From positions 1 through 31,736 of the IMG/VR virus record IMGVR_UViG_3300048111_000030: 31,736 nucleotides of DNA; one strand, 5' to 3'. Every line of letters starts with the position of its first letter. Position 1 is the first letter of the stretch. The position numbers and the translations under genes are program-made. Of the stretch, positions 1 through 31,736 are shown piece after piece. The notes under the pieces were generated by a model. That model saw only the letters and a list, made by a program, of their open reading frames with translations. It was not told where the DNA came from and did no database searches. Origin of the DNA: a virus.

Positions 1-2
1 AA

Positions 3-1547
3 GTAGACACTTCCGTTACAGACCCAGACACTGGCGAAGAAGTTATAGCTACACAGCCAGAACAGGTACAGACTGAGCAAGAACTACCCGCTGGCCCTGA
101 AGATGCACAAGAACCTATAGAAGTTGACCCCCTTGATCCTGTTAAAGATGAAGAAGGAGACACTGGTGGTGGTAGCGGTGGCGGCGCTGGCGGTGGCGGT
201 GGTGGCGGCGGCGGTGGAGCCAGTGAAGCTCAAGCAGCAGCTCAAGCCGAAGCAGCAGCAGAGGCTCAATTATCGGAAGAAGAACAAGCAGCCGTAGAAG
301 CACAAGCAGCAGCAATAGCTGAAGCAGCTCAAGCAGCAGCAGAACAAGCAGCCGCCGAACAAGCAGCAGCAGAAACTGTTAGTGGCGATGGCGCGCAAGA
401 GGGTGGAGGGACTTATGAGGGTATCGTTTTAACAGAGACGGGTAGTCTAGGCAGAGAGATGACTTGGGATGATAGGCAAATATATGAAGACATCACCACT
501 GTTGAAAACCAGTCTGAAGGCGCGGTATGGGGAGAAACAGGTACATATACTGTTGTTGTAGATGGTATAAGATTTGACATTAATTGGGATAACCGTACTT
601 GGACAGGTAGGGGAAGAGTAGAAGCTCAAGAAACACCACCAACAGAGACTACTGATCCTGTTGATGATGATGATTCTGTTGTTATTCTTGGTGATGATTT
701 TGATGATTTTGATGATTTTGATGATGATCCTGTTATAGATACTACTGATACTGTTGTAGATACTACTGATACTGTTGTAGATACTACTGATACTGTTATA
801 GACACTACTGATACTGTTATAGACACTACTGATACTGTTATAGACACTACTGATACTGTTATAGACACTACTGATACTGTTGTAGATACTACTGATACTG
901 TTATAGACACTACTGATACTGTTATAGACACTACTGATACTGTTATAGACACTACTGATACTGTTATAGACACTACTGATACTGTTGTAGATACTACTGA
1001 TACTGATCCTGTAGATACTCGTAATGGCAATGATGGAGCAGATGGAGTAGATGGAGTAGATGGCAATGATGGAGCAGATGGAGCAGATGGAGCAGATGGA
1101 GCAGATGGAGCAGATGGAGTAGATGGAGTAGATGGAGTAGATGGTCAGCAAGGTCAGCAAGGTGAGCAAGGTCAGCAAGGTGAGCAAGGTCAACAAGGTG
1201 AGCAAGGTGAGCAAGGTCAACAAGGTCAACAAGGTCAACAAGGTGAGCAAGGTCAACAAGGTGAGCAAGGTCAGCAAGGTCAACAAGGCGTTCAAGGAAT
1301 TGCAGGACAATCAGCCACACGCACCACAGACTCCTTGTTTGCAGACATGTTACAGTTAGAAACTCAAGTAGGCTCTACACAAGAACTTCTACCTTTTAGT
1401 GGAATGTCTACACCTACAAGACCTGTTTATAATACACCACAAGTCAACCCTATACAGCAGTTTTTACAACAACAAGAAGCACAACGGTTACGCAATATGC
1501 CTCAGAGAATGCTAACCAACAATCAACGTTTAAAAAGGTTTGAATAA
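3..1547 (+). CDS. Collagen-like, repeat-rich tail/fibre protein, 5' truncated by the window edge
   Basis: The reading frame is open from the first complete codon to the TAA at 1545-1547, about 514 aa. The ATG at 459 is internal, so the true start lies outside the window. Regions in order: an acidic segment, a Gly/Ser linker (nt ~165-220), an Ala/Gln/Glu-rich probable coiled coil (~225-380), a short globular piece (~450-630), Asp-Phe repeats (~690-728), 13 tandem copies of V(V/I)DTTDT (732-1004), 32 Gly-X-Y triplets (1026-1313) and an ordinary C-terminal tail rich in Gln. Gly-X-Y runs in phage proteins usually form collagen-like trimeric shafts. The gene sits directly before the head-tail adaptor. 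A trimeric fibre, spike or adhesion role is inferred; no receptor-binding domain is recognisable. Confidence 0.7.
   Translation, partial: VDTSVTDPDTGEEVIATQPEQVQTEQELPAGPEDAQEPIEVDPLDPVKDEEGDTGGGSGGGAGGGGGGGGGGASEAQAAAQAEAAAEAQLSEEEQAAVEAQAAAIAEAAQAAAEQAAAEQAAAETVSGDGAQEGGGTYEGIVLTETGSLGREMTWDDRQIYEDITTVENQSEGAVWGETGTYTVVVDGIRFDINWDNRTWTGRGRVEAQETPPTETTDPVDDDDSVVILGDDFDDFDDFDDDPVIDTTDTVVDTTDTVVDTTDTVIDTTDTVIDTTDTVIDTTDTVIDTTDTVVDTTDTVIDTTDTVIDTTDTVIDTTDTVIDTTDTVVDTTDTDPVDTRNGNDGADGVDGVDGNDGADGADGADGADGADGVDGVDGVDGQQGQQGEQGQQGEQGQQGEQGEQGQQGQQGQQGEQGQQGEQGQQGQQGVQGIAGQSATRTTDSLFADMLQLETQVGSTQELLPFSGMSTPTRPVYNTPQVNPIQQFLQQQEAQRLRNMPQRMLTNNQRLKRFE
732..1004 (+). repeat. 21-bp tandem repeat, 13 units
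   Basis: Thirteen in-frame 21-bp units encode V-V/I-D-T-T-D-T. Two main variants alternate: gttgtagat-type (V) and gttatagac-type (I). The blocks 774-878 and 879-983 are identical 105-bp higher-order units, each one V unit followed by four I units. This points to recent block duplication by slippage or recombination. Copy number may vary between isolates. Confidence 0.95.
1026..1313 (+). repeat. 9-bp Gly-X-Y (collagen-like) repeat tract
   Basis: Thirty-two consecutive glycine-led triplets. The first 13 are G(N/A/V)D and the rest mainly GQQ or GEQ. The DNA is near-identical at the 9-bp level. The change from Asp-rich to Gln/Glu-rich triplets at about nt 1143 marks two separately amplified sub-blocks. 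Confidence 0.93.
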
Positions 1548-1549
1548 TA

Positions 1550-2194
1550 ATGACATACTTACAATTAGTTAACAGCGTATTGCGAAGACTGCGGGAGGAT
1601 GAAGTAACCACTGTTGGTCAGAACTCATACTCTAAACTTATAGGTGAGTTTGTCAATGATGCTAAACGAACAGTAGAAGATGCTTACGATTGGACTGCTT
1701 TGCGTACTACCATTACAGTTACTACTTCTGACTCTTCTTATAACTATTCTTTAACTGGCTCACAGAATAAAACAAAACTGTTGTCTGTTAATAATGATAC
1801 ACAAAAAACTGAGATGCAGTACCGTGGCACTGCTTGGATGAATAATGCTTATTTAATCGCCACACCACCTACAGGAGTCCCGCAGTTCTACAACTTTAAA
1901 GGAGTAGATACTAACGGAGATACTACTGTTGATCTGTATCCTAAACCTAACGGTGTGTATAACTTAGACTTTAATGTTGTTCAACGTACAGCAGACTTTA
2001 CAGAAGATTCAACATCTTTAGTTATTCCTTCGTCACCTGTTATACAAATAGCCACTGCATTAGGCGCGAGAGAGCGTGGAGAGACTGGTGGCACATCAGC
2101 AGCAGAACTGTTTGCACTGGCAGATAATACACTAGCTGATGCTATTGCTATGGACGCTGCTCAACATCCTGAAGAAACTATCTGGTATTCTTAA
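1550..2194 (+). CDS. Head-tail adaptor (tail tubular protein A / gp11-like)
   Basis: A 214-aa protein, close in size to T7 gp11 (about 196 aa). The N-terminus is helical, with NSVLRRLREDEV followed by a DAKRTVEDAYDW segment, a pattern I associate with podovirus connector proteins that join portal to nozzle. The C-terminal half is mixed beta (FNFKGVDTNGD region) ending in a helix. The ATG follows the preceding TAA by two bases and the next gene starts directly after its stop, so it is tightly coupled to the nozzle gene. The function rests on position, size and recalled pattern, without a distinct catalytic motif. Confidence 0.55.
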   Translation: MTYLQLVNSVLRRLREDEVTTVGQNSYSKLIGEFVNDAKRTVEDAYDWTALRTTITVTTSDSSYNYSLTGSQNKTKLLSVNNDTQKTEMQYRGTAWMNNAYLIATPPTGVPQFYNFKGVDTNGDTTVDLYPKPNGVYNLDFNVVQRTADFTEDSTSLVIPSSPVIQIATALGARERGETGGTSAAELFALADNTLADAIAMDAAQHPEETIWYS

Positions 2195-3736
2195 ATGGCA
2201 CAAAAACTACAGAACATTACCGTAGCAGCCCCCGGATTTTTTGGGCTGAACACTATGGATTCTCCTATAGGACTTAACCCGTCCTTTGCAGCTATTGCTG
2301 ACAACTGTGTTATTGACCAGTACGGTAGAGTAGGCGCTCGTAAGGGTTGGTCTGCTGTATCCTCTAATGGGCCTTCTGTACTAGGAAGCAGTAGAGGCAT
2401 AGAAGCTGTACATGAGTTTGTTGCCAGAGACGGCACTAAAACAATATTCTCTGCTGGGAACAATAAGATATTTACAGGGACTACCACACTTACTGAAGTG
2501 ACTCTACCTGTTGGTTATACTGTCACAGCTAATAACTGGAAGATAGTTACTTTTAACAATGATGTTTATTTTTCTCAGCGAGAACACGTTACATTAAAGA
2601 GTGTTGCGGGAAGTACAACACTTATAGAATCAAAAGACGGAACTCACTATGCGCCACAAGCTAATGAAGTTTTAGCTGCTTATGGTCGTTTATGGGCTGC
2701 TGACGTATCAAATAATAACTATACTGTATATTGGTCTGATCTTTTAGACGGAAGCAACTGGCATGGCGGTAGCTCAGGATCGTTAGACTTAACATTAGTA
2801 TGGCCTACAGGTTTTGATCAAATAGTTTCTTTAGCGGGTCATAATGGATTCTTAATTATTTTTGGTAAGAAATCTATAGTCATATACTCAGGTGCTGATA
2901 CGCCTAGTGCAGACACTGCTGTGTTTAAACTACAAGATACTGTAGAAGGTGTAGGCTGTGTAGCTCGTGACTCAGTACAGCATACAGGCACGGACATTAT
3001 ATTTTTATCAGACTCTGGTGTACGTAGTTTTGGTAGGACTGTACAAGAAAAGTCTATGCCTATGCGTGACATTAGTAAAAATGTTCGCAACGATATTACC
3101 AATGCTATATTTGCTCAAACAAGTCCTATCAAGTCTGTTTACAGCGAAGACGAGGCGTTTTATCTTTTAGCTTTTAGTGAAAGTAATCTTGTGTATTGCT
3201 TTGATATGCGTGGCCCTATTGATGAGTCAGGAGCGCATCGTGTTACTACGTGGACAGCTGTTGATCCTTTGTCTTTTGCTGTGTTAGAAGATAAAAGCAT
3301 TTACATAGGTAAAGACTCAGGCATTGTTAAATATACAGGATATTTAGACGGTACAGTTTCTTATCAGTTAAGTTACTTTAGTAATCCTTTAGACTTTGGA
3401 AGTGCAGCTAACTTAAAGTTTTTAAAAAAGTTTAACTTGACGTTAATTAGTAGCCCTACTACAGCAGTTACACTAAACTGGGGATATGACTACACAGATT
3501 CTTATACTAAACAAGCATTTAATTTTTCAGGCACAGTAGCCAATATTGCGGAGTATGGAACAAGTGAGTACAACACTACTGCTGAATATACAAAAGGCAC
3601 TTTAATACAAACCCCCAAAGTAAATTCTTCTGGTAGTGGTGAAGTAGTCACTATTGGTATCGAAGCTCAAATAAACAGTTCAGAATTTTCTATTCAAAAA
3701 ATTGACATACACGCTCTATTAGGGAGACTTATCTAA
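2195..3736 (+). CDS. Tail nozzle / tail tubular protein B-like (DNA stabilisation) protein
   Basis: A 513-aa, mostly beta protein. The N-terminus (GFFGLNTMDSPIGLNPSFA, then NCVIDQYGRVGARKGW) is the pattern seen in short-tail nozzle or stabilisation proteins, where it is followed by repeated beta-propeller-like strands with W, Y and aromatic-Asp turns. It would form the distal tail tube that holds packaged DNA. The start codon abuts the adaptor stop at 2192-2194. Together with the adaptor it completes a short non-contractile tail, which supports podovirus morphology. Confidence 0.6.
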   Translation: MAQKLQNITVAAPGFFGLNTMDSPIGLNPSFAAIADNCVIDQYGRVGARKGWSAVSSNGPSVLGSSRGIEAVHEFVARDGTKTIFSAGNNKIFTGTTTLTEVTLPVGYTVTANNWKIVTFNNDVYFSQREHVTLKSVAGSTTLIESKDGTHYAPQANEVLAAYGRLWAADVSNNNYTVYWSDLLDGSNWHGGSSGSLDLTLVWPTGFDQIVSLAGHNGFLIIFGKKSIVIYSGADTPSADTAVFKLQDTVEGVGCVARDSVQHTGTDIIFLSDSGVRSFGRTVQEKSMPMRDISKNVRNDITNAIFAQTSPIKSVYSEDEAFYLLAFSESNLVYCFDMRGPIDESGAHRVTTWTAVDPLSFAVLEDKSIYIGKDSGIVKYTGYLDGTVSYQLSYFSNPLDFGSAANLKFLKKFNLTLISSPTTAVTLNWGYDYTDSYTKQAFNFSGTVANIAEYGTSEYNTTAEYTKGTLIQTPKVNSSGSGEVVTIGIEAQINSSEFSIQKIDIHALLGRLI

Positions 3737-3786
3737 TGCACAACTATTTTAAAATTATTACCAACTTTTTAAGGGGGTCTAACTAA
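3736..3786 (+). CDS. Possible 16-aa leader ORF between nozzle and internal protein genes
   Basis: An ATG overlapping the nozzle stop by one base opens a 16-codon frame (MHNYFKIITNFLRGSN) whose TAA overlaps the next ATG by one base. It contains the GGGGG stretch that would serve as SD for the following gene. It could be a coupling leader or chance; length alone cannot decide. Confidence 0.2.
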   Translation: MHNYFKIITNFLRGSN

Positions 3787-4709
3787 TGAGCGAATTTCTT
3801 GATAATTATGGAGACTTGCTAAGTGGATTACTAGGAGCAGGGGGAGCTTACGCCCTACAAGATGAAAATATTAAAAGTTTACAGCAGTTAGGTAATACAG
3901 CACAAACAGGCATGGGAGCTCTAGCTACAACAGCAGGAACTGACACAGAGTTCAAGCCCTACACTGTTACCGGATTAGGCAAAGTAGGTACTACGGCTGA
4001 AGGTGGTTTTGACATCACACTGTCTCCAGAGCAACTAGCCCAACAGACGGCTTTACAGGCTTCAGCAGATACTTTATTCGGTCAGGTAGGTACAGACCCT
4101 GCTTTAGCACAAGCGGCACTATACGAGCAAATGAGAGCCGTACAGCGTCCTGAAGAAGAACGTCAGCGTTTACAGTTAGAAGAGCGTATGCTGTCACAAG
4201 GGCGCTCAGGACTAGGCTCTTCTCTTTACGGTGGTTCTTCTCCTGAGTTGCTGGCTCAAGAAACTGCACGACAGGAAGCTATGGCTCGCGCTAACTTAAG
4301 TGCGCGTCAGCAGTCAATGCTTGAACAAGCTCAATCTGCTGAACTGGGCGGTATGCTACAGGCCGCAGGTTATGAACCACAACAACAAGCGTTGTCTCTG
4401 TTGGAAGCTAGTAGAATACCTGCTGGATTTGCAGACGTTGGTCGTAGAACAGGTACAGAGCTGTCTTCACAGCTAAACAGAGCTGGTTTAGAAGCTAAAT
4501 TACAAGCTTCAGACTTAACAAGCCGTTTACAACTACAACAAGGCGAAGGTCTTTTAGAGGCTCTCTTAGGTCAACAACCATCTGCATTAGATAAAGCTAG
4601 AATTGCAGAGATATATGCTGGACTTCCGGGCGGCGCTCCTGAGACGGGTGGTGGTGGTTTACTAGAAAGTCTTCTTGACTTATTTAAAAAAGATAAAGAT
4701 GGAGGGTGA
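3786..4709 (+). CDS. Putative internal virion protein A (307 aa)
   Basis: A 307-aa, Ala/Gln/Leu-rich, largely helical protein. It starts with a short hydrophobic segment (LLSGLLGAGGAYAL, residues ~10-24). The middle carries long amphipathic helices (PEEERQRLQLEERMLSQG and following) and the Gly-rich tail ends with KKDKDGG. No enzyme motif is visible. The position between nozzle and the large internal proteins matches the gp14-like ejection protein of T7-type phages. SD-like AAGGGGG lies about 9 nt upstream. Function is inferred from composition and order. Confidence 0.5.
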   Translation: MSEFLDNYGDLLSGLLGAGGAYALQDENIKSLQQLGNTAQTGMGALATTAGTDTEFKPYTVTGLGKVGTTAEGGFDITLSPEQLAQQTALQASADTLFGQVGTDPALAQAALYEQMRAVQRPEEERQRLQLEERMLSQGRSGLGSSLYGGSSPELLAQETARQEAMARANLSARQQSMLEQAQSAELGGMLQAAGYEPQQQALSLLEASRIPAGFADVGRRTGTELSSQLNRAGLEAKLQASDLTSRLQLQQGEGLLEALLGQQPSALDKARIAEIYAGLPGGAPETGGGGLLESLLDLFKKDKDGG

Positions 4710-4715
4710 GATTAA

Positions 4716-5426
4716 ATGGCTAGGCAAAATTTATTAGGACTCCTTACTGGAGTACAAAACACACAGCAGCCTATTTCTGCAACGAACCCACAAGACTGGC
4801 GTATGCAGTTTGGACAACGACAGTCAGAAAAGATGAACCAGAGATTGCGTGGACTTACAGGCAAAATGTCTACACAAGAGACGATAGGTGCTGGTTTAGG
4901 ACAGCTAGACCCCAATAAGCCTGAGGATTTAAAAACAATAGCAAATTTACAACGATCTGCTGGTGACTTGGCTGGTGCTGCTAAAACTGCCGCTGTTTAT
5001 CGACAAGTTGAACAAGATAAAGCAATAAGAGCCACGCTAATTAAACGAGCAAAAACTTTAGACATGCCAGACGTTCAAGAGTTTTTAGTTAACGGTGGTG
5101 ATATTGGCGCTGCTACTACTATACTATTTAGACAGCCAAAAGCTATTGATAAACCTTCAGACGCAGGATTAAGTGACAATGAAATTGAATTGTATGATGC
5201 AGTCTTAAGTAAAATAGACCCTAAAGAATCAGACAATATTCCGTTTAATCAATTAAGTAGTGCGGATAAAAGAATAATTTTCCAAAGAGCAGAAGAAGCC
5301 GTATCAAAAGCAAGGGATGAAGGACGTACCTTAACTAGAGAGCAAGCATTAAGACAAGTTCTAAAACAACCCTTGCCTGAAGAAACGACAGGCGATAAGT
5401 TTGCAAACAATTTCATTATAAAGTGA
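4716..5426 (+). CDS. Putative internal virion protein B (236 aa)
   Basis: A 236-aa helical protein starting MARQNLLGLLTGVQ, with a clear GGAGGG SD 9 nt upstream. It is rich in Gln, Lys and Ala. Residues ~70-110 (DPNKPEDLKTIANLQRSAG) look like a helical repeat of the kind used in virion core proteins. No catalytic motif is seen. It sits 7 bases after the 307-aa gene and 8 bases before the 1015-aa gene, so it belongs to the same ejection/core module. It could instead be a small tail chaperone. Confidence 0.45.
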   Translation: MARQNLLGLLTGVQNTQQPISATNPQDWRMQFGQRQSEKMNQRLRGLTGKMSTQETIGAGLGQLDPNKPEDLKTIANLQRSAGDLAGAAKTAAVYRQVEQDKAIRATLIKRAKTLDMPDVQEFLVNGGDIGAATTILFRQPKAIDKPSDAGLSDNEIELYDAVLSKIDPKESDNIPFNQLSSADKRIIFQRAEEAVSKARDEGRTLTREQALRQVLKQPLPEETTGDKFANNFIIK

Positions 5427-5433
5427 GATAAGC

Positions 5434-8400
5434 ATGGCACTTAATCCTAACCCTCGTAGTGGTGTTAATAGAAGTATTAATCCCGACCCGCAGCCTAAAG
5501 GTTTTAATCCGCGCATGGCAGCGGTGGCTAAGTCTCAAGAAGAACAAAAACAGTCTCGTGCAGAAGAAGTTATAGAAGAAGAACGTAAAGCTATAGCCGC
5601 ACGTACTACTAAAGAAGGTAGGGCTTTAACTTTAGAAGAGATTAAAAAGTCTCCTTTCTTAATTGAAAATGGTATTCTTGCTGGAGACAGAGTAAAAGGA
5701 AACGAAATTATCCGTGTTTACTCTAGTCCTGAAGACGCTCAACTAGGCGGTAAACTTATTACTCAAGAAGATATTGATAACTCTAAGTTCCTACAAGATA
5801 ACAATGTTGGCGTAGGCTCTCGTGTATTTGGAGATACTATAATAGACTCAGGTGCTGCTAACTCATGGAAGCAGTGGCGTTATTCCGTTGACAAAGACGA
5901 GAAGCCTCTTGAACGTGCCAGTAATATTCTTGAGACGTACTTTCCCTTTCGTCAGTTTAAGCGTTTAACAGCAGGCCGTCCTCACTACTTAGCAGGACAA
6001 GATCATCTTGTAGATTATGCAGAGCCTGATGAACTGTTTGAAGTTGAAGGCTACATGGATATGACTCCTGACCAAAGAAGACAGGCTAGACTTCTTCAGA
6101 GAGATAGAGCATTACAAGAACGCTATGGTCATTTCTTTGTAGAGGACGAGACAAGTGTCGCTGCTGTTAGTGGTGTGTTTATGAACCAAGCAACTGATCT
6201 GACAGCAGCTATAGCTATGGGACGTACTGTTGTACAACAAGGACTTAGAGGTGCTGCTTTATTTGGTGGTATGTCAGCCCTTGAAGATTTATCAGAGGAA
6301 GGTGTTGTTGATACTAAGAAAGCTGCAAAGATGGCCGCAGCAGGTATGGTGTTAATACCCGGTCTTGGTTGGGTAAGTAAACAAATAACCAATAAAGTAG
6401 CCGCTAAGAAAGCTGATACACTAGTGGAGAAGGCACAGGCTGAACTAGACATTGCAGTGGCTGATGGTGTAGCTCCTGACAATCCTTGGCAGATTCTTAA
6501 AGACGCAGGGTTAAACGCTCAGGAAGTAGGCGTGGCTCTTGAGCAAACAGGTAAAAGATTAAACGTACACAGGTCTGCAACCAATGCAGCTAAAGCAGTA
6601 GACAAGGCCTTAGTAGAAGACAGTGCTGTCAGCCGTCAGTACATGGAAGGTTTAGATAGATTAGCAGGAATCTTAAGCACTCAGGTTAGGAACATTGATG
6701 AAGGAGTATTCGGACGTTTAAGACATACTGAATATAGTATGGCTAGTAGAACTTATGCTAAAACAGCGCAGGTAGAACCTTTCCTCATAAGCCTACAGTC
6801 TGCTCCTAAGAATATTAAGAATCAAATATCTAAGGCTTTGTACAACGCACGTTTTGATGAAGCTACTAAGCTGATGAAAAACGTAAGTCCAACAATGGCT
6901 CGTGAGTTTACTGATACAGTAGTTCCTTTGCTGAAGGACTTAGGTAAAGAACTGCGAGAAAACGGGCGTAGCTTTGAGTTAATTGAAAACTACTTTCCTC
7001 GTCTTGTTAAAGATTACCGTGGGCTACGTAAAAATTTAGGAGCAGAATACCAAGGTATAATCTCTGAGCAATTACGTAAGGCTGAGAAACTTAAAGGCAG
7101 AAACTTAAAACCTTATGAAAAAGATAAAGTAATTGAAGGTACGTTACGTGGGTATCGACATGACGGTAAAGGCAAGCCTTCCTTTGCCCAACAGCGTCAA
7201 CTAACTCTGACAGATTCTAACTTACCTTACTATGCAGAACCTGAAGAAGCACTGTCAATGTACATACGTAAGGCTGTTAACGACATTGAAGTAAGTAAGT
7301 TTTTTAAAGGGTCTACGCAAAAGACTAATGATGGTGTTATAGATGTCGATCAGTCTGTTAATAAGTATGTAGAAAACTTGATTAAAACTAAAAAGCTTAC
7401 TCCTGACGAGCAAGACAAATTAGTTGAATTGCTAAAGGCTAGGTTTGTAGGCGGTGAACAGTCTGCTAGTAAACTTAACGCTACTGTTAAAGACTTAGGA
7501 TACATGGGTACTATTGCTAACCCTTTCTCAGCAATCACTCAGCTTGCAGACCCTGCTATCTCATCTTCTTTACACGGCTTACGTAATACTATTGCCTCAA
7601 TGTTTGGTACTAAAGAGTTAAGTATTATAGACCTTGGTTTAGATAGAGTGGCTGCTGAACTCACTAACGCTGACCCTCGTACAACGTCTCGTTTGCTTGA
7701 CAAAGCAATGAGACTAAGTTTATTTAAGTGGACAGACAAACTAGGTAAAGAAACTTTAATAAATGCTGCCTTTAAACAAGCTAAGGGTCAGGTACGTACA
7801 GCTAAAGGAGAAGCAGCCTTTAGGAAAAAACACGGCGGCGTATATGGTGACGAAATTGATTCTTTAGTTAGTGACCTTAAAGCAGGGGATATAACAGAGA
7901 ATGTCAAGCTATTTGCTTTCAACGCTCTTTCAGATGTTCAACCTATTTCTTTAAGTGAAATGCCTCCTGTATATCTGGAAAACCCTAATGGGCGTATTCT
8001 ATTTATGCTCAAGTCTTTTACTCTAAAGCAGTACGATATAGTACGTAGAAACATTGTACAAGAATGGAACAAAGGCAACAAAGTAACAGCTGCTAAGAAT
8101 GCTGCTTTACTAGGAACCTATTTAAGCGTAGCTAACACAGGCACTGGAGTAGTAAAAGACATTATGAAAGGCAGAGAGGTTGATCCTGAAGAACTGCCTG
8201 ATAGAGCAATGTGGTCGTTGTTAGGTGTCTTTGGTTTTGGTAAGTATGCTACAGAAAAATATCTAAGCAGGGGAGACGCTACTGGATTCATAAGCAACAT
8301 GGTAACTCCTGCTGCTCCTATTATTAATGCTGCTTTCTCAGGTGTTATTGAACTTACTGAAGATGATCCTGACTTTGAGAAGCTAGTTAAACCTGTTCCT

Positions 8401-8481
8401 GTAGTTGGTGAAATAGTTTATAGCCACATGTTAGGTGGGGCAGAAGAATACAACAGAGACAAACTATTAGGTAAGAAATAA
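5434..8481 (+). CDS. Large internal virion (ejection) protein, 1015 aa
   Basis: The largest gene in the window and mostly helical. The N-terminus is charged and disordered-looking. Hydrophobic Ala/Gly-rich segments occur at residues ~248-275 and ~297-316, and another near the C-terminus (~950-975). T7-type phages carry one or two very large internal proteins (gp15, gp16) that leave the capsid first and span the cell envelope; length, composition and position agree with that role. I see no lytic transglycosylase or peptidase signature, so any wall-degrading activity must lie elsewhere. The stop overlaps the next ATG by one base. Confidence 0.6.
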   Translation: MALNPNPRSGVNRSINPDPQPKGFNPRMAAVAKSQEEQKQSRAEEVIEEERKAIAARTTKEGRALTLEEIKKSPFLIENGILAGDRVKGNEIIRVYSSPEDAQLGGKLITQEDIDNSKFLQDNNVGVGSRVFGDTIIDSGAANSWKQWRYSVDKDEKPLERASNILETYFPFRQFKRLTAGRPHYLAGQDHLVDYAEPDELFEVEGYMDMTPDQRRQARLLQRDRALQERYGHFFVEDETSVAAVSGVFMNQATDLTAAIAMGRTVVQQGLRGAALFGGMSALEDLSEEGVVDTKKAAKMAAAGMVLIPGLGWVSKQITNKVAAKKADTLVEKAQAELDIAVADGVAPDNPWQILKDAGLNAQEVGVALEQTGKRLNVHRSATNAAKAVDKALVEDSAVSRQYMEGLDRLAGILSTQVRNIDEGVFGRLRHTEYSMASRTYAKTAQVEPFLISLQSAPKNIKNQISKALYNARFDEATKLMKNVSPTMAREFTDTVVPLLKDLGKELRENGRSFELIENYFPRLVKDYRGLRKNLGAEYQGIISEQLRKAEKLKGRNLKPYEKDKVIEGTLRGYRHDGKGKPSFAQQRQLTLTDSNLPYYAEPEEALSMYIRKAVNDIEVSKFFKGSTQKTNDGVIDVDQSVNKYVENLIKTKKLTPDEQDKLVELLKARFVGGEQSASKLNATVKDLGYMGTIANPFSAITQLADPAISSSLHGLRNTIASMFGTKELSIIDLGLDRVAAELTNADPRTTSRLLDKAMRLSLFKWTDKLGKETLINAAFKQAKGQVRTAKGEAAFRKKHGGVYGDEIDSLVSDLKAGDITENVKLFAFNALSDVQPISLSEMPPVYLENPNGRILFMLKSFTLKQYDIVRRNIVQEWNKGNKVTAAKNAALLGTYLSVANTGTGVVKDIMKGREVDPEELPDRAMWSLLGVFGFGKYATEKYLSRGDATGFISNMVTPAAPIINAAFSGVIELTEDDPDFEKLVKPVPVVGEIVYSHMLGGAEEYNRDKLLGKK

Positions 8482-10235
8482 TGTCAAGTTACTTAGGTGG
8501 TACAGGTTCGGGTTTAGGCCCAGCACTAGCTGCAATGTCTCCTGAAGAACGGAAAGAGTTTTCAGCATTTATGGGAGAAACTTTAATAGACTTTACTCCT
8601 GTTCTTGGAGATATTAAAGGTGTTATCGAAGGAGAGCAAGCACGACAGCAGGGTGACTATCTTATGGCGGGTCTTGGGTATGCAAGCGCCATCCCTTTGG
8701 CTGGCGCAGCTGTCCGTCCCGTTAGAGGAATGCTATCAAGCGCACGTAACATTATTAATGACACCGCTTTAAACATGCCTACTAATGTTAGAGGAGGAAT
8801 AATTGGAGATGCTCTAGATAAAGCTCCTTCTTTACAACAGGCCATGGGCATATCTACAGATAAAAAAATACCTTTAGCTAGTGGTAGGACAGCAGGGGCG
8901 GGTCTTCCTTACTATACGCCTTTTTTAAAACCAGTGTCTGTAGCGGGTGAAGGCTTAACAGCTTTAGGTAAAACAGTTAAAAGTAAACTTACTCCTACAG
9001 ATGTAGCTTTTGAAAGACAAACAGGCATCCCTTTTGAAAAAGCAAAAGAAATTGCAGCGGGTGCTGAAGGGTCTGCTGAAACCGCTGAACTTATGATGCG
9101 TCAAATGGGCAGAGACACTAGCCCACTAGGAGTTGTCTCTAACAAAACATATCTTCAACAAGGCATCGACCTTACAGATACTGACACTATTGCTGATGCT
9201 GTGGGTAATAAATTTGTAAGAGCTAACAACCCCAACCCAGTACCTGATAAAGTAGCGCAGCGGTACGCTCCTCATATTCAAGCACAAGGAGGAAAGAACG
9301 GGACAGTTAGTATTAAGAATCCTTCATACGTAGGAAGCGCAGAGGCTTCAGGTCAAGCAACTGTAGCTCCCAATACAATGAAGGCTTTACAAGGTAATAC
9401 AAGAAAAAGCTACCTCGCTACTCTTAACGCCAGAGAAGGTACTGACTTAAAACAATTAACGCCTGAACAAACTGTAGAATTTTTGCAGGTGTCTGGTGCT
9501 GTTGATGTTCACATGTTTAGAAAATACTTTAAAAAAGATTTTGATAACCCTACTACAGCAATCAATACTTTATTAAGGGCTAGACACAAAGTTCAGAACG
9601 GAGCAAAAGTTGGCAAAGCTGAACAAAAAGCATTAGACGCTTTTCAAAAGTTACCTATTAAGAAGACAACCAATACCAGAGTAGCCGCAGTGAGAGATGA
9701 TGCAGGGACTCTGTTAAGTTCTGATACGATTGCTGATATTAAGCCTGTTCCTGAAGACAGTTTCTTAACTATGCAACAAACATTTAACTCTTCTCAGAAA
9801 GAACTAGGAGGAGCTAATGCTTTTATTTCTGTAGACCCTGTAAATGAAAAAGCATACGTAGGTATCTCAGACAAACATGACATAGGCGGTCTTAATCCTG
9901 TAGGTGGAGAAAATATAATCACCGCACAACCCTTAGTCTCTGTTGATTATGCTTCAGGAACATACGGTAAACGTGCGGGACTTGCAGATACCTCTACATT
10001 TAAAGGAAACACAAAGCAACAGAAGGATGCTGCTAAAAGACTAGAAGAAGTGACAGGGGTTCGTAAAAGACCCAGTGAAACAGGTAGAGATTATTTCAGA
10101 AGAGCAGTAGGAAACGCTGACATACGGGTGTCTAAAGAAGATCAAAGAAAAATAGCAGGACGCGCAGGTAAACTAGGGACAGGTGGTCTTCTTACAGGAA
10201 CAGCGATAGCAGTCGCAAGAGATGATGAGGAATAA
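8481..10235 (+). CDS. Putative virion/ejection protein with hydrophobic N-terminal region (584 aa)
   Basis: A 584-aa protein coupled by a TAATG overlap to the 1015-aa gene. Residues ~35-80 contain DFTPVLGDIKGVIEG and then GYASAIPLAGAAVRPVRG, a hydrophobic Pro/Gly pattern also seen in membrane-passing segments of polymorphic toxins and phage proteins. The centre (residues ~300-390) is lysine-rich and helical. The C-terminus has a Gly/Thr/Ala hydrophobic stretch (GTGGLLTGTAIAVA) and ends in acidic DDEE. It is the last gene before the terminator region. I do not recognise a named family; a membrane-interacting ejection role is inferred. Confidence 0.45.
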   Translation: MSSYLGGTGSGLGPALAAMSPEERKEFSAFMGETLIDFTPVLGDIKGVIEGEQARQQGDYLMAGLGYASAIPLAGAAVRPVRGMLSSARNIINDTALNMPTNVRGGIIGDALDKAPSLQQAMGISTDKKIPLASGRTAGAGLPYYTPFLKPVSVAGEGLTALGKTVKSKLTPTDVAFERQTGIPFEKAKEIAAGAEGSAETAELMMRQMGRDTSPLGVVSNKTYLQQGIDLTDTDTIADAVGNKFVRANNPNPVPDKVAQRYAPHIQAQGGKNGTVSIKNPSYVGSAEASGQATVAPNTMKALQGNTRKSYLATLNAREGTDLKQLTPEQTVEFLQVSGAVDVHMFRKYFKKDFDNPTTAINTLLRARHKVQNGAKVGKAEQKALDAFQKLPIKKTTNTRVAAVRDDAGTLLSSDTIADIKPVPEDSFLTMQQTFNSSQKELGGANAFISVDPVNEKAYVGISDKHDIGGLNPVGGENIITAQPLVSVDYASGTYGKRAGLADTSTFKGNTKQQKDAAKRLEEVTGVRKRPSETGRDYFRRAVGNADIRVSKEDQRKIAGRAGKLGTGGLLTGTAIAVARDDEE

Positions 10236-10256
10236 AAAAGGGGGCATTGCGCCCCC
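10231..10256 (-). terminator. Rho-independent terminator of the leftward early operon
   Basis: On the minus strand a 6-bp stem (GGGGGC with GCCCCC, 5-nt loop) is followed by TTTTTTATT. It lies 20 bases beyond the NrdJ stop. On the plus strand the A-run precedes the hairpin and no U-run follows, so it is a weaker stop for the converging structural operon. Its T-run overlaps the end of the 584-aa gene. Confidence 0.8.
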
Positions 10257-10276
10257 AGTTGTAACAAGTTATAACT
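10257..10276 (-). repeat. 20-bp motif, copy A (3' end of nrdJ)
   Basis: The minus strand reads AGTTATAACTTGTTACAACT. It matches copies at 20024-20043 and 20718-20737; the consensus is ASTTATAAYWWGTTACAAYT. It overlaps the last two bases of the nrdJ stop codon and abuts the terminator hairpin. All three copies share one orientation. Each consists of two palindrome-like 8-mers (GTTRTAAC type) 10 bp apart. Confidence 0.75.
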
Positions 10277-12155
10277 AAACTATCTCACATGCTCCACCTG
10301 CACACGCTAACTCTTGACTCCCTGTCGTGTTGTCTTCTTTCTCAAAGTCTCCCAAGTCTGCCCAGTCTACACCCTCTGGCATAGTAGTTAACAACTCCTC
10401 ATACTGCTCTGCTGTAATCTCTTCATAAGGAGCCTGCTGATACACATGGTCACTATACGGCAACAAACTAATCCCACTACACAGATCAAAGTTTTCCCAT
10501 ATCCACTGTGCTACCTGCAAGAACTCACTATCCGTGTAGTACACAGTGATACTTGGCTTATGTTCACACCAGTGATTCTGGTAAGCCTTCCAAAGTTTTA
10601 GCTGTTCCATTGCTCCTACTTCTGACGTAGTCACTGCTGTCTCAGGTGCTTTAACTGGAAAGCTGAACACCACTGATGATGGTGACATAACGTCTTGCTC
10701 TACTGGGAATCCTTTCTCTTCCATGAAGACTGCAAGCGGGTCTTTCTTGTCGCTACGAACTCTGCGAATGTAATGCTTAGAGAAGCGAGGATGGATACCA
10801 CTAGCAGAATCGACAAGTTGAGATACAGTACCGCTAGGCTTAACACATGTAATAGCCGCAGACTGGTTAATCCCAAGAGCATTGCTCCATTGCTTGTTTG
10901 TCTTAATAGCCACATCACGTATTTCTTCAAGCCACTTCTCCAGATCAGGGGAATCTCCTTTACTTAGCAGGTAGTGGTCCATAATACCCGTCATGCTGAC
11001 CCCTAACAATGCCTCTTCTTCAGTGTTTCTTTTCCACATTCCACGTAAGTATCGGAAGTCTGTTAGTGTAGCCTGTAGAGTACCGATGATAGCCGCTACT
11101 TCTGCCTTCTTCTTGAGGGTGTCCAGATCATCTCGTTCTCTTACAACAATCTCTGACAGGTTACAGAACTGGTTACTACGTAGGATAATCTCAGAGCAAG
11201 GGTTAGTACCAAAGTCCTGCTCACTATCGCGTCTACCGTTACGTGCTGCAATCTTCTGTGCTGCTACACGGCTAAAGATACCACGCTCACCAGCCTTGCT
11301 TTCGTACATCGTCTGCATCTCTGATAGGAAGGACTCAAAGTCTGGCTTCTCAGTATATGCTACGCTGTTGTTAGCAAGCCTACGCTGTCCTTCAAGTTCC
11401 CACCAGTTCCCTGACTTAGCTTTAGCCATACGAGGGTCAGAGAGGTTAGAGAGGCTGATAAGGGCTGATCTACGAACCCCACCTACCACTACAATGTCAG
11501 CAATCTTACACACTACATCGTGACATTCAATAGAGGTTAGCTTGCGTCCTGCTGCCTTCTGGAATATCTCTACACAGAAGTTGAACAGATCAATCAAAGG
11601 CTCAGGGCCTGACGCTCTACCACCGAATGTCTTTAGTCTCTCCCCTACTGGACGTACCTTGCTGGTGTCCCACTTAGGTATCTTACCTGCGTACAACATC
11701 GCTATCAGTTCACGGAAAGCAGAAGCCCATCCAATCTTACTGTCTGACACTACGATAACACTGTCGGTCTTGTGGAAGGACTCCGCAATGACAGGTAGTT
11801 TGGTTATGAAGTTACGCTCCACACTGAAGCCCACACCAGTACCACACATCAGCACGTACATTAGTTCATCAAAGCTACGTGGTGAGTCAATGGCTAGGTA
11901 GCTACAGTTGAAGCCCGCTACGTTGTCCTTGGCTAACGCTGGCCCTGCTGTCATCATACAGCGCATTGATGGCATAACGTCCATGTTGTATATAGCTTCT
12001 TTAACTAGGTCGTAGTCTTTACCCTTAAGTTGTCCACGGTCTTTGAAGAAGTCTACATAGCGTGTCACTGTCTCTTCCCAAGTTTCTCGTCTACCCTCTT
12101 CAGGCAACCAGCGGGCATATCGGCTCTTGTGTATAAATTGTTGATACTGTTCCAT
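10275..12155 (-). CDS. nrdJ: Adenosylcobalamin-dependent (class II) ribonucleotide reductase
   Basis: A 626-aa monomeric class II ribonucleotide reductase, which reduces ribonucleoside triphosphates to deoxyribonucleotides using B12. Visible signatures: the first redox cysteine C84 in FNCSYL, GTGVGFSVE (105-113), the thiyl-radical cysteine C320 in NPCSEI with E322, the second redox cysteine C331 in FCNLSE, and a C-terminal shuttle pair C618/C623. The 11-residue gap between C320 and C331 and the 5-residue gap in the tail pair match Lactobacillus leichmannii RTPR. At 626 aa it is shorter than the 739-aa RTPR and shows no ATP-cone. It is the last gene of the leftward operon, overlapping the DUF3310-like gene by one base. 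The product would feed dNTPs to the phage polymerase and makes the phage depend on host cobalamin. Confidence 0.93.
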   Translation of the reverse strand: MEQYQQFIHKSRYARWLPEEGRRETWEETVTRYVDFFKDRGQLKGKDYDLVKEAIYNMDVMPSMRCMMTAGPALAKDNVAGFNCSYLAIDSPRSFDELMYVLMCGTGVGFSVERNFITKLPVIAESFHKTDSVIVVSDSKIGWASAFRELIAMLYAGKIPKWDTSKVRPVGERLKTFGGRASGPEPLIDLFNFCVEIFQKAAGRKLTSIECHDVVCKIADIVVVGGVRRSALISLSNLSDPRMAKAKSGNWWELEGQRRLANNSVAYTEKPDFESFLSEMQTMYESKAGERGIFSRVAAQKIAARNGRRDSEQDFGTNPCSEIILRSNQFCNLSEIVVRERDDLDTLKKKAEVAAIIGTLQATLTDFRYLRGMWKRNTEEEALLGVSMTGIMDHYLLSKGDSPDLEKWLEEIRDVAIKTNKQWSNALGINQSAAITCVKPSGTVSQLVDSASGIHPRFSKHYIRRVRSDKKDPLAVFMEEKGFPVEQDVMSPSSVVFSFPVKAPETAVTTSEVGAMEQLKLWKAYQNHWCEHKPSITVYYTDSEFLQVAQWIWENFDLCSGISLLPYSDHVYQQAPYEEITAEQYEELLTTMPEGVDWADLGDFEKEDNTTGSQELACAGGACEIV

Positions 12156-12496
12156 TATTTATTCTCCTTTGCTACAATCTTAGTTAGTTTAGTTAAGTAC
12201 CAGCCAGCCTTCTGTAAGTCCTCTACCTGCTTGCCTTTGTAGTCATAGCGCCACAGGTACTTCAGGCAGTTGCCCTTGAGGTAGCCTTTGAATGCAACAC
12301 TGGACATGGATTCTTCTATTGCGTCAATACACTCTATGTTGCCTGTGTTGTAGTGTGTAGGTTGGTTTACTGCGTCTTCTACTTCATTATCCCAAGAACT
12401 ATGGGCGGCTTCTTCCTCTGCCATAGCAGTCCACGCCTCTAGTCCTGTCTTACGTGTCCTATCCCACTCTGCGGGTGTTGCGTCATTGATGCTCAT
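12155..12496 (-). CDS. DUF3310-like protein
   Basis: A 113-aa protein. The second half carries the DUF3310 pattern: NQPTHYN, ECIDAIEE, a GNCLKYLWRYDYKG segment and a KAGWYL helix. The domain is common in phage nucleotide-metabolism regions; its biochemical role is not settled. I start at the ATG at 12496, because GAGG lies 9 nt upstream; the in-frame TTG at 12502 would be too close to that SD. The stop overlaps the nrdJ start, so the two are coupled, consistent with a dNTP-related job. Confidence 0.8.
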   Translation of the reverse strand: MSINDATPAEWDRTRKTGLEAWTAMAEEEAAHSSWDNEVEDAVNQPTHYNTGNIECIDAIEESMSSVAFKGYLKGNCLKYLWRYDYKGKQVEDLQKAGWYLTKLTKIVAKENK

Positions 12497-12653
12497 CTTC
12501 AAAGTCCTCTGCTATTCTGTCAAAGTTTCTAATTATCCTGCGTTCAAAGGCCTCTACTAAATCGTATGTCGTGATTGATAATAACTCACAAGTCAACTCT
12601 TCATCGAGAGACTGAACAATCTTTTCTTTAAGTTCTTCTAGTGTAATGGCCAT
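12483..12653 (-). CDS. Small acidic helical protein, 56 aa
   Basis: Begins MAITLEELKEKIVQSLDEEL and ends EDFEDEHQ. The ATG overlaps the endonuclease I stop (TAATG) and the end overlaps the DUF3310-like gene start by 14 bases. It is predicted all-helical and strongly acidic, without cysteine clusters or membrane segments. The layout of overlapping start and stop fills a gap exactly, which supports a real gene. Function is unknown. Many T7-like phages have similar short acidic ORFs near the resolvase. Confidence 0.65.
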   Translation of the reverse strand: MAITLEELKEKIVQSLDEELTCELLSITTYDLVEAFERRIIRNFDRIAEDFEDEHQ

Positions 12654-13024
12654 TAGACTTTCTTCCTTTTAATATACCGTGTCAATTCCTTGGCTGTCTC
12701 AATGGTGAAGTGTTTGAATCCTTCTTTGTCACACCACTCTCCCATTGTTATCTTGCCACCCTTACGTACCTTCTTGTTAGGATTAGACAACACAAAGACT
12801 AACTCCCACTCTGGCATAGAGTCTCGTATAGCGGTGTACTTCTGTGTGTCGCCTACTCTGAAGAACCCTTTGCACTCTACCAGTACCGCCTTGCCTTCAT
12901 GTACAAAGTCAGGAAGGTACTTCTTATGGACTGTATAAGGTAGATCATAAGGCTCAAACTTGTACTGCCCATCTAGCTTCTCTGATAAATCCTTCTCAAG
13001 TCCTGATCTAAAAGCCCTCTTCAT
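12653..13024 (-). CDS. Endonuclease I (Holliday junction resolvase, T7 gp3-like)
   Basis: A 123-aa protein that aligns by eye with T7 endonuclease I: AFRSGLE at the N-terminus, a central YLPDF, then VLVECKGFF. Putative metal-binding and catalytic residues are E10, D39, E50 and K52, matching the T7 E20/D55/E65/K67 arrangement with similar spacing. The family resolves branched DNA and helps degrade host DNA. It overlaps the upstream PD-(D/E)XK exonuclease gene by 17 nt. T7 endonuclease I is about 149 aa; this version is shorter mainly in the N-terminal arm and C-terminus. Confidence 0.87.
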   Translation of the reverse strand: MKRAFRSGLEKDLSEKLDGQYKFEPYDLPYTVHKKYLPDFVHEGKAVLVECKGFFRVGDTQKYTAIRDSMPEWELVFVLSNPNKKVRKGGKITMGEWCDKEGFKHFTIETAKELTRYIKRKKV

Positions 13025-13886
13025 CTGCCTTGATCTCCTGTACTCGTGGTTCGTTTACTACGTCTACTAAGAACTTTGGCCCGTATGAATACTTGAAGAC
13101 CCTTAACTCTGGGTAGCAGTGGTCTTTGAACTGACAGTAAGAGCAACCAATAGAGAGCTTTGAGTTTCCTGACTTGCCGTCTGGCACAGGTTGGTAACAC
13201 CACTCCGTTGGTTCTGGCTGCTCTACTAGCTTTTTTATGTGCTTAACTCTGTCAGTAATGTCACCTTTCAGTATCTCATACACAGGAGCCTGAGTATCCT
13301 CAAGGTCATACTTAAGGTAAGTCAAGTGACCATTAGCCTTGTCCATAGCCAGCCAACCAAACTGTGTCTCGCCTTCTGAATAAGCGTAGGCCTTGATCTG
13401 ATCTATGTAGCCAAAGGGATCGTCAAAGGCCAGTGATCCGTCCTTAAACTTCTTGAACCCGAAACTACTAGCAGACTTAACGTCAGTAACAATACCATCT
13501 ATCTTACAGTCCATGTGACCTACGATACCTTCTACTTTACATACCTTCTGCTCGTCAGTGACACTGTGTCCAGCCATGCGTGTTAGGAACAACAGCATCT
13601 CTTCAATCAAATGACCATACATAAACTTGACATAGGTATGTGGCTGTATCTTCTCTCCCTCTGTTCCGTTGACATGATTCCAGAGGTACTTGTCGGTGCG
13701 GCCAATATTTGACAAGCGTAGCTTGCGGTTATCCTCTCGCTTCTTCCGACCAAACTCAGTACGCATCAATGCCTTGACACCTTCACCGAACCTTTCTATC
13801 TCTGCCTCTACATCTACAGACGGGTCAGCATCCTTGCTTTCCATCAGTGCGTAGATGTCCTGTACTACATCCTCAACACGCTTCAT
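13008..13886 (-). CDS. PD-(D/E)XK exonuclease, RecB/Cas4-like, with a four-cysteine cluster
   Basis: A 292-aa nuclease. The core motifs are GHLIEE (91-96), GHMD with H124/D126, the catalytic DVK at D135-K137, and a QxxxY motif (Q163, Y167). C-terminal cysteines C230, C248, C251 and C257 could hold an iron-sulfur cluster or zinc, as in Cas4/AddB-type nucleases, although here all four lie after the nuclease core rather than one before it. In T7-type gene order this position is filled by the gp6 5'-3' exonuclease, so DNA recycling or recombination is the likely job. SD GGAGAG sits 6 nt upstream of the ATG. Confidence 0.8.
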   Translation of the reverse strand: MKRVEDVVQDIYALMESKDADPSVDVEAEIERFGEGVKALMRTEFGRKKREDNRKLRLSNIGRTDKYLWNHVNGTEGEKIQPHTYVKFMYGHLIEEMLLFLTRMAGHSVTDEQKVCKVEGIVGHMDCKIDGIVTDVKSASSFGFKKFKDGSLAFDDPFGYIDQIKAYAYSEGETQFGWLAMDKANGHLTYLKYDLEDTQAPVYEILKGDITDRVKHIKKLVEQPEPTEWCYQPVPDGKSGNSKLSIGCSYCQFKDHCYPELRVFKYSYGPKFLVDVVNEPRVQEIKADEEGF

Positions 13887-14541
13887 CTAACTCTCCTATG
13901 ACAGAATCAATCCATCGTTTAGCTATCTCTACGTCACACTTGAACCACTCGTTGCGCTGTTCAAAAACGTCAGACAAACGCTTGTGTGCTTCAGCCTCTG
14001 TAGCCCTGCGGTCTGGTGTGTCTACCACATAGGCTAACTCATAGTCCCTGTAAGGTGAGGATGTTTGATAGTTACCTGCTCTATCCTCTGCGTCCACTGC
14101 CATCCCTACCTTGACCCAACCTTCCCACGCAGGGTTGGTAATAACATAAACCTGACCCTGTGGGTTGTCCTTGAAGTTCTCTAAGGAACTAAAGGCTGCA
14201 TCCTCAAAGCCCTTGTAACGTCCCGCTTTGTAAAGAGGGTGTGTCTTCTTTACTTCCTTGCCATTGACCCACATACGTTTTACATCTCTCTTTTTCCAAC
14301 AAGGTTTGCAAACATATTTCCCCTGATTCTGCCTAGCTTCTGTCCAGTTACCTCCTAGCGTAAGCTCTGTTCCACAATCAATACATTGTTTAGTGGGTGT
14401 CTGCCCAGCTGTCTCCGACTTTGTAATCTCCGGCGAGAGGGCAGTTGAGTTTGTAGTGGTGTCCTGCTGCTTCAACACAGCTGACTGCCAGTCTTCCGAA
14501 AACCTCTGCTTTCTCTTGTCTGACTTCTGTCTGGATTTCAT
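13873..14541 (-). CDS. GIY-YIG nuclease with zinc ribbon, overlapping the polymerase gene
   Basis: A 222-aa protein. Residues 1-50 are low-complexity and encoded out of frame within the 3' end of the polymerase gene. A zinc ribbon follows (C53, C56, C78, C81), then a GIY-YIG-type core (GQVYVITNP at 129-137, WVKVGMA 142-148, R154, EAEAHKRL at 182-189). The pattern resembles the T5orf172/MUG113 type. No conventional start lies after the polymerase stop, and AGGA about 9 nt before the ATG at 14541 supports the long start, giving a 152-nt overlap. Such nucleases are often homing-type or selfish; a housekeeping DNA-processing role is also possible. The stop region overlaps the exonuclease start by 14 nt. 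Confidence 0.82.
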   Translation of the reverse strand: MKSRQKSDKRKQRFSEDWQSAVLKQQDTTTNSTALSPEITKSETAGQTPTKQCIDCGTELTLGGNWTEARQNQGKYVCKPCWKKRDVKRMWVNGKEVKKTHPLYKAGRYKGFEDAAFSSLENFKDNPQGQVYVITNPAWEGWVKVGMAVDAEDRAGNYQTSSPYRDYELAYVVDTPDRRATEAEAHKRLSDVFEQRNEWFKCDVEIAKRWIDSVIGELDEAC

Positions 14542-16120
14542 CGTGAATGTTTCCTATAATGTTGTGTTGTATACCCCATATTGTAGCATATTCCTGCAAC
14601 AAACACAAGGCTTTCTTCATAACGATAGCGCCTGCGGATTGTAGTAAACTGTTCAGTGCCGCATGTTCTGATCGTATAAAGACCCGTCTCCTATCCAAGC
14701 CAAGAACATAGCCTCTTGAAGCTGCCACTCCAACTCGTTCTCGTAATGTTCCAAGAGCAGGCGTGTTTGATAGGAACTTTTCTTTAAGTCTTCTACCGTC
14801 CTTTGCATTTCCTCCAACGATACTTCCGATCTTAGCGTCACCGGCTCCATATAAAAAAGCGTAGATGAAAGTCTTTGCTTGATCTCTAGTTGTAAGGCCC
14901 GCAGCCAGCTGGTTTGCCGTGTGAATATCTCCATTGAGAATTTCATTAGTGTATTCCTCATCGTTCATGTAGTGAGCCAGCATCCTTAACTCCAGACCCG
15001 AAGCATCCATACCTACCAGCTTATAACCTTCTGGCACTGTCCATACATCACGACACTCCTTGCCGTAAGGGGAGTAGACTGCTGGAACCTGACCCATGTT
15101 GGGGCTAGAGTGTGTCATACGTCCTGTGACTGCACCGTTAGCGTTAACGTAACCATGTACTCTACCATCGTCCTCTACTGCATCTAACCAGCTTTGTACC
15201 TGTGCTACGCGCTTTTGTATCATAAGGTACTCACCAATCAGAGCCGCCTCTGGTATGCCTTCTACTTTTCTCAGCACCGCCTCATCTACGATGGCTTGTC
15301 CTGTCTCAGTAAATTGCTTAGGCTTCCAGCCAAAGTATTGTAGGTAACGCCCTATCTGTTGTCGTGAACCCAAGTTAAACACTGGGTAGTCAAGACGGCT
15401 GAAGGGTGCGACCACAGTAGTCCATTGTTCGCCTAGAAACTTAAGCCCAACAACCGAATGCGTACCATCTTTCTTAGTCTTGGGGGTAATCTCTTTGACA
15501 AATGTTGGTAACGGTTTGAAAGTCTGTAACACTTCATCTTCAAGGTCATACTTTTTCTCCTTTAGTTCTGCTAACAATATAAACGCTTTCTCTTGATCTA
15601 ACGTCCACCCTGATTTAATTTGCTGCGATATAATATGTTGTACTCGATGCTCAAGATCAATGCTTTCGTTTCCAAATCCATCAAGGTCACGAAGTAATCT
15701 CTTGTACACCAACACGTTAACCTTAACGTCCAGTACGCAGTAGTCCACCATGTCTTGCGAATAATTATCCCAATCATTATGTTCTCCTTTTGGTTGCCCT
15801 AATACAGCACCCCAGTTAGCTAGTGAATGACCACCGTCTCGCTGTGGATTAGCCAAGCGTGACATAACTAACGTGTCTGTAATCTTACATTTGCTGAAGT
15901 CTGTACCTAGTATCTGCTCAAGAACAGGTATGTCATAGTCAATAATATTGTGACCTATGATCTCGCACTCTCCTTGATCTAATAGCCATTGATTGAAGTC
16001 GTACAAAGTAAAACCAGAGAACTCAAAGTATTCCTCCAACCCCATGTGATAGGCAACAATAACCCACACTCTGTCGGGCTTCAAGCCGTTAGCTTCTATG
16101 TCGAATACAATCTTATCCAT
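14390..16120 (-). CDS. DNA polymerase, family A (T7 gp5-like) with 3'-5' exonuclease
   Basis: A 576-aa replicative polymerase. Exonuclease: D7/E9 in FDIEANG, N58-D63 in HNIIDYD, Y127/D131 in DYCVLD. Polymerase: motif A MDASGLELR (D372), motif B R412-K416-Y420-Y424 in the O-helix, motif C HDE (526-528). The residue equivalent to E. coli Pol I F762 is Tyr (Y420), as in T7. It is about 130 aa shorter than T7 gp5 (704 aa); the segment between thumb and palm that binds thioredoxin in T7 is probably missing, so a different processivity partner is likely. Start ATG at 16120; the primase-helicase stop lies 3 bases before it. Confidence 0.95.
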   Translation of the reverse strand: MDKIVFDIEANGLKPDRVWVIVAYHMGLEEYFEFSGFTLYDFNQWLLDQGECEIIGHNIIDYDIPVLEQILGTDFSKCKITDTLVMSRLANPQRDGGHSLANWGAVLGQPKGEHNDWDNYSQDMVDYCVLDVKVNVLVYKRLLRDLDGFGNESIDLEHRVQHIISQQIKSGWTLDQEKAFILLAELKEKKYDLEDEVLQTFKPLPTFVKEITPKTKKDGTHSVVGLKFLGEQWTTVVAPFSRLDYPVFNLGSRQQIGRYLQYFGWKPKQFTETGQAIVDEAVLRKVEGIPEAALIGEYLMIQKRVAQVQSWLDAVEDDGRVHGYVNANGAVTGRMTHSSPNMGQVPAVYSPYGKECRDVWTVPEGYKLVGMDASGLELRMLAHYMNDEEYTNEILNGDIHTANQLAAGLTTRDQAKTFIYAFLYGAGDAKIGSIVGGNAKDGRRLKEKFLSNTPALGTLRERVGVAASRGYVLGLDRRRVFIRSEHAALNSLLQSAGAIVMKKALCLLQEYATIWGIQHNIIGNIHDEIQTEVRQEKAEVFGRLAVSCVEAAGHHYKLNCPLAGDYKVGDSWADTH

Positions 16121-16122
16121 TA

Positions 16123-17748
16123 CTAAAACTCCGCTTTATCATCCGGTACTGGACAGTTAGTCTCGATCATGCGACCAGACTCCTTATCGTAGTACAGGTA
16201 ACATGCGGGGCCCGTCAGTCCAACAAATCTATTCTTCAACACACGCACACAGGTGGTGTTCCGTATCTCAGGGTCAGCGTGTTGCTGATCTCGCTCTAAC
16301 CCCAGAACTATGTCGCTAAGTTGTGCGATCGCCGCCGAACCTCTGAGTTCTCCCAGACTGATCTTGCCGCCATCCTCATGCGCCTTGGCTCCACTTGGTC
16401 TGCGTAGGTGTGACACAAGGAACAACCCCACGCCTGTCTCCTGAACCAGCTTGCGGAGATTGGTCATAATGCTGTCGATGGCCTTACGCTCGTCACCATT
16501 GTCCTGATCGCTGACAACAATACTGAGGTGGTCAAGGATAATCCACTTGCAGTCCAGTCCTTTAGCCATGTAGCGTATGCGTCCTAGCAAGTTATCCTCA
16601 TTGGTGCTGCCCCAGTGATCGAACATAAAGATACGCCCTGACCCCATCGTCCTGTCCCAGTATCCCTTCTTCTCGTCCTGAGTTACTGTCTTGTCCAAGT
16701 GCAGTTGCTTGTTAGCCTCGATAGACATGATGCCTAACGCTGTCTTGGGGATGTCCTCCTCCAGTGCTAGGATACCAATGTTATCGTCTGTCGCACCCAG
16801 AAGGTAATGCTCTAACTCCCTGACAATCTGTGACTTACCCATGCCTGAGCCTGAAGTGATCGTCACCAGTTCCTGTCTGCGGAAGCCGTGGGTGTACTCA
16901 TTAAGACAAGCCCAAGGATAATCAATGGACTTGACGTTGGACTGCTTGATGATCATGTCCCAAGTCTCATTGCCAGCAACAATACCATCTGGCTGGTAGG
17001 TCTTGGCGTTCCACCACTCCTTAACAAAGTCCTGAACCTTACGTGCCTTAAGCATGTCACCTGCATCCTTCATAGGCAAGCAAACATTCTTGGCTTTGTT
17101 GGGAGTGAACAGATCAAGGACTGAACGCGCCGCCTCTTGTCCTGCCTTGTCATTGTCGAAACAGATGACGACATTCTCAAAGGACTCTAGCCATTCGAGG
17201 TTTGCTTTGATGTCTTTGGTTGCACCTGCTGCACCTGATCTGATGGAGACAACCGGCCACTTGCCGTCAAACATCTCGTTGACTGCCAGTGCGTCTGCCT
17301 CGCCCTCTGTGACCGTAATGTATTTACCGCCACCCTTGAACGCCTGTTGGCCGAAGAGCCCTGCATTATCGAAACCTCCTGTCGCATAAAAAGATTTGTT
17401 CTCCACTATCCGTACCTTGGTGCCTGTAACTACGCCGGTGTCCTTGTCATGGTACGGGTAATGATGTTTGACAATCTGTCCGTCAGTACCGTACTCAACT
17501 GTGACACCATAGCGTTGTGCTGTGGCTTGGTTGATACGCCTGTCAGGGATTGCCGCTATAACTCCTGTCATCTCTAATGACCTCGCTGGTCGTTGTTGTA
17601 TTCGGGTAACTGTGCCATCGCCCCGTTCATAATGTGAACAGCCGCCTGAGAAACAGACGGCGTGTCCATCGGAGTACCTAGCCAAGTTATCCTTAGAGCC
17701 ACACGAAGGGCATGACTCGTGTTGGACAAAGGTAGACTCCGCTGTCAT
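16123..17748 (-). CDS. Bifunctional primase-helicase (T7 gp4-like)
   Basis: A 541-aa enzyme that unwinds DNA and lays down RNA primers at the fork. The N-terminal zinc-binding domain has C13, C16, C32 and C37. The TOPRIM domain has TEGEAD (E148) and the CFDND acidic pair (D198/D200). The RecA-like helicase has Walker A GSGMGKS (300-306), Walker B IILDHLS (D406), VSHLRRP (445-451) and a probable arginine finger R507. The C-terminus is acidic and ends in Phe (PDDKAEF), as needed for polymerase contact in T7. The start overlaps the SSB stop by one base and the polymerase follows directly, giving a compact replisome operon. Confidence 0.95.
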   Translation of the reverse strand: MTAESTFVQHESCPSCGSKDNLARYSDGHAVCFSGGCSHYERGDGTVTRIQQRPARSLEMTGVIAAIPDRRINQATAQRYGVTVEYGTDGQIVKHHYPYHDKDTGVVTGTKVRIVENKSFYATGGFDNAGLFGQQAFKGGGKYITVTEGEADALAVNEMFDGKWPVVSIRSGAAGATKDIKANLEWLESFENVVICFDNDKAGQEAARSVLDLFTPNKAKNVCLPMKDAGDMLKARKVQDFVKEWWNAKTYQPDGIVAGNETWDMIIKQSNVKSIDYPWACLNEYTHGFRRQELVTITSGSGMGKSQIVRELEHYLLGATDDNIGILALEEDIPKTALGIMSIEANKQLHLDKTVTQDEKKGYWDRTMGSGRIFMFDHWGSTNEDNLLGRIRYMAKGLDCKWIILDHLSIVVSDQDNGDERKAIDSIMTNLRKLVQETGVGLFLVSHLRRPSGAKAHEDGGKISLGELRGSAAIAQLSDIVLGLERDQQHADPEIRNTTCVRVLKNRFVGLTGPACYLYYDKESGRMIETNCPVPDDKAEF

Positions 17749-18113
17749 TAGAAGTCCTCGCCTTCTGCTTGCTCTGCTACTTCCAGTACCTTGATCTTGT
17801 TAAGGTAGGTGGACGTTCCGTGTACAGGATGGGGCTGACCTTCTGCCCAAAGCAAACGTACCTTAGAGCCGCGACCAATACGGCCAGCGAAGGGTTGACC
17901 CTCTGCGTCCATCACAGGTACATCATATTTTGTACTAAACTTACGTTGCTTAGTACCCTCGTACTCGCGTAGCTTGACACCCATACCAGCCAACTGATCT
18001 GCTGTGGTATCATCTAAGCTAATGACAACTGAATACTTGCCAGTGGACTGACCCTGATACATCTCGTGGGTGTCTAGGTTTTCAAACGCTATTGTGCCTT
18101 CTACTACTGCCAT
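17748..18113 (-). CDS. Putative single-stranded DNA-binding protein (gp2.5-like)
   Basis: A 121-aa protein with beta-rich OB-fold character (YSVVISLDD, GSKVRLLWAEG, LNKIKVLEV). It ends in an acidic tail with terminal Phe (EQAEGEDF), the hallmark by which T7 gp2.5 and bacterial SSB contact partners. It is only about half the length of T7 gp2.5 (232 aa). It is the first gene after the internal sigma70 promoter and is coupled to primase-helicase. SD AAGGA lies 9 nt upstream of the ATG. The position is strong support; sequence identity to a named SSB family is not certain. Confidence 0.65.
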   Translation of the reverse strand: MAVVEGTIAFENLDTHEMYQGQSTGKYSVVISLDDTTADQLAGMGVKLREYEGTKQRKFSTKYDVPVMDAEGQPFAGRIGRGSKVRLLWAEGQPHPVHGTSTYLNKIKVLEVAEQAEGEDF

Positions 18114-18140
18114 GATTACTATCCTTCTAGGTTGTGGTTT

Positions 18141-18157
18141 GATACTACTTAAGTATC
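18141..18157. promoter_or_regulatory. Inverted repeat containing ACTTAAGT in the leader of the SSB operon
   Basis: GATACT at 18141-18146 and AGTATC at 18152-18157 form an inverted repeat around ACTTAAGT (palindrome 18147-18154). It lies ~55 bp downstream of the leftward sigma70 promoter and ~28 bp before the SSB start. The same CTTAAG core occurs in pairs downstream of the rightward promoter, so it may be an operator. Confidence 0.45.
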
Positions 18158-18211
18158 GTTTGGTTAAAACTTTAAAGATTATTACTAAACATTTCCCTTT
18201 AATACCTGAAT

Positions 18212-18240
18212 ATTATATCAGCCATTCAGTATCCTGTCAA
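18212..18240 (-). promoter_or_regulatory. Consensus sigma70 promoter for SSB-primase-polymerase genes
   Basis: On the minus strand TTGACA (18240-18235) is followed by exactly 17 bases and then TATAAT (18217-18212), a perfect match to both hexamers. It straddles the end of the small zinc-binding gene and lies about 100 bp before the SSB start. It would let the replication genes be expressed independently of the first leftward promoter. Confidence 0.88.
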
Positions 18241-18409
18241 GTTCCTCTTCATTCAAATTGTCAAAAACTTTGTTGGCCTCCTCCAACACCGCATCATTAG
18301 AGTACGAAGCGCACTCATTGCATAGGTCAAGGTGGTGTCCTGTCTGGTGGTCTATTCGTTTTAGTTCATGCTCGTTCAGTATAACGTCACACGCTTTGCA
18401 TCTACTCAT
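18218..18409 (-). CDS. Small zinc-ribbon-like protein, 63 aa
   Basis: Begins MSRCKACDVILNE. CKAC near the N-terminus and CNEC about 25 residues later form a CxxC/CxxC zinc-ribbon-like pair. The C-terminal half is an acidic helix (EEANKVFDNLNEEELD). I choose the ATG at 18409, which overlaps the upstream stop in ATGAGTAG and has GAGG 10 nt upstream; an in-frame ATG at 18424 is possible. Function is unknown; small zinc ribbons in phage early regions often bind DNA, RNA or host polymerase. The -35 and spacer of the SSB promoter lie in its last codons. Confidence 0.65.
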   Translation of the reverse strand: MSRCKACDVILNEHELKRIDHQTGHHLDLCNECASYSNDAVLEEANKVFDNLNEEELDRILNG

Positions 18410-18620
18410 TGGGGAATACCTCATTGTGTTTAAGTACCATGTCTGTATAGGAGTTATTGTAGTACTCCTCTCTCATCTGCTGGGCTACACGGGATGTCAA
18501 CTCAGATAATGACATACAGTATACCTGATACTCAATCAACTCGTCAACCATTACATGGGCCTGTGGTTCAATCCAATCGCTTGGTTCATAGCCTATCATG
18601 TGTTCTTTAATCTTGCTCAT
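18402..18620 (-). CDS. Small unknown protein, 72 aa
   Basis: Begins MSKIKEHMIGYEPSDWIEPQ. A helical middle (VDELIEYQVYCMSLSELTSRVAQ, split by a Cys) precedes a Tyr-rich end. The ATG overlaps the upstream TGA by 4 bases (ATGA) with GAGG 8 nt upstream, a standard coupled start. No motif is recognised. It is one of a run of short early ORFs probably involved in host takeover or regulation. Confidence 0.65.
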   Translation of the reverse strand: MSKIKEHMIGYEPSDWIEPQAHVMVDELIEYQVYCMSLSELTSRVAQQMREEYYNNSYTDMVLKHNEVFPNE

Positions 18621-18817
18621 AATTCAACCTCATCATATACGCGACCATAGCTAATTAAAACAAACGGTAGGTGTAACATGATACCCTCGAAGGGCATCGC
18701 TACCGTCTCGTCTGTTTCGCTATTGTAACACCATACTGCGCGGCTGTCAGCAAATTCTAAAAACACACCGCACCCGTTAATAAACTCTACGTTCAACAGT
18801 CTACCGAATAACTTCAT
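18617..18817 (-). CDS. Small unknown protein, 66 aa
   Basis: Begins MKLFGRLLNVEFINGCG. Predicted as a small beta-barrel-like protein with alternating hydrophobic residues and acidic loops, ending DEVEL. A strong SD (GGAGGT) lies 9 nt before the ATG, which overlaps the MazG stop by one base. No known family is recognised; an SH3-like or host-modulating fold is conceivable but unproven. Confidence 0.65.
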   Translation of the reverse strand: MKLFGRLLNVEFINGCGVFLEFADSRAVWCYNSETDETVAMPFEGIMLHLPFVLISYGRVYDEVEL

Positions 18818-19251
18818 TAGTTGTTACCTCCATATTTGTGTAATATACCCGCCCTAACTCCTCGCTGGTAAGCTGAGGGCTTTTTTGTAGTGCTTGTCGA
18901 GCCTCTTTTAAACCCTTGGAGAAAGTCTTGCTCTTCAGGGGTCAACGGTACTTCGCTGCTGGTTTCCTTAACAAACACACCGTCAACCATCTTTCCACGG
19001 CGTAGTTTTATTTCGTTGTATGCGTGTTCCATACACTCCGTGAGCGTCAGTTCGTTGCGCTCTGCTATGTTGACAAGGACGACAAGAATGTCGCCTATGT
19101 CGTCTATAGGGCTGGTTCCGTCAGTTATGCTTTGGTTTAGTTCCTCCACCTCCTCTTGTAGTTTAGTGAACTGTGCTCTGTCAGTAGACCCAGCAATTAA
19201 GTTGCGGTCTCTATGCCACAGCTGAACCAGTGTTTCTATTCTCTCAAACAT
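18817..19251 (-). CDS. MazG-like nucleoside triphosphate pyrophosphohydrolase
   Basis: A 144-aa protein with the all-alpha NTP-pyrophosphohydrolase signature: LQEEVEEL (E33, E34, E37), DDIGD (D50-D54), then NEIKLRRGKMVDG. The family hydrolyses (d)NTPs to monophosphates; in phages it is proposed to alter nucleotide or ppGpp pools. A C-terminal extension (~residues 105-144) is basic and not part of the family core. I start at the ATG at 19251 because it overlaps the previous stop (TAATG) and has GAGGAG upstream; the in-frame ATG at 19272 lacks an SD. Confidence 0.85.
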   Translation of the reverse strand: MFERIETLVQLWHRDRNLIAGSTDRAQFTKLQEEVEELNQSITDGTSPIDDIGDILVVLVNIAERNELTLTECMEHAYNEIKLRRGKMVDGVFVKETSSEVPLTPEEQDFLQGFKRGSTSTTKKPSAYQRGVRAGILHKYGGNN

Positions 19252-19373
19252 TACTCTTGCTCCTCTAACCATTCATCATCGCCGCGTTCATCTGCCAGCG
19301 CCTCATCTATCTCGTGTTTTGTTGGTGAGTAATTAAAATCCTCATCACCGTGACAATCTTGCCACCTGCTCAT
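19251..19373 (-). CDS. Very small acidic protein, 40 aa
   Basis: Begins MSRWQDCHGDEDF and ends WLEEQE, with about a third acidic residues. GAGGAG lies 8 nt upstream and the TAA overlaps the mazG ATG by one base. The SD and coupling argue for a real gene that length cut-offs would miss. Function is unknown. Confidence 0.6.
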   Translation of the reverse strand: MSRWQDCHGDEDFNYSPTKHEIDEALADERGDDEWLEEQE

Positions 19374-19384
19374 AACTTCACTCC

Positions 19385-19552
19385 TCAATTAATAATTGTA
19401 GACATAGGGGTGCTTATCATCCAGAACACACCCGCCCACAACATGTAAGTAACTGCGGCCATTGTAGACCATCCGAACACCTCTGTAAAGAAAGCCCAGC
19501 GAGCCTCTCTGCGTTGTTCCCTTACTCTCTTAATCCGTCTTGCGCTATTCAT
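19385..19552 (-). CDS. Small single-span membrane protein, 55 aa
   Basis: Begins MNSARRIKRVREQ with a strongly basic N-terminus, then a hydrophobic helix (WSTMAAVTYMLWAGVFWMIS, about residues 27-46) and a short end. This predicts an inner-membrane protein with a cytoplasmic N-terminus. The ATG at 19552 overlaps the upstream stop (TAATG) with GGGAG 8 nt before it; an ATG at 19594 lies inside the previous gene and has no SD. It could be a superinfection-exclusion, host-takeover or holin-like protein; the early operon location makes a late lysis role less likely. Confidence 0.6.
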   Translation of the reverse strand: MNSARRIKRVREQRREARWAFFTEVFGWSTMAAVTYMLWAGVFWMISTPMSTIIN

Positions 19553-19857
19553 TATTCTACTCCCTGTACGTGTGCTTCGTAATCTGCCGCCCATGCTTCA
19601 GCGACAGCATCGACACCGTAGTCATAGATTATTTCATCAGGGCTTTGCTTCCACTCGTGCATGTAGCCAAAGTAAGAATAGTCAGCTTCGCCTTCACCAG
19701 TTATCAGATATATGCAGCCCATATCCCCAGCTTCGCTGGCTTCCTTCGCTTCCTTGTAGCTAGTACCTCGATACTCGTGTTCGCCCTCAATGTCAACCTC
19801 TATTGTATAGCCCCTTGCGAGGCCCCATTTGATCAAGTGTAAGTGTGCTTTTATCAT
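19552..19857 (-). CDS. Acidic unknown protein, 101 aa
   Basis: Begins MIKAHLHLIKWGLARGYTIEVDIEGE. By my count about 21 acidic against 7 basic residues, so it is strongly negative. The pattern (amphipathic start, GYTIxVxxEGE, then helices rich in D, E and Y) recalls small conserved phage proteins of unknown function that I cannot name. A strongly acidic early protein could mimic DNA, as T7 Ocr does, but there is no sequence match to support that. The start overlaps the upstream TGA by 4 bases (ATGA). Confidence 0.65.
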   Translation of the reverse strand: MIKAHLHLIKWGLARGYTIEVDIEGEHEYRGTSYKEAKEASEAGDMGCIYLITGEGEADYSYFGYMHEWKQSPDEIIYDYGVDAVAEAWAADYEAHVQGVE

Positions 19858-20009
19858 ACTGCCTCCTCCTCTGGCATTTGTTCAGTTACGGTATCGCATA
19901 TGTCCAGTGCCTGCTGTAGCGACTCCTGCGCCTGCTCCTCTCTTCCAGATACCAGCAGCATCGCCATCAACTCTAGTTTAAATCTAATCACTTCGCCTTT
20001 AGTCTTCAT
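19854..20009 (-). CDS. Small helical protein, 51 aa
   Basis: Begins MKTKGEVIRFKLELMAMLLV and ends EQMPEEEAV. An amphipathic helix precedes an acidic helix. SD AGAGGTG lies 9 nt before the ATG and the TGA overlaps the next ATG by 4 bases. It directly follows 20-bp motif copy B. Function is unknown. Confidence 0.62.
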   Translation of the reverse strand: MKTKGEVIRFKLELMAMLLVSGREEQAQESLQQALDICDTVTEQMPEEEAV

Positions 20010-20023
20010 TATAAATCACCTCT

Positions 20024-20043
20024 AGTTGTAACTTGTTATAAGT
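20024..20043 (-). repeat. 20-bp motif, copy B (3' end of gp88-like gene)
   Basis: The minus strand reads ACTTATAACAAGTTACAACT. It covers the last codons and stop of the gp88-like gene and ends 14 bp before the 51-aa gene start. With copy C it flanks the gp88-like gene as direct repeats whose starts are 694 bp apart. Confidence 0.75.
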
Positions 20044-20701
20044 TTACAGTTTCTATTAAGTTGCTGATTTGTTTAAGCATGCTTTTGCCGTGGGCAGGGT
20101 AAGCCACTATTGATACAGACTTATCCCAACATACGCGGCACGTTCCACACTTACCTTCTCGCGTACTAGCTCCGCACAGTTCCATATTGTCTGTCAAATA
20201 GCGTCTGTCTGGTACAATCGTTGAGCTATTCGCGGCATTGTCCACAGTCTCACCCAGTACGCCATCACTAGACAGTCTGACAACAACATTTGGTAATTGT
20301 TCCATCAATGCAATCACTGGTTTAAACTTGTTGAACTTGTGCATCCTAGTAGGTAGCCAGTGCCTAGTCCAAGGGGTCCTACGCATTACCTCCAACATTT
20401 TTGTAGCAAGTCGGATGTCGTACATATCGCCGCTATCGAACCACCGAAAATACCTATCATTATCCAACTCTGCCACCATAGCGTCAACCCAATCATCATT
20501 GCGCCAATCATCTTGGTTGTGTAGCCGCGGTGCTTTTACATTGGGGAATCTGTAGTTTCCGCTCGTTGCATAACATCCTTTACAAGCCGGTACTAAATCA
20601 CCGTTGCTATCTTTACTAGCCGGACACGTTGTCAATGCTTCAAGCGACCAACTACGGCACGGCATTTTGCTAGGTTTACTGAATTTAGGTTGTGCGCTCA
20701 T
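20036..20701 (-). CDS. Gp88-like, cysteine-rich protein
   Basis: A 221-aa protein resembling the Gp88 family known from mycobacteriophages and environmental phages. Two cysteine groups are visible: C15, C26, C40 and C43 near the N-terminus (ACKGCYA) and C176, C185, C188 and C191 in the C-terminal third, followed by SIVAYPAHGK. The middle has WFDSGDMYD, TRHWLPTRMHK and VVVRLSSDG segments. The arrangement suggests iron-sulfur or zinc sites, and its strand order recalls TIM-barrel radical-SAM-type proteins. Its job in phages is not established. AGGAG lies 10 nt before the ATG. 20-bp motif copies flank both ends. Confidence 0.7.
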   Translation of the reverse strand: MSAQPKFSKPSKMPCRSWSLEALTTCPASKDSNGDLVPACKGCYATSGNYRFPNVKAPRLHNQDDWRNDDWVDAMVAELDNDRYFRWFDSGDMYDIRLATKMLEVMRRTPWTRHWLPTRMHKFNKFKPVIALMEQLPNVVVRLSSDGVLGETVDNAANSSTIVPDRRYLTDNMELCGASTREGKCGTCRVCWDKSVSIVAYPAHGKSMLKQISNLIETVNL

Positions 20702-20717
20702 TTTATATACTCCTAAT

Positions 20718-20737
20718 AATTGTAACTTATTATAACT
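20718..20737 (-). repeat. 20-bp motif, copy C (upstream of gp88-like gene)
   Basis: The minus strand reads AGTTATAATAAGTTACAATT, 17 bp before the gp88-like start. It contains TATAAT (20734-20729), but the matching -35 window (CTGGCG) is poor and there is no extended -10. It may be an operator or an activator-dependent promoter rather than a plain sigma70 site. Confidence 0.7.
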
Positions 20738-20785
20738 CTATTCACAAATGCCGCCAGTGTATGCACGGCATCTAGTATATAGCTA

Positions 20786-21322
20786 TCAAACTAGGTTTGC
20801 TATTGCAAACTTCAGTGCTGATCTTATCGCTACATCTTTCGACTTGTCATGTAGCTCTGCTAGTATTTTTAAATTCGACATTAGCTCCCTATTTTGCTCC
20901 CTAGTAGGTACGGCATTGCCTTCAGCATTAATAGTGTGTTTACCTTCACCACCTTCGCCACCTTCAGCACCACCACCTTTGCGACCGCGTTTCTGTACCT
21001 CTACCAGTTGACCATTTTTAACGCACAGGGCCGGCTTATCAATATCTAGTTCCTTGTGTACAGCTTTGGTGACTCTGTTAAAAATGGAACGTATGACCGC
21101 CAGTGTTGGCTTGTCTGTAACGCATTGCTCCCAAAGTGCAACTAAGAGTGTTTCGGGAAGTATAAGACTTTTAGAATCAAGTGACTTGTCGGCTTTGACG
21201 TCACCGCCACAGTGTGCTGTATATAGCGTTTGGACTGTTGTAGTCACTTTGGCTTTTACAGCTGTACCTGATACTAGATCTTGGCCTAATTTTTTAGCTT
21301 GTTTGATTGTTAATGTAGTCAT
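20786..21322 (-). CDS. First gene of the leftward operon, unknown protein, 178 aa
   Basis: An N-terminal helical domain (residues 1-105) is joined by a basic, then Gly/Glu-rich linker (KRGRKGGG, residues ~111-127) to a C-terminal helical domain (ELMSNLKILAELHDKSKD). The basic linker could contact nucleic acid. SD AGAGGA lies 9 nt upstream and a -10 TATAAT ~39 bp upstream, so it is probably the first protein made from the leftward promoter. Early position suggests a regulator or host-takeover factor, but no known family is recognised. Confidence 0.7.
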   Translation of the reverse strand: MTTLTIKQAKKLGQDLVSGTAVKAKVTTTVQTLYTAHCGGDVKADKSLDSKSLILPETLLVALWEQCVTDKPTLAVIRSIFNRVTKAVHKELDIDKPALCVKNGQLVEVQKRGRKGGGAEGGEGGEGKHTINAEGNAVPTREQNRELMSNLKILAELHDKSKDVAIRSALKFAIANLV

Positions 21323-21360
21323 GGGGTCTGTCCTCTGTTAGTGTGCGGCTATTGTATCCA

Positions 21361-21390
21361 ATTATACAGTAGGTGCAAGCGTGTTGTCGC
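21361..21390 (-). promoter_or_regulatory. Probable leftward early promoter
   Basis: On the minus strand TATAAT (21366-21361) is preceded at 18 bp by GCGACA (21390-21385), 4 of 6 to the -35 consensus. It lies 39 bp before the 178-aa gene start. The -35 is part of one of two direct repeats, so binding there could block polymerase. Confidence 0.6.
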
Positions 21391-21419
21391 AAATAGATAA
21401 CTCATGTCGCAAATTGATA
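21385..21419. repeat. Two 15-bp direct repeats (TGTCGCAAATWGATA) overlapping the early promoter
   Basis: Copies at 21385-21399 and 21405-21419 differ at one base and are 20 bp apart, two helical turns. The first covers the likely -35 element. This is a typical operator layout; the binding protein is unknown. Confidence 0.65.
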
Positions 21420-21457
21420 CTGCTACCTTTATACGTGTGTTTGGCTTGTGTCTTGCC

Positions 21458-21476
21458 ATGCAATACTTGTGCCAAC
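21458..21476. repeat. 19-bp direct repeat, copy 1 (partner at 21532-21550)
   Basis: ATGCAATACTTGTGCCAAC at 21458 and ATGCAATACCCGTGCCAAC at 21532 match at 17 of 19 positions and are 74 bp apart, just upstream of the DnaA-box array. They may be iteron-like or regulatory. Confidence 0.6.
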
Positions 21477-21559
21477 TTGTGTGGTCTATAGGTATCCTAT
21501 GGCATACTCACACTCTGCCTTGTGGAATCTTATGCAATACCCGTGCCAACATTGCAGCC

Positions 21560-21613
21560 TGTGGATAACTTGTGGAAAACCTGTGTATAAAAGGCCACGG
21601 GGGGTGTGGATAA
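21560..21613 (-). other. DnaA-box array (candidate origin)
   Basis: On the minus strand: TTATCCACA at 21568-21560, TTTTCCACA at 21579-21571 (one mismatch), TTATACACA at 21590-21582 and TTATCCACA at 21613-21605. Three match the bacterial TTATNCACA consensus exactly. All share one orientation and their starts are 11, 11 and 23 bp apart, so they lie on one face of the helix. A+T-rich DNA follows to the right. Confidence 0.7.
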
Positions 21614-21851
21614 CTTTTGTAATCTTATGTAGTACCCTCCGGTATACAAAAAAGGGTGAAATTAGGATACCTGTATAAGTCTTGTGAATACTTGTAAGCC
21701 TTTGATATACATAAGGAAACACAAGTTGGCCCTTAAGTAGCCATAGGTTATAAGAAGGGACATCATTAGAATAAAAAAGAATGACATGTGTGGGGAACTT
21801 TGGGCTAGTCTGGCGGTCTAAAGAAACATTAGGATATATAGTAAATACTGC

Positions 21852-21880
21852 TTGACATTAGCTTAGAAATATGCTATAAT
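21852..21880 (+). promoter_or_regulatory. Consensus extended -10 sigma70 promoter for the packaging/capsid operon
   Basis: TTGACA at 21852-21857, a 17-bp spacer, TATAAT at 21875-21880, with TG at 21872-21873 forming an extended -10. Both hexamers are perfect. The start site would be near 21887, leaving a ~135-nt leader before terS. Confidence 0.92.
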
Positions 21881-21916
21881 ATCTAGTATAATAAAGACAC
21901 TAAGGTAACTAAGCGC

Positions 21917-21932
21917 CTTAAGTGTACTTAAG
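21917..21932. promoter_or_regulatory. Paired CTTAAG site 1 (near-palindrome)
   Basis: CTTAAGTGTACTTAAG, two CTTAAG cores 10 bp apart, 37 bp downstream of the -10. Flanking GCC/GGC bases could extend it to an RNA hairpin in the terS leader. Confidence 0.5.
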
Positions 21933-21986
21933 AAGGCTTTAAGAATTATCTTTAAAGAAATAATTAAAGTATAATACTAAAGAATA

Positions 21987-22002
21987 CTTAAGTATACTTA
22001 AG
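21987..22002. promoter_or_regulatory. Paired CTTAAG site 2 (perfect 16-bp palindrome)
   Basis: CTTAAGTATACTTAAG is a perfect 16-bp palindrome lying exactly 70 bp after site 1 and 20 bp before the terS start. It is a likely dimer-binding operator or leader structure; which one cannot be told from sequence. Confidence 0.55.
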
Positions 22003-22021
22003 ATAACCATAGGAGTAGGCC

Positions 22022-22423
22022 TTGAGTAGTAAAGAACCTAATGGTGGTCAGCCCGCAAAGCGGGTTGGGCGGCCTAAAAAGAACATGGTATCATCAAAAA
22101 CCAAGGGTAAGCGGAATGCAGTAGGTCGTCCCAAGGGTGATGCTGCGGTTATTAATGAATACAAAGCTAGAATGTTAGCATCTCCTAAGAGTAGGAAGGT
22201 ATTAGATGCTATATTGTCAGCAGCGTTAGATGATGACCATAAGAATCAAGCAGCAGCGTGGAAGTTGTGCATGGATAGGCTATTGCCTGTCAGCTATTTT
22301 GAAAAGGATAAGGCTAGTGGCGGCAAAAGCGCCATTAACATTTCCATTACTGGCGTTGGTGGCGAGACCACTGTCATAAGCGGTAATGAGGAACCCATTG
22401 AAGGGGAATATACAGATGTATAA
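22022..22423 (+). CDS. terS: Terminase small subunit with two AT-hook-like motifs
   Basis: A 133-aa protein starting at TTG, with AGGAG 6 nt upstream and no better start. Two AT-hook-like cores, GRPKK (16-20) and GRPKG (35-39), sit in a basic N-terminal arm. A helical region follows (YKARMLASPKSRKVLDAILSAA, split about residue 60), with a beta C-terminus. Small terminases recognise phage DNA and recruit the large subunit. Position at the head of the packaging operon, two genes before terL, supports the call; the AT-hooks could bind the nearby A+T-rich control region. Confidence 0.72.
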   Translation: MSSKEPNGGQPAKRVGRPKKNMVSSKTKGKRNAVGRPKGDAAVINEYKARMLASPKSRKVLDAILSAALDDDHKNQAAAWKLCMDRLLPVSYFEKDKASGGKSAINISITGVGGETTVISGNEEPIEGEYTDV

Positions 22424-22790
22424 TATAAATCAAGACTTAGATTACTTTACTAGGGAAGAGTTTGCTTGCCAATACACTGGTGAGAACGAGATTAGCGACA
22501 GGTTGTTGCTGAAGTTAGATTTGTTACGTGCACGCTGTGGGTTCCCCTTCGTTATTACGAGTGGCTTTAGAAGTAAAGACCACCCAATCGAAGCAAAAAA
22601 GGAGAAAGCAGGAACTCATGCCCAAGGCATTGCAGCAGACATTAAAGTTAACGATGGTACACAACGGTTTAGGATTGTTCAAGAGGCTATCTCGATGGGC
22701 TTTTCAGGAATCGGAGTTGCTTCTAGCTTTGTGCATGTTGACATCCGCAGTTTGGACACTAACGAGTCTCCTGTAATGTGGACGTACTAA
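22416..22790 (+). CDS. Endolysin, M15-type zinc peptidase
   Basis: A 124-aa protein with the Peptidase_M15 zinc site: SGFRS (49-53), H68 and D75 in GTHAQGIAADI, and H107 in FVHVDIR. Such enzymes cut peptidoglycan peptides (D,D-carboxypeptidase or L-Ala-D-Glu endopeptidase type). I use the ATG at 22416, which overlaps the terS stop (ATGTATAA) and has AGGGG 9 nt upstream; an ATG at 22386 lies inside terS without an SD. No signal peptide is visible, so release would need a holin or another route. It sits between the terminase genes. Confidence 0.85.
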   Translation: MYNINQDLDYFTREEFACQYTGENEISDRLLLKLDLLRARCGFPFVITSGFRSKDHPIEAKKEKAGTHAQGIAADIKVNDGTQRFRIVQEAISMGFSGIGVASSFVHVDIRSLDTNESPVMWTY

Positions 22791-22921
22791 TGACTATCAA
22801 GTATATCCACGTCAATCAGCACATCATACGTTCTAACAAGAAGAATAATGCTAATGAGCCTGTGTTGTCCTGTGGTGCTAGGGTTGTTATCAAGACTGAA
22901 GCAGAAGTAACCATTGACTGA
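22790..22921 (+). CDS. Small conserved-looking phage protein, 43 aa
   Basis: Begins MTIKYIHVNQHIIRSNKKNN and ends KTEAEVTID. The IHVNQHxIRxNxK start with a PVLS segment resembles a short orphan protein that I recall from many tailed phages, function unknown. The ATG overlaps the endolysin stop by one base and the end overlaps the terL start by 8 bases, so it is translationally coupled to both. It is predicted as a small beta protein. Confidence 0.7.
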   Translation: MTIKYIHVNQHIIRSNKKNNANEPVLSCGARVVIKTEAEVTID

Positions 22922-24167
22922 TTTAAAAGTTGAGTTACTGCCGTGGCAGCAAGAGGTCTACAACGACCCTACACGCTTTAAAGTGATAGCGGCAGGTAGA
23001 CGTACAGGTAAGAGTAGGTTAGCCGCTTGGTCGCTAATACTTAACTGCTTGTCAGCCAAGAAAGGTCAAGTGTTCTACGTTGCCCCTACACAGGGACAGG
23101 CTAGGGACATCATGTGGCAGATGTTGCTGGAGTTAGGCCATAGTGTTATAGCGTCAAGCCATGTCAACAACCTACAGATTAAGTTTATCAACGGTGCGCT
23201 GTTGACGCTGAAGGGTGCTGATAGGCCTGAGACTATGCGTGGTGTTAGTCTGAAGTTCTTGGTCATGGATGAGTATGCTGACATGAAGCCAGAGGTTTGG
23301 GAGCAGATCCTGCGTCCTGCTCTTGCGGATCAGAAGGGTGATGCGATGTTCATTGGTACGCCAATGGGTCGTAACCACTTCTATGACTTATACCAATATG
23401 CTAGTGTATCTGAAGACGACACGTTTAAAGGTTATCACTACACTAGTTTTGACAACCCGTTGCTAGACCCTAAAGAAATTGAAGCTGCTGAGAAGAGTAT
23501 GTCAGCCTTCTCATTCCGACAGGAGTTTATGGCAAGTTTCGAGGCCCACGGTAGTGAACTCTTTAAAGAAGATGATGTTAAGTTTAGCGAGGAGGAGCCA
23601 ACAGATGGTGAGTATTATATTGCTGTCGATTTGGCAGGCTTTGCAGACGTACAGAAAGTCACTACCAAAACTAAAAGACTTGATCAGACAAGCATTGCTG
23701 TGGTTAAGGCTGGGCCTTCTGGTTGGTGGGTTAGTAATATCATACATGGGCGCTGGGGCGTTGAAGAGACCGCCAGACGTATCTTCCAAGCGGTACGAGA
23801 CTATAAACCAGTTGCGGTTGGAATTGAAAAAGGAGCGTTAAAGAACGCTGTTGCTCCCTACTTGAACGATCAAATGAAGAGCAATCAACGCTTTTTCCGC
23901 ATAGAAGAATTAACCCACGGTAACAAGAAGAAGACAGATAGAATCGTGTGGGCGTTACAAGGACGCTTTGAACACGGCAATATTACATTAAACAAGGGCA
24001 AGTGGAATACTCAGTTCCTAGACGAGTTGTTTCAGTTCCCTAATCCATTAGTCCATGATGACTTGATAGACTCCTTAGCATATATAGACCAGTTAGCCAA
24101 AGTCTCTTATGCTTATGACTATGAAGAAGAGGACTACGAATTCTTAGATAAATACGCAGGATACTAA
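22914..24167 (+). CDS. terL: Terminase large subunit (packaging ATPase-nuclease)
   Basis: A 417-aa motor that translocates DNA into the procapsid and cuts it. ATPase: Walker A AGRRTGKS (27-34), Walker B FLVMDE (115-120), and a coupling segment FIGTPMG (146-152). Nuclease (RNase H fold): D239 in VDLAG, E305 in GIEKGA, D382/D383 and D386 in HDDLIDS. The start is TTG at 22914; no ATG exists before the conserved LPWQQEVY segment. It follows the 43-aa gene with an 8-nt overlap and precedes the portal by 2 bases. Confidence 0.95.
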   Translation: MTDLKVELLPWQQEVYNDPTRFKVIAAGRRTGKSRLAAWSLILNCLSAKKGQVFYVAPTQGQARDIMWQMLLELGHSVIASSHVNNLQIKFINGALLTLKGADRPETMRGVSLKFLVMDEYADMKPEVWEQILRPALADQKGDAMFIGTPMGRNHFYDLYQYASVSEDDTFKGYHYTSFDNPLLDPKEIEAAEKSMSAFSFRQEFMASFEAHGSELFKEDDVKFSEEEPTDGEYYIAVDLAGFADVQKVTTKTKRLDQTSIAVVKAGPSGWWVSNIIHGRWGVEETARRIFQAVRDYKPVAVGIEKGALKNAVAPYLNDQMKSNQRFFRIEELTHGNKKKTDRIVWALQGRFEHGNITLNKGKWNTQFLDELFQFPNPLVHDDLIDSLAYIDQLAKVSYAYDYEEEDYEFLDKYAGY

Positions 24168-24169
24168 CT

Positions 24170-26215
24170 ATGGAACTAGAAGGCGCAGACAACTTCACCT
24201 TAGAGCAGGACATTGAAGGTTGGGTAATGGACAAGTGTGATGATTGGCGAGATCATTACGAAGCCAACTACTCCGAAAAATTTGAAGAATACTATCGCCT
24301 ATGGCGTGGTCACTGGTCAGCACAAGACCAGACCCGTCAGTCAGAGCGATCTAAGATTATTTCTCCTGCGCTACAGCAAGCTGTGGAGTCCTCAGTTGCG
24401 GAACTAGAGGAAGCTACGTTTGGTCGTGGTAAGTGGTTTGACATTAAAGATGATGTCAGAGATCAGAACCCTGCCGACATTGCAGCCTTGCGTAGTTATT
24501 TGGAAGAAGACTTTGCAAAGAACAAAGTTCGTAAAAACGTAGCTGAGTGTCTAATTAACGCAGCAGTGTTTGGTACAGGCATTGCAGAAGTTGTTATAGA
24601 AGAAGAAAAAGAAATGGCTCCTGCTTCTCAACCTGTTATGGGTGGTCAGTTACAAGCAGTAGGTGTTACCATCAAGGATCGTACTTGTGTTAAGCTACGT
24701 CCTGTTATGCCACAAAACTTCCTAATTGATCCAGTAGCTACAGACATTGACTCTGCACTAGGTTGTGCTGTAGATGAGTATGTGTCTAGCCACTTGGTTG
24801 AACAACTACAAGAGAAGGGCGTGTATCGTGACGTACCGCTTACAGAAGCAACTAGCGATTTTAACCTAGAGCCTGATCAAGACCTTACTAGCTTTTCAGA
24901 AGACAAGATTAGACTGACTAAATACTATGGTCTTGTTCCTACGCACTTGCTTAAAGAAGCTATGGAAGACAAGGACGCAGAGGAAGAAATAGTAGAGTTT
25001 GAAAGTGAAGAAGAAGAAAGCTACTACACTGAGGCAATGATTGTTATTGCTAATGGTGGTACTTTGCTTAAGGCTGAAAAGAACCCCTACATGATGCAGG
25101 ATCGTCCTGTTGTCTCATTTCCTTGGGATGTCGTTCCTAGCCGCTTTTGGGGCAGAGGAGTATGTGAGAAAGGGTATAACAGTCAAAAGGCGTTAGACGC
25201 AGAACTACGCGCTAGAATTGACGCTCTTGCTCTAACCATCCACCCAATGATGGCTATGGACGCTTCTCGTATGCCTAGAGGCGCTAAACCAAGCATACAG
25301 CCCGGAAAGACCATACTAACTAACGGAAACCCTGCTGAGATTCTACAGCCTTTTAACTTTGGTCAGGTCAACCAGATTACCTTTGCACAAGCGCAATCAC
25401 TACAGACTATGGTACAAACAGCTACAGGTGCTATAGATAGCGCAGGTATTGCAGGTTCTATAAATGGTGAGTCTACTGCCGCTGGTGTCTCTATGTCACT
25501 AGGTGCTATCATTAAGCGCCACAAGCGTACCTTGATTAACTTCCAAGACTCCTTCCTGATTCCCTTCGTACAGAAAGCCGCTTACCGCTACATGCAGTTT
25601 GAACCTGAGCTGTACCCAGTAGCTGACTATAAGTTCCACACTTCTAGTTCTTTGGGCATCATTGCTCGTGAGTATGAAGTTACACAGCTTGTTCAGCTGT
25701 TACAAACTATGTCACCTGATCAGCCTATGTATCCTAAGCTGGTAACGTCTATCATTGATAACATGAACCTGTCTAACCGTGAAGAGTTGATTACTACTTT
25801 GGAACAAGCTAACCAGCCTAATCCAGAAGCACAGCAAGCAGCACAGGCGGCACAGCAAGCACAGTTGCAGTTCCAAGCATCACAAACTGCTGCCCTTAAC
25901 GGACAGGCACAAGAGTCACAAGCTAGAGCGCAGAAGCTGGGAATGGAAGCACAGGCTATTCCGCAGGAGCTTGAGATTGATCGAATTAAAGCGGTTACTA
26001 CTAATCTTAAAGCTGGCGATGCAGACGACAAAGAGTTTCAGAGACGTCTTGAAATCTCTAAGCAGTTGTTGAAGGAGAGAGAAATAGCGGTTAAGGAAGG
26101 CAACGTAGAAGCAACTCCTGAACCGCAAGCACCCGCTATTCCACAGAGAGTGACTCCAAGACCACCAGTTATGCCACAGAGAATGCCTCCGAAACCACCA
26201 CAAGGACTACAGTAA
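24170..26215 (+). CDS. Portal protein
   Basis: A 681-aa protein forming the dodecameric ring through which DNA enters and leaves the capsid. The N-terminal region has WVMDKCDDWRDHYEAN and YRLWRGHWS, then SKIISPALQQAVESSVAE and a DPVATD segment, all typical of podovirus portals of the P22 or related large type. The middle holds the stem-like region. The C-terminal ~130 aa are Gln/Ala-rich and coiled-coil, followed by a Pro-rich tail (residues ~650-681). The gene sits right after terL, as in most tailed phages. Confidence 0.88.
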   Translation: MELEGADNFTLEQDIEGWVMDKCDDWRDHYEANYSEKFEEYYRLWRGHWSAQDQTRQSERSKIISPALQQAVESSVAELEEATFGRGKWFDIKDDVRDQNPADIAALRSYLEEDFAKNKVRKNVAECLINAAVFGTGIAEVVIEEEKEMAPASQPVMGGQLQAVGVTIKDRTCVKLRPVMPQNFLIDPVATDIDSALGCAVDEYVSSHLVEQLQEKGVYRDVPLTEATSDFNLEPDQDLTSFSEDKIRLTKYYGLVPTHLLKEAMEDKDAEEEIVEFESEEEESYYTEAMIVIANGGTLLKAEKNPYMMQDRPVVSFPWDVVPSRFWGRGVCEKGYNSQKALDAELRARIDALALTIHPMMAMDASRMPRGAKPSIQPGKTILTNGNPAEILQPFNFGQVNQITFAQAQSLQTMVQTATGAIDSAGIAGSINGESTAAGVSMSLGAIIKRHKRTLINFQDSFLIPFVQKAAYRYMQFEPELYPVADYKFHTSSSLGIIAREYEVTQLVQLLQTMSPDQPMYPKLVTSIIDNMNLSNREELITTLEQANQPNPEAQQAAQAAQQAQLQFQASQTAALNGQAQESQARAQKLGMEAQAIPQELEIDRIKAVTTNLKAGDADDKEFQRRLEISKQLLKEREIAVKEGNVEATPEPQAPAIPQRVTPRPPVMPQRMPPKPPQGLQ

Positions 26216-26364
26216 TGGTTAGCACACGGGATTTAGAAAACGTGGTAGCTCAGATAAACGTAAAGTTTGAGCAACTAAACAATGAAATTGTACAGCTAAA
26301 GAAACAAATAGCTGATAATACAGGAGCTAAAAATGCCAGTAAAAAAAGACCCAAGACTAGCTAG
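26215..26364 (+). CDS. Small coiled-coil protein, 49 aa
   Basis: Begins MVSTRDLENVVAQINVKFEQ and continues through a heptad-like helix (NNEIVQLKKQIADN) to a basic end KKRPKTS. The ATG overlaps the portal stop by one base and its end overlaps the next gene by 32 nt in another frame. A short oligomerising helix is likely; function unknown. Confidence 0.6.
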   Translation: MVSTRDLENVVAQINVKFEQLNNEIVQLKKQIADNTGAKNASKKRPKTS

Positions 26365-26623
26365 GGCTGGAGTTAGTGGATACAATAAGCCGAAGCGTAC
26401 CCCCAATCACCCAAAGAAAAGCCATGTTGTTGTGGCAAAAGAAGGTGACAAAATTAAGACAATTAGGTTTGGAGAACAGGGGGCAAGCACAGCAGGAAAA
26501 CCCAAAGCGGGTGAATCTGCTCGTATGAAAGCTAAACGTGCAAGTTTTAAAGCACGACATGGTAAGAACATAGCAAAAGGTAAAATGTCAGCAGCTTTTT
26601 GGGCGGATAAAACTAAATGGTAG
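26333..26623 (+). CDS. Basic protein, DUF6321-like, 96 aa
   Basis: A 96-aa Lys/Arg-rich protein with KSHVVVAKEG, KTIRFGEQGAS, FKARHGKNIAKGKMSAAFWA and a terminal KTKW. This order matches a domain I recall as DUF6321, seen in marine phages and in large DNA viruses; the number is from memory. The very high positive charge suggests contact with DNA. ACAGGAGCTAAAA upstream of the ATG gives a good SD. First of a run of tiny basic genes between portal and scaffold. Confidence 0.7.
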   Translation: MPVKKDPRLARAGVSGYNKPKRTPNHPKKSHVVVAKEGDKIKTIRFGEQGASTAGKPKAGESARMKAKRASFKARHGKNIAKGKMSAAFWADKTKW

Positions 26624-26802
26624 TTAACAGATGGTGGAGAATTTGGGCTAAAAGCCTAGGGGAGAAAGTTGGTGAGACAGATAAGCAAGCTGATATTGTT
26701 GCTGGTATTAGGACTTTTTGGTGGTTTACTCATATGGCTACATGTCTCGTTATTATTCTCAATGCAATAGCCAATCATGGTTGGAACTTAATAGGGTTAT
26801 AG
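26617..26802 (+). CDS. Small membrane protein, 61 aa
   Basis: Begins MVVNRWWRIWAKSLGEKVGE, amphipathic and Trp-rich, followed by one hydrophobic helix (WWFTHMATCLVIILNAIA, about residues 35-52). It overlaps the preceding gene end by 7 nt. One transmembrane span in the late operon makes it a candidate holin or pinholin for the M15 endolysin, but no holin family signature is visible, so this is only a suggestion. Confidence 0.65.
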   Translation: MVVNRWWRIWAKSLGEKVGETDKQADIVAGIRTFWWFTHMATCLVIILNAIANHGWNLIGL

Positions 26803-26811
26803 GAGAAGATT

Positions 26812-26910
26812 ATGCCATACGGTAAAGGTACATACGGTAGTAAAGTAGGTCGTCCACCTAAGAAGAAAAAGACAGCACCTAAGAAGAAGCCAGTTAAAAA
26901 AGGTAAGTAA
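26812..26910 (+). CDS. Tiny AT-hook peptide, 32 aa
   Basis: Begins MPYGKGTYGSKVGRPPKKKK. A GRPPKK AT-hook-like core is followed by a lysine/proline tail, with about 14 basic residues of 32. A strong SD (TAGGAGA) sits 6 nt upstream. Two bases separate it from the next gene. The sequence looks designed to bind the DNA minor groove; I recall similar peptides in marine phages but cannot name a family. Confidence 0.7.
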   Translation: MPYGKGTYGSKVGRPPKKKKTAPKKKPVKKGK

Positions 26911-26911
26911 T

Positions 26912-27091
26912 ATGCCAGCCAAGAAGTCTACAGTAAACAAAGCAGGGAACTATACTAAGCCCACTATGCGTAAGAACTTGTTTAATAAGATCAAAGCAGG
27001 TACTAAAGGTGGTAACGCTGGTCAATGGTCTGCTAGGAAAGCTCAGATGTTAGCCAAGGAGTACAAGGCAAAAGGTGGAGGCTATAAATAA
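26912..27091 (+). CDS. Small basic protein, 59 aa
   Basis: Begins MPAKKSTVNKAGNYTKPTMR. The core GNYTKPxMRKxLF, KAGTKGGNAGQWSARKAQ and the end KGGGYK match a domain I associate with DUF5872-type proteins of viruses; the number is recalled, not checked. It is basic and helical with no cysteines. The TAA overlaps the next ATG by one base, so the two are co-translated. In some larger viral proteins I recall this segment and the one encoded next as a single chain; here they are split. Confidence 0.7.
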   Translation: MPAKKSTVNKAGNYTKPTMRKNLFNKIKAGTKGGNAGQWSARKAQMLAKEYKAKGGGYK

Positions 27092-27333
27092 TGGCACTAA
27101 AAGAATCACAGAAGAGCCTAAAGAAGTGGACTAAGCAGAAGTGGCGTACACCCTCTGGCAAGCCTAGCGGCAAGACTGGAGAGGTCTACGCACCTTCTAA
27201 GACCATTAGTAAGCTAAAGTCTACAGCAGCAGGTAAAAAGAAACTAGCGGCTGCTAACAAAAAGAAAAAGGAAGCCACTGCTAAGGGCAAGCAACATGCT
27301 AAACATGGGCTACACAAGGGCAAGAAACGATGA
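27091..27333 (+). CDS. Very basic protein, 80 aa
   Basis: Begins MALKESQKSLKKWTKQKWRT, then PSGKPSGKTGEVYAPSK, and ends in a Lys/Ala-rich histone-tail-like half (KKKLAAANKKKKEATAKGKQ). More than a third of residues are Lys, Arg or His. The SLKKWTKQKWRTPSGKPS pattern recalls the second half of DUF5872-like proteins. Likely DNA- or scaffold-binding in the capsid; inferred from charge and position only. Confidence 0.7.
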   Translation: MALKESQKSLKKWTKQKWRTPSGKPSGKTGEVYAPSKTISKLKSTAAGKKKLAAANKKKKEATAKGKQHAKHGLHKGKKR

Positions 27334-27455
27334 AAGGTCAAACACATGGAGGCAAAGGAAGCAGTCAGCGTAAGACGGACTCTGCTAAGTTTGCCAGTAA
27401 CTGGGATGCCATCTACAACAAACAAGCACAGAAGTCAAGTAAAAAGAAGAAATAA
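27330..27455 (+). CDS. Small basic protein, 41 aa
   Basis: Begins MKGQTHGGKGSSQRKTDSAK, then FASNWDAIYNKQ and a KSSKKKK end. The GGKGSxxRxxDxxKFxxNWDxI pattern resembles a short protein I recall from T7-like and other podoviruses, function unknown. The ATG overlaps the preceding stop region by 4 bases. Last of the basic cassette, directly before an internal promoter. Confidence 0.7.
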   Translation: MKGQTHGGKGSSQRKTDSAKFASNWDAIYNKQAQKSSKKKK

Positions 27456-27458
27456 CGC

Positions 27459-27487
27459 TTGACTTTTTTATGCTTTTATGTTATACT
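27459..27487 (+). promoter_or_regulatory. Internal sigma70 promoter for the scaffold/capsid genes
   Basis: TTGACT (27459-27464), a 17-bp spacer, TATACT (27482-27487) with an extended -10 TG at 27479-27480. Each hexamer has one mismatch. It lies in the 80-bp gap after the basic cassette and 48 bp before the next start, and would boost scaffold and capsid expression. Confidence 0.75.
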
Positions 27488-27535
27488 AAGAAGGTATATT
27501 GCTATTAACTTAACTGTCCTTATAGGAGAAACAGT

Positions 27536-27781
27536 TTGATTGACCCTAAACTAGAACTATATTACCGTAACATGAGAGAGATGTTTCGTTCAGAAGGTTG
27601 GAAACAGTTGTTAGAAGACCTTAACTCAAACGCGGTAATAATTAACTCAGTAGAAGTAACTAAAGACTTAGAAGACCTGCACTTCCGTAAAGGCCAACTC
27701 TCAGTCATAGCGAACATACTAAATTTAGAAGCTCAGATTGACACAGCAGAGCAACAACAACTAGAAGACGCAAAAGAATAA
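27536..27781 (+). CDS. Small acidic helical protein, 81 aa
   Basis: Starts at TTG with AGGAGA 8 nt upstream. The sequence has YYRNMREMFRSEGWKQLLEDL, split by a hydrophobic segment, then LHFRKGQLSVIANILNLEAQ. This pattern resembles a small head-module protein found before scaffold genes in podoviruses; no function is established. The stop overlaps the next ATG by one base. Confidence 0.68.
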   Translation: MIDPKLELYYRNMREMFRSEGWKQLLEDLNSNAVIINSVEVTKDLEDLHFRKGQLSVIANILNLEAQIDTAEQQQLEDAKE

Positions 27782-28011
27782 TGCGTATCATGGTTGAGTT
27801 TAAGTGTGAAGACGGACACATTAACGAAAGATTTGTTGATTCCGAATGTACACATATACCTTGTTTAGACTGTGACAAAATAGCTAACAGAATTGTAAGT
27901 GCTGTGCGAAGTAAACTTGACCCTATCTCTGGTGATTTTATGGGTGCTACTAGGAAATGGGAAAAGAATAGAGCACAGAAACTACAACAAGAGCGCAAGG
28001 CCAACTCCTAA
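27781..28011 (+). CDS. Small zinc-binding-like protein, 76 aa
   Basis: Begins MRIMVEFKCEDGHINERFVD. C9, H13, C23, C28 and C31 (ECTHIPCLDC) form a possible zinc ribbon, followed by a helical basic half with SAVRSKLDPISGDFMG and KWEKNRAQK. The layout is FmdB-like at the N-terminus. I recall similar proteins next to phage scaffold genes, with no defined role. Coupled to the 81-aa gene by overlap. Confidence 0.68.
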   Translation: MRIMVEFKCEDGHINERFVDSECTHIPCLDCDKIANRIVSAVRSKLDPISGDFMGATRKWEKNRAQKLQQERKANS

Positions 28012-28064
28012 CCGAAGCCCTGCATAATACACCTCCATAATGAGAATACTCACGGAGTTTAATA

Positions 28065-28847
28065 ATGGCAACACTAATAGACGAGCGTCTACCTGAAGAC
28101 GAAGACAACGAACAAGAAGCAAGTCAACTGACTGAGGAACCTGTAGAGCAGGAAACTCCACAAGAAGATGACATCCCTGAGAAGTACAAAGGAAAGTCAA
28201 CCGCTGAGATTGTAAGGATGCACCAAGAAGCTGAGAAGCTTTTAGGAAAGCAAAGCGGAGAAGTAGGGGAGTTGCGATCCGTTGTTGACAACTACATACA
28301 GACACAACTCGACACAACACAACAAGCAACCCAAGAACCTGAAGAAGATATAGACTTTTTCTCTGATCCCGACAAGGCTGTCGAAAGAGCGATTAAGAAT
28401 CATCCTTCAATCAAAGCTGCTGAAGCACAAACACAGCAGTACAAACAACAGACAGCGCAATCTCAATTGCAAAAACGTCATCCTGACATGCAACAGATTC
28501 TGCAAGATAGTAAGTTTGTTGATTGGATTAAAGGATCAAAGATTCGTACTCAGCTTTTTGCACAAGCGGATACACAGTATGACTATGAAGCTGCTGATGA
28601 ACTTTTCACTAACTGGAAGGAACGTCAAGGCACAGTGGCTCAGACTGTAGCTAACGAGAAAGCAAGTAGGAAAAAAGCTGTTAAGACTGCCTCAACAGGT
28701 GGTGCAAAAGGAAGTGGTGAAGCAGCAACTCGCAAAGTCTATAGACGCTCAGACATTATTAAACTAATGCAGACCGACCCTGAAAGATATTTATCCTTGT
28801 CTGATGAAATCATGCAAGCGTATCAAGAGGGGAGAGTCCGAAACTAA
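28065..28847 (+). CDS. Scaffolding (capsid assembly) protein
   Basis: A 260-aa protein, strongly acidic and disordered at the N-terminus (many E, D, Q), with helical Gln/Ala-rich middle segments and a basic C-terminal part (KASRKKAVKT and TRKVYRRSD). This charge layout, with a C-terminal basic helix that binds the coat protein, is typical of P22/T7-type scaffolds. It lies directly before the major capsid gene. GGAG lies about 9 nt upstream of the ATG. The preceding 53-nt gap shows no hairpin. Confidence 0.8.
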   Translation: MATLIDERLPEDEDNEQEASQLTEEPVEQETPQEDDIPEKYKGKSTAEIVRMHQEAEKLLGKQSGEVGELRSVVDNYIQTQLDTTQQATQEPEEDIDFFSDPDKAVERAIKNHPSIKAAEAQTQQYKQQTAQSQLQKRHPDMQQILQDSKFVDWIKGSKIRTQLFAQADTQYDYEAADELFTNWKERQGTVAQTVANEKASRKKAVKTASTGGAKGSGEAATRKVYRRSDIIKLMQTDPERYLSLSDEIMQAYQEGRVRN

Positions 28848-28868
28848 CTCTTTATAGGAAGTATTATC

Positions 28869-29810
28869 ATGGCTACATCAGTATATCCCGCAATGGGCGG
28901 AGCAGTAGACAACACTAGCGCAGCTACTTTTATCCCAGAAATCTGGAGTGACGAAGTAATTGCTGCATACAAGAGCAATCTTGTAATGGCTAACCTCGTT
29001 AAGAAAATGAGCATGACTGGTAAGAAAGGTGACACCATTCACGTTCCTAAGCCTACTCGTGGTTCAGCTAACGCTAAAGTTGCAGAGACTGCTGTAACTA
29101 TCCAGAACTCTGTTGAGTCAGAAGTTCTGATTAACATCAACAAGCACTTTGAGTTCTCTCGTTTGATCGAAGACATTACCGAAGTACAGGCTCTCGCTTC
29201 ACTGCGTCAGTTCTATACTGGTGATGCAGGTTATGGTCTGGCTAAGCAGGTTGACAACGATCTGTTTGCACTGGCTAAGTCTTTCGGTGATGGCGATGGT
29301 TCTAGCTACGTTAACTCTGGTTCTTTCCAAATTAACACTACCTCTGGTGCTTTGGAAGCATTTGACGCTGATGGTGCTGCTGACGTTGGTGACTTCTCTG
29401 ACGCTGCGTTCCGTGCGCTGATTCAGAAGCAAGACGATGCAGATGTTCCTATGGACAACCGTAGCTTCATTGTTCCTCCTTCACTGCGTAACGCTATCAT
29501 GGGTATTGATCGCTACACTTCTACTGACTTTGTTAATGGCAAAGGCGTAGAGACTGGCAAGATTGGTAACCTATACGGTGTTGACGTATATGTATCTACT
29601 AACGTACCTGTTATCGACACTACTGGTGGTGCTTCCATCCGTGGCGCACAGCTGATCCACAAGGACACTAATGTTCTTGCAGAGCAGCAGGCTATTCGTT
29701 CACAGACTCAGTACAAGCAGGAGTTCTTAGGTACTCTTTACACTGCTGATTGTTTGTATGGCGTTCAAGTCATGCGTCCAGAAGCAGGCTTCACCTTAGC
29801 TGTTAAGTAA
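28869..29810 (+). CDS. Major capsid protein
   Basis: A 313-aa coat protein, likely HK97 fold. The N-terminus (FIPEIWSDEVIAAYKSN) with LVKKMSM and GDTIHVPKPTRG is the familiar start of phage capsid proteins of this group; DNDLFALAKSFGDG and the C-terminal RSQTQYKQEFLGTLYTADCLYG follow. Codon use is more GC-rich and uniform (ctg, cgt, aac) than in neighbours, which fits high expression. AGGAAG lies 8 nt upstream. A strong terminator follows directly. Confidence 0.9.
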   Translation: MATSVYPAMGGAVDNTSAATFIPEIWSDEVIAAYKSNLVMANLVKKMSMTGKKGDTIHVPKPTRGSANAKVAETAVTIQNSVESEVLININKHFEFSRLIEDITEVQALASLRQFYTGDAGYGLAKQVDNDLFALAKSFGDGDGSSYVNSGSFQINTTSGALEAFDADGAADVGDFSDAAFRALIQKQDDADVPMDNRSFIVPPSLRNAIMGIDRYTSTDFVNGKGVETGKIGNLYGVDVYVSTNVPVIDTTGGASIRGAQLIHKDTNVLAEQQAIRSQTQYKQEFLGTLYTADCLYGVQVMRPEAGFTLAVK

Positions 29811-29818
29811 GCTAAACT

Positions 29819-29844
29819 GGGGGATTCTTCGGAGTCCCCCTTTT
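29819..29844 (+). terminator. Rho-independent terminator with UUCG tetraloop
   Basis: A 9-bp stem (29819-29827 with 29832-29840, one G-T wobble) is capped by a C(UUCG)G tetraloop and followed by TTTT and a pyrimidine-rich run. It sits 9 bases after the capsid stop, so capsid-level transcription probably drops before the fibre genes. Confidence 0.92.
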
Positions 29845-29875
29845 ACTTTTCTTTTCTTTTATTACAGGTGTCTGA

Positions 29876-31360
29876 ATGTCCAATTATACAAAAACTACTA
29901 ACTTTGCGGTTAAAGATACTTTACCTTCAGGCGATGCTAATAAAATTGTTAAGGGTACAGAAATTGACGCAGAGTTCAATGCTCTTGCGGTAGCTAGTGC
30001 TACTAAAGCAAACAAAACTAACCCTTCTTTTACAGGCGAAATCACTATAGGCTCTGCTAGTGTTAATGAAACAGAGCTAGAAATACTAGATGGCGCTACA
30101 GTAACCACTACAGAACTTAACTATGTAGATGGTGTTACTTCCCCTATCCAAACACAGATAGATACTAAATTAAATTCTTCTGCTGTTTCGGCTTTCGGTG
30201 CTACACTGATTGACGATGCAGACGCATCTGCTGCACGTACTACTCTAGGCTTAGGCACTGCTGCCACTACAGCCTCTACAGACTACGCTACTGCTGCACA
30301 AGGCACAACTGCTGATGCGGCACTTCCTAAAGCCGGTGGTGCGTTAACAGGCGCTGTAACAACTAACAGCACATTCGATGGTCGTGATGTAGCAGCAGAC
30401 GGCACAAAGCTAGATGGTATTGAAGCTAGTGCTGATGTAACAGATACAACAAACGTAACTGCTGCTGGTGCTTTGATGGACAGCGAGGTGACTAATCTAG
30501 CACAGGTTAAGGCTTTTGATTCTGCGGATTATGCCACGGCTGCTCAAGGTACTTTAGCTACAAATGCTTTGCCTAAGTCTGGTGGTGCTATGACAGGCGC
30601 TATTACAACTAACAGTACGTTTGATGGGCGAGACGTAGCCACTGATGGCACTAAGCTAGATGGTATTGAAGCTAGTGCAGATGTAACGGACACAACTAAT
30701 GTAGTAGCAGCTTTAAGCGCAGGTACAGGCATTAGCTTGTCAGCAGGTGGTGAGATTGCTAACACTGCCCCTGACCAGACTGTAGCCCTTACGGGTGCAG
30801 GTGGTACTTCTATTTCAGGTACATACCCTAACTTTACTATTACCAGTAGTGGTGGTAGCGGTATTTCTTTGACTGATCTTTCCGTTACAGTTGCATCTGT
30901 TGGTACAGCTAACCTAGCTTACAATAACACTAGTGGAGTATTTACTTATACCCCGCCTGATCTATCAACGTATTTGACAGCTTCTAGCACAGCGACCCTG
31001 ACCAACAAATCAGGCAACATCTCGCAGTGGACTAACGATTCTGGATACACTACTAACACTGGTGATATTACTGCTGTGGTTGCAGGCACAGGTCTATCAG
31101 GTGGCGCTACCAGCGGATCTGCTACCCTAAACATAGACTCTACTGTTGCAACTTTAACTGGCGCACAGACCCTGACGAACAAAGCCCTAACATCTCCTGC
31201 GCTTACTACCCCAACCATTGAGGGTGGAGCAAGTGACTGGCAGTTCTCAGTCTCAGGTAATGACCTTATTATCAGCTATGGCGGCACTTCTAAAGCAAAG
31301 CTAGATACTTCTGGTAATCTTACAGTAATAGGCAACGTAACAGCTTACGGGACAGTCTAA
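29876..31360 (+). CDS. Tail fibre / virion structural protein with duplicated module
   Basis: A 494-aa protein rich in Ala, Thr, Ser and Gly. The N-terminus (MSNYTKTTNFAVKDTLPSG, KGTEIDAEFN) is a common start in aquatic phage fibre proteins. The ELNYVDGVTSPIQTQIDTK segment and repeated TLTNK words suggest a beta-helix or trimeric stalk. A 59-aa module occurs twice (nt 30281-30457 and 30527-30703, 52 of 59 identical). The C-terminus (GGASDWQFSVSGNDLIISYGG) looks globular. The start has AGGTG 8 nt upstream. It overlaps the next gene by one base. Confidence 0.75.
   Translation: MSNYTKTTNFAVKDTLPSGDANKIVKGTEIDAEFNALAVASATKANKTNPSFTGEITIGSASVNETELEILDGATVTTTELNYVDGVTSPIQTQIDTKLNSSAVSAFGATLIDDADASAARTTLGLGTAATTASTDYATAAQGTTADAALPKAGGALTGAVTTNSTFDGRDVAADGTKLDGIEASADVTDTTNVTAAGALMDSEVTNLAQVKAFDSADYATAAQGTLATNALPKSGGAMTGAITTNSTFDGRDVATDGTKLDGIEASADVTDTTNVVAALSAGTGISLSAGGEIANTAPDQTVALTGAGGTSISGTYPNFTITSSGGSGISLTDLSVTVASVGTANLAYNNTSGVFTYTPPDLSTYLTASSTATLTNKSGNISQWTNDSGYTTNTGDITAVVAGTGLSGGATSGSATLNIDSTVATLTGAQTLTNKALTSPALTTPTIEGGASDWQFSVSGNDLIISYGGTSKAKLDTSGNLTVIGNVTAYGTV
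30281..30703 (+). repeat. Duplicated 177-bp fibre module
   Basis: Copies 30281-30457 and 30527-30703 encode 59-aa units with FDGRDVA, DGTKLDGIEASADVTD and an N-V end. Protein identity is 52/59, but many codons differ synonymously (for example gactacgct versus gattatgcc), indicating an old duplication kept by selection. Confidence 0.85.
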
Positions 31361-31736
31361 TGGCTTTGCCCAGTAGCGGTACTATAACCCTTAATGAAAT
31401 ACACATTGAGGCTGGAGGGACTACAGGAACTCTAGCCAGTATTAACGATGCTGACATCCGCGCACTAATTGGAAAAGCTGATGGTGTTGAGATGTCTTTC
31501 AATGAGTGGTACGGAGCAAGTGCAGGTATTGTAGTAACAGTTACTGAAGGTTCTGACATCTTTGCTTCCGCAGCATACTATGGGTTTAGAGAAGAACAGA
31601 CTCCAGACATTGGTTCGGTATCACCTACAAGCATAACTTTTGACGGTAAGACCCATCCTGTACGTGACGCATATCGCAGAGTAAACAGAAGCGGTGGTGT
31701 AGATAACGATAGTACATCTGCGTTTTGGTTTATCCT
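31360..31736 (+). CDS. Tail-associated protein, 3' truncated by the window edge
   Basis: An open frame of 125 complete codons without a stop. It starts MALPSSGTITLNEIHIEAGG, then SINDADIRALIGKA and MSFNEWYGAS. The MALPSSGxIxLNxIHxEAGG opening is one I recall from aquatic phage tail proteins that carry variable C-terminal domains. The ATG overlaps the fibre stop by one base. The remainder, with any receptor-binding domain, lies outside the window. Confidence 0.75.
   Translation, partial: MALPSSGTITLNEIHIEAGGTTGTLASINDADIRALIGKADGVEMSFNEWYGASAGIVVTVTEGSDIFASAAYYGFREEQTPDIGSVSPTSITFDGKTHPVRDAYRRVNRSGGVDNDSTSAFWFI

Follow-up and report, generated by a model that had tools for sequence, protein, structure and literature searches.

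A recurrent pair of Tlr6F- and DUF5872-type genes within a cassette for small basic proteins between the portal and scaffold genes of a marine phage

Genes for two small proteins, one of Tlr6F/DUF5754 type and the other of DUF5872 type, recur together as a pair in viral genomes. In the stretch of DNA analysed here (the window: an entire virus record of 31.7 kb, of the marine HMO-2011-like phage type) the pair lies in a tight cassette of mostly very basic ORFs between portal and scaffold, and its DUF5872-type member is divided between two adjacent ORFs, as it is in many marine phages. We infer, with somewhat better than even confidence, a head-interior role: that the cassette comprises late genes for small basic proteins which enter the procapsid and remain in the head alongside the packaged DNA. 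Such a placement would provide a first testable function for two poorly understood families that phages share with giant viruses.

The cassette and its neighbours

The minus strand of the window encodes DNA polymerase and ribonucleotide reductase, and the plus strand TerL, portal, scaffold and coat. The cassette and the features that flank it are as follows.

24170-26215, plus strand: portal protein (phrog_1216, 8.7e-54), upstream neighbour of the cassette
26215-26364, plus strand: coiled-coil-like ORF of 49 aa that opens the cassette
26333-26623, plus strand: 96-aa protein of Tlr6F/DUF5754 type (phrog_7595, 2.6e-43)
26617-26802, plus strand: 61-aa membrane-protein-like ORF (phrog_1679), optional in the cassette
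26812-26910, plus strand: 32-aa AT-hook-like peptide (GRPPKKKK)
26912-27091, plus strand: 59-aa N-half of a DUF5872-type protein (phrog_17747)
27091-27333, plus strand: 80-aa C-half of a DUF5872-type protein (phrog_14910), with a 1-bp stop/start overlap with the N-half
27330-27455, plus strand: 41-aa basic ORF with a GGKGS...NWDAIYNK motif
27459-27487, plus strand: sigma-70-like promoter element (TTGACT-17-TATACT, the -10 box being preceded by TG), immediately downstream of the cassette and upstream of g81, g76, scaffold and coat
28065-28847, plus strand: head scaffolding protein (phrog_13678, 6.8e-12; phrog_19777, head scaffolding, 1.1e-4), downstream neighbour of the cassette
28869-29810, plus strand: major capsid protein (phrog_267, 4.1e-51; Phage_capsid_2)

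The six ORFs from the 96-aa to the 41-aa one had been picked out in an initial annotation of the sequence as a tight cassette between portal and scaffold, and they are so arranged, overlapping by 1-7 bp or separated by 1-9 bp; missing from that annotation were the promoter-like element at the end of the cassette and the 49-aa ORF, which overlaps the 96-aa ORF by 32 bp. Five of the six had been described as strongly basic, and this too is borne out: in a ranking by charge per residue of all ATG-initiated ORFs of 25-120 aa, of which the six frames of the window contain 134, all five fall within the top six (net positive charge per residue +0.41 for the 32-aa, +0.29 for the 80-aa, +0.24 for the 59-aa, +0.22 for the 41-aa and +0.21 for the 96-aa ORF). 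By contrast, scaffold (net -14), portal (net -34), coat and TerL are acidic. The 61-aa ORF, singled out as the exception, is indeed membrane-protein-like; L007 and L008 do without it.

The cassette ORFs are real genes. Conservation, to which the initial annotation had tied their reality, is wide, and a codon comparison (pN versus pS) against relatives L007, L008, L009, L015, L017 and L027 gives pN far below pS, with purifying selection on six of the seven ORFs; the 61-aa ORF, outside the comparison set, matches a PHROG family. The value of w is 0-0.04 for the 59-aa ORF, 0.03-0.04 for the 80-aa ORF (against L007 and L008), about 0.1 for the 96-aa ORF, 0.12-0.19 for the 32-aa ORF and 0.15-0.18 for the 49-aa ORF, which has homologues in L007 and L008; for the 41-aa ORF pN is 0.13 against a pS above 0.8. 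The 59-aa protein is 93-96% identical to those of relatives whose coat proteins are only 66-76% identical. These substitution patterns, together with the wide conservation, rule out chance ORFs. At least several hundred IMG/VR contigs were retrieved per query, which makes the module a common one in environmental viruses.

Two of the smallest ORFs are recognisable by short motifs. The 41-aa ORF has homologues in L007, L008, L020, L022, L023 and L032, in the last four of which its GGKGS...NWDAI(Y/F)NK motif is found in ORFs of 56-65 aa beside Tlr6F/DUF5872; the homologues tested had no PHROG match. The AT-hook-like core of the 32-aa ORF (GRPPKKKK) has its GRP kept in 11 of 12 sequences of the family, and takes the form RGRP or KGRP in L041 and L081. 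Like AT-hook peptides, this ORF has a GRP core followed by lysines; unlike them it has a single core in only 32 aa. Two AT-hook-like cores, GRPKK and GRPKG, are also present in a basic ORF upstream of TerL (22022-22423), a possible small terminase.

The promoter-like element at 27459-27487 has a counterpart in each of the five relatives examined (L007, L008, L009, L017, L027), and because of this we think that the TerL-portal transcription unit probably ends with the cassette, scaffold and coat starting a new one; promoter-like matches as a class are no commoner than chance in the cassette region. Just beyond it, around the ribosome-binding site of an 81-aa ORF, a palindrome-like stretch at 27515-27538, CTGTCC..TA..GGAGAAACAGT, recurs in L007, L008, L009 and L027 and may be a translation-control hairpin.

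The Tlr6F-type protein and its DUF5872-type partner

Family membership had to be established by way of relatives, because the window ORFs could not be assigned to Pfam families directly at the cutoffs: profile searches gave PHROG matches for the 96-, 61-, 59- and 80-aa ORFs, while the 96-, 59- and 80-aa ORFs stayed below the Pfam cutoffs. Against DUF5754 (PF19058) the 96-aa ORF scores 15.0 bits (E 0.026; gathering cutoff 27.4 bits). A profile made from its relatives finds NCTB_177 at 53.5 bits over profile positions 13-95, and NCTB_177 in turn passes the DUF5754 cutoff, at 43.8 against 27.4 bits. The ORF has in common with Tlr6F/DUF5754 the motifs vlaKegdkvklirFG ... sfkaRH ... k.saaYWa.k.kW, but unlike the Pfam members it scores under the model cutoff and so belongs to a divergent phage branch; the case is strong for regarding it as a divergent homologue of Tlr6F/DUF5754 type rather than as a member of the Pfam model. 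Its structure model (pLDDT 84) has a predicted beta-hairpin and two helices, and a Foldseek search against viral models returned matches at probabilities of 0.99-1.00: ICP1 ORF125, an uncultured-phage XkdF protease, the CL131 1393-aa portal and a ChaB protein at 1.00, and the Tunisvirus protein V9SE36 at 0.99. Structure searches of the PDB gave no significant match for either this fold or that of the fused DUF5872-type protein, and a PDB sequence search gave nothing relevant. Tlr6F, for which no function is known, is a conserved protein of almost every polinton-like virus and is also present in several virophages, many giant viruses and some phages (PMC4642659).

These giant-virus relatives of the 96-aa ORF had been overlooked at first; the likeness to large DNA viruses was instead attributed to two of the ORFs as halves of a single domain, and for the 59- and 80-aa ORFs it holds. 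Against a profile built solely from fused phage DUF5872-type proteins the 59-aa ORF scores 63.8 bits (positions 2-48) and the 80-aa ORF 39.5 bits (positions 53-120), compared with 10.0 and 8.7 bits for the best of 500 shuffled versions of each. Fused versions do occur elsewhere, as had been suspected: in loci found in IMG/VR with the relative from Synechococcus phage S-EIV1 as query, a single ORF of 131-133 aa spans both parts, and 66 of the best 80 such loci have the fused chain. The 59-aa ORF is 71% identical to the fused protein of L165. The fused phage relatives score 21.8-27.2 bits against DUF5872 (PF19197); matches of 24.9-27.2 bits, just under the cutoff of 27.5, extend over almost the full profile, the best of them covering positions 3-112 of 116 (27.2 bits, E 6.3e-6); the window halves alone had no match to Pfam DUF5872. 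Whereas DUF5872 is one chain of about 116-130 aa across the whole profile, the window has two ORFs that align to consecutive parts of the fused phage proteins; together the two ORFs make up a divergent DUF5872 homologue, the 59-aa ORF its N-half and the 80-aa ORF its C-half.

The two halves are inherited together. In IMG/VR the C-half is present in all 80 of the best 80 N-half loci and the N-half in 79 of the best 80 C-half loci, the one exception having only 301 bases upstream, and N always lies upstream of C. The split falls directly after a GGGY motif. Of 84 loci, 50 have halves that abut, overlap or are at most 5 bp apart, 39 of these overlapping by one base; in the remaining 34 they are separated by 93-1762 bp, and in HMO-2011 a methanesulfonate monooxygenase gene stands between them. 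Each half also occurs fused to other sequences; in L028, for example, the 80-aa domain opens a protein of 454 aa that matches tape-measure families in its C-terminal part. S-EIV1 (L005:3956-4697) has a different split point, the N-half and the start of the C-half forming one ORF and the rest of the C-half lying two genes on, with an unrelated gene between the pieces.

A natural fused DUF5872-type protein is modelled as helical, with a mean pLDDT of 92.9. The histone-tail-like end noted in the initial annotation proves to be a resemblance of composition: alignment places this basic stretch in the C-half of the fused protein, which is predicted to be helical (block-mean pLDDT 89-95, the model being of the fused protein), and a histone H1-like disordered tail was rejected on this ground. 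FANC_SAP matches the DUF5872 N-half weakly (E 0.05-0.08), a hint of a SAP domain on which no conclusion here is based.

Tlr6F and DUF5872 genes form a recurrent pair. Among the best 80 IMG/VR loci for each query, Tlr6F was present within the fetched flank of 56 N-half, 60 fused and 71 C-half loci; reciprocally, DUF5872 was near 10 of 17, 38 of 80 and 41 of 79 Tlr6F-anchored loci, sets less biased toward pairing than the DUF5872-anchored ones. Since such best-80 counts draw on close relatives and many near-duplicate contigs, Tlr6F domains were clustered at 70% identity, a correction that applies to Tlr6F only: 15 of 20 clusters hold a locus with both genes. In the first four scans all 164 co-occurrences had the two on the same strand, in several gene orders, and four arrangements are seen, with Tlr6F before or after and DUF5872 fused or split. 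The pair is found in a cultured phage, S-CRES1, where fused DUF5872 (gp97) adjoins Tlr6F (gp98), and the haptophyte virus CpV-BQ1 has both DUF5872 and DUF5754 proteins (PMC12085832). A literature search, incomplete in its coverage, found no paper describing the pairing, the split or the Tlr6F fusions. In cyanophage P-HS2 a third small DUF family is present in the head region: gp45 (L432:3550-3819), a DUF5824 protein (27.1 bits, cutoff 25), is encoded by the second gene ahead of Tlr6F and the third ahead of the scaffold homologue.

Fusions, gene order and virion data

In ICP1 the gene for gp125, a predicted scaffold-degrading protease (PMC9040626), lies between those for portal (gp127/gp126) and scaffold (gp124), and its product consists of Peptidase_S78_2 (37-160) followed by a Tlr6F-type domain (182-261). 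This capsid protease (Peptidase_S78_2/XkdF) has both the domain and the portal-scaffold slot of the 96-aa ORF, which differs from it in being the Tlr6F part only, without the protease. Aeromonas phage PAc 0055 has the opposite order, a Tlr6F-type domain (73-150) and then Peptidase_S78_2 (176-287). In CL131 the fusion is to the portal: gp012 (L087:1399-5580) is a polyprotein of Phage_portal_3, a Tlr6F-type domain (535-604), InPase (inorganic pyrophosphatase) and Phage_Mu_F, and the portal ORF012 is one of 23 proteins found by LC-MS/MS of purified CL131 virions, where it is the portal that is named, not peptides of the Tlr6F part (PMC6293099). These fusions to prohead protease and portal-MuF, with the DUF5872 pairing, place the Tlr6F family in head assembly, and its function can be tested in cultured phages.

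Gene order is consistent with this placement. The Tlr6F gene follows portal and precedes scaffold in the window and in L007, L008, L017 and L027, and in cyanophages S-H1 and P-HS2 a stand-alone Tlr6F gene immediately precedes scaffold and coat. The portal-scaffold slot is not a general rule: the DUF5872 pair lies between TerL and portal in L017 and L021, and in HMO-2011-type phages it is found close to genes for lysis or terminase. The literature searched yielded no virion proteomics of stand-alone homologues, including those of HMO-2011-type phages, and the idea of the initial annotation that the cassette proteins act within the particle is supported indirectly, by the portal-MuF and prohead protease fusions, by mass spectrometry of one of these and by synteny.

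A head-interior role and its alternatives

We favour the head interior because of the Tlr6F fusions, to which the structure search led independently, the LC-MS/MS data on CL131 virions, synteny, the joining of the 80-aa domain to a tape-measure-like part in L028, the co-inheritance of the DUF5872 halves, the Tlr6F-DUF5872 pairing, the basic charge and the AT-hook-like core. As the procapsid forms around portal and scaffold the small basic proteins would be drawn into it, the 96-aa domain being held there by contacts with partners that the fusions make covalent, and the two DUF5872 halves would associate into one functional unit. Their positive charge, +9 to +23 per protein, would bind or screen the packaged DNA, to which the AT-hook-like peptide might add minor-groove binding; the proteins would then remain in the head with the DNA and possibly leave with it at ejection. 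The internal proteins of T4, of about 8, 10 and 20 kDa, are basic, bind DNA at low salt and are built into the prohead core (PMC9026906), staying with the DNA in the head thereafter (PMC9026906, PMC7697877). The cassette proteins resemble T4 IPI-IPIII in being small and basic and in being encoded by several genes together with head genes, and a comparable head-interior role is what we propose for them. T4 internal proteins, however, are targeted by an N-terminal peptide, which proteolysis then removes; no shared N-terminal peptide was seen by eye here, and the scan of window ORFs turned up no recognisable prohead protease. The lack of a recognised protease weighs against the head interior, as do other observations: neither fold has a significant match in the PDB; in many relatives the genes occupy other places in the late region, close to those for lysis or terminase; the InPase inserted in the CL131 MuF polyprotein implies that an insert there may be cargo rather than a DNA binder; and the cassette, lying on the TerL-portal side of the promoter-like element, may be expressed at a lower level than scaffold and coat.

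The main rival to a head-interior role is a pure part in procapsid assembly or maturation, in which the Tlr6F-type protein would be an adaptor or targeting domain that ties in protease, portal or scaffold, the charge would make contact with the acidic scaffold and portal, and the proteins would exit before or during packaging. The fusion partners are themselves assembly proteins, the gene directly precedes scaffold in unrelated phages, and scaffold and portal do have the net negative charge that such contacts call for; we nevertheless rate it as rather unlikely, since it leaves the AT-hook-like peptide unexplained. To our knowledge, the capsids of polinton-like and giant viruses have neither a portal nor an HK97-type scaffold, and an assembly role leaves the presence of the family in those viruses equally without explanation. 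The pairing and the split suggest a particle-interior module common to viruses with unrelated capsids. In its fullest form, a conserved DNA-organising module of Tlr6F and DUF5872 common to the particles of tailed phages and of giant and polinton-like viruses, with a DUF5872 partner that in many marine phages is a split protein reassembled from two co-inherited genes, the proposal is a tentative one, which we hold to be possible while stopping short of calling it probable.

Very unlikely, in our estimate, is that the cassette serves host takeover, its products being small proteins that bind DNA and, once synthesised or injected, target the nucleoid or the defences of the host, with their late-gene position incidental. 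An AT-hook-like core and high charge would suit such proteins, the gene order is fluid, with some copies far from head genes, and one of the internal proteins of T4 is an anti-restriction factor that is injected (PMC9026906). The repeated fusions to prohead protease and to portal-MuF argue the other way. So does the conservation of the 59-aa protein, which is very strong, and such conservation is unusual for host-takeover genes. A further alternative concerns the DUF5872 pieces only and is compatible with any of these roles: they may be independent proteins of one ancestor that no longer cooperate. Their separation by 93-1762 bp in 34 of 84 loci and the fusion of each to other sequences would fit independence, which is distinctly unlikely given their co-occurrence in 80 of 80 and 79 of 80 of the best loci, with N always upstream.

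At the far end of the window, the ORF at 459-1547 encodes a tail fibre protein that resembles collagen (Pfam Collagen, 3.2e-17) and has long repeats of DTTDTV and GQQGEQ.
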